This document shows positions 1 through 64,000 of a DNA stretch of 64,000 bases, one piece after another; the first letter of the stretch is position 1; every line of letters begins with the position of its first letter. The notes under the pieces were generated by a model, which did no database searches, was not told the DNA's origin, and was given only the letters and a program-made list of their open reading frames with translations. The DNA lies in contig NZ_AUFC01000002.1 in NCBI RefSeq assembly GCF_000426305.1, positions 186,001 to 250,000 on the forward strand, in the 5' to 3' direction. This DNA is from Anaerovorax odorimutans DSM 5092 (GTDB lineage: Bacteria; Bacillota; Clostridia; Peptostreptococcales; Anaerovoracaceae). Made by a program: the position numbers and the translations under genes.

Positions 1-218
1 GGAACCCTTGACTTAACTTTTTCTACCGTATATTTAACAACTTTTATGTGTTCTTTATCATTAAGTGTTGAAGCTTCTCCTGTAGTACCGCAAATTATGA
101 TTGCATCAGTACCTTCAGAAATTTGCCAGTCAATGAGACTGCTTAGGCTAGGAAAGTCAACTTTACCATCTTTAAATGGAGTAACCATTGCAACTCCCGC
201 ACCCGTGAATAGTGTCAT
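1..218 (-). CDS. dapA: 4-hydroxy-tetrahydrodipicolinate synthase, N-terminal part (cut by window edge)
   Basis: Condenses pyruvate with aspartate semialdehyde, the first step committed to lysine and diaminopimelate. Only the first 72 codons are in the window. They read MTLFTGAGVAMVTPF, followed later by the family motif CGTTGEASTL that holds the substrate-binding Thr-Thr pair of DapA. The ATG is preceded by a GGAAGTG ribosome site. It lies 45 bases downstream of asd on the same strand, so the two form an asd-dapA operon supplying aspartate semialdehyde and then using it. The family assignment is secure. The C-terminal part with the Schiff-base lysine is not visible. Confidence 0.93.
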   Translation of the reverse strand, partial: MTLFTGAGVAMVTPFKDGKVDFPSLSSLIDWQISEGTDAIIICGTTGEASTLNDKEHIKVVKYTVEKVKSRV

Positions 219-263
219 ATAGAGCACTTCCTTTCACTTAATTGGATAATAAAATATGTTAAA

Positions 264-1256
264 TTATTTAATTAGTTTTTCTGCTATTTGAACTGCATTT
301 GTAGCTGCACCTTTTCTGATATTATCCGCTACAACCCACATATTAATTCCGTTTTCCACACTGAAATCTCTTCTTATTCTGCCTACAAATACTTCATTTT
401 TTCCTGCCGCGTCTCTAGCAAGAGGATAAACATTGTTTGCAGGATCATCCTGTACTACAATTCCCGGATAATTTGCTAAAAGAGTCTTAACATCTTCAAT
501 TTCAAATGGTTTTTCAAATTCAACATTTATAGACTCACTATGTGAATCAAATACTGGAACACGAACTGTAGTTGCTGTTACTGCAATAGAGTCATCTCCA
601 AGAATTTTATGTGTTTCATTAATCATTTTCATTTCTTCTTTTGTATATCCGTTCTCAAGGAATACATCAATATGAGGTAAGCAATTTCCTGCAATTGGAT
701 GAGGATATGCTTTCATGATATCATTTCCTTTTAATCCTTCTTTAAGGTCATTAATACCTTTTAATCCTGAACCGGATACTGCTTGATAAGTAGAGTAAAT
801 AACTCGTTTAATTTTATATTTTTCGTGAAGTGGTTTTAATGGTACTACTGCTTGTATTGTTGAGCAATTTGGATTAGCAATTATACCTTTATTCCATGAA
901 ACATCCTCAGGATTTACCTCAGGAACTATTAGAGGTACTTCTTCATTCATTCTCCAAGCACTGCTGTTATCAACTACAATACATCCATGAGCAGCTGCAA
1001 TTGGTGCATACTTTTCACTTGTAGAACCTCCCGCAGAGAATAAAGCAATATCTATTGGTTTATCAAAAGAGTGCTCTGTAAGCTCTTCTACCACGTATTC
1101 TTTTCCTTTAAATGTAACTGTGCTTCCTGCAGACTTTGCAGATGCCATCATATATAGGTTATCAAAAGGGAAATCTCTTTCCTCTAATACCTTTAGGAAT
1201 GTGCTACCTACAAGTCCTGTAGCTCCAACGATTGCCAAATTTGGTTTCTTGTTCAT
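264..1256 (-). CDS. asd: aspartate-semialdehyde dehydrogenase
   Basis: Reduces aspartyl-4-phosphate to aspartate semialdehyde with NADPH, the branch point for lysine/diaminopimelate, threonine and methionine. The 330 residues are full length. Visible features are the nucleotide-binding loop GATGLVG (11-17), the NPNCS motif with the catalytic cysteine at residue 131, and the RVPVFDSHSES motif with the catalytic histidine at 239. The ATG follows a GGAGGG site. It is the upstream gene of an apparent asd-dapA operon transcribed away from ftsK. A weak promoter candidate (TAGCAC, 18 bases, TATAAT) lies in the upstream gap. No anomalies are seen. Confidence 0.97.
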   Translation of the reverse strand: MNKKPNLAIVGATGLVGSTFLKVLEERDFPFDNLYMMASAKSAGSTVTFKGKEYVVEELTEHSFDKPIDIALFSAGGSTSEKYAPIAAAHGCIVVDNSSAWRMNEEVPLIVPEVNPEDVSWNKGIIANPNCSTIQAVVPLKPLHEKYKIKRVIYSTYQAVSGSGLKGINDLKEGLKGNDIMKAYPHPIAGNCLPHIDVFLENGYTKEEMKMINETHKILGDDSIAVTATTVRVPVFDSHSESINVEFEKPFEIEDVKTLLANYPGIVVQDDPANNVYPLARDAAGKNEVFVGRIRRDFSVENGINMWVVADNIRKGAATNAVQIAEKLIK

Positions 1257-1655
1257 TCTTTTGTCCCTCCATTTTTATATAATGTTTTATTATATACTAT
1301 TTTCAGTGCTTTGTGCTACACTTTTTAATAATTTATATAAATTATTAATTAATTTTATAATAAACTAACATATATCATTGTATAAACTTTTATGGTTACT
1401 AAATTGAAATTTATGGTATAATATTTTTGATACGTAAAAAAACAGATATTATGAAAATATAAAATAAAGATAATGGTATAATAAGTTTTTTAATGATTAA
1501 TGTTTCAAATAATTTTTTTAGAATAATAAATTTTATTATGAAAAAGTTGAAAGTTGATTTTCTTATTAGTATATTCAATTATCACTTTAATTGTGATGTT
1601 ATTAAATATAAATAAGTAGATAAAAATTTTTATAAATTTAATGAGGAGCTTATAA
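1257..1655. other. divergent intergenic region between asd and ftsK
   Basis: These 399 bases are extremely AT-rich and hold no convincing gene. They must carry the promoters for asd (leftward) and ftsK (rightward). On the plus strand two TATAAT hexamers occur at 1417-1422 and 1477-1482, each preceded by ATGG, but neither has a good -35 at the right distance. No riboswitch or terminator is recognisable. Confidence 0.5.
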
Positions 1656-4238
1656 ATGGCAGAAACAAAGAAAAAACCAGGCAGACCTCCTGGTTCGAAA
1701 AATAAAGGTAGTTCTAAAACTAAATCTACGGCAAAAGCAAAAGAAGCTTTATTACAAAAAGAAAAAAAGAATAGAATGAAAGATGAAATCTGGTCAATTG
1801 TAATTACAGCAATTGGTTTATTTTTAGTAGTCGCATTACAAACTGAAGCGGCAGGGCAATTGGGACATGCCATAAAAACAATATTGATGGGTACTTTTGG
1901 AGCTGTTGCATATATATTACCTTATTATATGATTGTATATGGCTTTTTACTCTTTACAAAACGTACTGTACATATTGGAAGTCGTTCCGTTGTTTTAGTA
2001 TTTTTAATTTTTTCCATGATTACAATACTTAATTCTGCAAGGTATTTAGGGCATGGAGAAACTGCTCTCTCAGTAAAATATATTATAAAAATGTTCGATG
2101 CAGGAGTAGCAGGAGACAGCGGTGGAGTATTTGGTATGTTTGTGGGATCTCTTTTAATAAAAATAATAGGAATGACTGGATTATACATTCTTACTATTAT
2201 GGCAATTTTAATCTCAATTATGTTAGTTGTTAACACTCCATTTTCACAATTTCTTGATGAAATAAAAGCTAAAAAACAATTAAAAAATGAAGAATTATAT
2301 GTTGAAGATGATGAATATTTTGATGAAAAAGATTTAAATGAAACAAATAATATTTATGAAAACAAAAAAAGAACGAATAAAAATAATAAAGTAAAAAATC
2401 ATCTACCTGATAAATTAGAAATTGGAGGCATGTCTAAAGGACAAAAGAAAATATTAGATTACATGAAAGATGACGCTTTATTTGAAAAACAATCAAATGA
2501 GAATGTTGATATATTAGGAGTAGATGTTATTTCAAATAATATTGAAGAACTGGTAGATGAAAAAGAATACGATAATGATATTATTGTAAATCCGCAAATT
2601 CAAGATTCTACAAAAACAAATGTTGATTCAAAAGATGAACTTGAAAATTTAAAATCTCAATTTCAGCAATTTGAAGAGAAAAATACTGATGTAAATGAAA
2701 ATAAAGAAAAGATTGAGAAAATTTCCAATTCTGAAGCTGCATCAGCTACTTTAAAGCCAGAAGAGCTTAATATACATGAAAAGCCAAAAAAACCATACGA
2801 ATTTCCTAACATAAATTTACTTAACAAAGGTCCTAAAGAAAATAAACTTGGTGAGAATGAAAGTTTAAGAGCTAAGGCAATGAAATTAGAAAAAACATTG
2901 CATGATTTTAATGTAAATGCTAAAGTTATACAAGTTACCAAAGGTCCAGCAGTAACCAGATATGAAATACAACCTAATACAGGCGTAAAGGTAAGCAGTA
3001 TAGTTAGACTTGCCGATGATATTGCACTAAATCTCGAAGCTAAAAGCATTAGATTAGAAGCTCCAATTCCAGGAAAAGCAGCAGTAGGTATCGAGGTTGA
3101 GAATGATAGAGTAAATATGGTTACAATAAGAGAGATAATTGAATCACCAGAATTTAAACATGCGAAATCAAAGATAAGCTTTGCTGTAGGTAAAGATATT
3201 GCTGGAAATTCCATTGTAGCTGACCTTAAAGGAATGCCTCACATGCTCATTGCAGGTTCTACGGGCTCCGGAAAAAGTGTTTGCATAAATAGTATTATAA
3301 TTAGTTTACTTTATAAAGCTAAGCCAGAGGAAGTAAAATTTGTATTAATTGATCCAAAAGTAGTAGAACTTGGGAACTATAATGGTATTCCTCATCTTTT
3401 AATTCCCGTTGTAACAGAGCCTAGTAAAGCTGCAGCAGCATTAAATTGGGCTGTTGCTGAAATGACTGACAGATATAAAAAATTTGCAGAAGAAGGGGTA
3501 AGAGACTTAGAATCTTACAACAAACATGTAAAAGAAAAGAAGGAAGAGGATAAATTTTTACCTCAAATCGTCATTATTATAGATGAACTTGCAGATTTAA
3601 TGATGGCAGCACCATCTCAAGTTGAAGAATCCATATGCAGATTGGCACAAATGGCAAGGGCAGCAGGAATGCATCTCATTGTTGCTACGCAAAGGCCATC
3701 TGTTGATATTATTACAGGAGTTATTAAAGCTAATATCCCGTCGAGAATTGCTTTTGCAGTATCTTCTCAATTTGATTCAAGAACAATTTTAGACATGGCA
3801 GGAGCAGAAAAACTTGTAGGAAAAGGAGACATGCTCTTCAATCCTTTAGGAATGGCAAAACCCCTTCGTGTACAAGGTACTTTTATATCTGATACTGAAG
3901 TGCATAATATTATTGAATTTATAAAAGGGCAAGCTGCAGAAGTTGAATATGCAAACGATGTAATTCATAGTATTGAAAAAGTTCAAACTACATCTAATGA
4001 TGATGATGAAGATCAGCTTCTTCCTGAAGCTATTGAAACTGTAGTTAAAGCTAAACAAGCATCTGTCTCAATGCTTCAAAGAAGATTTAGAATAGGATAT
4101 AACAGAGCTGCAAGATTGGTTGATATTATGGAATCAAGAGGTATTGTAGGTCCGGCAGACGGAAGCAGACCAAGACAAGTATTTATGACAGAAGAAGAAC
4201 TTTTGAATTTAGATAAAGAAGTACAAGCAGAAGAATAA
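1656..4238 (+). CDS. ftsK: DNA translocase FtsK/SpoIIIE
   Basis: Membrane-anchored hexameric ATPase that pumps chromosomal DNA through the closing septum; in spore formers the homologue fills the forespore. Order of parts in 860 residues: a basic N-terminus with an AT-hook-like KKPGRPPGSKNK at about 5-17, about four membrane helices (roughly 45-200), a long acidic and Asn-rich linker (about 215-400), the motor with Walker A GSTGSGKS near 533 and Walker B IIIDELADLM near 640, and a C-terminal gamma winged-helix (about 786-850, QRRFRIGYNRAARLVD) that reads polar KOPS/SRS sequences. GAGGAG lies before the ATG. It is followed 12 bases later by rimO. Whether it is the vegetative FtsK/SftA role or the SpoIIIE role cannot be told; the membrane helices favour SpoIIIE/FtsK over soluble SftA. 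Confidence 0.96.
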   Translation: MAETKKKPGRPPGSKNKGSSKTKSTAKAKEALLQKEKKNRMKDEIWSIVITAIGLFLVVALQTEAAGQLGHAIKTILMGTFGAVAYILPYYMIVYGFLLFTKRTVHIGSRSVVLVFLIFSMITILNSARYLGHGETALSVKYIIKMFDAGVAGDSGGVFGMFVGSLLIKIIGMTGLYILTIMAILISIMLVVNTPFSQFLDEIKAKKQLKNEELYVEDDEYFDEKDLNETNNIYENKKRTNKNNKVKNHLPDKLEIGGMSKGQKKILDYMKDDALFEKQSNENVDILGVDVISNNIEELVDEKEYDNDIIVNPQIQDSTKTNVDSKDELENLKSQFQQFEEKNTDVNENKEKIEKISNSEAASATLKPEELNIHEKPKKPYEFPNINLLNKGPKENKLGENESLRAKAMKLEKTLHDFNVNAKVIQVTKGPAVTRYEIQPNTGVKVSSIVRLADDIALNLEAKSIRLEAPIPGKAAVGIEVENDRVNMVTIREIIESPEFKHAKSKISFAVGKDIAGNSIVADLKGMPHMLIAGSTGSGKSVCINSIIISLLYKAKPEEVKFVLIDPKVVELGNYNGIPHLLIPVVTEPSKAAAALNWAVAEMTDRYKKFAEEGVRDLESYNKHVKEKKEEDKFLPQIVIIIDELADLMMAAPSQVEESICRLAQMARAAGMHLIVATQRPSVDIITGVIKANIPSRIAFAVSSQFDSRTILDMAGAEKLVGKGDMLFNPLGMAKPLRVQGTFISDTEVHNIIEFIKGQAAEVEYANDVIHSIEKVQTTSNDDDEDQLLPEAIETVVKAKQASVSMLQRRFRIGYNRAARLVDIMESRGIVGPADGSRPRQVFMTEEELLNLDKEVQAEE

Positions 4239-4250
4239 TAGGAGAATTAA

Positions 4251-5567
4251 ATGAAAATCTATATTGAAACACTGGGATGTCCCAAAAACGTTGAGGACTC
4301 TGAAACAGCTGGGGGGATTTTAGAGAGAGCAGGTCATGAGATTATAAATAATCCAAAAGCTGCCAATGCTATTATAGTAAACACGTGTGGATTTATTAAT
4401 GATGCAAAGAAAGAATCTATTGATAGAATTTTTGATATGGCAGAATATAAACAAAATGATAAATTATTGATAGTATCAGGTTGTTTATCCCAGAGATATG
4501 GGGAAGAACTATATAACGAAATGCCGGAAGTGGATATTTTTATGGGTGTAAATGATTATGAAAAACTACCTCAAATATTAAAAAACTACAATCAAGGTAA
4601 AAGGGAAAAACATTTCAGTGATTATGAAAAAATTTATAAAGAAAGAGGTGAGCGAAAACTTATTACACCTAATTATAGTGCAACATTAAAAATTTCAGAA
4701 GGCTGCGATAATATATGTGCTTACTGTGTTATTCCATTGATAAGAGGTTCATACAGAAGCCGTAAAAAGGAGGATATTTTAAAAGAAGCAAAAAAGCTTT
4801 CAGAGAACGGATGCAGGGAACTTATTTTAATAGCACAAGATACCACTGCTTATGGCATTGATCTATATGGTGAATACAAACTAGCTTCTTTAGTAAAAGA
4901 ACTTTGTAAAATAGCGGGTATAAAGTGGATTAGACTTATGTACTGCTATGAAGACAGAATAACAGATGAGCTGATAAAGGTTATGGCTGAAGAAAAAAAA
5001 GTTTGTCATTATATTGATATACCAATTCAACATTCGACAGACAAAATTCTAAAAGCAATGAATAGAAGATCTACAAATTCTTCAATTTTAAATACTATTA
5101 AAAAATTAAGAAAAGCTATACCTGACATTCATATCCGTACAACTTTAATAACTGGTTTTCCAGGAGAAGATGATGATGATTTTGAGCAGCTTGCAGATTT
5201 TGTTCAAGATATGAAATTTGAAAGATTGGGCGTCTTTCATTATTCAAAAGAAGAAGGAACTCCTGCTGCAAAAATGGAAGGACAGGTAAGTGAAGATATA
5301 AAAATTAGAAGAAAAGAAGCTCTTATGACTATGCAACTTGACATATCTTTAACTTCAAATCAAAGTAAACTTGATAAAGTAATTGAAGTAATTGTGGAAG
5401 AAAAAGATGAAGATGGCAGCTATATAGGAAGAAGCAGATATGATGCTCCTGAAATTGACAATTCAGTAATTTTCACATCTAAAAAAAATTTGTTACCCGG
5501 AGACATTGTAAATGTAAAAATAATTGACGCCTTTGACTATGACCTTGTGGGGGAAATGGAGATTTAA
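4251..5567 (+). CDS. rimO: ribosomal protein S12 methylthiotransferase
   Basis: Radical-SAM enzyme that adds a methylthio group to the conserved aspartate of ribosomal protein S12. The 438 residues contain the N-terminal cluster-binding UPF0004 domain (Cys10, Cys46, Cys78), the radical-SAM CxxxCxxC motif at Cys152, Cys156 and Cys159, and a C-terminal TRAM domain (about 375-438). The N-terminus IYIETLGCPKN is typical of RimO rather than MiaB. It sits 12 bases behind ftsK and 1 base ahead of pgsA, so these genes are probably one transcript. The order ftsK-rimO-pgsA-cinA-recA is common in Clostridia. Confidence 0.96.
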   Translation: MKIYIETLGCPKNVEDSETAGGILERAGHEIINNPKAANAIIVNTCGFINDAKKESIDRIFDMAEYKQNDKLLIVSGCLSQRYGEELYNEMPEVDIFMGVNDYEKLPQILKNYNQGKREKHFSDYEKIYKERGERKLITPNYSATLKISEGCDNICAYCVIPLIRGSYRSRKKEDILKEAKKLSENGCRELILIAQDTTAYGIDLYGEYKLASLVKELCKIAGIKWIRLMYCYEDRITDELIKVMAEEKKVCHYIDIPIQHSTDKILKAMNRRSTNSSILNTIKKLRKAIPDIHIRTTLITGFPGEDDDDFEQLADFVQDMKFERLGVFHYSKEEGTPAAKMEGQVSEDIKIRRKEALMTMQLDISLTSNQSKLDKVIEVIVEEKDEDGSYIGRSRYDAPEIDNSVIFTSKKNLLPGDIVNVKIIDAFDYDLVGEMEI

Positions 5568-5568
5568 T

Positions 5569-6099
5569 ATGAATTTACCTAATAAACTTACTTTACTTAG
5601 AATTATTCTTATACCAATATTTATAGTATTACTTATGATGGGATATTATTATATTTCAGCGGTAATTTTTATTGTTGCATCAGCAACCGATGCTTTAGAT
5701 GGGCATATTGCAAGAAAATATAATTTGATAACAAACTTTGGGAAATTAATGGATCCTCTTGCTGACAAGCTTTTGGTAGTGTCAGCATTAGTTTGTCTTG
5801 TTCAGCTTGGAGATGTTCCTGGTTGGATGGTTATTATTATTCTAGCAAGAGAGTTCACCATAACTGCACTGCGTTCAGTGGCAGCAAGCGAAGGTATAGT
5901 AATTGCAGCCGGAAAATCCGGAAAACTAAAAACTGTTTTTCAAATGGTTGCCATTACAGCACTTCTTTTAAAAAACTGGCCATTTGTATATATTAATATT
6001 CCTTTTGCAACGATAATGCTTTGGGCAGCACTAATTATGACCATATATTCAGGAATTGAATATATGATAAAAAATAAATCTGTATTTAGTATGAAATAA
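5569..6099 (+). CDS. pgsA: CDP-diacylglycerol--glycerol-3-phosphate 3-phosphatidyltransferase
   Basis: Membrane enzyme making phosphatidylglycerol phosphate, the first step to phosphatidylglycerol and cardiolipin. With the start MNLPNKLTLLR it has 176 residues. The CDP-alcohol phosphotransferase signature is complete: Asp41, Asp44-Gly45, Ala48-Arg49, Gly58, Asp62 and Asp66. Several hydrophobic helices surround it. I chose the ATG at 5569 because it follows a GGAG site and the family start NLPNKLT; an in-frame ATG at 5524 would overlap rimO by 44 bases without support. It is co-oriented with cinA, 16 bases downstream. Confidence 0.95.
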   Translation: MNLPNKLTLLRIILIPIFIVLLMMGYYYISAVIFIVASATDALDGHIARKYNLITNFGKLMDPLADKLLVVSALVCLVQLGDVPGWMVIIILAREFTITALRSVAASEGIVIAAGKSGKLKTVFQMVAITALLLKNWPFVYINIPFATIMLWAALIMTIYSGIEYMIKNKSVFSMK

Positions 6100-6115
6100 T
6101 GATTGGAGGAATCAA

Positions 6116-7357
6116 ATGAAATCAGCAATTTTAAGTGTTGGTACTGAAATCTTATTTGGTCAAATTATTAATACAAACTCCGTATATCTTTCAAAACATT
6201 TAAATATGCTGGGTATAGATGTGATGTATCATTATACTGTAGGCGATAATCCTAAAAGACTTGAAGAAATGATAAAACAAGCATTTACAGACTGTGATTT
6301 AATTATTACATCAGGAGGCCTTGGACCAACCCAGGATGATTTAACAAAAGAAATTGCAGCAAAAGCATTAAATGATGAATTAATATTAAATGAAACTGCT
6401 ATGCAATGGATTGAAAACTACTTTAAAAAGCTTAACAGAGAAATGACTGAAAATAATAAAAAACAAGCTTATATGCCATCAAGGGCAACGGTCTTTCAAA
6501 ATGATGCAGGAACTGCGCCTGGGTTTGCATTAGAAGAAAACGGTAAAATTATAATTTGTCTTCCTGGACCTCCAAGAGAAATGACAAGAATGTTTGATCT
6601 TAAAGTAAAGCCATATTTAGAAAAAAAATCACAAGGCACTATTTATTATAAAATGATTAGAACTTTTGGTATAGGTGAATCAGCATTAGAAACAGCATTG
6701 GAAGACTTAATTAATGATCAAACAGATCCAACATTGGCAACATATGCGAAAGAAGGTGAGGCATGCCTTAGAATAGCATCAAAGAAAAACACACTAAAAG
6801 AAGCGAAGCAGTCAGTAGAGAATATGTTAGAAACTGTAAAAGAAAGAATAGAGAAATATATATTCAGCTATGATGATGAAAATTTCCATGAAGTAGTTGC
6901 AAAGAAACTTTTAGATAACAATATTAGTATATCTTGTGCAGAATCTTGTACAGGTGGACTGTTTTCTCAGAGAATGACTGATATACCAGGTATTTCAGCA
7001 ATTTTTGACAGAGGTATTGTAACTTACAGTAATAAGGCAAAAATGGATGAATTAGGTGTGAAATCTGAAACTCTCCAAAAATATGGAGCGGTAAGTGAAG
7101 AAACAGCAATTGAAATGGCAGAAGGTTTAAAAAAAGTAAGCAGAAGCAGGCTTTGCATTTCTGTTACCGGCGTTGCCGGACCTGATGGCGGTACAGAAGA
7201 AAAACCAGTGGGACTTGTTTATATTTGCGCAATTCTAGATGAGAAAAGAATTTGTAAAGAATTTAGAATGAGAAATATAAACAGACAATGGAATAGGAAT
7301 TATTCGGTGTTGTGTATGTTAGATATGATCAATAAATTGATCGAAAGAAGTATATAA
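6116..7357 (+). CDS. cinA: CinA family protein: MoCF-like domain plus nicotinamide-nucleotide amidase
   Basis: Two-domain protein of 413 residues. The N-terminal MoCF/COG1058 domain (about 1-165, with SGGLGPTQDD and LPGPPREM) is associated with ADP-ribose pyrophosphatase activity in some homologues. The C-terminal PncC domain (about 255-405, with SCAESCTGG and SVTGVAGPDGG) deamidates nicotinamide mononucleotide for NAD salvage. GGAGG stands before the ATG. As in many Firmicutes it lies upstream of recA, but here a lipoprotein gene separates the two. Function in competence is historical and not implied by the sequence. Confidence 0.94.
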   Translation: MKSAILSVGTEILFGQIINTNSVYLSKHLNMLGIDVMYHYTVGDNPKRLEEMIKQAFTDCDLIITSGGLGPTQDDLTKEIAAKALNDELILNETAMQWIENYFKKLNREMTENNKKQAYMPSRATVFQNDAGTAPGFALEENGKIIICLPGPPREMTRMFDLKVKPYLEKKSQGTIYYKMIRTFGIGESALETALEDLINDQTDPTLATYAKEGEACLRIASKKNTLKEAKQSVENMLETVKERIEKYIFSYDDENFHEVVAKKLLDNNISISCAESCTGGLFSQRMTDIPGISAIFDRGIVTYSNKAKMDELGVKSETLQKYGAVSEETAIEMAEGLKKVSRSRLCISVTGVAGPDGGTEEKPVGLVYICAILDEKRICKEFRMRNINRQWNRNYSVLCMLDMINKLIERSI

Positions 7358-7394
7358 ATTATTTTCGTAAATAATAAGGGGGAAGCAAATTACT

Positions 7395-8906
7395 ATGAAG
7401 AAAAAATTAGCAATTGCTATAATTTTAGCGTTAATATTAGGATTATTTTCAGGATGTTCACAATCAGAAATTGGATATTTCAAATTGAATAATGATATAC
7501 AAGATAATAGTTATGAAGTTAAGGGTAATGTAGATCTTACTTACAATAAAAAAGCTGTTAATGATTATTTTACCAAATTTTTAAAAGATACATATGGTGA
7601 ATATTATGAAGAAGAAGATAATCCATTTAATGAGATTAACTTTGATGGAACTATAACTCTTAATTATAACGGTAAAATCAGTTATAACAAAATGTATGCA
7701 GATCTTAAATTAGAATTAAATATTGAGAATAGTACCATTGACTTAGGAAGAATTATTATAGATTCTGATGATGGTTTATATGTAACAAAGGATTCTATTA
7801 TTGGTCTTTTAAAAGTTGCTAAAATTTTAGATACAAATGAAGAAGGACAGATGTATACACAAAGAGTAGAAAATGAATTAAACGAATTATTAAAAGAAGA
7901 TAGTTATATTAATATTTATGAAGGTTATGAAGATTATGAATTAGTTCATTTTAATTCTTTATCAAACAAAAATTTACTGAAGGATAAAGAAATGGAATTT
8001 TTTAAATCCGCTTTCAAAAATTATTCTTCAGGTCTTATAACTGACTATTCTAAAGGGTATAAATTATCTGCAACATTGCAACAGATAGGAGATACTCTGG
8101 TTGAAACATTAGATTATATTTTAAATAACGAAGATGATTTTTTTGAATCACTTAAAATTTATAAAGATAATCTTAATACAGAAATAGATAATGAAAATAT
8201 AAATAATTATATAAAAGACATTCTATCAGAACTTGAAGAAAATAAAATAGAATTTAGAAATAACCTTATTATGTTTAAAGACGGTATTGAAATGGGTATG
8301 GAAAGCGACATGTTTTCTGATTTTAAAAATTCTTCATTCAACTCAGAGATTAATAGTACTAAAAACGGATTTGAAATTACTACAACTTTAAATATTGTAG
8401 CAGAGGGAAAAACATTATTTAATATTTCTGAAAATGCAACAATAATACCAAAAGAGATAAATAATGAAACACCTAAAACATCTTCAATATCTATAGAAGA
8501 AATAGAAAAAAAATTAAATGAAATTAATAACGAAATAAGGCCTGTAATAAGCGCTGAAATAACATTGGATTCTTATGACGATACTGCTTGGATAGATTAC
8601 TATAGATCTGGCAATGGAGCATTTTGGTGCAGTGATTTAGATGATTATGATTATTTAGATTATAAATATAAGAATGGTAGAATTCTCTTACCTGTAAGAA
8701 ATATTTGTGAAAGTTTTGGAGAAGAAGTAAAATGGGATAAGAAAAATAAAAAAGCATATATAAAGAAAGATGGGAAAGATATTTATTTAGATGGAATTTT
8801 TGATAATGATACTTATTTTATTAAAATTCGTGAATTAGAAAAACTTAACTATAAAGTTGAATATGAAAAAGAAGAAGATTTTGAAATCATTAATATTACA
8901 AAATAA
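7395..8906 (+). CDS. lipoprotein with C-terminal copper-amine-oxidase-N-like domain
   Basis: Secreted, lipid-anchored protein of 503 residues with no assigned enzyme activity. The signal peptide ends in the lipobox LFSGC (Cys21). Residues 30 to about 360 are an acidic, Asn-rich region without a motif I recognise. Roughly 390-503 resemble the Cu_amine_oxidN1 stalk domain frequent in clostridial surface proteins (ILLPVRNICESFGEEVKWD, followed by a hydrophobic beta-rich end). This domain does not imply amine oxidase activity. AAGGGGGAAG precedes the start, and a strong terminator follows. It interrupts the usual cinA-recA adjacency. Confidence 0.7.
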   Translation: MKKKLAIAIILALILGLFSGCSQSEIGYFKLNNDIQDNSYEVKGNVDLTYNKKAVNDYFTKFLKDTYGEYYEEEDNPFNEINFDGTITLNYNGKISYNKMYADLKLELNIENSTIDLGRIIIDSDDGLYVTKDSIIGLLKVAKILDTNEEGQMYTQRVENELNELLKEDSYINIYEGYEDYELVHFNSLSNKNLLKDKEMEFFKSAFKNYSSGLITDYSKGYKLSATLQQIGDTLVETLDYILNNEDDFFESLKIYKDNLNTEIDNENINNYIKDILSELEENKIEFRNNLIMFKDGIEMGMESDMFSDFKNSSFNSEINSTKNGFEITTTLNIVAEGKTLFNISENATIIPKEINNETPKTSSISIEEIEKKLNEINNEIRPVISAEITLDSYDDTAWIDYYRSGNGAFWCSDLDDYDYLDYKYKNGRILLPVRNICESFGEEVKWDKKNKKAYIKKDGKDIYLDGIFDNDTYFIKIRELEKLNYKVEYEKEEDFEIINITK

Positions 8907-8923
8907 TAGAAAAATTAGTTTAT

Positions 8924-8950
8924 ACCGCTTCTTAAATGGAGCGGTTTTAT
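8924..8950 (+). terminator. rho-independent terminator after the lipoprotein gene
   Basis: Perfect ACCGCT/AGCGGT stem (8924-8929 with 8940-8945), a 10-base loop and a following TTTTATT run. It ends the ftsK-to-lipoprotein transcript and isolates recA. Confidence 0.8.
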
Positions 8951-9110
8951 TAACTAATAGACTAATTATTATATAAAAATTAAAAACAATTTTATGTAAA
9001 ATATTTACAAATTCAAATAAATATAGTATTCTTATTTTATTATTTAAGTATAAGAATATCATAAAAAATATCTACTGAAAATTAACATGCATTTTGATAA
9101 AAAAAAACAC

Positions 9111-9140
9111 TTGACCTTGTTAATTCAATAAGGTATGATT
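9111..9140 (+). promoter_or_regulatory. recA promoter
   Basis: TTGACC (9111-9116), 18 bases, TATGAT (9135-9140). It is a good sigma-A match lying directly before the LexA-type operator, about 120 bases ahead of the recA start. The rest of the gap 8951-9261 holds no gene. Confidence 0.75.
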
Positions 9141-9167
9141 ATGTCAGAACAAATGTTCTGACATAAG
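9140..9167. promoter_or_regulatory. SOS box (LexA operator) upstream of recA
   Basis: The Firmicutes LexA consensus GAACnnnnGTTC occurs at 9148-9159. It is the centre of a perfect 28-base palindrome with 12-base arms (TTATGTCAGAAC, AAAT, GTTCTGACATAA). It touches the last base of the -10 box, so a bound repressor would cover the transcription start. This implies damage-inducible recA. Confidence 0.9.
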
Positions 9168-9261
9168 TGAGTAATGTAGATTAAGTTTCATAGAATATTG
9201 CATTAATGTGCTGGTGAAAATTAAAGTATTTAATATAATATAAATTAATGGAGGTTACAGG

Positions 9262-10311
9262 ATGGTTATAAACAAGGAAGAAAAAGAAAAAGCATTGGAA
9301 GCAGCAATGCTTCAAATACAAAAACAGTTTGGTAAAGGCGCTATTATGAAACTTGGTGATGAAGGTGCCAAGCTGAATATAGATGCAATCCCAACAGGTG
9401 CTGTAAGCTTAGATATTGCAACTGGAATCGGAGGAATTCCAAGGGGAAGAATCGTTGAAATTTATGGACCAGAATCCTCCGGTAAAACCACTCTTACACT
9501 TCATATTATCGCAGAAGCCCAAAAAATGGGAGGTAAAGCTGCATTTATAGATGCTGAACATGCACTAGACCCTGAATATGCAAAAAACTTAGGTGTAGAA
9601 GTAGAGGAACTTTTAGTTTCACAGCCAGATACTGGTGAACAGGCACTTGAAATTTGTGAAATGCTTGTAAGGAGTGGCGCCATTGACATTGTAGTTGTGG
9701 ATTCAGTTGCAGCATTGGTTCCTAAAGCAGAAATTCAAGGAGAAATGGGTGACACACATGTTGGTTTACAAGCTAGATTAATGTCTCAAGCTTTGAGAAA
9801 ATTGGCAGGGGCAATTAATAAATCCAACACTTCAGCCGTCTTTATCAATCAACTTCGTGAAAAAGTTGGAGTTATGTTTGGTAGTCCAGAGGTTACAACA
9901 GGAGGTAGAGCACTTAAGTTTTATTCTTCCATGCGTCTTGACGTAAGACGAGTTGAAAGTATTAAATCTGGAGATTCTATATTAGGTAACAGAACACGTG
10001 TAAAATTAGTAAAAAATAAAGTAGCTCCTCCATTTAAACAAGCTGAGTTCGATATAATGTACGGAAAGGGGATTTCAAGAGAAGGAGATGTTCTTGATTG
10101 TGCTGTAGAAGCTAAGATTATTGAAAAAGCAGGTTCTTGGTATAGTTTTGACGGAAATCGCATAGGTCAAGGAAGAGAAAACGTAAAAAATTATCTTATA
10201 GAAAATAAAGATATTCTCACAAAGGTAGAAGAGCAATTATTTAATAATATCAAGGGCTCTAAAAATGATGATCTTAAAGTTGATGAAGATGGAGTAGTAA
10301 TTGAAGATTAA
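9262..10311 (+). CDS. recA: recombinase RecA
   Basis: DNA strand-exchange ATPase and co-protease for LexA cleavage. The 349 residues are full length. Walker [10 protein letters not shown] is at 69-77, the Walker B region VVDSVAAL near 145, and the L2 loop region [12 protein letters not shown] near 195-206. The C-terminus is acidic, as usual. The ATG follows ATGGAGGT. It is transcribed alone from its own SOS-controlled promoter, and the next gene is the trp leader 180 bases on. No intein or truncation. Confidence 0.98.
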
Positions 10312-10488
10312 TTAATATAACATAGGGTAAACAAAAAATAATAATGTTATTTTTATAATCTAATTTTGTAAATTATTAAGATTCTGCTTTGATATTCCAT
10401 TTATTTTTCAAGGATATAATCATCTGTGATATATTAAGACATTATCATAATTTAATCATATATAATATAAAAGTTTAAAATTTTTATA

Positions 10489-10517
10489 TTGACAATGATT
10501 CAAAATATAGTTATAAT
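10489..10517 (+). promoter_or_regulatory. trp operon promoter
   Basis: Exact consensus sigma-A promoter: TTGACA (10489-10494), 17 bases, TATAAT (10512-10517). The T-box leader starts about 30 bases downstream. Confidence 0.88.
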
Positions 10518-10544
10518 AAACAAAATAAATATTAGCCATTAAAA

Positions 10545-10832
10545 ACCGTTGAAGTGGAGATAAAAACAAATCGTGCACTTACAGAGAGTTGGGGTAGATG
10601 AGAGCCCAGCAGAACGCAGCTTGTTAAATGGACCACTGAGGGTGCGGTCAAAGGAACATGGTTGTAGTGTTCTGAGTATTCCGCAACGTGAATGCATACG
10701 TTAGTTGCAAGGGGTATGTTAGTACTCTATTGAGGTGTGAGATATATTTCTCAAATCAAGGTGGTACCGCGAGTTTTTGTTTTATAAGCTGAACTCGTCC
10801 TTGACAGTATTCTGTTGAGGACGGGTTTTTTT
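10545..10832 (+). ncRNA. T-box leader, tryptophan-specific
   Basis: A tRNA-sensing transcription attenuator. The 14-base T-box core AAGGTGGTACCGCG lies at 10758-10771, preceded by a long structured leader that begins near TTGAAGTGGAG. In the stem I region a TGG triplet in AAATGGACC (10629-10631) is positioned as the specifier codon. This fits the downstream trp genes: uncharged tRNA-Trp should stabilise the antiterminator and turn the operon on. The specifier was assigned by eye and by gene context. Confidence 0.92.
10792..10832 (+). terminator. T-box terminator hairpin
   Basis: Stem AACTCGTCCT (10792-10801) with AGGACGGGTT (10818-10827), including one T-G pair, followed by a run of seven T. 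The upper arm can alternatively pair with the T-box region in the antiterminator form. Confidence 0.88.
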
Positions 10833-10879
10833 ATATTTAAAAACGGACTCAACAATTAATATTATTTTAGGAGGATATT

Positions 10880-12352
10880 ATGATTTACAGTCCAAGTTTA
10901 GAAAAAGCGAGAAATATAGCGGATAATTACAAAGTTATACCTCTTAGCTGTGAAATATTTTCTGACATAAAAACACCTATTGAAGTTTTAAAGATACTTA
11001 AAACTGTTAGTCGTAATTGTTATATGTTAGAAAGTTTAGAAAACCCTCAAAATTGGGGACGTTATACTTTTTTAGGGTTTGACCCAAAACTGGAGTTGAC
11101 TTGTATTAATGGTAAATTAAAAATTGTTTTAGAAGAAAAAATAATAGAAGAATCAACTACATGTCCTAAAAAATATATAAGGCAAATTGTTAATGAAAAT
11201 AAAAGTCCTAGATTTGAAAATTTACCTCCATTTACCGGCGGACTCGTAGGATATTTTGCTTATGATTATATTAAATATATTGAACCAAATCTGGAATTGG
11301 ATGGGGAAAATCAAGAAGGATTTAAAGATGTTGATTTAATGCTTTTTGACAAGGTCATTGCTTTTGATCACTTAAAAAAGAAAATAATTATCATAGCAAA
11401 TGTTAAAACAAAATATCTTGAAACCAGCTATAAAGAGGGAGTAAAAGAACTTGATAGAATAGTAAAACTAATTAAAAATAGCCATTCTCAAAAAAATACT
11501 GATGGTAAATTAACCTCTGAATTCAGACCACAATTCAGTAAGGAAGAATATTGTAATATGGTGAATAAGGCAAAAAATTATATATATGAAGGTGATATTT
11601 TTCAAGTTGTTCTTTCTAATAGGCTAGAGGCTGATTTTGAAGGAAGTCTTTTAAATACTTATAGAATATTAAGAACTACGAATCCTTCGCCATATATGTA
11701 TTATTTTTCAAGCGATGATATAGAAATTGCAGGAGCATCACCAGAAACATTAGTAAAAATTCAAGATAACACCGTTTATACTTTCCCTCTTGCAGGAACA
11801 AGACAAAGAGGAAAAACCTATATTGAAGACTTAGAATTGGAAAAAGAGTTGCTATCAGATGAAAAAGAACTTGCGGAACATAATATGCTTGTAGACTTAG
11901 GAAGAAATGATCTAGGAAAAGTAAGCGAATTTGGAAGTGTGGAGGTTGAAAAATATCTGTCAATTGAAAGATTTTCACATGTTATGCATATTGGCTCAAC
12001 AATAAAAGGCCTCATGAAGAATAGTAAAGATGGTTTAGATGCCATTGATGCAGTACTTCCTGCTGGGACCTTATCAGGAGCTCCTAAAATACGGGCATGT
12101 GAAATAATAAATGAGCTAGAAAATAAAAAAAGAGGTATTTATGGAGGAGCTATAGGTTACATTGACTTTACCGGTAATATAGACACTTGTATTGCAATAC
12201 GTATCGCATACAAGAAAAATGGGAAAGTTTTCATACATTCAGGAGCAGGAATTGTTGCTGACAGTGTACCTGAAAAGGAATATCAAGAATGTTTTAATAA
12301 AGCTAAGGCTATAAAAGATGCTTTAGAATTTTCTGAGGAGGTAGACTACTAA
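10880..12352 (+). CDS. trpE: anthranilate synthase component I
   Basis: Converts chorismate and ammonia to anthranilate, the first committed step of tryptophan synthesis, in complex with TrpG. The 490 residues have the N-terminal regulatory region with the Trp-feedback motif MLES (49-52), and the C-terminal chorismate-binding domain with TFPLAGTRQRG, DLGRNDLGKV and HSGAGIVADS. AGGAGG precedes the ATG. Its stop TAA shares one base with the trpG ATG (TAATG), so the two subunits are probably made in equal amounts by coupled translation. PabB is an alternative for this family but is excluded by the T-box and trp context. Confidence 0.97.
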   Translation: MIYSPSLEKARNIADNYKVIPLSCEIFSDIKTPIEVLKILKTVSRNCYMLESLENPQNWGRYTFLGFDPKLELTCINGKLKIVLEEKIIEESTTCPKKYIRQIVNENKSPRFENLPPFTGGLVGYFAYDYIKYIEPNLELDGENQEGFKDVDLMLFDKVIAFDHLKKKIIIIANVKTKYLETSYKEGVKELDRIVKLIKNSHSQKNTDGKLTSEFRPQFSKEEYCNMVNKAKNYIYEGDIFQVVLSNRLEADFEGSLLNTYRILRTTNPSPYMYYFSSDDIEIAGASPETLVKIQDNTVYTFPLAGTRQRGKTYIEDLELEKELLSDEKELAEHNMLVDLGRNDLGKVSEFGSVEVEKYLSIERFSHVMHIGSTIKGLMKNSKDGLDAIDAVLPAGTLSGAPKIRACEIINELENKKRGIYGGAIGYIDFTGNIDTCIAIRIAYKKNGKVFIHSGAGIVADSVPEKEYQECFNKAKAIKDALEFSEEVDY

Positions 12353-12945
12353 TGATATTATTGATTGATAATTATGATAGCTTTTCATATAATCTTTATC
12401 AGCTGATAGGTTCAATAAATCCAAATATAAAAGTAATAAGAAATGATGAAAAAAGCATAGAAGAAATTGAATTAATGTCACCTGAAGCAATTATTCTATC
12501 TCCCGGTCCGGGAAAGCCTTCACAAGCAGGCATATGTATAGAAACAGTAAAATATTTTTCAGGAAAAGTTCCTATTTTCGGTGTATGTCTTGGGCATCAG
12601 TCAATTTGTGAAGCCTTTGGTGCTGAAGTATCATATGCAAAACAACTTATGCATGGCAAGCAATCTAAAATAGAAATAAATAATAAATGTGAAATTTTTA
12701 AAGGAATGCCCAATATTATTGATGGAGCAAGATATCATTCTTTATCTGCAGTTGAACAAACAATACCTGATGATTTAATAGTAATTGCACGTTCACAAGA
12801 TAATGAAATTATGGCAGTAAAGCATAAAGACTATAAAGTATATGGAGTTCAATTTCACCCGGAATCGATTATGACTCCTAAAGGTAGGAGTATTATAGAA
12901 AATTTTTTAGGAGGAATAAACAATGATTACACAAGCAATATATAA
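12352..12945 (+). CDS. trpG: anthranilate synthase component II (glutamine amidotransferase)
   Basis: Class I glutamine amidotransferase that feeds ammonia to TrpE. In 197 residues the catalytic triad is visible: Cys79 in FGVCLGHQ, and His169 and Glu171 in VQFHPES. It overlaps trpE by one base and trpD by 23 bases. It may also serve PabB for folate, as in Bacillus, but no pab gene is in the window. Confidence 0.95.
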   Translation: MILLIDNYDSFSYNLYQLIGSINPNIKVIRNDEKSIEEIELMSPEAIILSPGPGKPSQAGICIETVKYFSGKVPIFGVCLGHQSICEAFGAEVSYAKQLMHGKQSKIEINNKCEIFKGMPNIIDGARYHSLSAVEQTIPDDLIVIARSQDNEIMAVKHKDYKVYGVQFHPESIMTPKGRSIIENFLGGINNDYTSNI

Positions 12946-13936
12946 GTTGATTCAAGGTGATGATCTTGAATTTGATACAACTAAAGCTGTTATGGAAGAA
13001 ATAATGGAAGGAAAAGCAACGCAGGCTCAAATGGCTTCATTTCTTACAGCGCTTAGAATAAAGGGAGAAACAATTGAGGAAATCACTGCATGTGCAACAG
13101 TAATGAGAGATAAAGCTCTTCCATTAACATCTGCTTTAGAGACTATGGACATTGTAGGTACAGGTGGTGATGAAGTAGGAACTTTCAACATTTCCACGAC
13201 TACAGCTTTTGTAGTTGCAGCAGGAGGAGTTACTGTTGCAAAACATGGTAATAGGAGCATATCCAGCAAAAGCGGAGCAGCTGACGTTTTAGAAAAATTA
13301 GGTGTAAATATAAATATTACTTCAGAACAAAGTAAATTAATTTTAGAGAAAATAGGAATTTGTTTTATGTTTGCTCAAATTTACCATAATTCTATGAAAT
13401 ATGCGGCAAATGTAAGACGTGAAATAGGGGTGCGTACAATATTTAATATATTAGGTCCACTTTCTAATCCTGCTAAAGCCAATATGCAGTTAATGGGTGT
13501 ATTTGACGAAAATCTTGTTGAACCTTTAGGTCAAGTTCTTTCTAATCTTGGTGTAAAAAGAGGTATGGTTATACATGGTTGTGATGGACTTGATGAAGCT
13601 ACACTAACATCAGATACAAAAATTTTGGAAATAGATAATGGCAATTTAAAAAACTATTATATTAGTCCTGAAAATCTTGGCTTTAAAAAATGTAAATTAG
13701 AGGACTTAATTGGCGGTGATGCAGAAGAAAATGCAAAAATAACCAAAAATATCTTAAATGGTACAGAAAAAGGGGCAAAACGTGATGTGATTATACTTAA
13801 TTCTGCCATTGCATTATATACAGCAGGTAAAGGAAATTCAATTAAAGAATGTATTCCAATTGCTAAAGAGCTTATAGAAAGCGGCAAAGCAATGGAAAAA
13901 CTCAATGAATTTATAAAACTGTCAAATGAGGTGTAA
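12923..13936 (+). CDS. trpD: anthranilate phosphoribosyltransferase
   Basis: Transfers phosphoribose from PRPP to anthranilate. The 337 residues contain the PRPP-binding motif GTGGD (79-83), KHGNRSISSKSGAADVLE, and the later VRREIGVRTIFN region that binds anthranilate. It starts inside the end of trpG behind a GGAGG site, and trpC follows two bases after its stop. A stand-alone enzyme, not fused to TrpG. Confidence 0.97.
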   Translation: MITQAIYKLIQGDDLEFDTTKAVMEEIMEGKATQAQMASFLTALRIKGETIEEITACATVMRDKALPLTSALETMDIVGTGGDEVGTFNISTTTAFVVAAGGVTVAKHGNRSISSKSGAADVLEKLGVNINITSEQSKLILEKIGICFMFAQIYHNSMKYAANVRREIGVRTIFNILGPLSNPAKANMQLMGVFDENLVEPLGQVLSNLGVKRGMVIHGCDGLDEATLTSDTKILEIDNGNLKNYYISPENLGFKKCKLEDLIGGDAEENAKITKNILNGTEKGAKRDVIILNSAIALYTAGKGNSIKECIPIAKELIESGKAMEKLNEFIKLSNEV

Positions 13937-13938
13937 TT

Positions 13939-14724
13939 ATGCTTGAAATGATTGCAAAACGTACAATTGAACGGGTAAATGAATTAAAAAATCAAAAATC
14001 TTTACAAGAGATTAAAAAAGAAGCTGAGTCACTTAATTGTAATACAAACTTTCCTTTTGAAAAAGCATTAAAAGGTAATGAAATATCCTTTATATGTGAG
14101 ATAAAAAAAGCATCTCCGTCAAAAGGAGTTATCGACGAAAATTTTCCTTATTTACAAATTGCAAAGGAATATGAAGAAGCAGGAGCTTCGGCAATATCTG
14201 TATTAACTGAACCTTATTGGTTTTTAGGAAGTAATCAATATTTAAAAGAAATAAGCAGCTTAGTAAACATTCCTGTTTTACGTAAAGATTTCACAGTAGA
14301 TAGTTATCAAATATATGAAGCAAAACTTATTGGTGCATCTGCAATATTGCTTATTTGTTCTCTTTTAGATACAAATAAATTAAAAGAATATTTAAATATA
14401 GCTCATAGCTTAGGTCTTTCCGCTATAGTTGAGTCACATACAGAAGAAGAAGTAAGCTCTGCCATTTCATCAGGTGCAAAAATAATAGGTGTAAATAATC
14501 GCGATTTAAAAACCTTTAAAGAAGATATAACCACTAGCATTAGATTACGCAAACTTGTACCAAAAGATATAATTTTTATCTCAGAAAGCTGTATTAAAAC
14601 AAGAGAAGATATTAAAATTTTATCAGAAAACAATGTTAATGCTGTCCTAATCGGAGAAACTCTTATGAAAAGTAAAAATAAAAAAGAGTTAATAAATACA
14701 TTAAGAGGCAAAACATATGAGTAA
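13939..14724 (+). CDS. trpC: indole-3-glycerol phosphate synthase
   Basis: Ring-closing decarboxylase making indole-3-glycerol phosphate. It is a 261-residue TIM barrel with the signature ICEIKKASPSKG (52-63, with the catalytic lysine), LRKDF near 117, VNNRDL near 190 and ISESCI near 215. It is separate from TrpF, unlike the fused enterobacterial enzyme. Its 3' end overlaps trpF by 8 bases. Confidence 0.97.
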   Translation: MLEMIAKRTIERVNELKNQKSLQEIKKEAESLNCNTNFPFEKALKGNEISFICEIKKASPSKGVIDENFPYLQIAKEYEEAGASAISVLTEPYWFLGSNQYLKEISSLVNIPVLRKDFTVDSYQIYEAKLIGASAILLICSLLDTNKLKEYLNIAHSLGLSAIVESHTEEEVSSAISSGAKIIGVNNRDLKTFKEDITTSIRLRKLVPKDIIFISESCIKTREDIKILSENNVNAVLIGETLMKSKNKKELINTLRGKTYE

Positions 14725-15316
14725 GATAAAAATATGCGGTTTGTTTCGCTCATGCGATATTGATTATGTTAATGAAGCAATGCCTGATTATATAGGTTTT
14801 GTATTTGCAAAAAGTCGTCGTCAAGTAACAAAAGAACAAGCAAAAGATATGAGAAAAAAATTAAAAGAATCAATAACTCCTGTGGGAGTATTCGTAAATG
14901 AACCAATAGAAAATGTTATAATGCTTTTAAGAGATGATATCATTCAGGCGGCTCAGCTGCATGGAAATGAAAGTGAGGATTATATATACAAATTAAAATC
15001 ATTAACAAAAAAAACAATAATAAAAGCTGTTTCTGTTAAATCAAAAGAAGATATTAATAATGTTCAAAATACAATAGCAGATTTTCTGCTGTTAGATAAC
15101 GGAGCAGGAGGGACTGGAAATAGTTTTAATTGGAATTTGATTGACAAAACTTCAAAACCATTTTTTCTTGCAGGTGGCATAAATATTGATAATATATTAC
15201 ATGCAAAAAAAGGTATAAGGCCATATGCTATAGATTTAAGCAGTGGAGTAGAAACAAATGGAGTAAAAGACAGAAATAAAATGCTAGAGATAGTTAGGAG
15301 GATTCGATATGTCTAA
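14717..15316 (+). CDS. trpF: phosphoribosylanthranilate isomerase
   Basis: Amadori-type isomerase between TrpD and TrpC. In 199 residues it shows the N-terminal KICGL motif with the catalytic cysteine (Cys7) and, near 127, [11 protein letters not shown] with the catalytic aspartate. LAGGINIDN is the phosphate-binding part. It overlaps trpC by 8 bases and trpB by 8 bases. Confidence 0.95.
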
Positions 15317-16493
15317 AGGTAGATATGGTATTCATGGTGGACAATATATTCCGGAAACCTTAATGAATGAAATTATAAATATTGAAGAAAAGTATGAGTA
15401 TTACAAAAATGATCCTGAATTTAATAAAGAACTAAATAAACTGCTAAATGAATATGCAGGCAGACCCTCTTTATTATATTATGCAGAAAAAATGACAAAT
15501 GATTTAGGTGGTGCAAAAATATATTTAAAAAGAGAAGATTTAAATCATACTGGTTCACATAAAATCAATAATGTATTGGGACAAGTTCTATTAGCAAAGA
15601 AGATGGGAAAAACCAGAGTTATTGCAGAAACAGGCGCAGGTCAGCATGGCGTTGCCACTGCCACAGCAGCAGCTTTACTTGGAATGGAATGTGAAATCTT
15701 TATGGGAAAAGAAGATACTGACAGACAGGCACTTAATGTATATCGTATGGAACTTTTAGGAGCTAAGGTTCATCCTGTCACAAGCGGAACAATGACTTTA
15801 AAAGATGCTGTAAACGAAACTATGCGTGAATGGGCAAGCAGAGTTTCTGATACTCATTATGTATTAGGTTCTGTAATGGGTCCACATCCATTTCCTATGA
15901 TTGTTCGTGATTTTCAGAAAATAATAAGTAAAGAAGCAAAGGCGCAAATAATTGAAATAGAAGGAAAATTACCTGATGCCGTAGTAGCATGTGTTGGCGG
16001 CGGCAGTAACGCAATGGGCATGTTTTATAATTTTATAGAAGACAGTGATGTAAATCTTATCGGATGTGAAGCCGCGGGTCATGGTATTGATACAGATAAA
16101 CATGCAGCCACAATATCAAAAGGAACCTTGGGTATATTTCACGGAATGAAATCTTATTTTTGCCAAAATAAATATGGACAAATAGCTCCTGTATATTCCA
16201 TATCCGCAGGTCTTGATTACCCCGGAATAGGACCTGAACATGCTTATCTCAGTGATATAAAAAGAGCACAATATGTTCCTATTACTGATGATGAGGCCGT
16301 TGATGCCTTTGAATACTTAGCTAGAACAGAGGGTATCATTTGTGCTATAGAAAGCGCACATGCCATAGCCCATGTATTGCAAATTGCTCCAAAAATGAAA
16401 AAAGATCAAATTATAATTGTATGTCTTTCAGGTCGAGGAGATAAAGATGTTGCTGCAATAGCACGATATAGGGGGGTTAATATCTATGAGTAA
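15309..16493 (+). CDS. trpB: tryptophan synthase beta chain
   Basis: PLP enzyme joining indole and serine. The 394 residues match TrpB1. Lys85 in HTGSHKINN binds PLP, GGGSN near 229-233 binds the cofactor phosphate, and AETGAGQHG near 107-115 binds serine. It overlaps trpF by 8 bases at the start and trpA by 8 bases at the end, and works as the alpha2beta2 complex with TrpA. Confidence 0.98.
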
Positions 16494-17259
16494 GATTTTT
16501 AATACATTCAAAAATGAAAAAGCTTTTATTGGATTTCTAACTGCAGGGGATCCTTCTATTGAAAAAAGTAAAGAATTTATTATGGAAATGGTAAGAGGTG
16601 GTGCCGATCTTATTGAAATAGGTATACCTTTTTCTGATCCTGTAGCTGAAGGAAAAGTAATACAAGAAGCAAATATTAGAGCATTATCAGTTGATACTAC
16701 AACTGATAAAGTCTTTGAACTGGTTGATTCTGTAAGAAAAGATACAGATATTCCATTGGTATTCTTAACATATTTAAATCCGGTATTTAACTATGGTTAT
16801 GATAATTTCTTTACTAGATGTAAAGAGTTGGGGGTAGATGGCATTATAATTCCTGATTTGCCTTATGAAGAAAAAGGAGAATTAGATGGTATTGCAAAAA
16901 GTTATGATGTGGATTTAATTTCACTTATTGCACCAACTTCTGAAAATCGCATAAAACAAATTGTAAATGAAGCAGCAGGATTTATATATATAGTATCTTC
17001 TATGGGAGTTACAGGTGTAAGAAGCGAGATAAAAACAGATATAAATAGCATAATAAAAATAGTAAAAGAGAATAGTAAAATTCCTGTAGCAGTAGGATTT
17101 GGTATAAACACACCAAATCAAGCAAAAGAATTATCACAGATTGCTGATGGAGTTATAGTAGGCAGTGCTATTGTAAAAATAATTGAAAAATACGAAGAAA
17201 ATGCAGGTTCATATATATATGAATATGTTAAAAGTATGAAAGATGCAATAAAAAAGTAA
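16486..17259 (+). CDS. trpA: tryptophan synthase alpha chain
   Basis: Cleaves indole-3-glycerol phosphate and passes indole to TrpB. It has 257 residues, a TIM barrel. The first catalytic acid is Glu44 in [11 protein letters not shown] (Glu49 of the enteric enzyme). The second position, Asp60 in enteric TrpA, is Glu55 here (AEG instead of ADG); a substitution I have seen described for clostridial-type sequences. Last gene of the trp unit, followed by a terminator. Confidence 0.95.
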
Positions 17260-17295
17260 ATTATAAATTAAAGGAAAATACAATAAATACAAATA

Positions 17296-17338
17296 CCCTG
17301 AAGATTGATATAAATATCAAAGCTTCAGGGATTTTTTT
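17296..17338 (+). terminator. terminator of the trp operon
   Basis: CCCTGAAG (17296-17303) pairs with CTTCAGGG (17323-17330), with further pairing inside (TTGATA/TATCAA), followed by A and seven T. Confidence 0.9.
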
Positions 17339-17389
17339 ATCATTAAAGCTTTTACTTATAGAAATCTTTGATTTCGTCATTTGCTTTTT

Positions 17390-17719
17390 TCACTTTATCC
17401 CTAAAAGAATTCGTACCGCATTTTGCAATTCAGGTTTCTTCCTATACTGCCTTATAATTTCTTTTTCTTCATCTGTATAATAAATGTTTGAGTTTGTCCC
17501 AAATAGATCTACAACTGAAATTTCTAAGATATCACAAATTTGAGCAACCATTTCAATATCAGGTGAATTTTTTCCTTTAATCCAATTCGTTACAGCTGAT
17601 TGAGAAACACTTAATTTTTTAGCAAACTCTTTTTGGCTTATTCCCTTTAAGGAAAGATAATAACAAAGATTTCGTGTTACATTATCTCTTATTTCGCCCA
17701 CATATACACCTACTTTCAT
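17390..17719 (-). CDS. XRE-family helix-turn-helix regulator
   Basis: Small DNA-binding protein of 109 residues. The HTH spans about residues 18-70, with the recognisable GISQKEFAKKLSVSQSAVTNWIKG pattern in two parts, then DIEMVAQICDILEISVVDLFG. The C-terminal tail is charged, without a sensor domain. The ATG at 17719 has no good ribosome site; a GTG six codons inside follows AGTAGGTG and might be the true start. It is transcribed toward the trp terminator. Direct repeats just upstream suggest autoregulation. Target genes are unknown; the adjacent divergent small HTH gene is a natural candidate. Confidence 0.8.
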   Translation of the reverse strand: MKVGVYVGEIRDNVTRNLCYYLSLKGISQKEFAKKLSVSQSAVTNWIKGKNSPDIEMVAQICDILEISVVDLFGTNSNIYYTDEEKEIIRQYRKKPELQNAVRILLGIK

Positions 17720-17720
17720 G

Positions 17721-17739
17721 ATTAGAATAGCATTAGAAT
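17721..17739. repeat. tandem 8-base repeat upstream of the XRE gene (candidate operator)
   Basis: ATTAGAAT, AGC, ATTAGAAT: two identical 8-mers with an 11-base period (one helical turn) immediately upstream of the XRE start. The position suits an autorepressor site. Confidence 0.4.
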
Positions 17740-17869
17740 AAAGATTTGTAAATACAAAAATGCAGAATTACTTTATTTTTTGTTGATTAAAGCAATTGAC
17801 GATTGAGTAAATCTGTATTATTATAATGTCAAAATTAAGAAATACTTAATTAAGATAAGGGGGATAAAA

Positions 17870-18052
17870 ATGATAGTAAAAGAAATAGCAAGGTATATAA
17901 TTAAACAAGTATCTTTAAGCGAAAAAACAGGTTTATCAAAGGATTGTATTAGTATGTCACTTAAAGGATATAGAAAATTAAGTATTGATGAATATGTGAA
18001 AATATGCACAGCTTTAAATGTTCCTTATGAATATTTTTTTGACCACAAATAA
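17870..18052 (+). CDS. small helix-turn-helix protein
   Basis: A protein of 60 residues that is almost entirely a Cro/C1-like HTH: SEKTGLSKDCISMSLKGY followed by LSIDEYVKICTALNVPYEYFF, the usual recognition helix and helix-4 pattern. The start ATG follows AAGGGGGAT, a strong ribosome site. It lies divergent from the XRE gene, 150 bases apart. With no other domain it could act as an accessory regulator or anti-repressor. Target unknown. Confidence 0.65.
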   Translation: MIVKEIARYIIKQVSLSEKTGLSKDCISMSLKGYRKLSIDEYVKICTALNVPYEYFFDHK

Positions 18053-18210
18053 TAAAAATCAGAAAATATAAATATAATCTAAAGTTAAACATCATAATTA
18101 AAATATCAAAACATAATAAACTAAAATATTTTACATAATAAATATAAAATTATAATTAAAAGAAAAATACTAAAGTTAAAGTTGAAGCTGATTAATGAAA
18201 GGGCAAAGTT

Positions 18211-19965
18211 ATGATTAAGCAATTAAATATAGGAAAGAAATTATTTTTACTTGTTGCAAGTTTACTAATATGTCTAATTATAGTAGGGAGTGTTTCTCTT
18301 TTGCTAATGCGCCATATGAATGTTTCAAGTAAATCGATTAGTGAGGAATGGCTGCCATCTGTAGTTATATCTGAGGAAATTGATACAATGATATCTGATC
18401 ATAGGATTTATGAGCTAGGACATTTATTTTCCAATGATAGTATTAGTAAAAAAGAATATGATAATAAAATAGAATCAAAACGAAATGAAATAGATAATAT
18501 GTTTGAAGAATATAAACTTTTAGCAGATGAAGAAGATATGAAATTAATAGAAGATGCAGAACTCAAATGGGCGGATTATATTGTTATCAGCGATAAGTTA
18601 ATAGAATTAAGCAAGAATAATAAAACTGATAATGCTATGGAATTGATGCTTGGAGAATCCCGAACCTTATTTGATGACGTCTCCGAAATTTGTTTAAAAT
18701 TAGTTGATTATAATAAAGAAGGTGTAGAAAAAGAAAGTAATGAGACACAGTCATTATTCAGCTTTTCCATTATACTTACTTTATGCATATTAGTAATTGC
18801 TATAATTGGATCTATAATATTTGCCGCATATATTATTAAAATGATTACAAAACCTATAAATCAAATAAATATAGCTTCAAATGAAATTATAAAAGGAAAC
18901 TTAGATGTACATATAGACTATGACTCAAAGGATGAGATCGGTAAAATTTCAAAAGCTTTCACATCAATGAGCTCTGATCTTAAAATGATAATTAAAGATA
19001 TTGAATATCTGCTTGGCGAAATGTCACAGGGAAATTTTGTAGTAGATACAAAATGTGAAGAAAGCTATGTTGGCGAATATGAATATATTTTAAAAGCTAT
19101 ACGTAGTATTAATATGACATTAAGCAGTACTCTTCTAAGCATTAGTTCCGCTTCTGATCAAGTTGCATGTGGGGCTGATCAAGTATCTAACGGCGCTCAG
19201 GCACTTTCACAAGGCACAACTGAACAAGCAAGTTCTATTGAAGAATTATCTGCATCTATAGGAGAAATTTCTGAGAAAGTTAAACGTAATGCAGAAAATG
19301 CCCGACTTGCAAATAACAATTCTGAGTTGGCAGTAAAAGAATTATCCAGCAGTAATAATAAGATGAAAAATATGGTTGGAGCTATGGGGGAAATAACATC
19401 AAAATCATCTGAAATTTCTAAAATTATTAAAGTTATAGAAGATATTGCATTTCAAACAAATATTTTAGCTTTAAATGCTGCTGTTGAAGCAGCAAGAGCA
19501 GGAACAGCAGGAAAGGGTTTTGCAGTAGTTGCAGACGAAGTAAGAAACTTAGCCAGTAAATCTTCAGAATCTGTAAAAGACACAACAAAATTAATCGAAG
19601 AAACACTTATTGCTGTCAAAAATGGTTCAAATCTTGCAACTTTCACAGCAGAATCTTTAGAAAAAAGTGCTAAAATAACACATGATGCAGTTGAATTAAT
19701 TGATAAGATTGCAGAAGCTTCTGACCAACAAGCACAATCTATATCTCAAGTAAACATTGGTGTAGAACAGATCGCATCTGTTGTTCAAACAAATAGTGCT
19801 ACTGCAGAAGAAAGCGCAGCAGCAAGTGAAGAATTGTCTGGACAAGCTCAAATTTTAAAAGATTTAATAGATAAATTTAAATTACATAAAGAAACAGCTC
19901 TAGAAGAAATAAATAGAAATAATATTTCTATAGAAGAGAATATAGTATCAGAAAATAAGTATTAA
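18211..19965 (+). CDS. methyl-accepting chemotaxis protein
   Basis: Transmembrane chemoreceptor of 584 residues. TM1 (about 11-31), a periplasmic-type four-helix-bundle sensor (about 35-185), TM2 (about 188-210), HAMP (about 211-264) and a long cytoplasmic coiled coil follow in order. The conserved hairpin tip [15 protein letters not shown] near 437 contacts CheA and CheW, and the flanking Gln/Glu-rich helices hold methylation sites. The ligand is not predictable. It stands alone, with no che genes nearby. The start is chosen at ATG 18211 after AAAGGG. Confidence 0.93.
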
Positions 19966-20157
19966 AATAATTAAGTAGTAATCATATACTTTGACTTAAA
20001 AACTTTAGAAGAGTGCAAAATTACGTCATAATTAATTGATAATACAAAAATCCAATTTTGTAATTATATAATAAATTTCAATCCAGTTTGTATTTTTACT
20101 AATGTTTAAATTATTTTAAGACGTTATTATATGCTCTTTTAAACTTGGAGATGTATT

Positions 20158-20988
20158 ATGAAAAATAAGCAATTTACAGATATCAGAACAAATTATTTGT
20201 TTTTTATATTAATTTTTTTTAATGGAATTGGATTTTTTGTTCTTAATAGCATTATTCAGAATAATCAAGATAAATTTTTTAGCTTTTTGCAAATTTCATT
20301 ATTTTGGCTACTTCTCATTAGTTTATTTATTACAACGATTTTTTTACTTATATATTTTTTTATAGTATTTCGTATGAGATTATATAAAAATAGAGAAGAT
20401 ATGGATAAGAAAATTATAATCCAATCTCTAAATACTTTTGCTAACTTTATTGATGCAAAAGATTCATATACAAAAGGACATTCTACACGAGTTGCATTAT
20501 ATAGCCATGAAATTGCAAAAAGAATGAAATTGACTGAAAAAGAAATGGACATTTATTATGCTGCACTATTACATGATGTGGGGAAAGTAGGAATCCATAA
20601 TGAAATTTTGGATAAGCTAGATGAATTAAATGATGAAGAATGGCAAACTATAAAAATGCATACAATTATAGGTGAAGATATTTTGAAGGATTTTACAATA
20701 TTACCTGATATTATAGATGGAGCAAAATATCATCACGAAAGGTATGACGGCCTGGGCTATCCAAGCGGTCTAAAGGGTAAGGATATACCTCTTTGTGCAA
20801 GGATTATATGTGTAGCAGATTCTTATGATGCTATGTCAAGTGACAGAAATTATAGAAAAAAGATGGATTATGATGAAATAGTTGAAGAACTTTATAAATA
20901 TTCAGGTACTCAATTTGATCCAGATATAACAATACATATGATTTCAATGATCGAAGATGGTTTCGTTAATGAAATACAAAAAGTTTAA
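20158..20988 (+). CDS. membrane HD-GYP domain protein (probable c-di-GMP phosphodiesterase)
   Basis: Protein of 276 residues with two N-terminal membrane helices (about 13-33 and 43-72) and a complete HD-GYP domain: HSTRVALYSHEIA near 104, the HD pair in LLHDVGKVG near 139-140, HHERYDGLGYP near 192-202 and VADSYDAM near 220. These residues form the metal site of enzymes that hydrolyse cyclic di-GMP. No response-regulator or sensor domain is attached. GGAG precedes the ATG. It follows the chemoreceptor at about 190 bases and has its own terminator. Confidence 0.88.
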   Translation: MKNKQFTDIRTNYLFFILIFFNGIGFFVLNSIIQNNQDKFFSFLQISLFWLLLISLFITTIFLLIYFFIVFRMRLYKNREDMDKKIIIQSLNTFANFIDAKDSYTKGHSTRVALYSHEIAKRMKLTEKEMDIYYAALLHDVGKVGIHNEILDKLDELNDEEWQTIKMHTIIGEDILKDFTILPDIIDGAKYHHERYDGLGYPSGLKGKDIPLCARIICVADSYDAMSSDRNYRKKMDYDEIVEELYKYSGTQFDPDITIHMISMIEDGFVNEIQKV

Positions 20989-21037
20989 TACCATAATTAC
21001 CTATTATAATATAAAAAATATATATGTTTATAAAAAT

Positions 21038-21084
21038 ACCCTCTTTTGTTCTTGATTATAAATTAAGAAAAGAGGGTGTTTTAA
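21038..21084 (+). terminator. terminator after the HD-GYP gene
   Basis: ACCCTCTTTT (21038-21047) pairs with AAAAGAGGGT (21068-21077), extended by CTT/AAG inside, and is followed by GTTTTAATT. Confidence 0.8.
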
Positions 21085-21215
21085 TTAATATTTATATACT
21101 TATTTATGTAATATTCATATCTAAAAATAAATCAATAAGATATATTTAACAAAAAAGGGCAAAATAAACCATATTAATAAATAAAATAACTTTGTATATT
21201 AGGAGGACAAATACT

Positions 21216-22145
21216 ATGATTACAGTAGTTGGTAGCTTAAACATGGACTTAGTGTTTAATGCAGATAAAATTCCCAGACCCGGTGAAACAGTATTGGGAA
21301 AAAATTTTCAACAGATTCCGGGAGGAAAAGGTGGAAATCAAGCTGATACAATTGCAAAACTTGGAGAAAAAGTAAACATGATTGGTTGTATAGGAACTGA
21401 TGATTTGGGATTTTTATTAAAAAAATTACTAGAGAAAGATGGCGTAGATGTAACTCATATTTTAGAAAAAAATCATGTAGCAACAGGTACAGCTGTAATT
21501 ATTGTAGAGTCCTCCGGTGATAATTGTATAACAGTAGCACCAGGCGCAAACTATACTCTCACCCCTTCTGAGATTAAAAATTTAAATCAAATAATAACAG
21601 ATTCACAACTATTATTAGTACAGCTTGAAAATAAAATTGATGCAGTAAAAGCAGCACTTAAAATCGCAAAAAAATCAGGAATAAAAACTATTTTAAATCC
21701 TGCACCGGCAGTAAAATTAAATAAAGAAATGTTAATGTATGCAGATATACTAACTCCAAACGAAACTGAACTTGAAATCTTATCTGATATGAAAACAGAT
21801 TCTTTAAAAAACATTGAAAAAGCAGGGAAAAAGTTAATATCCAAAGGTGCAAATGAATTAGTTGTAACTTTAGGAGAAAAAGGATGTATGTATATAAGTA
21901 AAAACAGAGTTGAATATTTTCCAGCATATAAAGTTAAGGTTATTGATACAACAGCTGCCGGAGATAGTTTTAATGGAGCGTTAGCTGTATATTTAAGCCA
22001 AAATAAAACCATAGATGAAGCAATTTTATTTGCTATGAAGGTAAGTGCAATCACAGTTACAAAGCCAGGAGCACAAATATCATTGCCAAATATTGATGAA
22101 GTAAATAAATTTCATACTTGGATTCATGTACAAGGTTTAAAATAA
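21216..22145 (+). CDS. rbsK: ribokinase
   Basis: PfkB-family kinase that phosphorylates D-ribose at O5. The 309 residues contain the N-terminal signature GSLNMDLVF, GGKGGNQADTIAKLG near 38-52, NPAPAVKL near 168 and the C-terminal DTTAAGDSFNGALA near 247-260 with the catalytic aspartate. I chose the ATG at 21216, directly behind AGGAGG, over an upstream in-frame start at 21192. No ribose transporter or regulator lies nearby, so it may act in nucleoside salvage. Another PfkB sugar kinase is possible but less likely. Confidence 0.88.
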   Translation: MITVVGSLNMDLVFNADKIPRPGETVLGKNFQQIPGGKGGNQADTIAKLGEKVNMIGCIGTDDLGFLLKKLLEKDGVDVTHILEKNHVATGTAVIIVESSGDNCITVAPGANYTLTPSEIKNLNQIITDSQLLLVQLENKIDAVKAALKIAKKSGIKTILNPAPAVKLNKEMLMYADILTPNETELEILSDMKTDSLKNIEKAGKKLISKGANELVVTLGEKGCMYISKNRVEYFPAYKVKVIDTTAAGDSFNGALAVYLSQNKTIDEAILFAMKVSAITVTKPGAQISLPNIDEVNKFHTWIHVQGLK

Positions 22146-22606
22146 TAAGAATTCAAAGAATAGAATTTATTTATCAAAAATTAAATATAAGAAGCATATT
22201 TATATATTTTTTTAGGCCAACCTATTAATTCTGGGAATATAAAAAAAGTTAAAAGTTAAATAAAGAACCTATATTTAGATTTATAAGTTATTCAATAAAT
22301 TTAATCATATATCTTTAAATTATAATTAATTCTTATTATATTTATGAATAAATATAACTTATAGTTAATAAGAAAACGCCTCCTAGATTCTTTTAAAATA
22401 TATCGTTGTCATTTTATGCTTATATATGGCAACTTGTGTAAATAGTATTGATTTATACAAAAAGCTTAGTATAATGAAAGAAGTAGTGGAAATAATACCC
22501 AAATATATAACTATATAATATGAAATAATTAGAAATAAAAATCAGTTAAAGAATAATACCTTTTTGGTTTACTTTAGCAAAATTAATAATTAAATAGGAG
22601 TATATT
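22146..22606 (+). other. intergenic region with a promoter module
   Basis: These 461 AT-rich bases hold no gene I can support. The only recognisable content is the promoter module at 22406-22475. A leader of about 125 bases separates it from the next start codon, without an obvious fold. Confidence 0.5.
22406..22475 (+). promoter_or_regulatory. promoter module, copy 1 (shared with 29572-29641)
   Basis: TTGTCA (22406), then ATATATGGCAACTTG (22422-22436), then -35 TTGATT (22448-22453), 16 bases, -10 TATAAT (22470-22475). All four blocks recur upstream of another gene at 29572-29641 with the same spacing to the base, which points to a common regulator. Confidence 0.7.
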
Positions 22607-23161
22607 ATGAGAACTGGAAATTTATTAGGAACTAATGTGATCAATACAGAACTTTGGGATAAGGCAAAATGGAAAAGTACAGTTTTTTTATCAGGTAAAG
22701 ATTCATCACCGTATTTAGGTATCACTTATCAAAACAAAGAAGCTGCTATCGAAATATTTTCAAACTGGATTAAAAAATTTGGACATCGTGATATTTTTGA
22801 AGAAATACGAATAGCAATAATCGAAGGGGATATCCCAAATCAAGAATATGGTTATTCTACTCATATAAGCACTAATTTTGACAGTTTTATAAACAATGAA
22901 TTAGACAATTATAATTTGTCTGGACGTATTAACAGAATGACTCCACCAAAATATTTAAAAAATTTACAATATTTTAAAGAAGAGTTTCATAAATTTGGAA
23001 GCTATATCATTATTCCTGTGCATATTAGTAATACTTCTCAAATAGATCCACTATTTGATTACGGAATAGAGAAAAAGGAACTGATTTTTAAACATGCAAA
23101 TGAATTATTATCAAATGATATAGATTATTGCTGTATAAAACAATTAAACAAAATCAAATGA
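22607..23161 (+). CDS. conserved-looking protein of unknown function
   Basis: A soluble protein of 184 residues, which I do not recognise. It has no signal peptide, membrane helix or cysteine pair motif; composition is mixed with many aromatic and charged residues (for example GHRDIFEEIRIAIIEGD and YGYSTHISTNFDSF). The start ATG follows TAGGAG. It is expressed from the promoter module at 22406-22475, which it shares with the small membrane protein at 29752. It stands alone; the flavodoxin gene follows about 110 bases later. Confidence 0.6.
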   Translation: MRTGNLLGTNVINTELWDKAKWKSTVFLSGKDSSPYLGITYQNKEAAIEIFSNWIKKFGHRDIFEEIRIAIIEGDIPNQEYGYSTHISTNFDSFINNELDNYNLSGRINRMTPPKYLKNLQYFKEEFHKFGSYIIIPVHISNTSQIDPLFDYGIEKKELIFKHANELLSNDIDYCCIKQLNKIK

Positions 23162-23268
23162 AATATGTTTACATAATAATTTTATTTGATTTTATTGTAC
23201 ATTATAGTCCTGCCATATTTACCTCAATAATTGGTAGAACTGAAAATTTAAATTGGAGATGAGATAAT

Positions 23269-23757
23269 ATGAAAACATTAATAATTTATTATTCCTTAGA
23301 GGGAAATACAAAGTATATTGCAGAAAATATTGCAAAGGAATTACATGCGGAATTAATGGAATTAAAAACAAAAAAGATATACCCATCCAAAGGTTTTAAA
23401 AAATACATATGGGGAGGTAAAAGTGTTGTTCTTAAAGAAGAACCTGAATTATTAAATACTGATATTGATTTTTCTTCTTATAACAATATTATTATAGGAA
23501 CACCTATATGGGCAGGGACATATGCAGCACCATTTAATACTTTTGTGAATCAATATAATATTACTGGGAAAAATATTGCATTATTTGCTTGTCATGCAGG
23601 TGGTGGAGCCAAAAAATGTTTTAATATGTTTAGACAAAAACTCAAAAATAATTATTTTGTTAGCGAAATTGATTTTATTGATCCATTAAAAAAGAATACC
23701 GAAGAAAATTTAAAAAAAGCAATTAAATGGGCTGAGCTATTATCATTTCATAACTAA
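23269..23757 (+). CDS. flavodoxin-family protein
   Basis: FMN-binding electron carrier or small flavoprotein of 162 residues. The N-terminus KTLIIYYSLEGNTKYIAE has the phosphate-binding loop (residues 8-15). GTPIWAGTYAAPFNTF near 75-90 forms the 80s loop and ALFACHAGGGAKK near 104 the third strand. It resembles the Flavodoxin_4-like group more than classic ferredoxin-replacing flavodoxin. GGAGATGAG precedes the start. A terminator follows. Confidence 0.82.
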   Translation: MKTLIIYYSLEGNTKYIAENIAKELHAELMELKTKKIYPSKGFKKYIWGGKSVVLKEEPELLNTDIDFSSYNNIIIGTPIWAGTYAAPFNTFVNQYNITGKNIALFACHAGGGAKKCFNMFRQKLKNNYFVSEIDFIDPLKKNTEENLKKAIKWAELLSFHN

Positions 23758-23782
23758 TTTTAAATTCATATTCTTAACATCT

Positions 23783-23836
23783 ACAAGGTATACAATAAAA
23801 TAATTATGTTATTTATTGCTATGCCTTGTTTTGTTT
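23783..23836 (+). terminator. terminator after the flavodoxin gene
   Basis: ACAAGG (23783-23788) pairs with CCTTGT (23824-23829), with inner CAATAAA/TTTATTG pairing, and is followed by TTTGTTTTG. Confidence 0.65.
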
Positions 23837-24042
23837 TGTCAAATTATGTCATAATTTTGTGAATTTTTCACATAAGTTTGAATATTTAATTTAGTATAAT
23901 AAAAGAAGTAATTAATTATAATTTTATTAATTAGAAAAATCTTTATAGCAATTATTCTTACCATATTAATAATTAATAAATTTCTTTATTTTCTTTTATA
24001 ATACGGATTTGAAAATTGCAAGCAGGTAGAAAGGATTTGAAA

Positions 24043-24084
24043 ATGAAGTTATTTAGTAAAATAAAACTTTCAACAAAAATTTAG
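24043..24084 (+). pseudogene. possible 5' remnant of a chemoreceptor gene
   Basis: Behind an AGAAAGGA ribosome site, an ATG opens MKLFSKIKLSTKI and then hits a stop. This 13-residue opening looks like the cytoplasmic start of methyl-accepting chemotaxis proteins just before TM1. The rest of the gene is missing, and a repeat-bounded element begins 34 bases downstream. Assignment rests on a short match only. Confidence 0.3.
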
Positions 24085-24117
24085 TAATTTAGTAATTATG
24101 TAATCTTAATAACAAAA

Positions 24118-24208
24118 AAACCCCCTATAGGAAAAATGATAGATTCCCTTTTAGGTAGATAGAACTGTTTATCAAGGAGAGAACATATCAAAACTCCATT
24201 GGGGGTTT
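24118..24208. repeat. MITE-like element or structured relic with 8-base terminal inverted repeats
   Basis: AAACCCCC (24118-24125) and GGGGGTTT (24201-24208) bound about 91 bases of comparatively GC-richer sequence with internal TGATA/TATCA pairing. There is no coding capacity. Read leftward, the end GGGGGTTTTTTTG could also serve as a terminator. I cannot name an insertion sequence family from it. Confidence 0.4.
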
Positions 24209-24381
24209 AATATTAAATATAATAAGATTAAAAATTATAAATATTAAGATTATTTTTTTATTAATGGTAATACTTTCTTATTTTTATCTATTATAGTAAA
24301 ATATAGTGAAATATTTTTACTATATTTTTCAAAATAGAATATAAGATAATAATAAACAAAATTTTTTTAAGGGAGATTAAT

Positions 24382-25875
24382 ATGGTTGGCAGTATTTATA
24401 AAACAAATTTTAATAAAGAAAAAATTGCAATAAAATTTAAGGGAAATAGTATTAGTTATGGACAACTTGACAAAATGGTATTATCGTATGCAAGTTATTT
24501 TAAACAAATTGGACTAAAAGAAGGAGATAAAGTAATACTAAGTTGTCTTAATTCTCCTGAATTCATATATTCGTATATGGGAACTGTTAGGAATAAAAGC
24601 ATTATCATTCCTATTAATTTAATGCTTACTATGGAAGAAATAATTTATATTGTAAAAGATTCAGAAGCAAAATTTATGATAGTAAATTCAATGATTTTAC
24701 AAAAATCAAATTTTACAAAAGAACATATAGAAAAAACTCTAGGAATAACACTTATAGTTTTGAACGAAGAATTCTATAAGAAAGTTTCAGAGATTTCAAT
24801 AGATAATTTTGAAGATTTTACAGATGAAAATACTATATCTACTTTTCTTTATACCTCCGGAACTACAGGAAAACCAAAAGCTGCTATGCTTACACATAAA
24901 AATTTAACTATTAATGCAGAACAATGTTATTTAGGACTTCATTCAAGACCAGATGATAACTATATGTGTGTACTTCCCATGTTTCATGTCTTTGCTTTCA
25001 CAGCATGTATACTTATGCCTCTTTGGTCAGGAGCTACTATATCAATCTTAGAATCATTCCAACCAAAAGAAGTAATTGATATTCTTATAAAAGATGATAT
25101 TACCATTTTTATGGGTGTTCCAGCCATGTATGTTGTATTATTAGAAGCAAGTAAGAAAAATATTACTTTCCCTAAACTACGTTTAGCTGTATCAGGGGGT
25201 GCAGCGTTACCTGTTGAAATTTACAGACAGAGCAGAGAAATTATGAAATTACCTGTTGTAGAAGGTTATGGTTTAACAGAAGCATCACCTGGAGTTTCTT
25301 TTAATCCTCCACATGGAGTACAAAAGGAGGGTTCTATTGGATTGCCAATTCCTTATATAGAATGCAAAATCGTAGATGAAAACGATATAGAGCTTCCTGC
25401 AAATGAAATTGGTGAGCTTGTAGTAAGAGGTGAGAATGTTATGATGGGATACTATAAGCAACCGGAGGAGACTGAAAAGACATTGCGTAATGGTTGGCTT
25501 CATACTGGAGATTTGGCAAAAAAAGACGAAGAGGATTACATTTATATTGTTGACAGAAAAAAAGACATGGTAGTTGTTGCTGGTATGAATGTATATCCAA
25601 GAGAAGTTGAAGAAGCAATTTATCAATACTCAAAAGTAAAAGAAGTTGCTGTAATAGGAGTTAAAGATAAGCTTAGAGGTGAAGCTGTTAAAGCTTTTGT
25701 TGTTTTAAAAGAGAATGAAGAATGTACTTCAAAAGAATTACTTCAATTTTTAAAAGAAAGGCTTGCTGTATATAAACTTCCTCGTAAAATTGAATTCGTT
25801 GAAAATCTTCCTAAAAATGGAACAGGCAAAATAATGAAGCGAGTTCTTAAGGAAGAACAGAATAAAAATATGTAA
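24382..25875 (+). CDS. AMP-forming acyl-CoA ligase (long-chain fatty acid type)
   Basis: Activates a carboxylic acid as acyl-adenylate and then acyl-CoA. The 497 residues have the full ANL pattern: P-loop YTSGTTGKPKAAM near 157-169, GYGLTEASP near 295, HTGDLAKKDEEDYIYIVDRKKD near 373-395 in two adjoining parts, and the catalytic lysine in NGTGKIMKR near the end. Long-chain fatty acid is the closest substrate guess, but aryl acids cannot be excluded. AAGGGAG precedes the ATG. It is transcribed alone and followed by a terminator. Confidence 0.88.
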   Translation: MVGSIYKTNFNKEKIAIKFKGNSISYGQLDKMVLSYASYFKQIGLKEGDKVILSCLNSPEFIYSYMGTVRNKSIIIPINLMLTMEEIIYIVKDSEAKFMIVNSMILQKSNFTKEHIEKTLGITLIVLNEEFYKKVSEISIDNFEDFTDENTISTFLYTSGTTGKPKAAMLTHKNLTINAEQCYLGLHSRPDDNYMCVLPMFHVFAFTACILMPLWSGATISILESFQPKEVIDILIKDDITIFMGVPAMYVVLLEASKKNITFPKLRLAVSGGAALPVEIYRQSREIMKLPVVEGYGLTEASPGVSFNPPHGVQKEGSIGLPIPYIECKIVDENDIELPANEIGELVVRGENVMMGYYKQPEETEKTLRNGWLHTGDLAKKDEEDYIYIVDRKKDMVVVAGMNVYPREVEEAIYQYSKVKEVAVIGVKDKLRGEAVKAFVVLKENEECTSKELLQFLKERLAVYKLPRKIEFVENLPKNGTGKIMKRVLKEEQNKNM

Positions 25876-25883
25876 ATATCCAT

Positions 25884-25916
25884 AAAAAGTTTTCTAATAA
25901 TATTAGAAAACTTTTT
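25884..25916 (+). terminator. terminator after the acyl-CoA ligase gene
   Basis: Near-perfect hairpin: AAAAAGTTTTCTAATA (25884-25899) with TATTAGAAAACTTTTT (25901-25916). Its ends are A-rich and T-rich, so it can work in both directions. Confidence 0.85.
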
Positions 25917-26062
25917 ATCTTAGATTTTAAAAATTAATAATAAATACTTTTATTTTATAGATTTTCATCTGTTATTTTTGTTTATTTAAAGCAAGTTTAA
26001 AGATAACAATAAAAAATTTTTATACATATTAATATTATTTTAGATAGAAAGAAAGAATTATT

Positions 26063-26518
26063 ATGTTAAAATTAATATTTTCATTAAAAATGATTTACTC
26101 TATCATTATTTTTTTAGTAATTATGTTTATATTATGGAATTTTATTATTATTATAAACAAATCAAAGCCTTATTTTGATGATCTGGAACAGCATCCAGTA
26201 AACTTAGATACAGCAATTGAAAAAGAAATGATCGATACATATAATCTTGTAACATTAAATGAAAACACTACATTTTACGTATACAAATCAAACAGCTATA
26301 TGTATAAAGTAATTACAAAAGAAAATGGAGAGTTTGAAACTATATCATTTTCTTCTAATGTTACGAAAGTAATAGAAGAGAATTCTATTACTCCACATTT
26401 AGAAAAATATAAATCCGAAATACCTGAAAGCAAATATAAAAGTACAGCTGAAACTTATAAACTATATATTCCTGAAGGATCAATAACAGAGGATTTTAAT
26501 ATTGAATGGCGTCTTTAA
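26063..26518 (+). CDS. membrane-anchored protein of unknown function
   Basis: Unrecognised protein of 151 residues. One N-terminal hydrophobic helix (about 11-32, very Ile-rich) is followed by an extracytoplasmic soluble part of about 115 residues that is acidic and Thr/Ser-rich, ending in FNIEWRL. No lipobox and no known domain. The ribosome site AGAAAGAAAG is modest. It stands alone between two AT-rich gaps. Confidence 0.6.
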   Translation: MLKLIFSLKMIYSIIIFLVIMFILWNFIIIINKSKPYFDDLEQHPVNLDTAIEKEMIDTYNLVTLNENTTFYVYKSNSYMYKVITKENGEFETISFSSNVTKVIEENSITPHLEKYKSEIPESKYKSTAETYKLYIPEGSITEDFNIEWRL

Positions 26519-26835
26519 TAATTAAACTAAATATAATATAAAATATTAGATAAACAAAAAAATTTAATATAAGTTAAATTGATAAAAAAGGGAATAAAAC
26601 TATAAAAAATAAGATAAACGAGAAAAATTTTAATTATTTTAAAGAACTTTGTAAGTTTTATGGATTGACAGAATATTAATTTTGGAATAAATTATTAGGG
26701 TGGAAAAATGATTTTATTTTTCCCTTTGACAATTAAATCAGCAGATGTAAAAGTAACAGATTCTGGTTTTTAATATAAAATAGAACTATAAGAAATAATG
26801 ACAGTATAAAATTGTTAGAGAAAGAGGTTAAATAT
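26519..26835. other. intergenic region before the cysteine-synthase-like gene
   Basis: These 317 bases have no supported gene. A GGAAAAAT/ATTTTTCC inverted repeat with a short loop lies at about 26702-26723. A TTGACA at 26727-26732 has no convincing -10 box. No S-box or cysteine T-box is recognisable. Confidence 0.4.
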
Positions 26836-27765
26836 ATGATTCATAATAATATTCTTGAGGCTATGGGACATACACCTATGATACGATTAGCTCATATGGC
26901 TGATCCTAACGGAGCCGAAGTATTAGTTAAATTTGAAGGTTTAAATGTAGGCGGCTCTATAAAAACCAGAACAGCTCATAATATGATTCTTTTAGCTGAA
27001 AATCAAGGATTAATAACCCCTGATACCATTATTGTTGAACCTACCAGTGGAAATCAAGGTATTGGGCTTGCATTAATTGGTGCCGTAAAAGGATATCGTA
27101 CAATTATAATTATGCCTGATTCTGTAAGTGAAGAAAGAAGAAAACTTGTAAAACATTATGGTGCTGAAGTCGTGCTAATTCATGATGATGGAGATATAGG
27201 CGCTTGTATAGAAGAATGTCTTAATACCGCATTAAATATGCAGAAAGAAAATCCAAACGTCTTTGTACCTCAACAATTTGAAAATCCTGCTAATCCTATG
27301 GTTCACAAATACCAAACAGGAATTGAAATTTTAGAACAAGTTGAAGGACCAATTCATGGTTTTTGCTCCGGCGTCGGCACTGGCGGAACAATATCAGGCA
27401 TTGGTGAAGTATTAAAAGCACAGAACCCTGATATTGAAATTTGGGCAGTTGAACCTGAAAATGCAGCAATTTTAGCAGGAGGTACTATTGGTACCCATCT
27501 GCAGATGGGTATTGGTGACGGAGTAATTCCAAAAAATTTAAATCAGAATATATACAATGATCTTTATATGGTTTCAGACTTTGAAGCAATTCAAACATCT
27601 AAAGACTTAGCAAGAAAAGAAGGCCTTATGTGTGGTATTTCCAGTGGAACCAATGTAGCAGCAGCCTTAGCTCTTGCTAAAAAATTGGGGAAAGGAAAAA
27701 CAGTGGTAACAATTTTACCTGACACAGCCGAACGTTATTTCAGTACACCATTGTTTGATGAATAA
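26836..27765 (+). CDS. cysteine-synthase-like PLP enzyme (variant active site)
   Basis: Fold-type II PLP enzyme of the O-acetylserine sulfhydrylase family, 309 residues. Lys43 in GGSIKTRTA is the PLP lysine, and GTGGT (181-185) holds the PLP phosphate. Two usually conserved spots differ: the post-lysine motif is KTRTA instead of KDR, and the substrate loop reads TSGNQG (70-75) instead of TSGNTG. The start at 26836 follows an AAAGAGG site. It has no cysE or sulfur genes beside it. It probably makes cysteine or a related beta-substituted amino acid; exact substrate uncertain. Confidence 0.8.
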   Translation: MIHNNILEAMGHTPMIRLAHMADPNGAEVLVKFEGLNVGGSIKTRTAHNMILLAENQGLITPDTIIVEPTSGNQGIGLALIGAVKGYRTIIIMPDSVSEERRKLVKHYGAEVVLIHDDGDIGACIEECLNTALNMQKENPNVFVPQQFENPANPMVHKYQTGIEILEQVEGPIHGFCSGVGTGGTISGIGEVLKAQNPDIEIWAVEPENAAILAGGTIGTHLQMGIGDGVIPKNLNQNIYNDLYMVSDFEAIQTSKDLARKEGLMCGISSGTNVAAALALAKKLGKGKTVVTILPDTAERYFSTPLFDE

Positions 27766-27996
27766 TACATTCTAATTAAATTCAGAATTTTATCATATAG
27801 TATAATATAATTTAATAATTATTGATTGGTATAGTATTGATGTATGAAGAAATCTTTGAATCATGTCTATAAAGTATATGGGAAATAATTTTAAATTATG
27901 GTATATTTATATTATATGATTTATTAAATGTTTAAAATAATGATTTAAAAGATTTATAAACTAGAATTTTTCATTTAATTTTTGGAGGTTATTTAA

Positions 27997-28587
27997 ATGA
28001 ATAATACTATTACACGAGAAAAAGCTATTGAATTACTTATGAAATATAACAAAGAGCCATTTCATATTCTACATGGTCTTACAGTAAGTGGTGTTATGAC
28101 ATGGTTTGCCAAAGAACTTGGTTACGGCGATGAGGCGGATTACTGGAGTACAGTAGGGCTTCTTCACGATATTGATTTTGGTATGTATCCAAGGGAGCAC
28201 TGTGTAAAAGCACAAGAACTTCTACGTGAAGCGAATATAAGTGAAGAAATGATTTATTCCATATGCAGTCATGGATATGGAATATGCGTAGATATGCCAC
28301 CAATACATGAAATGGAGAAAATACTTTTTGCCACTGATGAATTGACAGGACTTATTGGAGCTGCGGTTCGTCTACGTCCTTCAAAAAGTGCTATGGATCT
28401 TGAAATATCAAGTCTTAAAAAGAAATTTAAAGACAAAAAGTTTGCAGCTGGATGTTCACGTGATATTATTAAACAAGGGGCAGAAATGCTCGGATGGAGT
28501 TTAGATGAACTTTTCGAAAAAACAATTCTTGGAATGAGAGCTTGTGAAGAATCTGTTAATAAGACTATGAAAGAATTAAATTTATAA
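27997..28587 (+). CDS. HD-domain hydrolase
   Basis: Putative metal-dependent phosphohydrolase of 196 residues. The HD pattern is visible: His in FHILHGLTV near 23-26, the His57-Asp58 pair in GLLHDIDFG, a His in SICSHGYG, and an Asp in FATDELTGLIGAA. Family members act on nucleotides or other phosphate esters; the substrate is not predictable. TTGGAGG precedes the ATG. Convergent with the thioesterase gene. Confidence 0.82.
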   Translation: MNNTITREKAIELLMKYNKEPFHILHGLTVSGVMTWFAKELGYGDEADYWSTVGLLHDIDFGMYPREHCVKAQELLREANISEEMIYSICSHGYGICVDMPPIHEMEKILFATDELTGLIGAAVRLRPSKSAMDLEISSLKKKFKDKKFAAGCSRDIIKQGAEMLGWSLDELFEKTILGMRACEESVNKTMKELNL

Positions 28588-28605
28588 TAATATAACAAAG
28601 TAAAA

Positions 28606-28645
28606 AATCATCAACTATAAGTCTATCATTTAATAGTTGATGATT
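28606..28645. terminator. bidirectional terminator between converging genes
   Basis: AATCATCAACTAT (28606-28618) pairs with ATAGTTGATGATT (28633-28645) with a 14-base loop. Flanking A and T runs on both sides allow it to end transcripts from both strands. Confidence 0.85.
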
Positions 28646-28675
28646 ATTATTACATATTTCTATAAAAAAATAATA

Positions 28676-29410
28676 CTAAAAACTCATGACGATGTTAAAA
28701 GAAACATCGTCTTTTGTTTTATTATAACCACGAATTAAAATTTGTTCTCCATCATAAGCTCTTTCCATGTTAAAGTAATCACTATTTCGTAGTTCAGATA
28801 AGAAATAAATATCCATTCTCTTCAATTGTTTAAGGTTTTCTTGTTCTTCTGGCGTAAAGATATCATACGCAAATTCCCCATATCTGCAATTATTAACATG
28901 ACCGACACAATCGATATAGCTTGGAAAAACAACTCTTTCAATAATAGGTTTAAATGTCATATTAGTTTTAAAATTAGGTGAAGCATCAAGCAAAATGCCT
29001 TCTGTAGGTTCAACCATTGGGAAAGGTACTTCTTTTTTACGAAAAATAGAGCGTTTTTCCACATCAAGCAATACAGAATATGTTGACCCTTGAAACATTA
29101 TATCACCAGAATTATTTTTGAATAATAACTCACGTCTGAAATAAGGTCCTTTATGTTGAGAATACCAAGTATTACCATAGAGAGTCATTCCAGGTTCTAT
29201 AGGCTTTAAAATTTCAACTGACATAGATATTAATGCCCATGCTAATCCATATTTTATAGTGGAATCAACATTGACGTTTAAATCTGACAAATGCTTTTCC
29301 GCCATTTGCTCGAATAAAATTTGATAAGCATATGGTTTCAATTGACTATATTGATTAAAAAAGGAAACAGTAGTTTCCAGTTGATAAACACGTTCTTTTT
29401 CTGTCATCAT
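28676..29410 (-). CDS. acyl-ACP thioesterase family protein
   Basis: Double hot-dog protein of 244 residues resembling bacterial FatA/FatB-type thioesterases that release fatty acids from acyl carrier protein. The first hot-dog half contains WALISMSVEILKPIEPGMTL, the second begins near 150 with PSYIDCVGHVNNCRYGEFAYD, the typical Asn/His/Cys-Glu active-site neighbourhood. AGGGG lies just before the ATG pair. It is convergent with the HD gene and stands alone. An acyl-CoA ligase is nearby (24382), so the two could handle fatty acid turnover, but they are not co-transcribed. Confidence 0.82.
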   Translation of the reverse strand: MMTEKERVYQLETTVSFFNQYSQLKPYAYQILFEQMAEKHLSDLNVNVDSTIKYGLAWALISMSVEILKPIEPGMTLYGNTWYSQHKGPYFRRELLFKNNSGDIMFQGSTYSVLLDVEKRSIFRKKEVPFPMVEPTEGILLDASPNFKTNMTFKPIIERVVFPSYIDCVGHVNNCRYGEFAYDIFTPEEQENLKQLKRMDIYFLSELRNSDYFNMERAYDGEQILIRGYNKTKDDVSFNIVMSF

Positions 29411-29751
29411 CTTAAACCCCTTTAAGTGAATAATAAAATAATTAATTTGTACAATTATGGAAATATATAATAGTATATCATATTTTTCGTTATATTAAAA
29501 TCAATTTAGTTTTTGATATAGATAAAAATCTACAATATTCAAACTCTCTTATTACCTAAAAAGCTTATATTTTGTCAACTTGCGCGCATATATGGCAACT
29601 TGCACAGCTAATATTGATTTATTCAAAAGTTATTATATAATAAGCGTAGAAGTTTATTAAATTTAAGCATATAGTGCAATTGAGGTTAATAATGCGAAAG
29701 TTGTAGCTTATGATTTTATACTAGATTACTTATAAGCGAGGATTTAGATTT
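29411..29751. other. divergent intergenic region
   Basis: These 341 bases separate the leftward thioesterase from the rightward small membrane protein. They hold the second copy of the promoter module (29572-29641) and a leader of about 100 bases. No other gene-like structure is seen. Confidence 0.5.
29572..29641 (+). promoter_or_regulatory. promoter module, copy 2 (shared with 22406-22475)
   Basis: TTGTCA (29572), ATATATGGCAACTTG (29588-29602), -35 TTGATT (29614-29619), 16 bases, -10 TATAAT (29636-29641). Offsets of 16, 26 and 48 bases between blocks equal those in copy 1 exactly, while the spacers differ. Confidence 0.7.
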
Positions 29752-29928
29752 ATGGAAATAAAAGAATTTTTCAGTAAAGCTATTTTAAACTTAATAATAA
29801 GTTCTATAACATTCATTTTAGTATCTTATATAATTAAAGGTTTTGATTTTGAATGGTCCATATTAGTCTTTATTAATTTAGTTTCTTTTTTAACTTTAGT
29901 TATAATTTATAAATTACGTAGAACGTAG
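29752..29928 (+). CDS. small two-helix membrane protein
   Basis: A 58-residue open frame starting MEIKEFFSKAILNLI and ending YKLRRT. Two hydrophobic segments (about 10-28 and 34-53) are separated by a short charged loop KGFDFEW, with basic residues at the C-terminus, so both ends probably face the cytoplasm. GAGGA lies upstream of the ATG. It is driven by the second promoter module. Function unknown; a stress or envelope-associated small protein is a guess. Confidence 0.5.
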   Translation: MEIKEFFSKAILNLIISSITFILVSYIIKGFDFEWSILVFINLVSFLTLVIIYKLRRT

Positions 29929-30387
29929 TGTATAGGGATTATTAAATATAGACTGAATACTCATATTTTATTAACAAACATTATAGTAATAATTGGAAGT
30001 CAGTACAGTGTATATTATTTTGTGTGAAATACTTTGGCTAGTTTAATCTTCAAAAATTCGTTAGAATAAAATAATAGAATGAAAGAGGAGTTAAAAAATG
30101 AAAATATACAATATTTTTAAAAGACTAAAAAAAGAAATACTTATATATTTAAAAGTATTTGTAAAAGTCAAAAATCATTAAAAGTAGTTTATTAATTGAA
30201 ACTTATATTTTTAGAAAAATAATATAATTCACATACTATATTATTTTTGTTACCCTAACGGCATTTTGCAACGAAATTATACATATTACAAATTATAAAG
30301 AATTTATGAATAGTAGCTGTAAAATATTTCTTATATTTCATATTAGGGTATAATAAATAGAAGTACATATAAAATGGAGATTAGCTA
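29929..30387 (+). other. mostly non-coding stretch before the RNA methylase gene
   Basis: Apart from the possible 27-residue peptide at 30098-30181 these 459 bases hold no supported gene. A TATAAT at 30349-30354 is the probable -10 of the methylase gene; its -35 is poor. Confidence 0.4.
30098..30181 (+). CDS. possible basic amphipathic peptide of 27 residues
   Basis: An ATG seven bases behind GAGGAG opens MKIYNIFKRLKKEILIYLKV and ends in KVKNH. The sequence is strongly basic with hydrophobic residues spaced as in an amphipathic helix, like small toxins or leader peptides. The good ribosome site is the main support; the frame is too short to be significant alone. Confidence 0.25.
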   Translation: MKIYNIFKRLKKEILIYLKVFVKVKNH

Positions 30388-31338
30388 ATGAAAATGGATC
30401 AATATATTTACAATGTAAACTATAATGAACAAGATGGTAATTTGTGTGCTTTTGAAGTTAGAGCGCTCTTTGACTATAAACTTAAAGAGAAAGTGTTTTT
30501 TACAAACAAAGAAGTTGATCCTTCTATTAGCCCTTTTATAAAGAATAGAATAAAAATCATATATAAGGAAAATACATTCAATAAAATTCTTGATTTGATT
30601 ATGGCAGAAAACTTTAGCGCTAATGATTTTATGGTTAAGTATGTTGCCATGTATAACAGAGATCCCAATATTAACCAAGGTAAAAAATTGTCAAAAGAAA
30701 TAGGTCTTCGCATATTTGGTTATCCATCTTTTAAATCTCCCAAAATATTATTAGGAATTACAGCTTATAAGGGTTATTGGTATTTTGGTTATTTAGAACA
30801 AAATAATTATAAATGGCGTGCACATAAGCAAAAGCCCCACTCGTTTTCTAGCGCATTAGGAGTGGATATGGCTAAAGTACTTATCAATGTGGCAAGTAAA
30901 GGAGATACTTCAAAATGCTTAATTGATGCCTGCTGTGGTGTTGGAACGGTTACATTAGAAGGTATTTTTGCAGGATATAATATATGTGGATGGGAGATTA
31001 ATCCTAAGATAGCGAAATTGGCTCGTTTAAATTTAGCCTACTATAAATATGATGCTAAAATTGTAACAGGTGATATGAAAAATATTAAAGAACACTATGA
31101 TGCGGTTATTGTTGATTTGCCATATAATAACTTCAGTCATTTTGATGAAGAAAAACAATTGGATATCATTAAGCACGCTAAACAGATTGCCAATAGAATT
31201 ATTATTGTTACGTCAACGGATATTAAAGAAAAGCTATATGCGAATCAACTAAAGATAATTGACTACTGCAAAGCAGAAAAAACAATCAAAGGGGACTTCG
31301 CTCGATATATTTGGATATGTGAGAATAGGAGTAAATAA
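30388..31338 (+). CDS. SAM-dependent RNA methylase of the UPF0020/TRM11 type
   Basis: Putative N2-guanine-type RNA methyltransferase of 316 residues. The C-terminal half has a Rossmann SAM site (LIDACCGVGTVTLEG near 178-192, acidic strand end GWEIN near 202) and the catalytic DLPYN near 244, the (D/N)PPY-like motif of amino-group methylases. The N-terminal part may be a reduced THUMP-like RNA-binding region. TGGAG precedes the ATG. The small membrane protein gene follows three bases after the stop. rRNA or tRNA as substrate cannot be decided. Confidence 0.78.
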   Translation: MKMDQYIYNVNYNEQDGNLCAFEVRALFDYKLKEKVFFTNKEVDPSISPFIKNRIKIIYKENTFNKILDLIMAENFSANDFMVKYVAMYNRDPNINQGKKLSKEIGLRIFGYPSFKSPKILLGITAYKGYWYFGYLEQNNYKWRAHKQKPHSFSSALGVDMAKVLINVASKGDTSKCLIDACCGVGTVTLEGIFAGYNICGWEINPKIAKLARLNLAYYKYDAKIVTGDMKNIKEHYDAVIVDLPYNNFSHFDEEKQLDIIKHAKQIANRIIIVTSTDIKEKLYANQLKIIDYCKAEKTIKGDFARYIWICENRSK

Positions 31339-31340
31339 GT

Positions 31341-31574
31341 TTGAACAACAATAAAAAAAGTTTAATAATATATATAGTAATTAGGATGTCTATAGGTACT
31401 TTGGTAGGTAGTGTAGTTTCATTATTATCAGCAACTCTTTGGCAAAATAAATTTATATCAGTAAGTGGACCAGGATTTGGAGTATATATTGGTTTACTTA
31501 TAGCAGATATAATATGGTGTTTAAAAAGACATAAAGAAAACCAACATAAAATAACCAAGCAAATAGATTTATGA
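31341..31574 (+). CDS. small membrane protein
   Basis: A 77-residue frame opened by TTG with AGGAG (31327-31331) at good distance inside the end of the methylase gene. Two hydrophobic stretches (about 8-30 and 43-60), Gly-rich in the middle, then a basic His/Lys-rich tail. No family recognised. It is probably translated in tandem with the methylase. Confidence 0.5.
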   Translation: MNNNKKSLIIYIVIRMSIGTLVGSVVSLLSATLWQNKFISVSGPGFGVYIGLLIADIIWCLKRHKENQHKITKQIDL

Positions 31575-31912
31575 AAAATGATATAATTTATAAATATAAT
31601 AAAAACAATATTATCGTAAAAGATAATGATTATATGTTGTATAAAAAAATTCATATTTCTATTTCAATTGTAAATTATTTATCACATTATATAATCTAAA
31701 ACTTTATCTTTATTACTACGCATTTCTTACCTTTCTCTTCAATTTTATATTCTGTTTAAAATCTTCTTAAGAACATTTAAAAAAAATTATTTATTAATAA
31801 AAAAACAACCCCTAGGGGGGCTTGCACAATAAGATATTCTTCCTTTATACTTTGTACGACATAATATTACATAATATGACACAAAATAAATTATAATGGA
31901 GGAAATAATATA
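31575..31912. other. intergenic region before the ABC transporter operon
   Basis: These 338 AT-rich bases carry the GC-tract palindrome and promoter at 31806-31851. A 42-codon frame at 31571-31699 overlaps the previous stop as ATGA but has no ribosome site and biased AT-rich composition; I do not call it a gene. Confidence 0.5.
31806..31851 (+). promoter_or_regulatory. promoter of the ABC transporter operon with overlapping GC-tract palindrome
   Basis: -35 TTGCAC (31822-31827), 18 bases, -10 TATACT (31846-31851). Overlapping the -35 is CAACCCCTAGGGGGGCTTG (31806-31824), whose core CCCCTAGGGG is a perfect palindrome in otherwise AT-rich DNA. G/C tracts flanked by inverted AT steps are typical operators of the CsoR/RcnR family of metal-sensing repressors. 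That link is an inference. Confidence 0.55.
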
Positions 31913-33433
31913 ATGAAAAAAAGCTTAATTGCTATTTTGGCTATGTTTTTGGTAATTGTAACTGCTTTTTCAGGATGCGGTAATAATACTGATAATAGTA
32001 AAGAATTAAATGAAAAAATTCTAAAGACTTCAGAATCTTTTGTACTTGAAACATTAAATCCACATTTGGATTACCAAGGGTGGTACACGTCTATTTATGG
32101 TTTGACAGAAGCATTATTTGTTATGAATGATAAATCATCTATAGAACCTTTACTTGCGGAAAGTGCTGAATCAGACGGAAATATATGGACTATTAAAATA
32201 AAAAAAGATATAAGTTTTTCTAATGGTAATAAAATTACATCAGATATAGTTATTCGTAATTTACAAGATACAGGGAAGATAAATTCACGTTTTGCATATT
32301 TAACAGAATGTATTTATGAAAAAATAGATGATAATACATTTACTATTACAACCGACGATATATATCCAACATTATTAAATGACCTAGCAAGTCCTGAACT
32401 TGCCATTGTAGATTTAGACAATAGTGGTGATATGAGTACAGAACTTGTAGCTACAGGTCCATTTGTGGTTTCTTCTTTTGAACCAGGTGGAACTATTAAA
32501 GTTGTTAAAAATGAAAATTACTGGAATGGAGAAGTCAAATTAGACGGTGCGGAATTTTATTATATGCCAGAGCCAGATACATCATTAATGGCAATGCAAA
32601 ATGGGGAAATTGATAGTTATGCCAGCGTAACTGCTGATGCAGCAGAAATATATGCAAAAGCTCCAGACACCTATAAATTAGTAACCATTCCGGCAACAAG
32701 ACTGCAGTTCTATATTTTAAATGAAAACAGAATAGATAGCTCTATTAGAAAAGCAATAAATCTTACTATTGATTCCAAAGCAATTGAAAAATATTTAAAT
32801 GGTACTGTATCAAGTACGGTGGGACCATTTAGTTCTACCACTGCTTACGGAAAGGTAACAAAGGATGCTATTGATACAAAAGCAGCAAAGGCTCTTCTTG
32901 AAAAAGACGGATATGTTCTAAATACAGATGGATATTATGAAAAAGACGGTAAAATTCTTACATTAAATCTTGCATATTATGCAGCAAGAAGTCTGGATAC
33001 CTTAGCTACACTAATGCAAGAACAGTTAAAAGACATTGGTATTAAAGTGGCATTGACTTGCGAAGAAGATCCTGATGGAACTTATATTGCTACAGGAGAT
33101 TTTGATATAGCATTATATTGTATGATTGCAGATAAGGCTTGTGATCCTTACTATTTTGTCAGCTGCACGCTTGCAGAAGGAGCACCATATAATTGTGGTG
33201 GATTCTCTAATTCGGAAACACAAACATTGATAGATAAATTAAAGGTAGAAACAAATTCTGATAAACGTGCAGAATTGGCAAATCAGATTGTACAGATAGC
33301 AATAGATGAAGATGCATTTGGATATGTGGCATTATTTAATAAAACAACTGTTATGAAAACTGGTATAACTAATGTATCTGAAAACTGCCCATTTGATTTT
33401 TATTTCTTAAATGCAAATACAGATATGCAATAA
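31913..33433 (+). CDS. ABC transporter substrate-binding lipoprotein (NikA/OppA family)
   Basis: Captures the substrate outside the cell for the importer encoded downstream. It has 506 residues: a signal peptide with lipobox FSGC (Cys22 region), then an SBP family 5 fold with SESFVLETLNPH, FSNGNKITSD, TGPFVVSSFEPGG and YWNGEVKLDGAEFY. This family binds peptides, nickel, heme or metal chelates. The region PATRLQFYILNE resembles NikA-like members more than peptide binders, but this is judged from memory. GGAGG precedes the ATG. A hairpin after the gene may lower expression of the downstream membrane genes. Confidence 0.85.
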   Translation: MKKSLIAILAMFLVIVTAFSGCGNNTDNSKELNEKILKTSESFVLETLNPHLDYQGWYTSIYGLTEALFVMNDKSSIEPLLAESAESDGNIWTIKIKKDISFSNGNKITSDIVIRNLQDTGKINSRFAYLTECIYEKIDDNTFTITTDDIYPTLLNDLASPELAIVDLDNSGDMSTELVATGPFVVSSFEPGGTIKVVKNENYWNGEVKLDGAEFYYMPEPDTSLMAMQNGEIDSYASVTADAAEIYAKAPDTYKLVTIPATRLQFYILNENRIDSSIRKAINLTIDSKAIEKYLNGTVSSTVGPFSSTTAYGKVTKDAIDTKAAKALLEKDGYVLNTDGYYEKDGKILTLNLAYYAARSLDTLATLMQEQLKDIGIKVALTCEEDPDGTYIATGDFDIALYCMIADKACDPYYFVSCTLAEGAPYNCGGFSNSETQTLIDKLKVETNSDKRAELANQIVQIAIDEDAFGYVALFNKTTVMKTGITNVSENCPFDFYFLNANTDMQ

Positions 33434-33449
33434 TCTGTATGAAAGTTAG

Positions 33450-33482
33450 AGAGCACAACTTTTTAATAGTTATGCTCTTTTT
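33450..33482 (+). terminator. intra-operon hairpin (partial terminator)
   Basis: AGAGCA (33450-33455) and AACT pair with AGTT and TGCTCT (33473-33478), followed by TTTTT. Its place between binding protein and permease is common where the binding protein is needed in excess. Confidence 0.7.
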
Positions 33483-33507
33483 ATCGTTATAAATACAGGA
33501 GTATATA

Positions 33508-34434
33508 GTGAAAAATTATATCATAAAACGTTTAGCACAGTTAATACCTATCATTTTAGGTCTTACTTTTTTAACCTTTGCCTTACTTTATATATCCCCG
33601 GGAGATCCTGCACAAAAAAAACTAATTGCACAAGGGGTAGCAACTACAACGGAAGTATTAGAAAAAACAAGAGAAGAAATGGGACTAAATCAACCCTTTA
33701 TAAAGCAATATGCAGATTGGCTTGTCAATTTGCTTCATGGTGATATGGGTATTTCTTATAAAGATGGTACGCCGGTTGCTCAGAAATTAGAAAAAGGAAT
33801 AAAATATACTTTTATTTTAGCTACTAGTGCTTTCGTTTTATCGATTATAATTTCTATTCCTCTTGGTATGTATACAGCAGTAAGAAAAAATTATTTTTCT
33901 GATTACGTCATTCAGTTTTTATGTTTTGCTGGAAATGCTATACCTAATTTTCTTCTCGCAATTATATTAATTTATTATTTTTGTATACGCATGAAAATTT
34001 TTCCTGTTATTGCAAAGGGAACTATACAAGGGCTTTTTTTACCAACACTAGCGTTATCATTACCTTTAATTAGCCGATTTATCCGCCAAATCAGAGTAGC
34101 TGCAATAGAGCAATTAGGAAAAGATTATGTAAAGGGCGCAAGAGCAAGAGGTATTAAAGAAAATTACATTATAATTTATAATGTATTACGTAATTCCATG
34201 ATTTCTATTATTACAGTACTGGGCTTATCCATAGGTACATTGATGGGAGGAAGTGTAGTAATAGAAAGTATATTTATGTGGCCAGGAATCGGTAAACTAG
34301 TAATGGATTCTATTACTGCAAGAGATTATCCTGTAATTCAAGGTTTTGTAATCATAATGGCAATTATTTATGTTGTTGTAAATCTTGTAATTGATATTTG
34401 TTACCATTTTTTAGACCCAAGAATAAAGGAGTAA
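33508..34434 (+). CDS. ABC transporter permease (NikB/DppB type)
   Basis: Membrane subunit of the importer, 308 residues, opened by GTG behind CAGGAG. The N-terminus YIIKRLAQLIPIILGLTFLTF is typical of the family. Six helices follow, with the cytoplasmic EAA loop KDYVKGARARGIKENYIIIYN near 208 that docks on the ATPase. It pairs with the next permease 9 bases downstream. Confidence 0.92.
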   Translation: MKNYIIKRLAQLIPIILGLTFLTFALLYISPGDPAQKKLIAQGVATTTEVLEKTREEMGLNQPFIKQYADWLVNLLHGDMGISYKDGTPVAQKLEKGIKYTFILATSAFVLSIIISIPLGMYTAVRKNYFSDYVIQFLCFAGNAIPNFLLAIILIYYFCIRMKIFPVIAKGTIQGLFLPTLALSLPLISRFIRQIRVAAIEQLGKDYVKGARARGIKENYIIIYNVLRNSMISIITVLGLSIGTLMGGSVVIESIFMWPGIGKLVMDSITARDYPVIQGFVIIMAIIYVVVNLVIDICYHFLDPRIKE

Positions 34435-34443
34435 TATGTTAAT

Positions 34444-35304
34444 ATGTGCAGGATAAAACTAAATCTAAATAATAGAAATATAACAAAGAGTACTGTTAGA
34501 AAAAAGGTGATTTTTTTCTCTATATTGGCAATGATTTTGATATTTGTTAGCTTACTGGCACCTTATATTACACCAAATGATCCATATGCAACAAATTTTT
34601 CTTATATGAAATCAGCTCCAACTCTTCAGTTCATTTTTGGAACAGATAAATTAGGACGCTGTATTTTTTCTAGAGTACTTATGGGAACTATGACTTCCAT
34701 TTTTTCTGCGCTCTTTCTAGTAATAACAACTATGATAACAGGAACCACGCTTGGTGTTATAGCAGGATATTATGGAGGTATTCTTGATAATCTTATTATG
34801 CGCTTAGTTGATATTCTATTGACCTTTCCTCAAATGGTTCTTGCAATTGCTGTAGCTGGAGTGTTAGGTGGTAATATGACAAATGCAATTATTGCACTTG
34901 GAATCACTGGGTGGACATTATACGCGCGACTGGCAAGAAGTCAGGTAATAGCTTTAAAACAAGAAGAATATATTGATGCGGCAAGACTTTGCGGTAATAG
35001 CAGTATACGAATTATTATTGTTCATATACTGCCAAATATTACGGGAGAAATTATAGTAAATGCAACTATACAAATTGGTATAACAATGCTTGGATTTGCC
35101 GGCTTATCTTATCTCGGACTTGGAGTACAGGTTCCAGAAGCAGAATGGGGTTCAATGATAAATGAAGCAAGAGGATATATACAGCAAGCGCCTTGGGCAG
35201 TTCTGGCACCAGGAATGGCACTATTTGTTACAGTATCGGTTTTTAATCTTTTGGGAAATGCTATAAGTGATTATATTGGTATAAGGAGCAGTAACCATGA
35301 ATAA
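34444..35304 (+). CDS. ABC transporter permease (NikC/DppC type)
   Basis: Second membrane subunit, 286 residues. It has the NikC/DppC layout: an N-terminal helix near 24-44 followed by the PNDPYATNF segment and five more helices, with the EAA loop QEEYIDAARLCGNSSIRIIIVHILPN near 178 in the family position. The start at 34444 lacks a strong own ribosome site; GGAGTAATATG just upstream opens a short out-of-frame peptide, so reinitiation is possible. It overlaps the ATPase gene by 8 bases. Confidence 0.9.
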   Translation: MCRIKLNLNNRNITKSTVRKKVIFFSILAMILIFVSLLAPYITPNDPYATNFSYMKSAPTLQFIFGTDKLGRCIFSRVLMGTMTSIFSALFLVITTMITGTTLGVIAGYYGGILDNLIMRLVDILLTFPQMVLAIAVAGVLGGNMTNAIIALGITGWTLYARLARSQVIALKQEEYIDAARLCGNSSIRIIIVHILPNITGEIIVNATIQIGITMLGFAGLSYLGLGVQVPEAEWGSMINEARGYIQQAPWAVLAPGMALFVTVSVFNLLGNAISDYIGIRSSNHE

Positions 35305-36865
35305 TACAGTTCTTTCCGTAGAAAATCTATCTGTAAATTATGGCGGTATAGATGTAATATCTAGTATAAATTTTAAATTAAATAAAGGAGAAATTTTAGG
35401 AATTGTTGGTGAGAGCGGGAGTGGAAAAAGTACATTGCTAAAGACAATCTTACCTATAGATGATCTTGGTATTTTTTTATCTGGTGGGAAAATAATATTT
35501 GAAAATAAAATTTTATCTTCTATGACAATAATGCTAAGAAAAGAATTACGTGGTAAACATATTGGGATAATATTTCAAAATCCTAAAACTTCATTTAACC
35601 CAATCCGTACTTACAGAAAACAATTTATTGAGACATTAAAAAGCCATGGAAAATATAAAAAAGAAAATTTTGAAAATCAAATTTTAGAAATTTTTCAAAA
35701 CCTTAATCTCTTAGAAGGTCAGAGAATTTTAGATAGTTGCCCTTATGAAATGAGTGGGGGTATGAATCAAAGAATTGCAATTGCCTTATCAGTTTTATTA
35801 GAACCTTCTTTGCTTCTTTTAGACGAGCCTACCAGTGCATTAGACGTTACAGCACAAGAACAGGTAATTGATGAATTACTTCGCATGAGAGAATATTATC
35901 AAACATCAATAATTATTGTAACGCATAATATTAGAGTAGTATCTAAAATAGCTGATAAATTGGGAGTTATGAATAAAGGAAAAATTGTGGAATTTGGTAC
36001 GGCAAAAGATGTACTGGAAAATCCAAAACATTTATATACAAAAAGTTTGTTTAAAGCTGTTCCTCAAATTGGGAATCTGGTGGATAAAAAGAAAGAAAAT
36101 AAAACTACAGATCATCTATTAGAACTTAAAAATATAAGTAAAGAATTTCAAAAATACAAAAAATCTTTTCAAGCTGTTTCACAGGTAAATATGTATCTGA
36201 AACCAGGAGAAATATTAGGAATTGTAGGAGAAAGCGGCAGTGGGAAAAGTACATTATTAAAGCAGATAGGTGGATTACAGAAAGCTACAGATGGAACAAT
36301 CTTTTTTAAAGGGAAAAATATTGTTTTAAATCGAACAAAAACTGAGTTCTGTGGTATTCAAATGATTTTTCAAAATGTTTTCGAATCTTTTAATCCAAGA
36401 AGAAAGATACGGTCTTCTATTAGTGAAACATTAAAAAATCTTTGCGGGATTAAAAATAAAATTGAATTAAATGCAAAAATTGATAGTCTTATGGAAAAAG
36501 TTGGTTTAAAACCAAGCCTTGCAGATCGATACCCTCTAGAATTAAGCGGTGGTCAGTGTCAGCGTGCAGCTATTGCCAGAGCTATTTCTGTCAATCCAGA
36601 TTTGTTACTATGTGATGAAATCACAAGTGCATTAGATGTTTCGGTTCAATCAGAAATAATGAAATTATTAATAAAGTTGGCAAAAGAATCTCATATGGCA
36701 ATAATATTCGTATCCCATGATATTGTATTAGTAACTAATATTTGTGAAACTATTATGGTAATGCATGAAGGTAAATGCATTGAATCAGGTACTGCAAAGG
36801 AAATTATTACAAATCCTAAAAAAGATTATACTAAGCAATTATTGGAATACGCATTTGAAAGATAA
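35297..36865 (+). CDS. fused double ABC ATPase (NikD-NikE type)
   Basis: Drives the importer. The 522 residues contain two complete nucleotide-binding domains in one chain. Domain 1 (about 1-255) has GESGSGKST near 38, signature MSGGMNQR near 155 and LLLDEPTSALD near 176. Domain 2 (about 270-522) has a second GESGSGKST near 313, signature LSGGQCQR near 417 and a Walker B LLLCDEITSALD near 438, where Ile replaces the usual Pro after the catalytic Glu. In Nik and Opp systems these are usually two proteins. Followed 12 bases later by the first methyltransferase. Confidence 0.92.
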   Translation: MNNTVLSVENLSVNYGGIDVISSINFKLNKGEILGIVGESGSGKSTLLKTILPIDDLGIFLSGGKIIFENKILSSMTIMLRKELRGKHIGIIFQNPKTSFNPIRTYRKQFIETLKSHGKYKKENFENQILEIFQNLNLLEGQRILDSCPYEMSGGMNQRIAIALSVLLEPSLLLLDEPTSALDVTAQEQVIDELLRMREYYQTSIIIVTHNIRVVSKIADKLGVMNKGKIVEFGTAKDVLENPKHLYTKSLFKAVPQIGNLVDKKKENKTTDHLLELKNISKEFQKYKKSFQAVSQVNMYLKPGEILGIVGESGSGKSTLLKQIGGLQKATDGTIFFKGKNIVLNRTKTEFCGIQMIFQNVFESFNPRRKIRSSISETLKNLCGIKNKIELNAKIDSLMEKVGLKPSLADRYPLELSGGQCQRAAIARAISVNPDLLLCDEITSALDVSVQSEIMKLLIKLAKESHMAIIFVSHDIVLVTNICETIMVMHEGKCIESGTAKEIITNPKKDYTKQLLEYAFER

Positions 36866-36877
36866 GGAGCAATAAAA

Positions 36878-37609
36878 TTGGAATATGTAAAAGAACGTGT
36901 AAAAGGTTATTGGACAAAACGTGCACATGATTTTGCTACAGTACGCAAAATAGAATTGGAAGATAAAATAAGTAATCGTTGGATGAATGAAATTATGAAA
37001 TATCTTCCTTTAGAAAGAAGATTAAAAATTTTGGATGTGGGAACTGGAACGGGATATTTTGCTTTATTGCTTGCGAAACAAGGACATGAAGTACATGGCA
37101 TTGATTTAACACCTGCAATGATAGAAGAAGCAAAAAAATTATCTGAAGAAATGAAGTATGAAATCCAGTTTGATGTAATGGATGCACAAAAGTTAAAATT
37201 TGAAGAAGAAAGCTTTGATGTGGTAATTACACGTAATCTAACCTGGACATTACCTGAACCAGAACAAGCATATAGTGAATGGAGGCGTGTTTTGGTAAAA
37301 GGTGGAATACTTTTAAATTTTGATGCCGATTTTGGTCATGAAGTTCGCAGCATGGAAGAAAATAAAACTATGTACAATATTAATACCACCGGATTACATA
37401 TTGGAATGACACAAGAGTTATATCAAGAATCTAATCAAATTACAAAATCTATGTCAATTAGTAAAAATAAGAGACCAGATTGGGATCTTAATGTGATAAA
37501 AAAGATAGGGTTTTCAAATTATCAATGTGATAGAAAAGCAGGTGCTCGTATTTTAAGAGAAAAAAACGGTAAATTTGCTCCTACTTTTCTTATTACTGCT
37601 CAGAAATAA
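36878..37609 (+). CDS. class I SAM-dependent methyltransferase 1 of the transporter locus
   Basis: Small-molecule type methyltransferase of 243 residues, opened by TTG behind AAGGAG. Motif I ILDVGTGTGYF is at 51-61, the acidic strand end HGIDLTP near 73, and the characteristic post-motif RNLTWTLPEPEQAYSEWRRV near 119-138, then LLNFDADF. It is a paralogue of the next gene: both share RNLTW, AY-EW-RVL and LLNFDA at matching positions. Located in the same transcript as the importer, it may build or modify the transported ligand. Substrate unknown. Confidence 0.82.
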   Translation: MEYVKERVKGYWTKRAHDFATVRKIELEDKISNRWMNEIMKYLPLERRLKILDVGTGTGYFALLLAKQGHEVHGIDLTPAMIEEAKKLSEEMKYEIQFDVMDAQKLKFEEESFDVVITRNLTWTLPEPEQAYSEWRRVLVKGGILLNFDADFGHEVRSMEENKTMYNINTTGLHIGMTQELYQESNQITKSMSISKNKRPDWDLNVIKKIGFSNYQCDRKAGARILREKNGKFAPTFLITAQK

Positions 37610-37665
37610 ATATAAATTTATCAAATATTTTAAAACCAATTAAAGATATATAAAGGGAAATAAAT

Positions 37666-38418
37666 ATGAGACTTTTCGATGAAAATAAAAAATATTGGAC
37701 TAACAGAACTATAGGATATTCTAAAGTAAATGAAGAAGAATTAAATTCGATACAAAAAGAAAAATGGCTAAATGTTTTAACGGAATCTTTTCCAAAGAAT
37801 AGAAATGATTTAAAAATACTAGATATTGGTACAGGACCTGGATTCTTTGCAATTCTTCTTGCAGAATCAGGATACGACGTAACAGCTGTAGATTGTACAC
37901 ATTCTATGCTAGAAAGGGCTAAAGTAAATTCCGGGAAATATAGAGATAATATACATTGGCTTCTTTCCGATGCACAAAAACTTGAAATAAAAGACGAAAC
38001 ATTCGATGTCATAGTAAGTAGAAACCTTACTTGGAATCTGGAAAATCCAGAAAAGGCATATTGCGAATGGATTCGTGTATTAAAAAAAGATGGTGTATTG
38101 TTAAATTTTGATGCAAATTGGTATAATCATTTGTTTGATGGAAATATGAAAAGGGAATATGAAAATGACAGAAAAAGAGTAAAAGAAATGAGATTTGATG
38201 ATCATTATACATGCACAGATATTGACAGTATGGAGAAAATTGCAAAAAAATTACCTTTAAGTCAATGTATAAGACCTCAGTGGGATGTTTCAATATTAGA
38301 AAATCTTAACGTTACAAAAATTAAATTAAATCTTCATGTATGGAAAAGAGTATGGTCTAATGAAGAAAAAATAAATTATAATTCAACACCTATGTTTTCA
38401 ATATTTGTGCAAAAATAG
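37666..38418 (+). CDS. class I SAM-dependent methyltransferase 2 of the transporter locus
   Basis: Protein of 250 residues, the tandem paralogue of the preceding gene. Motif I ILDIGTGPGFF is at 51-61, the acidic position in VTAVDCTHSM near 75, and the shared segment SRNLTWNLENPEKAYCEWIRV near 117-136 (given here in the same register as gene 1), then LLNFDANW. The C-terminal parts diverge more than the SAM sites, so the two probably act on different positions or substrates. AAAGGGA precedes the ATG; spacing to gene 1 is 56 bases. Confidence 0.82.
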   Translation: MRLFDENKKYWTNRTIGYSKVNEEELNSIQKEKWLNVLTESFPKNRNDLKILDIGTGPGFFAILLAESGYDVTAVDCTHSMLERAKVNSGKYRDNIHWLLSDAQKLEIKDETFDVIVSRNLTWNLENPEKAYCEWIRVLKKDGVLLNFDANWYNHLFDGNMKREYENDRKRVKEMRFDDHYTCTDIDSMEKIAKKLPLSQCIRPQWDVSILENLNVTKIKLNLHVWKRVWSNEEKINYNSTPMFSIFVQK

Positions 38419-38438
38419 AAGGAAGGAAACTTTATTTA

Positions 38439-39797
38439 ATGAGTAAAGTAAAACAGAATTTGACACAAGGGAATATGCCAATACAGGTAATTCTATTTAC
38501 GTTACCATTAATTGGTTCATTTTTTATTCAACAATTATATAATTCAGCAGATTTGATTTTTGCCGGTAATTTCTTAGGCAAAGAAGCATCAGCCGCAATT
38601 GGCGCCAGTTCATTATTGGTTACTTGTATGATAGGAATATTTACAGGCTTATCAGTTAGCACAAGTATTATTTATGGTAAATCGGTAGGGGCAGGGAAAG
38701 ATAAAACAACAACTGGTTATATATTTTATACATCTATATGTATGTCAATCGTTGGTGGAGGACTATTATCGATTGCAGGTTATTTTTCTGCATCATTCCT
38801 TTTACAATTATTAAATACTCCAAATGATATTTTAAAAATAGCTGAAGAATATTTACAAATTTACTTTTTATGTTTGATACCAATCATTTTATTTAATATG
38901 ATATCTGGAATGATACGAGCTTCTGGTAACTCAAAAGTTCCTATGATAATTCAAACAATTGCAGGATTATTGAATATTTTTTTGGATGCATTATTTATTA
39001 TAATTTTTAAAATGGAAATCACCGGTTTAGCTATGGCGTCTTTTTTTTCACAATTAATAGCAGCTGCAGGTGTATTTATTTTCTTTTTAAAATATGAACA
39101 TATTGAAGATATTCATTTCACATTTCAAAAAATAAAAATCCATATGTTAAAAAAAATATTAATTCTTGGGATACCGGTAGGATTCCAAAATATGATTATT
39201 ACTTTATCAAATATATTTGTACAATATAATATTAATAATTTAGGAGTTAACTCAATAGCAGCTTTTACTAGCTATTTTAAAATAGAACTATTAATTTATT
39301 ATCCTGTGTTAGCTTTTGGGCAAGCAAATTTGTGTTTTGTAAGCCAAAATATTGGTGCAGGAAAAGCAGATAGAGTCAAAAAAAGCATTAAACTTTGTAT
39401 TATCTTAGGATTATTAACTGTAATACCAATTGAAATACTCTTATTATATTATGGTGAGTTCTTCTTTTATATTTTTAATCCAGATACAAATGTAATTTCT
39501 GAGGGTATCAAAATTATCAAAGTAACCTTTCCTTTTTATTGGTTATATATAATTTTTGAAGTATTGTCAAATTCAATTCGCGGAATAGGAAAAACTACGC
39601 AAGTTATGTTAATAACAATGTTTCATTTTTGTATCATGAGAATTGTTTTGTTATTTACTTTTTCATATATTCAAGGAGAAAAAATTATGTATATAGCGTC
39701 AATATATCCTATGACCTGGTTATTAGCAGTATTATCACTTGGGATTTACTGGTATAAAAAAAATAATTTAAAATACTGTAAAAACCTGTGTTTATAA
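38439..39797 (+). CDS. MATE family efflux transporter
   Basis: Multidrug/metabolite exporter of 452 residues with about twelve helices in two MatE halves. The N-terminus TQGNMPIQVILFTLPLIGSFF and the segment NSADLIFAGNFLG are typical of the DinF/NorM-like family. GGAAGGAA precedes the ATG and it lies 20 bases behind methyltransferase 2, so it belongs to the same unit. In this context it may export the methylated product. Substrate is not predictable from sequence. Confidence 0.88.
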   Translation: MSKVKQNLTQGNMPIQVILFTLPLIGSFFIQQLYNSADLIFAGNFLGKEASAAIGASSLLVTCMIGIFTGLSVSTSIIYGKSVGAGKDKTTTGYIFYTSICMSIVGGGLLSIAGYFSASFLLQLLNTPNDILKIAEEYLQIYFLCLIPIILFNMISGMIRASGNSKVPMIIQTIAGLLNIFLDALFIIIFKMEITGLAMASFFSQLIAAAGVFIFFLKYEHIEDIHFTFQKIKIHMLKKILILGIPVGFQNMIITLSNIFVQYNINNLGVNSIAAFTSYFKIELLIYYPVLAFGQANLCFVSQNIGAGKADRVKKSIKLCIILGLLTVIPIEILLLYYGEFFFYIFNPDTNVISEGIKIIKVTFPFYWLYIIFEVLSNSIRGIGKTTQVMLITMFHFCIMRIVLLFTFSYIQGEKIMYIASIYPMTWLLAVLSLGIYWYKKNNLKYCKNLCL

Positions 39798-39830
39798 AAT
39801 TGAAAAGGGTACCGATTTTTTTAAATAAGA

Positions 39831-41276
39831 TTAAATATTAAGTTCAATTACAAACAACGCACCACCGTTATCATGATTTTTAGCATAAATTTTACCGTTA
39901 TGTTTTTCAATAACATTTTTACTTATTGCTAAACCAAGTCCAAAATTACCTTTTTTACCTTTATAAAATCTTTCAAATATGTTAGGAAGATCTTTGGATT
40001 CAAATCCTTCACCGTCATCAAATATATTAATATTTAATACATTTTTATCTTTTATTGTAGTTTCTATTGTTACAGTAGTTTTTGCATAGCCTACACAATT
40101 ATTGATTATATTTGTTATAGCACGGGAAAGTTTTTCTTCGTCTCCAAGTATTTCAATTTCTTCATTTATATTTTTTGTTATAATATTTATATTGTGTTTA
40201 ATTGTAATTCCGTTTAAACGATCAATAATACAGTATAATAATTTACTAAAATTCAATTTTATAAATTTATAACTTTCCTCTATTGTTTCAAGACGAGATA
40301 AGTAAAGAAGCTCTTCAAGCAAAGAAGTCATTCTCTTTGATTCATCTAATATAATATCAATCGCAGTTTCACTTTCAACAACACCATATTTTGTACCTTC
40401 AGCATAGCTTTGAATAGACATAAGAGGAGTCCTAAATTCATGGGATACATTTTGCAGAAAAGTCTTTTGAGCTTTATCATAAGTTCCTAATTTTTCTGAC
40501 ATAACATTAATACTGTTCACCACTTCTTGCAGTTCATCATAAACAGGAATTTTAATTTGATTTCCAAAATTTCTTTCTGAAATAGCTTTAATATGCTGAC
40601 TCAAAGAATCAAAAGGTTTGGATAATTTTTTGGATAAGCTGGAAGAAAGTATTACAGCTATCAAAGAAGAAAAAATTAATATAGTCAAAAGGATTATATT
40701 TATTTTATATTGCAGTTGATTTACTTTCTCCAAACTGGAGAATATAATAATCCATCCTAAATCAGAATCACTATTTTGTGATAGTTGTCTTACTACCGCA
40801 ATATAATCTGTTCCGGATACATTAAGTTTTAAATATTCTTCACTGCTGAAATTCTCTGATAATTTTTCTATATCCTCTATAATTTGATAATTTAAATCAG
40901 TTGAATCATTCTCAAAATTTACGGGAGGAAGTATTAAATTTTTTTGTTTATCTAATAAAATATAGTATGCATTCAATATTGAAAGGGGCTCTTTTAATGA
41001 ACGATCCAACATAAAATAATATCTAAAAACTTTTTCATCTTTAGTATCATCTTCAATTAAATCGGGAGGTTTCTTTGGTGAATGTGGGAAAGGTGCACCT
41101 TGATACAAAGCAGCATTAACAGTACGAGACGTAATTTTATCCAACTGCGATATAATATCACTCTCTATATACATTCTAACAGCAATGTTAAATATTATTG
41201 ATACTAATAGCATTAACAATACAATCATGATAAGATTATATTTAAAGATTCTCCATTTAATTGTGTTACTTCTCAT
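39831..41276 (-). CDS. sensor histidine kinase
   Basis: Membrane-bound kinase of 481 residues. TM1 about 17-35, an extracytoplasmic sensor region (36-192) with a Pro-rich FPHSPKKPPD stretch, TM2 about 193-213, HAMP about 214-266, HisKA with the phospho-acceptor His279 in VSHEFRTPL, and HATPase_c with N-box INNCVGYAKT, DDGEGF and the G2 box GLGLAIS. It follows its response regulator by 4 bases on the same strand. Signal unknown; likely target is the divergent secreted repeat protein. Confidence 0.93.
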   Translation of the reverse strand: MRSNTIKWRIFKYNLIMIVLLMLLVSIIFNIAVRMYIESDIISQLDKITSRTVNAALYQGAPFPHSPKKPPDLIEDDTKDEKVFRYYFMLDRSLKEPLSILNAYYILLDKQKNLILPPVNFENDSTDLNYQIIEDIEKLSENFSSEEYLKLNVSGTDYIAVVRQLSQNSDSDLGWIIIFSSLEKVNQLQYKINIILLTILIFSSLIAVILSSSLSKKLSKPFDSLSQHIKAISERNFGNQIKIPVYDELQEVVNSINVMSEKLGTYDKAQKTFLQNVSHEFRTPLMSIQSYAEGTKYGVVESETAIDIILDESKRMTSLLEELLYLSRLETIEESYKFIKLNFSKLLYCIIDRLNGITIKHNINIITKNINEEIEILGDEEKLSRAITNIINNCVGYAKTTVTIETTIKDKNVLNINIFDDGEGFESKDLPNIFERFYKGKKGNFGLGLAISKNVIEKHNGKIYAKNHDNGGALFVIELNI

Positions 41277-41280
41277 GGCA

Positions 41281-41976
41281 CTATTCCTTATTTAGTATTT
41301 TGAAGCCAAATCCCCAAACAGTTTCAATTTTTAGCAAGGAACCTGAATTCGATAATTTTTTTCTTAATCTTTTTATCATATCATCAGTTGCACGAGTTTC
41401 TACTTCGTTTTCAAAACCCCAAACTTTATCCAGAAGTTCATTTCGGCTGACAGATCTATTCTTATTGCTTGCTAAATATAAAAGAAGAGAAAATTCCATC
41501 ATAGTAAGACCAATATCATTTTCTCCAATAAAAGCTTGTTTATTATCAATATCTAATATAATATCAGAAATATGTAAAATATTGTTTGGTTGTTCAATAT
41601 TTTTATCAAATTCAATTCTACGGAATATACTCTTAACTCTGGCAATGAGTTCCATAGGACTGAATGGTTTTGTTAAATAATCATCACTTCCTAAAGTTAA
41701 GCCAGCTATTTTATCGGGTTCAGTATCTTTAGCAGATACTATAATTATAGGTAAACCGCTTTTTTGACGAACAGCAGAACAAACTGAATATCCATCAATA
41801 TCTGGCATCATTATATCAAGAATAATCATATCAGGTTCTTTTTTATTAAATGCATTTATAATTGAAATGCCATCATTAAAGGTTTCAACTTCATATCCTT
41901 CCTTAACTAAAAAAGATTTTATAATATTACATATATTAATTTCATCATCAGCAATATAAATTAAATTTTTTTTCAT
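41281..41976 (-). CDS. OmpR-family response regulator
   Basis: DNA-binding regulator of 231 residues. The receiver has the acidic pair Asp10-Asp11, phospho-acceptor Asp54 in IILDIMMPD, and the conserved lysine in YLTKPFSP near 102. The C-terminal winged helix (about 130-230) ends with ETVWGFGFKI. GAGGTG precedes the start. It is divergent from the repeat-protein gene, whose promoter carries direct repeats suited to an OmpR-type dimer. Confidence 0.95.
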   Translation of the reverse strand: MKKNLIYIADDEINICNIIKSFLVKEGYEVETFNDGISIINAFNKKEPDMIILDIMMPDIDGYSVCSAVRQKSGLPIIIVSAKDTEPDKIAGLTLGSDDYLTKPFSPMELIARVKSIFRRIEFDKNIEQPNNILHISDIILDIDNKQAFIGENDIGLTMMEFSLLLYLASNKNRSVSRNELLDKVWGFENEVETRATDDMIKRLRKKLSNSGSLLKIETVWGFGFKILNKE

Positions 41977-42050
41977 ATATATAAATCACCTCTAAACAAA
42001 TTTTATCATGAATATATTTTAAATTCTATTTTTAATATTTATTGCCTCAT

Positions 42051-42108
42051 TTTTGCCACAGTTTTGCGGAGATTTTTTTTGAAGTAAAAGCTAGAATATG
42101 AATATAGT
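42051..42108 (+). promoter_or_regulatory. promoter of the repeat-protein gene with direct repeats
   Basis: TTTTGCC (42051-42057) and TTTTGCG (42062-42068) repeat with an 11-base period just upstream of -35 TTGAAG (42079-42084), 18 bases, -10 TATAGT (42103-42108). The arrangement fits activation by the adjacent OmpR-type regulator. Confidence 0.5.
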
Positions 42109-42140
42109 CAATCAGACTATAGAAAAAGGAGGTATAAAAA

Positions 42141-43169
42141 ATGAAATTAAAAACCGTAACTATCAAATTATCCGCATTGGCAATGACAGGGATAATTGCA
42201 CTATCAGGAACAGGAACTGTTTTTGCAGCAGAAGGGGGCAGTGTTAACCAAAGAAATATGGAACAAAGACCTCAAATGGCAAACTTTGAGGAAATGTCTA
42301 GTATATACAAATCTGCCTTAGATTCACTTGTTGACAAAGGAAATATCACTCAAGACCAGGCTGATGTAGTTACATCAAATATGCCTGCTGGTAAAGCAGA
42401 AATATTTAGAGAAAGAAATAATAATTATAATAACTTGGTTTCAAAGGGAACTATTTCTCAAGATCAACTAAATATCATTAATGAAGCAATGAAATCTGCA
42501 AAAGATTCAGGTACTACAAAAAATGATATTATAAATCAACTGATAGATAAAGGTACTATAGACCAAAGTCAAGCCGATGCTATCATTGACAATATGCCTG
42601 CTAAAGCAAATTCAGGTGAAAGAAAAGGATTTTTAAGTGACCTTGTTTCTGACGGTACTATAACTCAAGATCAAGCTGATTCTATCCATGAAGCTATGAA
42701 GGATGCTAAAGATTCTGGTGAAACATTGAGTGATATTTTAAGTGATCTTGTAAGCGATGAAACTATTACTCAAAACCAAGCTGATTCTATCATCGATAGT
42801 ATGCCGTCAAATGATAACAACTCTTCATTCACAGGTGAAAGAAAAGGATTTTTAAGTGACCTTGTTTCTGACGGTACTATAACTCAAGATCAAGCTGATT
42901 CTATCCATGAAGCTATGAGAGATGCTAAAGATTCTGGTGAAACATTGAATGATATTTTAAGCGATCTTGTAAGCGATGAAACTATTACTCAAAACCAAGC
43001 TGATTCTATCATCGATAGTATGCCTGTTAGGGATAATAATTCAGATACTTCTAAAGGAAATGATCCCTATACTAAACTAGTTTCTGATGGCACCATTACT
43101 CAAGACCAAGCTGATGCTATAAGAAACGCCATAAAAGAAGCAATGGAATCTGAAATAGATTCTGAGTAA
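42141..43169 (+). CDS. secreted repeat protein, DUF2680-like
   Basis: Exported protein of 342 residues. The signal peptide covers about 1-30 (GTVFAAEGG at the cleavage area). The mature part is built of repeats of about 36 residues around the core VSDGTITQDQADSIHEAM, alternating with ETITQNQADSIIDSMP; seven or eight copies of the TQ(D/N)QAD-type core are visible. I recall this core from DUF2680 proteins. It is acidic, with no cysteine and no enzyme motif. AAAGGAGG precedes the ATG. The divergent two-component genes suggest envelope-stress control, comparable in logic to CpxP/Spy, without proven homology. Confidence 0.75.
   Translation: MKLKTVTIKLSALAMTGIIALSGTGTVFAAEGGSVNQRNMEQRPQMANFEEMSSIYKSALDSLVDKGNITQDQADVVTSNMPAGKAEIFRERNNNYNNLVSKGTISQDQLNIINEAMKSAKDSGTTKNDIINQLIDKGTIDQSQADAIIDNMPAKANSGERKGFLSDLVSDGTITQDQADSIHEAMKDAKDSGETLSDILSDLVSDETITQNQADSIIDSMPSNDNNSSFTGERKGFLSDLVSDGTITQDQADSIHEAMRDAKDSGETLNDILSDLVSDETITQNQADSIIDSMPVRDNNSDTSKGNDPYTKLVSDGTITQDQADAIRNAIKEAMESEIDSE
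42614..43024 (+). repeat. nearly identical 192-base direct repeat inside the repeat-protein gene
   Basis: 42614-42805 and 42833-43024 are almost identical, with only a few base changes (for example AAGGAT to AGAGAT and GAGTGAT to GAATGAT), and start 219 bases apart. They encode the same 64-residue block, so one copy is a recent in-frame duplication. Confidence 0.9.
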
Positions 43170-43184
43170 TATATTTCTATAGCA

Positions 43185-43227
43185 AAATCCTCTAAAACGT
43201 TTGTTTTAGAGGATTTATTTTTTTATA
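43185..43227 (+). terminator. terminator after the repeat-protein gene
   Basis: AAATCCTCTAAAAC (43185-43198), loop GTTT, GTTTTAGAGGATTT (43203-43216), then A and a long T run. Confidence 0.92.
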
Positions 43228-43357
43228 TAAAATTTTGTATCCTTTTAAGTAAAAAATATTTGTCTGATAATAGTATTTATAATTTAATAATTTTATAATA
43301 AAATATGATGCTATAATTTAATTAAAATACTAATTATAATAATAAGGAGAAGTATAT

Positions 43358-43696
43358 ATGGCTAAATATGAAAAAAAAATAAAGGGTGATTTTCAAAAAA
43401 TACTTTCAACATTGCATAATGAAATATTAAACAGTGGATTTAGTATGGATTTAGTAGATGAAAGTAATTTAAATTTAAATAATGTAAAAGTTGGTGTACG
43501 TGTATACGATAAATATTTTATGAGAAATGGTAACAGAGCAAGTTTAAGCCTTACTGTGGTAAGCGAAGATGATAATATTATTATTTCTGCAATTGGAGCT
43601 GGTGGAGGTAGCGGAGTCCTCTTCAATTTCAGCCTTGGAGCTGAGTCTGATATGGTATATATTGTAGAAAATTGTGTAAATAAAATGAATCTTTAA
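43358..43696 (+). CDS. small soluble protein, possibly DUF6054 family
   Basis: A 112-residue protein beginning MAKYEKKIKGDFQKILSTLH, with a central VGVRVYDKYFMRNGNRASLSLTV and a Gly-rich IGAGGGSGVLF. No signal peptide or membrane helix. It looks like an alpha/beta two-layer domain, and I associate it loosely with DUF6054; function unknown. AAGGAG precedes the ATG. It stands alone. Confidence 0.6.
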   Translation: MAKYEKKIKGDFQKILSTLHNEILNSGFSMDLVDESNLNLNNVKVGVRVYDKYFMRNGNRASLSLTVVSEDDNIIISAIGAGGGSGVLFNFSLGAESDMVYIVENCVNKMNL

Positions 43697-43877
43697 TTTT
43701 GTTTATAAAATTACGTAATATTTTCACCTTTACTTATTTTATCAGTATGACATATAAAATTTTTAAAATTTATATACAAAGTAATACTATATGCTATTAA
43801 TTATACAAAAATCAATGCAAAAAAATATACTGATATATATCAAAAACTAATTAATAAATATCTTAGGAGTTTTAATA

Positions 43878-44741
43878 ATGATTTATTTAAAAAGTTTTTA
43901 TTTACCATCACTTTATGAAGAAGAATTTAATAATCCCACACCTAGTGCTTATCCATATGGAATTTTTCCTCATAAAGAATTAAGTGATGTACATTTTAAA
44001 CCTATCACTATTTTTTATGGCAGTAATGGTTCAGGTAAATCAACTTTGCTTAATTTAATTGCAGAAAAGTTAAAACTGCCAAGAAATACTTTATTTAATA
44101 CAAATCCTAAATTTAAAGAATATGTTAAAAAGTTTTGTGATTACTCTATGGAAACTAATGATGAAGGCCTATCAATAGATATACCATTGGGCAGTAAAAT
44201 TATAACCAGTGAAGATATTTTTGACAATATATTATTAATCAGAGATGAAAATCAACTTATAGATAAAAGAAAAGAGCAGAAAGAACAAGATTATTATGAA
44301 GCAAAATATAGTGAAATTAGTTTTAATTCTTTAAATGATTTAGATAGATTAAAAGAACAAAATGCTGCACGTAGGCAATCCAAGACTCAATTTATAACAG
44401 ATCGTGTTGGAGAAAATATTGAACAATTCTCCAATGGTGAAACAGCATTAGCATACTTTGACAGAACTTTTGTACCTGATAAATTATATCTTTTAGATGA
44501 ACCAGAAAATAGTTTATCACCAAAATTCCAATTACAACTTTCAGAACTAATCCTACAGTGTACACATTATTTGGGATGTCAATTTATTATAGCATCCCAT
44601 TCACCATTTATTTTATCTATGGAGGAAGCTCAAATTTATGATCTTGATACAATTCCTGTAAAAACAAGCAAATGGCAGGATTTAGAAAATATGAAAATAT
44701 ATTATGATTTATTTAAAAAGAACATGCATAAATTTAAATAA
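43878..44741 (+). CDS. AAA/ABC-type ATPase
   Basis: Soluble ATPase of 287 residues. Walker A GSNGSGKST is at 48-56, a degenerate signature FSNGETALAYF near 190, Walker B LYLLDEPENSLSP near 211-223, and a switch histidine in IIASHSP near 242. This is the single-domain predicted-ATPase layout, without membrane partner. It lies 17 bases ahead of vanW in one unit. A similar ATPase occurs at 53320. Role unknown; related proteins are found with DNA- or defence-associated genes, but nothing here demonstrates that. Confidence 0.8.
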   Translation: MIYLKSFYLPSLYEEEFNNPTPSAYPYGIFPHKELSDVHFKPITIFYGSNGSGKSTLLNLIAEKLKLPRNTLFNTNPKFKEYVKKFCDYSMETNDEGLSIDIPLGSKIITSEDIFDNILLIRDENQLIDKRKEQKEQDYYEAKYSEISFNSLNDLDRLKEQNAARRQSKTQFITDRVGENIEQFSNGETALAYFDRTFVPDKLYLLDEPENSLSPKFQLQLSELILQCTHYLGCQFIIASHSPFILSMEEAQIYDLDTIPVKTSKWQDLENMKIYYDLFKKNMHKFK

Positions 44742-44758
44742 ATACGAGGAGAATTAGA

Positions 44759-45583
44759 ATGTCAAAAAATATTTATCCCCTTAAGCCAAAAAAACGCACT
44801 GCTTTGAGATTATACCTTGGGAAAAACTACTATACACTTAAACGATATTTATGGTGGATTTTTGGCAAACAAAAATTTGTAAAACAAAACAATCATAAAT
44901 TAAATAATACATATTTTTATCACTCTACACCGCTTTTAAGACAATTAAAAAATGTAGAAATATATTTGCAATATAATAAAATAATTAATTTAAAAATTGC
45001 AGTAAAAAAATTAAACAATGTAACAATAAAACCAGGTGAAACTTTTTCATATTGGAAATTAATAGGAAAGCCCACTAAAAGAAAAGGATATGTAGATGGT
45101 ATGGTTTTAAACTCAGGTAATTTTACAGCAAAAACAGGTGGAGGGCTTTGTCAACTTTCAAATTTAATTTATTGGATGACTATTCATACCCCATTAACAA
45201 TTTTGGAAAGATACAGACATAGCTTTGATGTTTTCCCTGATTCAAATCGTACACAACCCTTTGGTAGTGGAGCAACTTGTGTTTATAATTATCGTGACTT
45301 AATAATACGAAATGATACCAATTTTCCATTTCAACTTAAGCTTAAAGTAACTGATAAAGACTTAGTTGGTGAATGGAATACGAATCATATACCTCAATAT
45401 AAATATGAAGTATATGAAAAAGATCATAAAATGGTTGCCGAATATTGGGGGCAATACAGCAGGCATAATATTTTATGCAGAAAAAAATATAATTTGGACG
45501 GTATTGAAATAGATGATGAATATGTTACAGAAAATCATGCATTAATGATGTATCAGCCATTTATTACATCATCAATTAAATAA
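44759..45583 (+). CDS. VanW family protein
   Basis: Protein of 274 residues carrying the VanW domain: KPGETFSYWKLIGKPTKRKGY near 93-113 and TGGGLCQLSNLIYW near 127-140, then GSGATCVYNYRDL near 175. VanW occurs in vancomycin resistance clusters and in many unrelated clostridial genomes; its biochemical role is unknown. No van ligase or kinase is nearby, so resistance is not implied. GAGGAG precedes the ATG. Confidence 0.88.
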   Translation: MSKNIYPLKPKKRTALRLYLGKNYYTLKRYLWWIFGKQKFVKQNNHKLNNTYFYHSTPLLRQLKNVEIYLQYNKIINLKIAVKKLNNVTIKPGETFSYWKLIGKPTKRKGYVDGMVLNSGNFTAKTGGGLCQLSNLIYWMTIHTPLTILERYRHSFDVFPDSNRTQPFGSGATCVYNYRDLIIRNDTNFPFQLKLKVTDKDLVGEWNTNHIPQYKYEVYEKDHKMVAEYWGQYSRHNILCRKKYNLDGIEIDDEYVTENHALMMYQPFITSSIK

Positions 45584-45644
45584 AATAAACAAGAACTTCA
45601 ATCAGAAATAAAAATTCTTCTATTATAAAAAGGTGGTACAAATT

Positions 45645-45881
45645 ATGAAAACAAAAAATTCAAAATTGCCGTATGTTGCTTTTGCATTAAGAATTATAAC
45701 TTATTTGGCTGGTCTGTTTATCGCTGCTTTGATATATCTAGAATTTAAAAAGATGGCTACCACATTTTCAATGGAAATTTTAGCATTTATATTTATAATT
45801 ATATCTGTTATAATTATTTTTATTGACTTATATTTTCAAATAAAACAACTTAAAGAATTTATAAAAACCAAAAAATTATAA
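45645..45881 (+). CDS. small two-helix membrane protein
   Basis: A 78-residue protein starting MKTKNSKLPYVAF. Two helices (about 8-32 and 43-65) are followed by a basic tail KQLKEFIKTKKL. I chose the ATG at 45645 behind AAAAGGTGG; an in-frame GTG at 45633 lies inside that ribosome site. No known family. The next small membrane protein follows after 33 bases. Confidence 0.55.
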   Translation: MKTKNSKLPYVAFALRIITYLAGLFIAALIYLEFKKMATTFSMEILAFIFIIISVIIIFIDLYFQIKQLKEFIKTKKL

Positions 45882-45914
45882 TTAAGAAACAATTAAAGTA
45901 AGGGGGTCTATAAA

Positions 45915-46121
45915 GTGTTATATTCCTTTTGGAATTATTTAAATAACTTATATTTTAAACTAACTGAAAATCATTCTTTGTACAAAGATTTAAATAAATT
46001 CATTATATTTCTTTTTTTTGCATCATTATTATTTCAAGGATTTTTATCTGAATTATTATCTTCTATAGCTATTTTACTTGCTGTATTTATAACATATTTA
46101 AACTATAAGATTAAGTTATAA
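45915..46121 (+). CDS. small membrane protein
   Basis: A 68-residue frame opened by GTG with AGGGGG upstream. A polar start LYSFWNYLNNLYFKL is followed by one long hydrophobic hairpin (about 29-62). Probably co-expressed with the previous small membrane protein. Function unknown. Confidence 0.5.
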   Translation: MLYSFWNYLNNLYFKLTENHSLYKDLNKFIIFLFFASLLFQGFLSELLSSIAILLAVFITYLNYKIKL

Positions 46122-46300
46122 AATTAATAAATTTGTATCTAATTTACAAAAAAAATAATAATTGTAAACTTTTTTAATATAAAATATGGAAGTATTAAGT
46201 AAAAAATGTTAAAATAAATAAAATATTTTTGTAATTAATATTAAAATTAATGAGCTAGTTTTAATAAAAAACTAAACAGGCTATTTATCAGGAGTTATTT

Positions 46301-47329
46301 ATGAAGCATAAAAGACAAATTATTTTAACAGCTATTATCTTTTTAACAATAATTATTGTAGGTACAATTGGATACTATAATTTATTAAATGTATCTTTAA
46401 CAGATGCTTTATATATGACAGTTATTACAGTATCAACCGTAGGTTACACAGAGGTAGGAGTTATGACTCCTGAATCTAAAATATTTTCTATATTTATTAT
46501 TTTTGCCGGTGTAGGTACTGCAGGATACGCATTTACAAGAATCGTCGTAATCTTCATTGAAGGTAGTCTAAGAGATTTATGGAGGAATAAAAAAATGGAA
46601 TCAAAAATCGCTAAACTTGAAAACCATTATATATTATGCGGTGCAGGTGAATCAGGACGAGTTGTTGCCGATCTTTTTTTTAAAAGAGATGTTCCTTTTG
46701 TAATTATTGAAAAAGATGAATCAATTGTTAGTAATTATTTACAAAAAAATATGTTAATAATCGGAGGAGATGCAACAGAAGAGTCAATACTAGAAAAAGC
46801 AAATATAAAAAAAGCAAAAGGTTTAATTAGTGCTCTTTCTAAAGATGTAGATAATTTATATACTGTTCTTACTGCTAGGCAATTAAATAGTAATTTATAT
46901 ATAATTTCAAGATCTATTGACAAAAGTTCTCCTTCTAAACTAAAAAAAGCAGGGGCTAATTATACTATATCCGCAAATGCTATTGGAGGAAGGAGAATGG
47001 CTTCATTAATGCTTAGACCATCTGTTGTTTCTTTTTTGGATATAATTTCACATTCCGGTGATATTGAATTTAATCTTGAAGACATCTTTTTAAATGAAAA
47101 TTCAGAAATGGTGAATAAAAAAATTGGGGAATTAAATATTCCTGCTCGTTTTGGTTTAATCATTTTAGCTATTAAAAAAGATAATAAGAAAATAATAACT
47201 TTTAATCCTGGGCCCGAAGTTGTTTTAGAAAAAGGTGATATTTTTTTAGTATTAGGTAAGGATTCACAAGTTTCTGCTCTAAAAGAATATGCACACGACA
47301 ACGGTGAGCATATTACTTGTTGCTTTTAA
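46301..47329 (+). CDS. two-helix potassium channel with RCK domain
   Basis: Ion channel of the MthK/Kch-like type, 342 residues. TM1 (about 7-27), a pore helix and selectivity filter TVGYT (46-50), TM2 (about 59-85), then a cytoplasmic RCK_N Rossmann domain beginning HYILCGAGESGR near 110 with the GxGxxG nucleotide site, and an RCK_C (TrkA_C) domain about 255-335. Ligand gating by calcium or nucleotides is known for the family. The start ATG follows CAGGAG. Transcribed alone. Confidence 0.9.
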   Translation: MKHKRQIILTAIIFLTIIIVGTIGYYNLLNVSLTDALYMTVITVSTVGYTEVGVMTPESKIFSIFIIFAGVGTAGYAFTRIVVIFIEGSLRDLWRNKKMESKIAKLENHYILCGAGESGRVVADLFFKRDVPFVIIEKDESIVSNYLQKNMLIIGGDATEESILEKANIKKAKGLISALSKDVDNLYTVLTARQLNSNLYIISRSIDKSSPSKLKKAGANYTISANAIGGRRMASLMLRPSVVSFLDIISHSGDIEFNLEDIFLNENSEMVNKKIGELNIPARFGLIILAIKKDNKKIITFNPGPEVVLEKGDIFLVLGKDSQVSALKEYAHDNGEHITCCF

Positions 47330-47424
47330 AGTGTAATATTATAAGACAAACTATTAAAAAATATAATTTAAAGTTTAATGTATTTAATAAAAAAAGTAAA
47401 AAATAATATATAGGAGATTTTAAA

Positions 47425-48324
47425 ATGTTGGACGTATGTTTACCTGGCACAGGAGGGACCATTCCTTTAGAAAACAGATGGCTATCTTGTTGTTGGGTTG
47501 AATATCAAGGTAAAGCAATTTTGATTGATTGTGGCGAAGGTACTCAAATAGCTTTAAAAAAATCCAATTGTAAAATAAGTCATCTTGACACTTTACTTAT
47601 TACACATTATCATGCAGATCATATAGCAGGTCTTCCTGGTTTTTTACTTACTTTAGGTAATAATGGCAAAACTACACCCCTTACGATTATTGGTCCTATT
47701 GGTTTAAAACATATAGTCTCAAGTTTAACTGTAATTGCCCCAATTCTTACATTTCCACTCAAGTTAATCGAATTAGAAAACAAAACAGATAGATTAAAAA
47801 TAGGTGATATTATAATTTCGTATTTACCTTTAAAACACAGTATTCCATGTTTTGGTTATTGTATTACATTAAATCGTAAGCCTATATTTAATCCAGTAAA
47901 AGCAAATAATCTTAATATACCAAAAAATTTTTTTAAAATACTTCATAATGGGCAATCTGTAAAATTAGAAGATGGACGTATAATCCAGCCCAAAATGGTT
48001 TTAGATGGTATACGTAATCCAATTAAAATTTGCTATTGCACAGATACACAATTAGTAGACAGTATGAAAGATTTTGTTTGTAATGCCGATCTATTTATTT
48101 GTGAAGGAATGTATGGTGATGAAAATTTACATTATAAGATGGCGGAAAAAGGTCATATGATATTCTCAGAAAGTGCATTACTTGCAAAAGATGCACATGT
48201 GAAACAGTTATGGCTCACACACTATAGTCCGGCTTTATTGGAACCAGAACAATATATTGATAATATACGTAAAATCTTTTCAAATACTTATTTAGCCTAT
48301 GATGGAATAAGGACAACCCTGTAA
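47425..48324 (+). CDS. rnz: ribonuclease Z
   Basis: tRNA 3'-processing endonuclease of the metallo-beta-lactamase family, 299 residues. The zinc motif THYHADH is present (His61, His63, Asp65, His66), with further ligands in KHSIPCFGY near 139, CYCTDTQ near 205 and LTHYSPA near 269. The N-terminus is somewhat unusual (LDVCLPGTGGTIPL) but fits the family. GGAG precedes the ATG. Convergent with the sigma-54 regulator. Another RNase Z-like hydrolase remains possible. Confidence 0.82.
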   Translation: MLDVCLPGTGGTIPLENRWLSCCWVEYQGKAILIDCGEGTQIALKKSNCKISHLDTLLITHYHADHIAGLPGFLLTLGNNGKTTPLTIIGPIGLKHIVSSLTVIAPILTFPLKLIELENKTDRLKIGDIIISYLPLKHSIPCFGYCITLNRKPIFNPVKANNLNIPKNFFKILHNGQSVKLEDGRIIQPKMVLDGIRNPIKICYCTDTQLVDSMKDFVCNADLFICEGMYGDENLHYKMAEKGHMIFSESALLAKDAHVKQLWLTHYSPALLEPEQYIDNIRKIFSNTYLAYDGIRTTL

Positions 48325-48367
48325 TTACAAGCAGCTGCAAATATAATGTATAATGATTAAGGATTCT

Positions 48368-50167
48368 TTATTTTGATTTTATTCCTAATTCACGGATTCT
48401 TCTATATAAAGTTGATTCACTAATTTCCAATAATTTTGCAGCTTTTCTTTTACCTTCTACTGAATAACCATTCTTCTCCAAACAATCCTCAATTATCCCT
48501 TTCTGAAATAAATCAGTTCTGACATTCAGTGATTGTGTTTCGGCAGTTTTGAATTCATTTATATAATTTGTTAAATGTAATTCAGAATTATTTAATTTTA
48601 TTCTTTGTGGTAGACTATTCAATTGAACATGCAATTCTCTTTCTATATTCACTGCATATTCTACTGCATTCTCTAATTCTCTGATATTTCCCGGCCAAGA
48701 ATAATTTAATAATAAATTTAAAACCTCAGGAGAAAATCCTAAAATATTTTTTTCAATTAATTTATTGAATTTATTTAAAGCATAATTAAGAAGAATTGAG
48801 ATATCTCCCGTACGTTCCCTTAATGGAGGGAGATGCAAAGGAATTACGTTTAATCTAAAAAACAAATCTTCCCTGAATTCTTTATTTTTTATCATTTCTT
48901 CTAAGTTTTTATTAGTAGCTGCTATTATACGTACATTAATTGGTATAGTTTTATTTCCTCCAATCCTTTCAACTTCACGTTTTTGCAGTACATGAAGTAA
49001 TTTAACTTGAAGGTGAAGGGGGAAGTCTCCAATTTCATCTAAAAATATAGTGCCGTTATTTGCTAATTCAAATTTGCCTGTTTTTCCAGTCTTGCTAGCC
49101 CCTGTAAATGCGCCTGGTTGATATCCGAACAGTTCACTTTCCAGCAATGTATCTGGAATCGCGCCGCAGTTAATAGTAATAAACGGAGCAGTTTTTCTTT
49201 TACTTGCATTGTGAATAGCTCGGGCAAAAAAGCCCTTTCCAGTACCACTTTCTCCCGTTATTAATATAGTAGATTGACTGGCAGCAACTTGTGCAGCCTC
49301 TAGCTTTACTCTTGAGATTGATTTACTTTGTCCTATGATTTCAGAAAAAGATGTTGTATTTTCTATTTGCGTCATATTATAAATCCTTGAACGCACATCC
49401 GATACGTCTTGAAAAGAAATAACAGAACCCACTACTACTTTTTTATCGCCTATCTCTGTATTAATAGGCATTGCAGTAATTAAAAAATGCATATCATTTC
49501 CCGATTCATCTATATATATTTCCTCTACATCTGTTATAAGTTTGCCTTGATTTATTACTTCTGAAAAAGGAAAATTAGACCATATTTTATTTATTGGTTT
49601 ACCAATTAGATTCTCACTGTTTTTCATTAAAAGTGTTTCGCTCTGTTTATTACAAGACATTATAATACCATCATGATCCAAGGCAATAATTCCGTCATGA
49701 ATTGACTCTAAAATAGCCTTTAATTCCGAGCTTTTTTGTGTTTCTGCTAGTTTACTTGCAATAAGTGATGCCATTTTTTTTAAAAACAATAATAAATTTT
49801 TACTATTGGAAATCAATATATTTTGCTGCTTTTTATTAAATGCTACCAAAGCAATGATGCCTATTACTTGTTTATCTAAAATAATAGGGCAGCATATTTC
49901 AGCTAATTCTTTTTCCTTAGCATGATAATTGGGATGATTTTCAGTGCTTTTTAAAATTACTGCCTGACCATTAATTAAAATATTACCATAAAATTCATCT
50001 TTACTGATTTTCCCATTTTCTTCAAATGTTCCTAACTTTTCTTTATATCTTCCTGTACCCGCAATGATTTCAAGATTTTTATCCACTATTTCTGTTTCAA
50101 TTCCTAAAACATGAGTAGTAGCTTCAGCAACTTCCATTACAGTATTTTGTATAATAGCTAAATTCAA
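48368..50167 (-). CDS. sigma-54-dependent transcriptional activator
   Basis: Enhancer-binding protein of 599 residues opened by TTG behind AAGGAGG. Residues about 1-140 form a GAF-like or sugar-diacid-recognition-like ligand domain, about 150-260 a PAS domain, and about 272-500 the AAA+ domain with Walker A GESGTGKG (305-312), the sigma-54 contact loop GAFTGA (352-357) and Walker B FLDE. A Fis-type HTH closes the protein (about 565-597, AAKLLEISESTLYRRI). The Walker A ends in Gly rather than Ser/Thr. It is divergent from the aminotransferase that carries a -24/-12 promoter, its probable target. Confidence 0.95.
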   Translation of the reverse strand: MNLAIIQNTVMEVAEATTHVLGIETEIVDKNLEIIAGTGRYKEKLGTFEENGKISKDEFYGNILINGQAVILKSTENHPNYHAKEKELAEICCPIILDKQVIGIIALVAFNKKQQNILISNSKNLLLFLKKMASLIASKLAETQKSSELKAILESIHDGIIALDHDGIIMSCNKQSETLLMKNSENLIGKPINKIWSNFPFSEVINQGKLITDVEEIYIDESGNDMHFLITAMPINTEIGDKKVVVGSVISFQDVSDVRSRIYNMTQIENTTSFSEIIGQSKSISRVKLEAAQVAASQSTILITGESGTGKGFFARAIHNASKRKTAPFITINCGAIPDTLLESELFGYQPGAFTGASKTGKTGKFELANNGTIFLDEIGDFPLHLQVKLLHVLQKREVERIGGNKTIPINVRIIAATNKNLEEMIKNKEFREDLFFRLNVIPLHLPPLRERTGDISILLNYALNKFNKLIEKNILGFSPEVLNLLLNYSWPGNIRELENAVEYAVNIERELHVQLNSLPQRIKLNNSELHLTNYINEFKTAETQSLNVRTDLFQKGIIEDCLEKNGYSVEGKRKAAKLLEISESTLYRRIRELGIKSK

Positions 50168-50203
50168 TATAAATTCCTCCTTATAAAACTTTATATTATT
50201 TAT

Positions 50204-50232
50204 AGTATATTTTATTTATAATTTATAGTCAA
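50204..50232 (-). promoter_or_regulatory. sigma-A promoter of the sigma-54 regulator gene
   Basis: On the minus strand: TTGACT (50232-50227), 17 bases, TATACT (50209-50204). It abuts the TTGTGACAA site, so the activator could also control its own synthesis. Confidence 0.6.
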
Positions 50233-50264
50233 TTGTGACAAATGAATTGTCAAATATGACAATT
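50233..50264. promoter_or_regulatory. candidate upstream activator sites for the sigma-54 regulator
   Basis: TTGTGACAA (50233-50241) is palindromic, and AATTGTCA-AATA-TGACAATT (50245-50264) is a perfect inverted repeat. Both share TTGT...ACAA. They lie about 50-80 bases ahead of the -24 element, a usual distance for enhancer sites. Confidence 0.65.
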
Positions 50265-50312
50265 ATTAAAAGTTTTCCGTTAAAATTGTTGATAATATAA
50301 GTCTTATTGACC

Positions 50313-50329
50313 TTGGCACACAATTTGCT
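50313..50329 (+). promoter_or_regulatory. sigma-54 promoter (-24/-12)
   Basis: TTGGCAC (50313-50319), five bases, TTGCT (50325-50329): an exact match to the consensus TGGCAC-N5-TTGCW with GG and GC one turn apart. The start codon of the aminotransferase is 46 bases downstream. Confidence 0.88.
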
Positions 50330-50374
50330 GTTTTATATATTAATAAAAACTATTTAATCAAGGAGGATATAAAA

Positions 50375-51769
50375 ATGATTACAGATAATAAAACACCTTA
50401 TAGACTAATTAGTGACGAAGGTCTTAAAAAATTAAGAGCCCGTGAAGATGAATTATTTGCAAAGCGTACTAAAAAAAGCAAAGATACATTTGATAAAGCA
50501 CAAGAAATGCTATTAAATGGTGTACCTATGCCTTGGATGGGCGACTGGGGAACTTCTTATCCAATCTTTGTTAATAAAGCTTCAGGAAACATAGTAGAAG
50601 ATATAGACGGAAATGAGTATATTGATTTTTGTCTTGGTGATACTGGTGCTATGTTTGGACACTCCCCAGAGGCTACTGCCGAAATCGTAGCAAAACAAGT
50701 AAAGCAGGGTATTACAACTATGATGCCTTCTATTGACTCCTTAGAAATCGGGAAAGAATTAAGTAAACGTTTTGGACTACCACTATGGCAAGTTGCGATG
50801 ACAGCGACTGAAGCCAACCGTTATGTTATACGTAATTGCCGTGCATTAACCGGAAGACCAAAAGTGCTTTCAATTAATGAAAGTTATCATGGCAGTCTTG
50901 ATGAAACCCTCCCACATATTGGACTTGATGGTAAATTAAAATTAAGATCAGAATATGATATGAACCCGGCAGTTCCAAAAGAAGCTTTAAGCCGTGTTGT
51001 TGAATTTAATGATATTGAAGCATTAGAAAATGAACTTTCATACAAAGATTGTGCTTGTGTTCTTATTGAACCAGTAATGACCAATTGTGGAATGGTATTA
51101 CCTGAGCCTGGCTATCATGAAAAACTACGTGAACTATGTGATAAATATGGTACTTATTTGATCTATGATGAAACACATACTTTTTCAAATGGTTATGGAG
51201 GTTATACTAAAGCTTACGGTTTAAAACCGGACTTTATAACACTGGGGAAATCAATTGCAGGAGGAATTCCGGTTTCAGTTTATGGCTTTACGAAAGAAAT
51301 TGGTGATCGTATAAATGAGACTTACGGTCATAAAAGTGTTTCTGATCCTATGGGTATAGGTGGTACTCTTTCTGCTAATGCTTTTGCCATTGCAGCTATG
51401 CGTGAAACTTTGCAAAAAGTTGCTACAGAAGAAGCCTTTGAAAAGATGTTTACCGGTCAAAACCGTCTGTCAGATGGGTTAGAAAAAATTTTATACAAAT
51501 ACAATATTCCTTGGAGTCTTACCCGCAGCGGTGCACGATGTGAATTGCAATTTATGCCCAATGCTCCTAAAACAGGTTCAGAAGCTAAAAAATATTTTGA
51601 CTGGGAGCTGATGTATTATTTACACATTTATTTAGAAAATCGTGGAATTCTCATTACTCCATTTCATAATATGATGCTTATTTCACCAGTAACTACAGAT
51701 GAAGATATAGATTATTTAATTAAAGGATGGAAAGATTGTTTGACAGAGCTTGTTGAAATAGGAAAATAG
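50375..51769 (+). CDS. class III aminotransferase (glutamate-1-semialdehyde aminomutase-like)
   Basis: PLP enzyme of 464 residues. The catalytic lysine is Lys292 in ITLGKSIAGG, with the PLP-nitrogen aspartate Asp265 in IYDETHTF. GNEYIDFCLGDTGAMFGHSP near 79-98 and TATEANRYVIRNCRA near 143-157 are of the HemL-like subgroup that includes amino acid transaminases and aminomutases. Heme synthesis is unlikely, because no hem genes are nearby and it is controlled by sigma-54. A catabolic transaminase or aminomutase for an amino acid or omega-amino acid is more likely. AAGGAGG precedes the ATG. Confidence 0.85.
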   Translation: MITDNKTPYRLISDEGLKKLRAREDELFAKRTKKSKDTFDKAQEMLLNGVPMPWMGDWGTSYPIFVNKASGNIVEDIDGNEYIDFCLGDTGAMFGHSPEATAEIVAKQVKQGITTMMPSIDSLEIGKELSKRFGLPLWQVAMTATEANRYVIRNCRALTGRPKVLSINESYHGSLDETLPHIGLDGKLKLRSEYDMNPAVPKEALSRVVEFNDIEALENELSYKDCACVLIEPVMTNCGMVLPEPGYHEKLRELCDKYGTYLIYDETHTFSNGYGGYTKAYGLKPDFITLGKSIAGGIPVSVYGFTKEIGDRINETYGHKSVSDPMGIGGTLSANAFAIAAMRETLQKVATEEAFEKMFTGQNRLSDGLEKILYKYNIPWSLTRSGARCELQFMPNAPKTGSEAKKYFDWELMYYLHIYLENRGILITPFHNMMLISPVTTDEDIDYLIKGWKDCLTELVEIGK

Positions 51770-51811
51770 AGCAAAAATTACTGTTATAAAGCTATATTTG
51801 TAACTAAAAAA

Positions 51812-51900
51812 CGATCATAGTTTAAAATAATGTGACCCCCATAAGTTAGATTTTTAGGTCTAACTTATGGGGGTAAGTTCAAAAAGTTTATACTATGGTC
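51812..51900. repeat. nested palindrome: IS3-end-like hairpin within a terminator
   Basis: The inner arms ACCCCCATAAGTTAGA (51835-51850) and TCTAACTTATGGGGGT (51859-51874) are perfect complements with an 8-base loop. Outside them, GATCATAGTTTAAA pairs imperfectly with TTTATACTATGGTC, followed by eight T, giving a terminator for the aminotransferase gene. CCCCCATAAGTTAGA resembles outer ends of some IS3-family elements of Gram-positive bacteria, from memory. There is no transposase. Confidence 0.6.
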
Positions 51901-52010
51901 TTTTTTTTATTATAAAATTTCTTATAATAAAAATAATAAGTAATATAGCTATCAACATCAATTTATTTTGTAATATAGATAAATCTTTAAAAAACGAAAG
52001 GAGAAAATAA

Positions 52011-53285
52011 TTGCGTATAGGTTATGCTTGTAAAACTATAGGAGTTCCTAATTGTAATTTTAAAAATTGCATACTAAGAAATGCAACACCTGAAAAATTG
52101 AGAAGCCTAATTGAACATAATTTAAATTCTTTAGATAGCATTCTAAATTATAATATTAATACAGGAATATACTTGTTTCGAATAAGTTCTGATTTAATAA
52201 CCTTTGCAAGTAATCCGGCTAATCAATTAGATTGGTCTAATATGTTCAAAAATGAATTTATTAAAATCGGTAATAAAATCAAATCAAATGGTATGAGAGT
52301 TTCTATGCATCCTGGGCAATATACAGTTATAAATTCTCCAAATGAAAAAGTAATAAGACAATCTATTAAAGAATTGGAATATCACTGTAAAGTCTTAGAT
52401 AGTATGAAGCTTAACAGTGAGCATAAATTAATTTTGCACATTGGAGGAATATACGGAGATAAAAAAGAAGCAACAAAACGGTTTATTAAAAATTATAACG
52501 CATTATCAATAAATATAAAAAAAAGATTGGTAATTGAGAACGATGAAAAACTATATAACATAGAAGATGCTTTAAAAATCGGAAAAGAAATAAATTGTCC
52601 TGTTATTTTTGATAATCTGCATCATGAAATTAATAAACCACAAACATATAATTCCATTCAATATTGGATAGATGAATGTAATAATACTTGGGGAAAAAAA
52701 GATGGTAATCAAAAAATTCATTATTCTCAACAAAATAAAACTAAAAAAACGGGATCTCATTCATCAACTATAGCACTCGAAAGTTTTCTTGATTTTACTC
52801 AAAATATTAGCTTAAATAATTTGGATATCATGTTAGAGGTGAAAGATAAAAATTTATCTGCAATCAAATGTATAAACGCATTAAGAGACGATAAAACAAT
52901 TAACCATTTGAAATCGGAGTGGAATCTTTATAAATATTCCATTTTAGAAAAAGATTCTACTATTTATTTAAAAATAAATGATATCTTAAATTACAAAAGC
53001 AAAAATAATTATCCAGTAAAAGAATTTTATAATTTAATAGATACAGCATTAAATAAGGATCAGACAGTAAAAGATTCACTTAATGGAATCTTACATGCAT
53101 GGGAAGGCTTTAATAATATTGTGGAAGTAAAAGAAAAAAGCAGTTTTTTTAAAGAAATAGAAAAATTTAAAAAAGGTAATTTATCTTTAACAGCTATAAA
53201 AAATAAACTAAAAAAATTAGCTGTCAAATATAATTATGATGAATTGCTTTATTCATACTATTTTTATATGCATAACATGTTATAA
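52011..53285 (+). CDS. uvsE: UV DNA damage endonuclease
   Basis: UvdE/UvsE-type TIM-barrel enzyme that nicks 5' of UV photoproducts as an alternative to UvrABC. It starts with TTG behind AAAGGAG and has 424 residues, longer than the roughly 300 of the core family. The core motifs are RIGYACKTIGVPN, FRISSDLITFASN, MHPGQYTVINSP near 99-110, LHIGGIYGDK near 142, IENDEK near 171 and VIFDNLHHEIN near 196, which supply the metal ligands. The extra C-terminal 110 residues are Lys/Asn-rich without a known domain. The ATPase gene follows after 34 bases. Confidence 0.92.
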   Translation: MRIGYACKTIGVPNCNFKNCILRNATPEKLRSLIEHNLNSLDSILNYNINTGIYLFRISSDLITFASNPANQLDWSNMFKNEFIKIGNKIKSNGMRVSMHPGQYTVINSPNEKVIRQSIKELEYHCKVLDSMKLNSEHKLILHIGGIYGDKKEATKRFIKNYNALSINIKKRLVIENDEKLYNIEDALKIGKEINCPVIFDNLHHEINKPQTYNSIQYWIDECNNTWGKKDGNQKIHYSQQNKTKKTGSHSSTIALESFLDFTQNISLNNLDIMLEVKDKNLSAIKCINALRDDKTINHLKSEWNLYKYSILEKDSTIYLKINDILNYKSKNNYPVKEFYNLIDTALNKDQTVKDSLNGILHAWEGFNNIVEVKEKSSFFKEIEKFKKGNLSLTAIKNKLKKLAVKYNYDELLYSYYFYMHNML

Positions 53286-53319
53286 TATATTTAATGATTT
53301 TTTACTTATGGAGCTACAA

Positions 53320-54048
53320 ATGAATAATAATTTATATATTGAAAAAGTATTATTAAATAAAAAAATGGATAATACATCCTATATTACATCTTTACCAGCA
53401 ATTAAATACTTAATTAAAAAGCAGGAATTAAAATTTGATAAAAATGTCACATTTTTTGTAGGAGAAAACGGTACGGGAAAATCAACAATGTTAGAGGCTA
53501 TAGCAATCTGTGCTGGTTTTAATGCTGAAGGTGGCTCTAAAAACTTTAATTTTTCAACAAAATCTACAGAATCAGATTTATATAAACATTTAACAATATC
53601 AAGGAAAAGAAAAGAAAAGGATGGTTTTTTTTTACGTGCTGAGAGTTTCTATAATGTTGCGTCACAAGTTGATGAACTAAAATTAAATCTTAACGGATAT
53701 GGAGGTAAATCACTTCATAGTCAATCACATGGTGAAAGTTTTCTCTCACTTATTCAAAATCGATTTAGAGGAGAAGGTTTATATATTCTTGATGAACCCG
53801 AAGCCGCATTATCGCCCCTGCGCCAAATGACTTTAATAGTAGAAATAGATAGGTTAATAAAGCAAAACTCACAATTTATCATAGCTACACATTCTCCCAT
53901 ATTACTTACTTTTCCAAATGCAAGGATATTAGAGTTCACTACGGATGGCATAAGATTAACTAACTATAAAGATACTGAACATTATATCTTAACCAAAGAA
54001 TTTTTAGATAACCCCGAGAAAATGATAAAATATTTATTGGAAGATTAA
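53320..54048 (+). CDS. predicted ATPase, ABC/AAA type
   Basis: Single-domain ATPase of 242 residues. Walker A GENGTGKST is at 48-56, a signature-like HGESFLSL near 137, Walker B GLYILDEPEAALSP near 152-165 and the switch histidine in IIATHSP. It matches the COG3910-type predicted ATPases. I start it at ATG 53320 behind TGGAG; an in-frame upstream codon at 53236 lies inside uvsE. It may be co-transcribed with uvsE, suggesting a DNA-related role, but no partner subunit is visible. Confidence 0.85.
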   Translation: MNNNLYIEKVLLNKKMDNTSYITSLPAIKYLIKKQELKFDKNVTFFVGENGTGKSTMLEAIAICAGFNAEGGSKNFNFSTKSTESDLYKHLTISRKRKEKDGFFLRAESFYNVASQVDELKLNLNGYGGKSLHSQSHGESFLSLIQNRFRGEGLYILDEPEAALSPLRQMTLIVEIDRLIKQNSQFIIATHSPILLTFPNARILEFTTDGIRLTNYKDTEHYILTKEFLDNPEKMIKYLLED

Positions 54049-54091
54049 CCTTATAACTATAAATGGATATAATACATAGGGGGGATACTGT

Positions 54092-54271
54092 ATGTGTAAT
54101 AAACTAATAAAAATTATTCTTGATGAATTTGCAAATACAGTAGCAGAACAAATTTCTAATAATAATAAAGGTCTTGACGAAATCGGAACAGAATATTGGT
54201 TTGGAAGAATCTCAGACAGCGAAGAAATCAAGAAAAAAACTAATAAAATAATTGAAAAATATTATAATTAG
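54092..54271 (+). CDS. small charged protein of unknown function
   Basis: A 59-residue frame MCNKLIKIILDEFANTVAEQ that continues to EIGTEYWFGRISDSEEIKKK and ends KIIEKYYN. ATAGGGGGGAT precedes the ATG, a strong ribosome site, and a terminator follows the stop. It is soluble, predicted largely helical, and unrelated to anything I know. Confidence 0.5.
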   Translation: MCNKLIKIILDEFANTVAEQISNNNKGLDEIGTEYWFGRISDSEEIKKKTNKIIEKYYN

Positions 54272-54275
54272 CTAT

Positions 54276-54311
54276 AAAAGGCAGAGTATAAAAGCTTTGC
54301 CTTTTATTTTT
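54276..54311 (+). terminator. terminator after the small protein gene
   Basis: AAAAGGCA (54276-54283) pairs with TGCCTTTT (54298-54305), with inner A-A-G pairing, and is followed by ATTTTTAAG. Confidence 0.8.
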
Positions 54312-54364
54312 AAGTTAAATTAAATAATTTTATAAATTTATTTAATAAATATATATTAAAAAAA

Positions 54365-54393
54365 TTGACAAATAAAGGCTTGTATGATAATAT
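54365..54393 (+). promoter_or_regulatory. rplU promoter
   Basis: TTGACA (54365-54370), 17 bases, TAATAT (54388-54393). Confidence 0.7.
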
Positions 54394-54397
54394 AAAT

Positions 54398-54475
54398 GAC
54401 TGTAAGCCGCTCGGAATGGGTAATAAAATGCATAATGCTGCCCAAGATGGCGAGACTGGATAGAGGAGGTAAAAA
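54398..54475 (+). ncRNA. ribosomal protein L21 leader
   Basis: A GC-richer 5' leader with CTGTAAGCCGCTCGGAATGGG and later CTGCCCAAGATGGCGAGACTGG, the conserved sequence blocks of the Firmicutes L21 leader, which is thought to bind L21 for autogenous control. It lies directly between the promoter and rplU. Confidence 0.78.
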
Positions 54476-54478
54476 GCA

Positions 54479-55003
54479 ATGTATGCAGTAATTGAAACTG
54501 GCGGAAAACAGTACAGAGTAAAAGAAGGTGACGTAATCACTATTGAAAAATTAAATCTTTCATCAGGTGATGAAGTTGTATTCGACAAAGTACTGCTTTT
54601 AAGTGATGGCGACAAAGTTCAAGTTGGAACACCTGTTGTTGAAGCAGCAAAAGTAATTGGTAGTGTAGTTGAAAATGGTAAAGGTCAAAAAGTTATCATA
54701 TTCAAATATAAAGCTAAAAAAGATTACAGAAAGAAACAAGGTCATAGACAGCCTTACACAATGGTTAAAATTGAATCATTAAACGGCAAATCTGCACCTA
54801 AAAAAGCTGCCAAAGCTACAGATGAAGAAAAAGCAGATGCAACTGAAAAAACAGCAGAAAAGAAACCTGCTGTAAAGAAAGCAACTGCTAAAAAAACTAC
54901 TGCTAAAAAAGCAGCTGACAAACCTGCAGCTGACAAGAAAACAGCAAAGAAACCTGCTGCAAAGAAAACAGCAAAAGCTGAAGAAGCTAAAGATGCAGAA
55001 TAA
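54479..55003 (+). CDS. rplU: ribosomal protein L21 with a lysine/alanine-rich C-terminal tail
   Basis: Large-subunit protein binding 23S rRNA. Residues 1-102 are a normal L21 ([13 protein letters not shown] at the start, [22 protein letters not shown] at about 79-99 in two parts). Residues 103-174 are an added tail made almost only of Lys, Ala, Thr, Pro, Glu and Asp with [11 protein letters not shown]-type repeats, like a histone H1 tail. Standard L21 has about 103 residues. The tail has no stop, frameshift or change of strand, so it is real coding sequence. GAGGAGG precedes the ATG. Confidence 0.95.
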
Positions 55004-55061
55004 TAATCTTTAGTATTTTATATATAGCAAAGACAGCACAAGAAAAAAGGAGGTGTAGTCT

Positions 55062-55322
55062 ATGGCAAGTAAAAAGGGAGTAGGTAGCTCCAAAAACGGT
55101 AGAGACAGTGAGTCGAAACGTTTAGGTGTTAAAAGAGGAGACGGACAGTACGTAAGTGCTGGAAGCATTCTAGTAAGACAAAGAGGGACTAAATTTCATC
55201 CCGGAAATAATGTAGGCATTGGCGGAGACGATACTTTATTTTCAAAAATCGATGGAGCTGTAAAGTTCGAGAGATATGATAAAACAAGAAAAAAGGTAAG
55301 CGTTTATCCAAAAGAAGCATAA
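55062..55322 (+). CDS. rpmA: ribosomal protein L27
   Basis: Large-subunit protein whose N-terminus reaches the peptidyl transferase centre. The 86 residues start directly [20 protein letters not shown]. The usual Firmicutes presequence (about nine residues ending in FA or similar, cut off by the protease Prp) is missing: the ATG follows AGGAGGTG and an in-frame stop lies four bases upstream, so no longer start exists. The prp gene that usually sits between rplU and rpmA is also absent; only 58 bases separate them. Confidence 0.97.
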
Positions 55323-55329
55323 AACTTTT

Positions 55330-55359
55330 AAAGCCCCTATATTTTTATAGGGGCTTTTT
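55330..55359 (+). terminator. terminator after rpmA
   Basis: AAAGCCCCTAT (55330-55340) pairs with ATAGGGGCTTT (55347-55357), followed by T residues. Confidence 0.92.
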
Positions 55360-55422
55360 CATCAAATAAATAGTATATGATTTGTTGCATTGTACAACAT
55401 ATAAAAGAAAGGAGAATGGATT

Positions 55423-56712
55423 ATGTTTGTAGATCGAGCCAAAATATCCATTAAATCAGGCAAAGGTGGTAACGGTTCTGTTTCATTCAGACGTGAACCA
55501 TTTGTTCCTGAAGGAGGTCCCGATGGTGGTGACGGCGGAAAAGGTGGAGATGTCATCTTTATGGCTGATAATAATCTAAGGACTTTAATGGATTTTAGAT
55601 ACAAAAAAAAATACGAAGCAGAGAATGGCCAAGATGGAATGAAAAAAAAGAAATTTGGTAAGAATGGTGAAGATTTAATTATCAAAGTACCGCCAGGAAC
55701 TGTTGTAATAGATGAAGAAACAGGTCTTGTCATGAAAGACCTTATAAATAACGGAGATAGTTTTGTAGCTGCAAAAGGAGGGAAAGGCGGAAAAGGAAAT
55801 GTTAATTTTAAAAATTCCGTAAGACAGGCCCCAAATTTTGCAGAATCAGGAGGTTTCTCTCAAACAAGAACAGTAATTTTAGAAATGAAATTACTGGCAG
55901 ATGTTGGGTTAATCGGGTTTCCCAATGTAGGAAAATCAACTTTGCTATCAATTGCTACAAGTGCAAATCCTAAAATTGCAAATTATCATTTTACTACAAT
56001 TACGCCTAATTTAGGAGTAGTAGAGATTTTTAATACAAGCTTTGTTATGGCTGATATCCCAGGTCTTATTGAAGGGGCCCATCAGGGAGCAGGATTAGGA
56101 TTGGATTTTCTTAAACATATTGAACGGACTAAGATACTAATTCATGTGGTAGATATTTCAGGATCAGAAGGCAGAGATCCTATTTCAGATTTTGATAAAA
56201 TTAATAATGAACTTTCTTCTTACGGAGAAAAATTGATGAAAAAGCCACAATTGGTAGCTGCAAACAAAATAGATATGATTGATGAAGACGGTGAAGAATA
56301 TCAACAATTTAAATCATATGTTGAAGATAAAGGATACAGAGTTTTTCCAATGTCAGCGCCTATTAATCAAGGAGTACATGAAATTTTAGCAGCAGCAGCT
56401 TCTGAACTTTACAAATTAGAACAAGAACCTCAAGAAGAAGAGACCTATGAATTGTTTGACTTTGATAAGGCAGACTATGATCCTAATTACAGAGAAATTA
56501 ATGCATACAAGGAAAATGATATTTATGTATTAAATGGAAAACAACTTGAAAAAATCTTTAATTCAACAAATTTCAATGACCTTGGATCTTTAAGATATTT
56601 ATATAAGTATATTGAAAAAAATGGCGCCATAGATAAACTGAAAGAAATAGGTTTAGAAGAAGGCGATACTATAAGAGTAATCGATTACGAATTTGAATAT
56701 ACAGAAGAATAA
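55423..56712 (+). CDS. obgE: Obg family GTPase
   Basis: Essential GTPase in late 50S assembly and stress/sporulation control. The 429 residues have the Gly-rich Obg fold (1-158), the G domain with G1 GFPNVGKST (165-173), the DIPGLIEGAH switch region near 211, NKID near 282 and SAP near 307, and the C-terminal OCT domain (about 350-427). AAAGGAG precedes the ATG. The order rplU-rpmA-obgE is standard for Firmicutes. Confidence 0.98.
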   Translation: MFVDRAKISIKSGKGGNGSVSFRREPFVPEGGPDGGDGGKGGDVIFMADNNLRTLMDFRYKKKYEAENGQDGMKKKKFGKNGEDLIIKVPPGTVVIDEETGLVMKDLINNGDSFVAAKGGKGGKGNVNFKNSVRQAPNFAESGGFSQTRTVILEMKLLADVGLIGFPNVGKSTLLSIATSANPKIANYHFTTITPNLGVVEIFNTSFVMADIPGLIEGAHQGAGLGLDFLKHIERTKILIHVVDISGSEGRDPISDFDKINNELSSYGEKLMKKPQLVAANKIDMIDEDGEEYQQFKSYVEDKGYRVFPMSAPINQGVHEILAAAASELYKLEQEPQEEETYELFDFDKADYDPNYREINAYKENDIYVLNGKQLEKIFNSTNFNDLGSLRYLYKYIEKNGAIDKLKEIGLEEGDTIRVIDYEFEYTEE

Positions 56713-56751
56713 CAAAATTAGACATGAAAAATTTAAAATATATTGTAGGAA

Positions 56752-56777
56752 AAATACCACCATCGGTGGTATTTTTT
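56752..56777 (+). terminator. terminator after obgE
   Basis: AAATACCACC (56752-56761), loop ATC, GGTGGTATTT (56765-56774), then T residues. Confidence 0.92.
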
Positions 56778-56780
56778 ATT

Positions 56781-56809
56781 GTCATAAAATCTTGTCCACA
56801 GAATAAAAT
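56781..56809 (+). promoter_or_regulatory. possible sigma-E-type promoter of the spoIIIA operon
   Basis: GTCATAA (56781-56787) and GAATAAAAT (56801-56809), about 14 bases apart, loosely fit the mother-cell sigma-E pattern (ATA at -35, CATACAAT-like -10). The operon is sigma-E-dependent in Bacillus. The match is weak. Confidence 0.25.
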
Positions 56810-56856
56810 GTATGGATAACACAAGCTATCTTATGTACAAGAGAGGAGATTTTGAA

Positions 56857-57057
56857 ATGAACATTAATGTGGATATTATTTTTAAAATAGCAGCCATTGG
56901 CATTATTGTAGCCGTTTTGAATCAGGTATTAATAAGAGCAGGAAGAGAAGACCAAGCCATGATGACAACATTAGCAGGAATTATTGTAGTGCTGCTTTTG
57001 ATAGTCCAAATGATTAATGATTTCTTTGTTACTGTAAAAACTTTGTTCCAACTATAA
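56857..57057 (+). CDS. spoIIIAC: stage III sporulation protein AC
   Basis: Small membrane subunit of the SpoIIIA-SpoIIQ channel between mother cell and forespore. The 66 residues form two helices: VDIIFKIAAIGIIVAVLNQV, a polar GREDQA loop, then MMTTLAGIIVVLLLIVQMI. I chose ATG 56857 behind GAGAGGAG; an in-frame ATG at 56812 would add 15 polar residues not typical of the family. It is the first gene of the local operon; spoIIIAA and spoIIIAB, normally upstream, are not here. Confidence 0.92.
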   Translation: MNINVDIIFKIAAIGIIVAVLNQVLIRAGREDQAMMTTLAGIIVVLLLIVQMINDFFVTVKTLFQL

Positions 57058-57079
57058 TGTACAAAAAGAGGTTATTTTT

Positions 57080-57475
57080 ATGGATATGGATATTTTCAAA
57101 ATAGCGGCCATTGGACTATGCGGTGTAATTGTAGCATCAATAGTTAAAGGATATAAGCCTGAATTCGCCACATATATAGTTATTACTACTGTAATGATTA
57201 TTTTTACTATGATTTTATACAAGCTTACAGCAGTTTTTGAATTTTTAGGCTCTATCTATAGCCAAATAAGCTATGGTAAAACATTTTTCCCTATTATAAT
57301 AAAAGTTCTTGCTGTGGCATACATTGCTGATTTTACAGCTCAAATATGTAAAGATTCCGGGGAATCAGCAATAGCAGGAAAAGTAGAACTTGCAGGGAAA
57401 GTAATAATTTTTTATTTAGCTGTTCCAGTCATGGTTTCTGTCCTTGGTCTTATCGAAAAAATGCTACCGGGCTAA
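57080..57475 (+). CDS. spoIIIAD: stage III sporulation protein AD
   Basis: Membrane subunit of the SpoIIIA complex, 131 residues and full length. Four hydrophobic helices, with the conserved region VLAVAYIADFTAQICKDSGE near 77-96 and ESAIAGKVELAGK. It begins 22 bases after spoIIIAC behind AGAGG. Confidence 0.94.
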   Translation: MDMDIFKIAAIGLCGVIVASIVKGYKPEFATYIVITTVMIIFTMILYKLTAVFEFLGSIYSQISYGKTFFPIIIKVLAVAYIADFTAQICKDSGESAIAGKVELAGKVIIFYLAVPVMVSVLGLIEKMLPG

Positions 57476-57505
57476 GTTATAATATACGCCAGATAAGGAG
57501 GTGAG

Positions 57506-58600
57506 ATGAGTTTGGATTTAGAAGAAATTATTGACAAGCAATTGGCCTCAATGAATTTAGAAAGCATAGATCAACTTACAGATCTAATTGGGAAAGATAA
57601 AATTTTTTCTGATATGACACCCGGACAAATTATTAAAGGTATTATTAACGGAGATCCATTATTTAACTTTAATAATATTATAAGCAATATATTAAATTTA
57701 TTTATGTCAGAAATATATGGAAGTATTGTTTTAGGAGTTCAATTAGTAATAATTTGCATAATAATCGGCCTTTTAAAAAATCTATCCACATCTTTTGGAG
57801 ATGATACAGTTTCTAAACTGGGAACTGTAGTATGTAGTTGCAGTGTAATGGCCTTATGTTTGAAAAGTTTTATGGAGGTTTATACAATTTGCATGAATGC
57901 TGTGGACACCATGTCAGTTACTATGCAAGCACTTCTACCAGTACTCGTTCCTCTTTTGATCAGTATGGGAAATTTCACTTCAGGAAGTATATTAAATCCC
58001 GTTATTGTAACTGCAATTACTATTTTTAACAGTGCTCTTCAAAGAATAGTTATGCCTGCTGTACTATTATCATCCATATTTATTTTAGTAAATAGTCTCT
58101 CCGATCGAGATTATGTAAAAAAGCTTGCTTTATTTATGCGTGCTTTTGCAATTTTTATGGTAGGGCTTTGTGTAACTCTTTTTTCAGGTCTAACGGCAAT
58201 TCAAGGTATTGTAACTAAAACTGCTGACGGAATGATAGCTAAAACGGCCAGATACTCTATGGATAATTTTATTCCTATTGTAGGAGGGTTTGCTGCAGAT
58301 TCTATCGATCTTGTACTAAGCTGTGCTACTATAATCAAAAACGGAATTGGTTTATTTGGACTTTTCATTATTATCACTTTATTAATTCTTCCTCTTATAA
58401 AAATTCTAGCTATAGCTTTAGTTTACAAAATAACTGCTATAATCATTGAACCAATTGGCAATAAAACGGTTTCAGACTGCTTAAATGAAATGGGTAATTC
58501 TGTTATAACACTGGCAGTTATAATATTTTTAGCAGCAACGATGTTTATTATATTCCTTGCAGTTATCATAGGAATTGGAGGTGGCAATCTATGGAGATAG
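57506..58600 (+). CDS. spoIIIAE: stage III sporulation protein AE
   Basis: Polytopic membrane protein of 364 residues, the likely channel-like part of the SpoIIIA complex. Seven or so helices; the soluble N-terminus (1-70) is short. The segment MQALLPVLVPLLISMGNFTSG near 139-159 is the most conserved region. It lacks an evident signal peptide that Bacillus SpoIIIAE carries, accounting for the shorter length. AAGGAGGTG precedes the ATG. Its stop overlaps the spoIIIAF start by 10 bases. Confidence 0.94.
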   Translation: MSLDLEEIIDKQLASMNLESIDQLTDLIGKDKIFSDMTPGQIIKGIINGDPLFNFNNIISNILNLFMSEIYGSIVLGVQLVIICIIIGLLKNLSTSFGDDTVSKLGTVVCSCSVMALCLKSFMEVYTICMNAVDTMSVTMQALLPVLVPLLISMGNFTSGSILNPVIVTAITIFNSALQRIVMPAVLLSSIFILVNSLSDRDYVKKLALFMRAFAIFMVGLCVTLFSGLTAIQGIVTKTADGMIAKTARYSMDNFIPIVGGFAADSIDLVLSCATIIKNGIGLFGLFIIITLLILPLIKILAIALVYKITAIIIEPIGNKTVSDCLNEMGNSVITLAVIIFLAATMFIIFLAVIIGIGGGNLWR

Positions 58601-58758
58601 TACGAGAATGGGTCAGGAATATATTTATAATTATAGTAGCAATATCATTTGTTGAAATTTTATTACCATCAGGAGCTATGAGTAAATATTTAAAATTTAT
58701 ATTTTCACTTATCATAATGGCAATGATTTTATCACCTCTTTCCATTTTACTGGAATAA
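58591..58758 (+). CDS. spoIIIAF: stage III sporulation protein AF, reduced to the membrane part
   Basis: A 55-residue protein starting MEIVREWVRNIFIII. It has two membrane helices (about 9-25 and 33-52) joined by LLPSGAMSKYLK, which matches the N-terminus of Bacillus SpoIIIAF (EW..., LLPSSSMQKYAK). The usual soluble ring-building domain of about 120-150 residues is absent: the stop comes at 58756, and spoIIIAG starts 38 bases later, so there is no room for it. GGAGGTG lies ahead inside spoIIIAE. Confidence 0.85.
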   Translation: MEIVREWVRNIFIIIVAISFVEILLPSGAMSKYLKFIFSLIIMAMILSPLSILLE

Positions 58759-58796
58759 GTGAAATGTCATTTAATATATTAGTAAGGAGGATAATA

Positions 58797-59249
58797 ATGT
58801 GGGATAAATTAAAAAATGACAAATTTATAAAAATGCTACTTTCAAAATTAATTACAGTTTTAGTAGTAGCATCAATAGCACTTTTACTCTTTGATGTTCT
58901 AACCAAGAGTAATGATGGAAGACGGCAGATTGTTGATGAAGACGGCGGTTCTGAATACATTGAATCAGAAGAAGATCTAGCAAATTCCAGACAAGAAGCC
59001 AGACTTAAAGATATATTAAGCGATATAAAAGGTGTAGGTGATGTAGATGTAATGATTACATATAAAAAAAATGAAAAGACTGCATCTGTATTTAACGAAG
59101 AAAATAATAATAGAACTTCAGAAGTAGAAGGTGTCATAGTAACTGCCAGAGGAGCTGAAAATATTATAATTAAAAATAGCATTTCTAATGCTGTTACTGC
59201 AGTATTTAATATACCATCATCAAATGTAGTAGTATTTGAAAAAAATTAG
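58797..59249 (+). CDS. spoIIIAG: stage III sporulation protein AG
   Basis: Bitopic protein that forms the large ring of the feeding-tube apparatus. The 150 residues contain a cytoplasmic start, one membrane helix (about 17-36), and an extracytoplasmic part with RLKDILSDIKGVGDVDVMITYKK in adjoining pieces near 74-96, EVEGVIVTARGAEN, and the C-terminal AVTAVFNIPSSNVVVFEK, all typical. Shorter than the 229 residues in Bacillus. I start it at ATG 58797 behind AAGGAGG. Confidence 0.93.
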   Translation: MWDKLKNDKFIKMLLSKLITVLVVASIALLLFDVLTKSNDGRRQIVDEDGGSEYIESEEDLANSRQEARLKDILSDIKGVGDVDVMITYKKNEKTASVFNEENNNRTSEVEGVIVTARGAENIIIKNSISNAVTAVFNIPSSNVVVFEKN

Positions 59250-59302
59250 TTTAAAAAGGCAAAAGCCTTATAATATAGAGAATTTAAGGGGGTTATAAAT
59301 AA

Positions 59303-59965
59303 ATGTTTGATTTTACAAAACGTAAAAAATTTGCATTGATAGGTATGTTGGTATTAGTAATTTGTGTAGCCGTTGTAAATAATAAATTACAAACACAACA
59401 AAGTCTTTCTGCTAATGCAGACTATACAAATTATGAAGAAGAACAAATGAGGCTTCATGATGGGGACGTCTTAGTTGATAGTCTAAATGTTTCTGAAGTA
59501 CCAGGGAAAAGCAGTGATTCAGCTATAACTAAAAAAACCGAATCAGAATCGGTTTCAAGCGGTGCCGTTAAAGAAACCGCTGTCATAACATCTGATGATT
59601 CTGCAGAGATGACAAATGCAGACGTATATTTTGAAGAACAACGGGCAACTTTAAATATGGATAGAAATCAAGTTATTTCAATGTTAGCGGATGTAATTGC
59701 AGAAGCCCCTGACGGAGCGGAAAAAGATAACGCGACAAAACAGAAATTGAAAATTATAGATTATATGAATAAAGAAAAAGTGATTGAAAATCTTATTCAA
59801 ACAAAAGGATATGCAGATGCATTAGTTGTTATTACTGATACTTCTGTTACTGTTACTGTTAATAAATCTGACATTTCTCAAACAGACGTAGCTAAAATTT
59901 GTGATATCGTAATGAGGGAAACCGGTCGTGATGCAGGTCAAATCGTAATTCAAAATAAATCATAA
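59303..59965 (+). CDS. spoIIIAH: stage III sporulation protein AH
   Basis: Partner of forespore SpoIIQ; its ring-building motif bridges the two membranes. The 220 residues begin with a basic segment and one helix (about 10-26), followed by a long polar linker and, from about 105, the YscJ/FliF-like domain (FEEQRATLNMDRNQVISMLADV, KGYADALVVITDTSVTVTV in pieces). The ribosome site AAGGGGG lies before the ATG. Terminator follows. SpoIIQ is not in the window. Confidence 0.93.
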   Translation: MFDFTKRKKFALIGMLVLVICVAVVNNKLQTQQSLSANADYTNYEEEQMRLHDGDVLVDSLNVSEVPGKSSDSAITKKTESESVSSGAVKETAVITSDDSAEMTNADVYFEEQRATLNMDRNQVISMLADVIAEAPDGAEKDNATKQKLKIIDYMNKEKVIENLIQTKGYADALVVITDTSVTVTVNKSDISQTDVAKICDIVMRETGRDAGQIVIQNKS

Positions 59966-59977
59966 AATCTCTATTAA

Positions 59978-60015
59978 AAGGTTCTGATTAAATTAGCATC
60001 AGAACCTTGTTACTT
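59978..60015 (+). terminator. terminator after the spoIIIA operon
   Basis: AAGGTTCTGAT (59978-59988) pairs with ATCAGAACCTT (59998-60008), followed by GTTACTTT; the T tract is imperfect. Confidence 0.8.
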
Positions 60016-60084
60016 TATAGATATATAATAAATAGAAATTGTGTATTTACCATATTTCTGATATACTTATTGAGAGGTGATTAG

Positions 60085-60450
60085 ATGAGTATAGATACGG
60101 AAGAAAAACTAGGTACTCTAAAAATATCCGATGAAGTAATTGCTCTATGTACTATGAATGCAACACTGAAAACAGAAGGAATTTCAGCATTAAGCGGAGG
60201 TATTGGCGGCAGTTTTTCTAAAAATATTTTAGGGAAAGATCCTCTATATAAAGGTATAAAAGTATCTCAAGCTGAAGATGGTATAATTATAGATATACAT
60301 GTTATTGTTACTTATGGTTTTAAAATTCCACAAGTTGCATGGGATGTACAAGAAAACGTTAAAAAGGAAGTTGAGCTTATGACTGATGCTGACGTAAAAG
60401 CAGTAAATATTCACGTTCAAGGAGTTCACTTTTTAGAAGAGGAGGACTAG
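60085..60450 (+). CDS. Asp23/Gls24 family protein (YqhY-like)
   Basis: Small soluble protein of 121 residues with the Asp23 pattern: LKISDEVIALCTMNATLKTEG at the start, a Gly-rich GGIGGSFSKN, then IDIHVIVTYGFKIPQVAWDVQENVKKEV, and VKAVNIHVQGVHF. YqhY in Bacillus lies at the same place before nusB and affects fatty acid (acetyl-CoA carboxylase) homeostasis. The accBC genes usually found next to it are missing here. GAGGTGAT precedes the ATG. Confidence 0.9.
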   Translation: MSIDTEEKLGTLKISDEVIALCTMNATLKTEGISALSGGIGGSFSKNILGKDPLYKGIKVSQAEDGIIIDIHVIVTYGFKIPQVAWDVQENVKKEVELMTDADVKAVNIHVQGVHFLEEED

Positions 60451-60453
60451 AGC

Positions 60454-60858
60454 ATGAGAAGAAAAGAAGCAAGAGAGCTATTTATGCAGCTCCTGTTTCA
60501 GATGGAAGTGCAAAAAAATTACTGTCAGGAAGAAAAAGAAACATATATTAAAAAATATATGGAAAAATCCAGTCAACTTAATTATTTTAATCGATTATAT
60601 GATTGCACAATAAACCATCTTTCAGAAATTGATGAAAAATTAGATGAATACAGTAATAGTTGGAAGACAAGCCGTATGGCAAAGGTAGATCTAGCAATTT
60701 TAAGATTATCTGCAGCAGAAATCTTATATTTTGAAGATATACCAGACAGCGTAGCAATTAACGAAGCCGTAGATTTAGCAAAAAAATTTGGCGGAGATGA
60801 TTCAAGTAAATTTATAAACGGAATTTTAGGTAAACTTTTAAAGGAAAAAGATGCATAA
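60454..60858 (+). CDS. nusB: transcription antitermination protein NusB
   Basis: RNA-binding subunit of the rRNA antitermination complex with NusE. 134 residues, all helical: [18 protein letters not shown] at the start, then [22 protein letters not shown] near 68-89 and the C-terminal [29 protein letters not shown] precedes the ATG. It starts three bases after the Asp23 gene and overlaps the next gene by 8 bases. Confidence 0.97.
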
Positions 60859-61825
60859 TGAAAATTATATTCTAGGAATTGATACTAGTAATTATACGAC
60901 TTCTCTAGCAGTTACAAATAAATTGGGAGAAATCGTCATAGATTATCGAAAACCATTAATTGTAAAGCAGGGCGAAAGAGGGCTTCGGCAATCATACGCC
61001 CTTTTTCAGCATATGGAAAATTTACCAAATATGATTTTAGAATTGTTTAATAAAATAGATAAAAATAAAATTGCAGCTGTTTCTGTCTCTGATAAACCAA
61101 GACCATTAAAGGATTCATATATGCCCGTATTTCTTTGTGGTGTAAATTACGGAAAAATTATTGCTGCAAGTTTAAGTATACCTTTTTTTAAATTTTCTCA
61201 TCAAGAAGGACATTTGCAGGCTATTAAAAATTATAGTCCCTTAAATGGGTCAAATAAATTTTTAGCATATCATCTTTCAGGTGGAACTTGTGAGCTTTTA
61301 AAAGTATCCATGCTTGGAAATAATTTTGATAAAATTGAAATTATTGGAGGTTCTAAAGATATTTCTTTTGGTCAGCTTATCGATAGAGTGGGAGTAGCAA
61401 TGGGATTTTCATTTCCTGCGGGAAAAGCATTAGATGAAAAAGCCTTAAAATATAAAAGTCAATTGTTAATTGATAATACAAAACAAAATAAAATACTGTC
61501 TCCAATAGCTTTAAACGGACTTTATATCAATTTATCTGGAATAGAAACTCAATGCCAAAGAAATATTGATAATTCAATACTTTCATTTGAATTATTTACT
61601 AAAATTTCAAATTGTCTTTGTAAACTTTCGGAAAAAGCAGTAAAAGAAACAGGTATAAATCAAATCATGTTTGCAGGAGGGGTTTCCGCCAGTAAATTTA
61701 TTAAAGAAGAAATTGAAAAATATTTTAATAATAAAAAAATAACTTTAGCGTTTGGAAATCCAAAGCTGTCATCAGATAATGCTGTTGGGATATCTCTTCT
61801 TGGAGGAAAATCATTATGGCAATAA
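60851..61825 (+). CDS. TsaD/Kae1-like paralogue (ASKHA fold, peptidase M22-like)
   Basis: Protein of 324 residues related to the tRNA t6A enzyme TsaD, probably not TsaD itself. The nucleotide-fold start is [14 protein letters not shown] where TsaD has a GIETSCDETA-type motif. The metal site HQEGH (His117, His121) is kept. [12 protein letters not shown] near 137 and [15 protein letters not shown] near 275 follow the TsaD order. Genes like this, annotated as peptidase M22, occur between nusB and xseA in Clostridia. No reaction is known to me. It overlaps nusB by 8 bases and xseA by 10 bases. Confidence 0.82.
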
Positions 61826-63027
61826 AACCAATAAAAGTTTCACAACTAAATGGATATATAAAACGAGTACTTCAATCAGATCCTCTATTAGGAAATGTAT
61901 CTGTTATAGGTGAAATTTCTAACTTAAAATATCATGGAACAGGACATGTATATTTTACATTAAAAGATGAAAACAGCAAATTAAACTGCTTTCTGCCCTA
62001 CGAAAATTTAAAAGATATAAGATATGAGCTTTCTGATGGTATGCAAATCACTGTAAATGGGTATATTTATTTATATGAACGGGGTGGAAGTTATTCACTT
62101 AATGTTAGAGATATTATAATAGAAGGTACAGGCAATCTAAGTATAGCTTTTCAAAAACTTAAAGATAAATTAAAAAAAGAAGGACTCTTTGATGAAAAGC
62201 AAAAAAAGAAGATTCCTTTTTTCCCTAAAAAAATTGCCGTCATTACATCAGAAACTGGAGCAGCAGTACAAGACATTATTAAAATAATAAAAAGTAGAAA
62301 CAACATAGTAGATGTACTTATTTATCCATGTATTGTACAAGGCCCAAATGCTGCAAAAGAAATTTCAAACTCTATAGATGAAGTCAACAGACTTTTTCCT
62401 GATATAGATACTATAATTGTAGGTCGTGGCGGTGGCTCAATAGAAGAATTATGGGCTTTTAATGAAGAAATTGTTGCAAGAAGCATATTCGCTTCAATTA
62501 TTCCTGTTATATCTGCGGTAGGACATGAAACAGATTTTACCATATCTGATTTTGCAGCAGATGTAAGAGCTGAAACTCCTTCTGCTGCAGCGCAAATGGC
62601 AGTACCTGATATAGAAGCTTTAAAACAATATATAAATTCAGAAGTAATGCAACTTAATCATAGTATTGAAAATTATATTAAATATTTAGAGATAAAAGTT
62701 CAAAGTAATAATATTGAAACTTTAAAAATCAATTTAGAAAATAGAATTAATATCAATATTATAAAAGCAGAAAATCTTTATAAGAATTTAGAAAATCTAG
62801 TAAAACAGAAATTTAGTAGCTATGAAAGTGTAATAAATAATTATAAAACAACTTTAGATGCTTTTAATCCTTATAATATTATGGATAGAGGATATGCCGC
62901 TGTCACTGATGAAAAAGGAATCCTTGTAAGCAGTATTGCTAAATTGAAAAAAGGAGATTTCTTAACAGCCAAATTAAAAGATGGTGAAATAGACTGCAAG
63001 ATTGAGTACATAAGGAGGATAAATTGA
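61816..63027 (+). CDS. xseA: exodeoxyribonuclease VII large subunit
   Basis: Catalytic subunit of ExoVII, which degrades single-stranded DNA from both ends. 403 residues: OB-fold N-terminus (1-100, VSQLNGYIKRVLQSDPLL), catalytic domain with VITSETGAAVQDI near 142-154 and DTIIVGRGGGSIEELWAFN near 196-214, then VGHETDFTISDF, and a long helical C-terminal part that binds XseB. folD, often found just upstream, is absent; the TsaD-like gene stands in its place. Confidence 0.97.
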   Translation: MAIKPIKVSQLNGYIKRVLQSDPLLGNVSVIGEISNLKYHGTGHVYFTLKDENSKLNCFLPYENLKDIRYELSDGMQITVNGYIYLYERGGSYSLNVRDIIIEGTGNLSIAFQKLKDKLKKEGLFDEKQKKKIPFFPKKIAVITSETGAAVQDIIKIIKSRNNIVDVLIYPCIVQGPNAAKEISNSIDEVNRLFPDIDTIIVGRGGGSIEELWAFNEEIVARSIFASIIPVISAVGHETDFTISDFAADVRAETPSAAAQMAVPDIEALKQYINSEVMQLNHSIENYIKYLEIKVQSNNIETLKINLENRININIIKAENLYKNLENLVKQKFSSYESVINNYKTTLDAFNPYNIMDRGYAAVTDEKGILVSSIAKLKKGDFLTAKLKDGEIDCKIEYIRRIN

Positions 63028-63242
63028 TGGCAATCAAAACAAAAGAAAGCGATGTAAGTAATCTTACTTTTGAAGAAGCTTTGGAAAAACTGGAAAAATC
63101 CGCTGAAGCTTTAAAAAAGGATGGCTATAGTTTAGAAGATGCAATGAAAAATTTTGAAGAAGGTATAGAGTATTATAATTACTGCAATAAAATCTTAACT
63201 ATGGCAAAACAAAAAATAGAGGTTTATAATAAAAATCAATAA
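63027..63242 (+). CDS. xseB: exodeoxyribonuclease VII small subunit
   Basis: Small helical subunit of ExoVII, 71 residues with FEEALEKLEKSAEALKKD and LEDAMKNFEEGIEYYNYCNKIL. The ATG at 63027 shares one base with the xseA stop (TGATG) and stands 8 bases behind AGGAGG; a TTG one codon earlier is too close to that site. Confidence 0.95.
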   Translation: MAIKTKESDVSNLTFEEALEKLEKSAEALKKDGYSLEDAMKNFEEGIEYYNYCNKILTMAKQKIEVYNKNQ

Positions 63243-63259
63243 GGAGATGATATACCGTA

Positions 63260-64000
63260 ATGTTAGATAAAGAATTTTTAAGGCTAAAAGATATTATCGA
63301 AGATCATATTCTTGATTTTTTGCCTGAAGTTGACCATAAAAGTATTACGTTATACGATGCAATGAAATACAGTTTAAAGGCTAACGGAAAAAGAGTTAGA
63401 CCCGTACTGCTTCTTGCAGCATGTAATTTTTCTGGCGGTAATGAAAGACTTGCATTACCATATGCCTGTGCTATTGAATATATCCATACGTATTCTTTAA
63501 TACATGATGATTTGCCTGCTATGGATAATGATGATTTAAGAAGAGGTATACCTACAAACCATAAAGTTTTTGGTGAAGCTATAGCTATATTAGCAGGTGA
63601 TGGATTATTAACATCTGCATTTGAAGCTATGAACAAAGATATGCTCTTATATTTCGATAATATAGACAAATTAAAAAGCCGTATAAAAGCAGTATATGAA
63701 ATATCTAAAGGTTCAGGATGCAGGGGAATGATTGCAGGTCAGATAGCTGATATTGAAGCAGAAGGAAAACAGTGTTCTACGGAAATGCTAGACTATATTC
63801 ATTTAAATAAAACATCTGCACTAATAAGTTCAGCAGTAAAAGCAGGAGCTCATTTAGGCGGAGCTGATAAAGATATGCTTCATGACTTAGATGAATATGC
63901 AGAAAATTTAGGCTTAGCTTTTCAAATATGTGATGACATTTTAGATATTGAGGGTAAAGAAGAAGACATGGGAAAAAAAATTGGTGCTGATAAAGAAAAA
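63260..64000 (+). CDS. ispA: farnesyl diphosphate synthase (short-chain polyprenyl synthase), 3' end cut by window
   Basis: Adds isopentenyl units to allylic diphosphates for quinone and undecaprenyl precursors. 247 codons are present. GKRVRPVLLLA precedes the first aspartate-rich motif DDLPAMDNDD (83-92), and QICDDILDIEG near 228 is the second. The two residues between the aspartates are the bacterial FPP-synthase type. GGAGATG precedes the ATG. It continues the xseA-xseB-ispA order common in Firmicutes, and dxs often follows. Confidence 0.95.
   Translation, partial: MLDKEFLRLKDIIEDHILDFLPEVDHKSITLYDAMKYSLKANGKRVRPVLLLAACNFSGGNERLALPYACAIEYIHTYSLIHDDLPAMDNDDLRRGIPTNHKVFGEAIAILAGDGLLTSAFEAMNKDMLLYFDNIDKLKSRIKAVYEISKGSGCRGMIAGQIADIEAEGKQCSTEMLDYIHLNKTSALISSAVKAGAHLGGADKDMLHDLDEYAENLGLAFQICDDILDIEGKEEDMGKKIGADKEK

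Follow-up and report, generated by a model that had tools for sequence, protein, structure and literature searches.

A tandem direct-repeat operator before agr and flagellar genes of Anaerovorax odorimutans, a probable binding site of the response regulator AgrA

Two promoter blocks in the window and the genes behind them

The window analysed here, 64,000 nucleotides of contig NZ_AUFC01000002.1 of Anaerovorax odorimutans DSM 5092, contains two plus-strand genes, coding for proteins of 184 and 58 residues, each preceded by a block of 70 bases that had been proposed to be a repeated promoter module. We found that these blocks lie at 22406-22475 and 29572-29641, as the preliminary description had placed them, and that they match without gaps and in register at 51 of 70 positions. 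The features are listed below; the matrix and the profile R1 that give the scores are described further on.

22407..22440, plus strand: operator 1, half-sites 22407-22420 (degenerate) and 22427-22440; matrix 48.5 bits; R1 50.0 bits, E 7.2e-13
22448..22475, plus strand: promoter 1, -35 TTGATT 22448-22453, spacer 16, -10 TATAAT 22470-22475
22607..23161, plus strand: predicted target 1, the 184-residue protein, behind operator 1
29573..29606, plus strand: operator 2, half-sites 29573-29586 and 29593-29606; matrix 51.5 bits; R1 48.8 bits, E 1.7e-12
29614..29641, plus strand: promoter 2, -35 TTGATT 29614-29619, spacer 16, -10 TATAAT 29636-29641
29752..29928, plus strand: predicted target 2, the 58-residue protein, membrane-like by eye, behind operator 2

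The conserved core consists of two 14-bp direct repeats with the consensus TGKCAACTTGTGCA. Their starts are spaced by 20 bp, the -35 box comes 7 bp after the second repeat, and the operator itself occupies 34 positions. The operator sites have the layout of LytTR-type sites, that is, a pair of direct repeats spaced by about two turns of the helix and placed immediately upstream of -35. The binding unit, for which a protein just upstream of -35 had been proposed, can thus be refined to a tandem direct repeat. This changes the limits of the boxes described before, since TTGTCA extends over the beginning of the first repeat, and ATATATGGCAACTTG comprises the end of the spacer and part of the second. 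The offsets of 16, 26 and 48 that had been given for the blocks have mixed origins, the first being counted from TTGTCA and the other two from ATATATGG; the -35/-10 spacer is 16 at both window promoters. Between the two repeats, 11 of 14 positions are alike at 29573, but no more than 8 of 14 at 22407, since the first copy there, TGTCATTTTATGCT, is degenerate. Such a self-agreement at a 20-bp period is reached by 2098 of 63,967 places in the window, and the 22407 site is considered certain because of its match to the other copies, not because of its own symmetry.

The 15-base identity shared by the two blocks, together with three further blocks at fixed distance, had been regarded as hard to explain by chance. 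Taken alone, the 15-base identity is less rare than was claimed, since 189 different 15-mers occur as direct repeats within the window; it is the register of the whole block that counts. When up to 3 mismatches were allowed, this 15-mer was found at 8 places, where 4.05 were expected; 6 of 100 shuffles gave at least as many. Other pairs scoring at least 47 of 70, among the 25 listed (the best for each distance), are coding-looking repeats or paralogues, as judged by eye from the letters. Coding-looking tandem repeats occur at 42411-43140 of the window, where one 70-base stretch recurs unchanged 219 bases away. By themselves, promoter-like pairs are not enriched, with 10 found near promoter 1 against 10.4 expected in shuffles, and 10 near promoter 2 against 10.6. 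We also scanned both strands of the window with a matrix trained on seven genomic sites outside it. This matrix gave 51.5 bits to the 29573 site and 48.5 bits to the 22407 site, and the third-best place of the window reached 0.95 (mean -52, standard deviation 12). The result is a strong consistency test and not a fully independent one, because the seven training sites were found through patterns derived from the 15-mer of the window itself.

The 184-residue protein was assigned to no family of Pfam, NCBIfam or PADLOC at the E-values asked, and PHROGs gave one match (E 0.045). It is 26-33% identical to plasmid-encoded proteins (in the eight listed of 13 matches), and in the four matches that were opened the aligned part is the C-terminus of a protein 1,080-1,110 residues long. 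The product of 22607-23161 is a stand-alone relative of that C-terminal part, the plasmids coming from very different bacteria. Among the 392 other genomes sampled from the order, 2 had a relative; none was found in viral contigs, and an unannotated phage record gave one weak match (29%, E 3e-4). The structure predicted from the single sequence has a mean pLDDT of 38.5 and is too poor to be of use. A flavodoxin gene (23269-23757) follows the 184-residue gene, and a gene that resembles it by eye is found close to agrA in one genome of the family (G128, locus L067, 7237-7716). The 58-residue protein was assigned to no Pfam family; in NCBIfam, Gip bacteriocin immunity was matched below threshold (18.5 bits, cut-off 45).

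Sites across the genome

In the first genome search the 15-mer was used alone, leaving the distance between the repeats free, and in the later search patterns the 20-bp distance was preset. Nine sites are counted in the genome, all of them with direct repeats 20 bp apart and with 8 to 14 of 14 positions alike between the copies. They are given below by contig and position.

Site 1, C13:13642: agrB (PF04647) and agrD, with agrC and agrA convergent behind
Site 2, C2:208407 (window 22407), plus strand: 184-residue protein
Site 3, C2:215573 (window 29573), plus strand: 58-residue protein
Site 4, C3:40932, minus strand: c-di-GMP-I riboswitch (RF01051, 80.8 bits), then flgC-like, fliE, fliF
Site 5, C3:79618, minus strand: stretch of about 85 nt in which no gene was recognised; gene of a 4Fe-4S protein further on
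Site 6, C4:93985, minus strand: methyl-accepting chemotaxis protein
Site 7, C12:72849: kelch and Big_2 protein, signal-like N-terminus (by eye)
Site 8, C8:119541: copper amine oxidase N-terminal domain protein, signal-like N-terminus (by eye)
Site 9, C5:25136: small membrane-like open frames

The profile R1 was built from all nine genomic sites, so that both window sites belong to its training set. In the genome, the training sites score between 57.2 and 46.5 bits and the next place 19.6 bits; nothing else is better than E 0.09, and 16 matches have E values of up to 1. The place with 19.6 bits (C1:81138, 3 mismatches, E 0.0024) is a doubtful tenth copy and was left out of the nine. Another place, C3:223093 (2 mismatches, 14.5 bits), has no -35 box at the right place and was not counted. 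A relaxed pattern with up to 3 mismatches matched 11 places of this genome, and its backward version matched none. Further sites may be missing from the count, because the assembly consists of 54 contigs and is 98.5% complete.

At seven of the nine sites, a -35 and a -10 box that each match at least 4 of 6 positions, with a spacing of 16-18, stand at the distance fixed by the operator, compared with 1.8% of random window positions; the other two promoters lack such a pair at that distance. These results support the earlier proposal of a small regulon under one regulator bound just upstream of -35, and they enlarge it from two to about nine members. Many copies unrelated to promoters, which had been named as the sign of a dispersed repeat, were not encountered in the genome search.

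Two of the sites stand before RNA or RNA-like elements. At site 4 (locus L033, 4239-4433, minus strand), the order is operator, c-di-GMP-I riboswitch and flgC-fliE-fliF, and no flgB-like frame was seen between the riboswitch and flgC. On the minus strand of the same locus, at 6535-6609, Rfam also reports a RAGATH-18 RNA (63.4 bits). The RNA-like unit of about 85 nt behind site 5 (locus L032, 3955-4044, minus strand) closes with a long, AT-rich hairpin plus a T run. Its folding has a z of -4.9, with 1 of 200 shuffles equally good, and the hairpin was not reported by the consensus terminator scan. This unit is possibly a short RNA.

The agr locus, its relatives and the candidate regulator

The operator of site 1 stands directly before agrB, whose product is the sole match to PF04647 in the genome (125.9 bits). 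The adjacent AgrD matches TIGR04223 with 23.1 bits (cut-off 19). Convergent to agrBD lie agrC, coding for a GHKL kinase (PF14501), and agrA, whose product combines PF00072 with the LytTR domain PF04397 and whose start is 1.3 kb beyond the end of agrD. The locus holds the tested elements of an agr locus, namely an AgrB protease, an adjoining AgrD, and a GHKL kinase with a LytTR regulator; against the staphylococcal equivalogs of NCBIfam the kinase and the regulator score far below the cut-offs (AgrC 44.1 bits vs 500, AgrA 33.4 vs 400). Nine LytTR domains are encoded in the genome, and among their loci the full site occurs only at that of agrA: with about 1.5 kb of flank searched at each of the other eight, none had the full operator, the best result being one partial match of 13.5 bits. 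AgrA matches solved AgrA LytTR structures, and its LytTR domain reads FLRCHKS, which fits FxRxHrS, the motif that the title of a reference describes as essential for DNA binding by VirR (PMC2688746). The regulator, for which the preliminary description had no name, now has a strong candidate in this AgrA, a LytTR protein whose gene lies near one of these operators.

We found AgrA homologues at E <=1e-20 in 23 of 349 genomes of the family, this one included. The closest outside this genome are those of G065 (54% identical), G128 (50%), G054 (45%) and G122 (43%). Related operators are present at the agr genes of G128 and G054, which rank third and fourth of the 349 by AgrA similarity, this genome being first. 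A narrow pattern with up to 3 mismatches had matched this genome only, among 148 family genomes. The relaxed pattern with up to 2 mismatches matched 6 of 349 genomes, with ten places in this genome, four in G054, three in G128 and one in each of three others; the matches in G128 and G054 are not independent of it, because the pattern was relaxed after their agr loci had been read. Its backward control gave no match in all 349. Three of the 349 genomes have at least two sites, and all three are among the five with the closest AgrA. The chance of this overlap is 1.4e-6, or 1e-4 without this genome, in a calculation that ignores both relatedness and the shaping of the pattern by the G128 and G054 loci.

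All three sites of G128 are at its agr locus. Two of them precede agrB, and the third stands next to agrA, in front of a small gene that we take to be AbrB-like; with a profile from this genome alone the three obtained E values of 8.3e-7, 4.6e-5 and 3.5e-4. In G054, a perfect match to the relaxed pattern precedes agrD beside agrC and agrA, and another precedes agrB on a different contig, where the AgrB behind the operator is 56% identical to that of this genome. The G054 sites are arranged as two operators back to back, on opposite strands, before agrD (locus L068, about 7826-7900) and again before agrB (L082). With the profile from this genome alone they reach E 0.33 and 0.55, which is within noise and counts against assigning the sites to AgrA. 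Matrix rows for G128 (a/b) and G054 (a/c and b/d), in which ties pointed to one and the same place, were left out of account. G065, with the closest AgrA, has one site (3 mismatches, profile E 3.6e-5) before the gene of an exported-looking protein, away from the agrA locus, and no AgrB or AgrD was found beside that AgrA. No operator site was detected in G122, by pattern or by profile. The findings in G065 and G122 likewise speak against the assignment to AgrA. The best profile match in a genome that has no other support was in G196 (E 0.0105). Single matches in G184, G087 and G333 (2 mismatches) and in G162 (3 mismatches) were taken as chance, as was one betaproteobacterial record matching the operator pattern (27 bases, 20 specified) in the genome contig collection. 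The pattern was not found in viral contigs, and a protein search of the genome contig collection with AgrA returned no relative.

Direct repeats before agrB were also sought in the agr loci of six relatives. The G128 locus on contig C22 has the same kind of direct repeat before agrB. A second agr locus of G065 (contig 1, L071) carries another tandem repeat upstream of agrB at 2556, CACATTTCGTCCTT, present twice with a period of 21; there the layout is kept and the sequence is different. No clear repeat pair was seen before agrB in loci L070, L072, L073 and L074. The sites, their register, their genomic places and their association with agr genes, here and in relatives, are established by these data.

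The AgrD peptides were collected by the EPxxPxxL motif or by similarity to AgrD (L029 4328-4465, L067, L068 and L070-L074). In eight of them, one from this genome and seven from six relatives, the position that we take to be that of the ring Cys in S. aureus is Ser in six and Thr in two, the latter including this genome, as aligned by eye on the EP motif. A conserved Cys is present in the C-terminal EPxCPxEL part of the peptides of this lineage. A Ser-based lactone has been described in S. pseudintermedius (PMC3673130). Given this precedent and the Ser or Thr that replaces the ring Cys, the AgrD of the lineage is predicted to give a lactone peptide. A literature search for Ser/Thr lactone AgrD in clostridia returned nothing on the topic, as judged by title.

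Taken together, we consider it very probable that the repeated block is the binding site of the LytTR response regulator AgrA. Its copies are best read as marks of an agr quorum-sensing regulon in which feedback is positive. From the sequence we infer that AgrA binds, that it activates and does not repress, what the signal is, and that the genes are co-expressed. In the proposed mechanism, AgrB would process and export the AgrD peptide, which at high cell density would activate the kinase AgrC, and AgrC would phosphorylate AgrA. Two AgrA molecules would then occupy the pair of 14-bp repeats from the same side of the helix and bring in RNA polymerase. Activation by the phosphorylated form appears the best choice because of the geometry of VirR and AgrA sites and the fit of FLRCHKS. 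The predicted targets would be agrBD, as positive feedback, the flagellar operon, gated also by the c-di-GMP riboswitch, and the chemotaxis receptor, together with two exported-looking proteins, the possible short RNA, the locus of small membrane-like frames and the two window genes.

A different direct-repeat-binding regulator, of the LytTR type or of another family, could instead own the site and act on agrBD from outside, in the way of RgaR. The genome codes for eight more LytTR domains, and the RgaS-RgaR pair of C. difficile has been described as activating agrB1D1 without answering to AgrD1 (PMC10602386), for which reason feedback through the same peptide is not certain here either. However, the loci of those eight domains lack the full site, with the partial match of 13.5 bits as the best, and the sites of the relatives cluster at agr genes, G128 and G054 both carrying close homologues of this AgrA. 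We therefore regard an outside regulator as unlikely. A protein that blocks the polymerase next to -35 is a considerably weaker candidate. In its favour, no more than 7 bp separate the second repeat from -35, and three of the nine promoters combine a spacing of 16 with a perfect TATAAT. Against it, sites with this geometry that VirR and AgrA bind are reported to serve activation (PMC2838878, PMC4227749), and eight of the nine -35 boxes match at just 3-5 of 6 positions, which is what promoters that depend on an activator should show.

It is hardly credible that the blocks are left over from a dispersed repeat, or that they stem from the duplication of a promoter and have no regulatory meaning. 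Such an origin would fit the presence of two copies 7.2 kb apart in one window. Yet the nine copies are spread over seven contigs, all upstream of genes or of the RNA-like unit, the operator and -35 are conserved with 20 of 47 alignment columns invariant over the nine sites, and agr genes of other genera carry the operator in a relaxed form.

Assignment of the sites to AgrA allows a wider proposal, which we put forward tentatively and at slightly less than an even chance: a Ser/Thr-lactone agr peptide would drive positive feedback and directly switch the flagellar operon through AgrA, the c-di-GMP riboswitch of the leader would be a second gate, and a short RNA would extend the regulon. If this is true, cell density and c-di-GMP would meet at one promoter-leader in a little-studied lineage. 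Two anonymous promoters have led to a predicted quorum-sensing regulon of nine members with a readable operator.

Comparison with known systems

With respect to AgrCA of S. aureus, agrBD is here convergent with agrAC, and the flagellar operon is among the predicted targets. The AgrA box of S. aureus differs from the operator found here. The VirR box has the consensus CCAGTTNTNCAC, a sequence different from TGKCAACTTGTGCA; the operator was rejected as a VirR box proper, CAACTTGTGCAC agreeing by eye at 8 of 10 specified positions, with box positions 2 and 4 different. A literature search with the half-site letters gave only unrelated papers, as judged by title, and no published AgrA site before a flagellar riboswitch was found among the titles and beginnings of abstracts listed. 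In S. aureus, an AgrA dimer is reported to bind two direct repeats upstream of the agr promoters P2 and P3 (PMC4227749).

VirS/VirR of C. perfringens, as described, shares with the operator here the link to an agr-like peptide and the repeat geometry. A VirR box is made of two imperfect direct repeats of 12 bp, which lie within 34 positions and directly precede -35 (PMC2838878), and five genes of strain 13 are reported to have such boxes, three being small RNAs (PMC2838878, PMC2688746, PMC4877802). VirR is reported not to activate agrBD (PMC10602386), whereas here a full site stands at the agrBD promoter; the kinase and regulator genes, which adjoin agrBD here, are a further difference from VirS/VirR. 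The system presented here would be a testable case against the suggestion, made in the same report, that clostridial Agr systems in general are not autoregulatory (PMC10602386).

In C. difficile 027, which has agrACDB, an agrA mutant was reported to lack flagella, and the flagellar leader with the c-di-GMP riboswitch Cd1 was 5.3-fold underexpressed (PMC3754575). The terms 'binding site' and 'direct repeat' have no occurrence in the main text of that paper, whereas here the site stands directly before the riboswitch leader. Because of this position, the operator offers a direct, DNA-level explanation for the control of flagella by agr, as known from that mutant (PMC3754575).

The RgaR regulon of C. 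difficile, as reported, includes five promoters with VirR-like direct repeats, three of them bound and two assigned by sequence, and its targets include agrB1D1, a small RNA and hypothetical proteins (PMC10602386). RgaS-RgaR activates agrB1D1, RgaS does not sense AgrD1, and the two are encoded non-contiguously (PMC10602386). The critical G residues of RgaR sites, at -51 and -72, are 21 bp apart, compared with 20 bp between the repeats here. Flagellar genes are not named among the direct RgaR targets in the portions of that source used here (PMC10602386), whereas a flagellar operon is predicted in our case. As far as these published descriptions go, the regulon proposed for A. odorimutans would have a VirR/RgaR flavour with flagella added and an operator sequence of its own.
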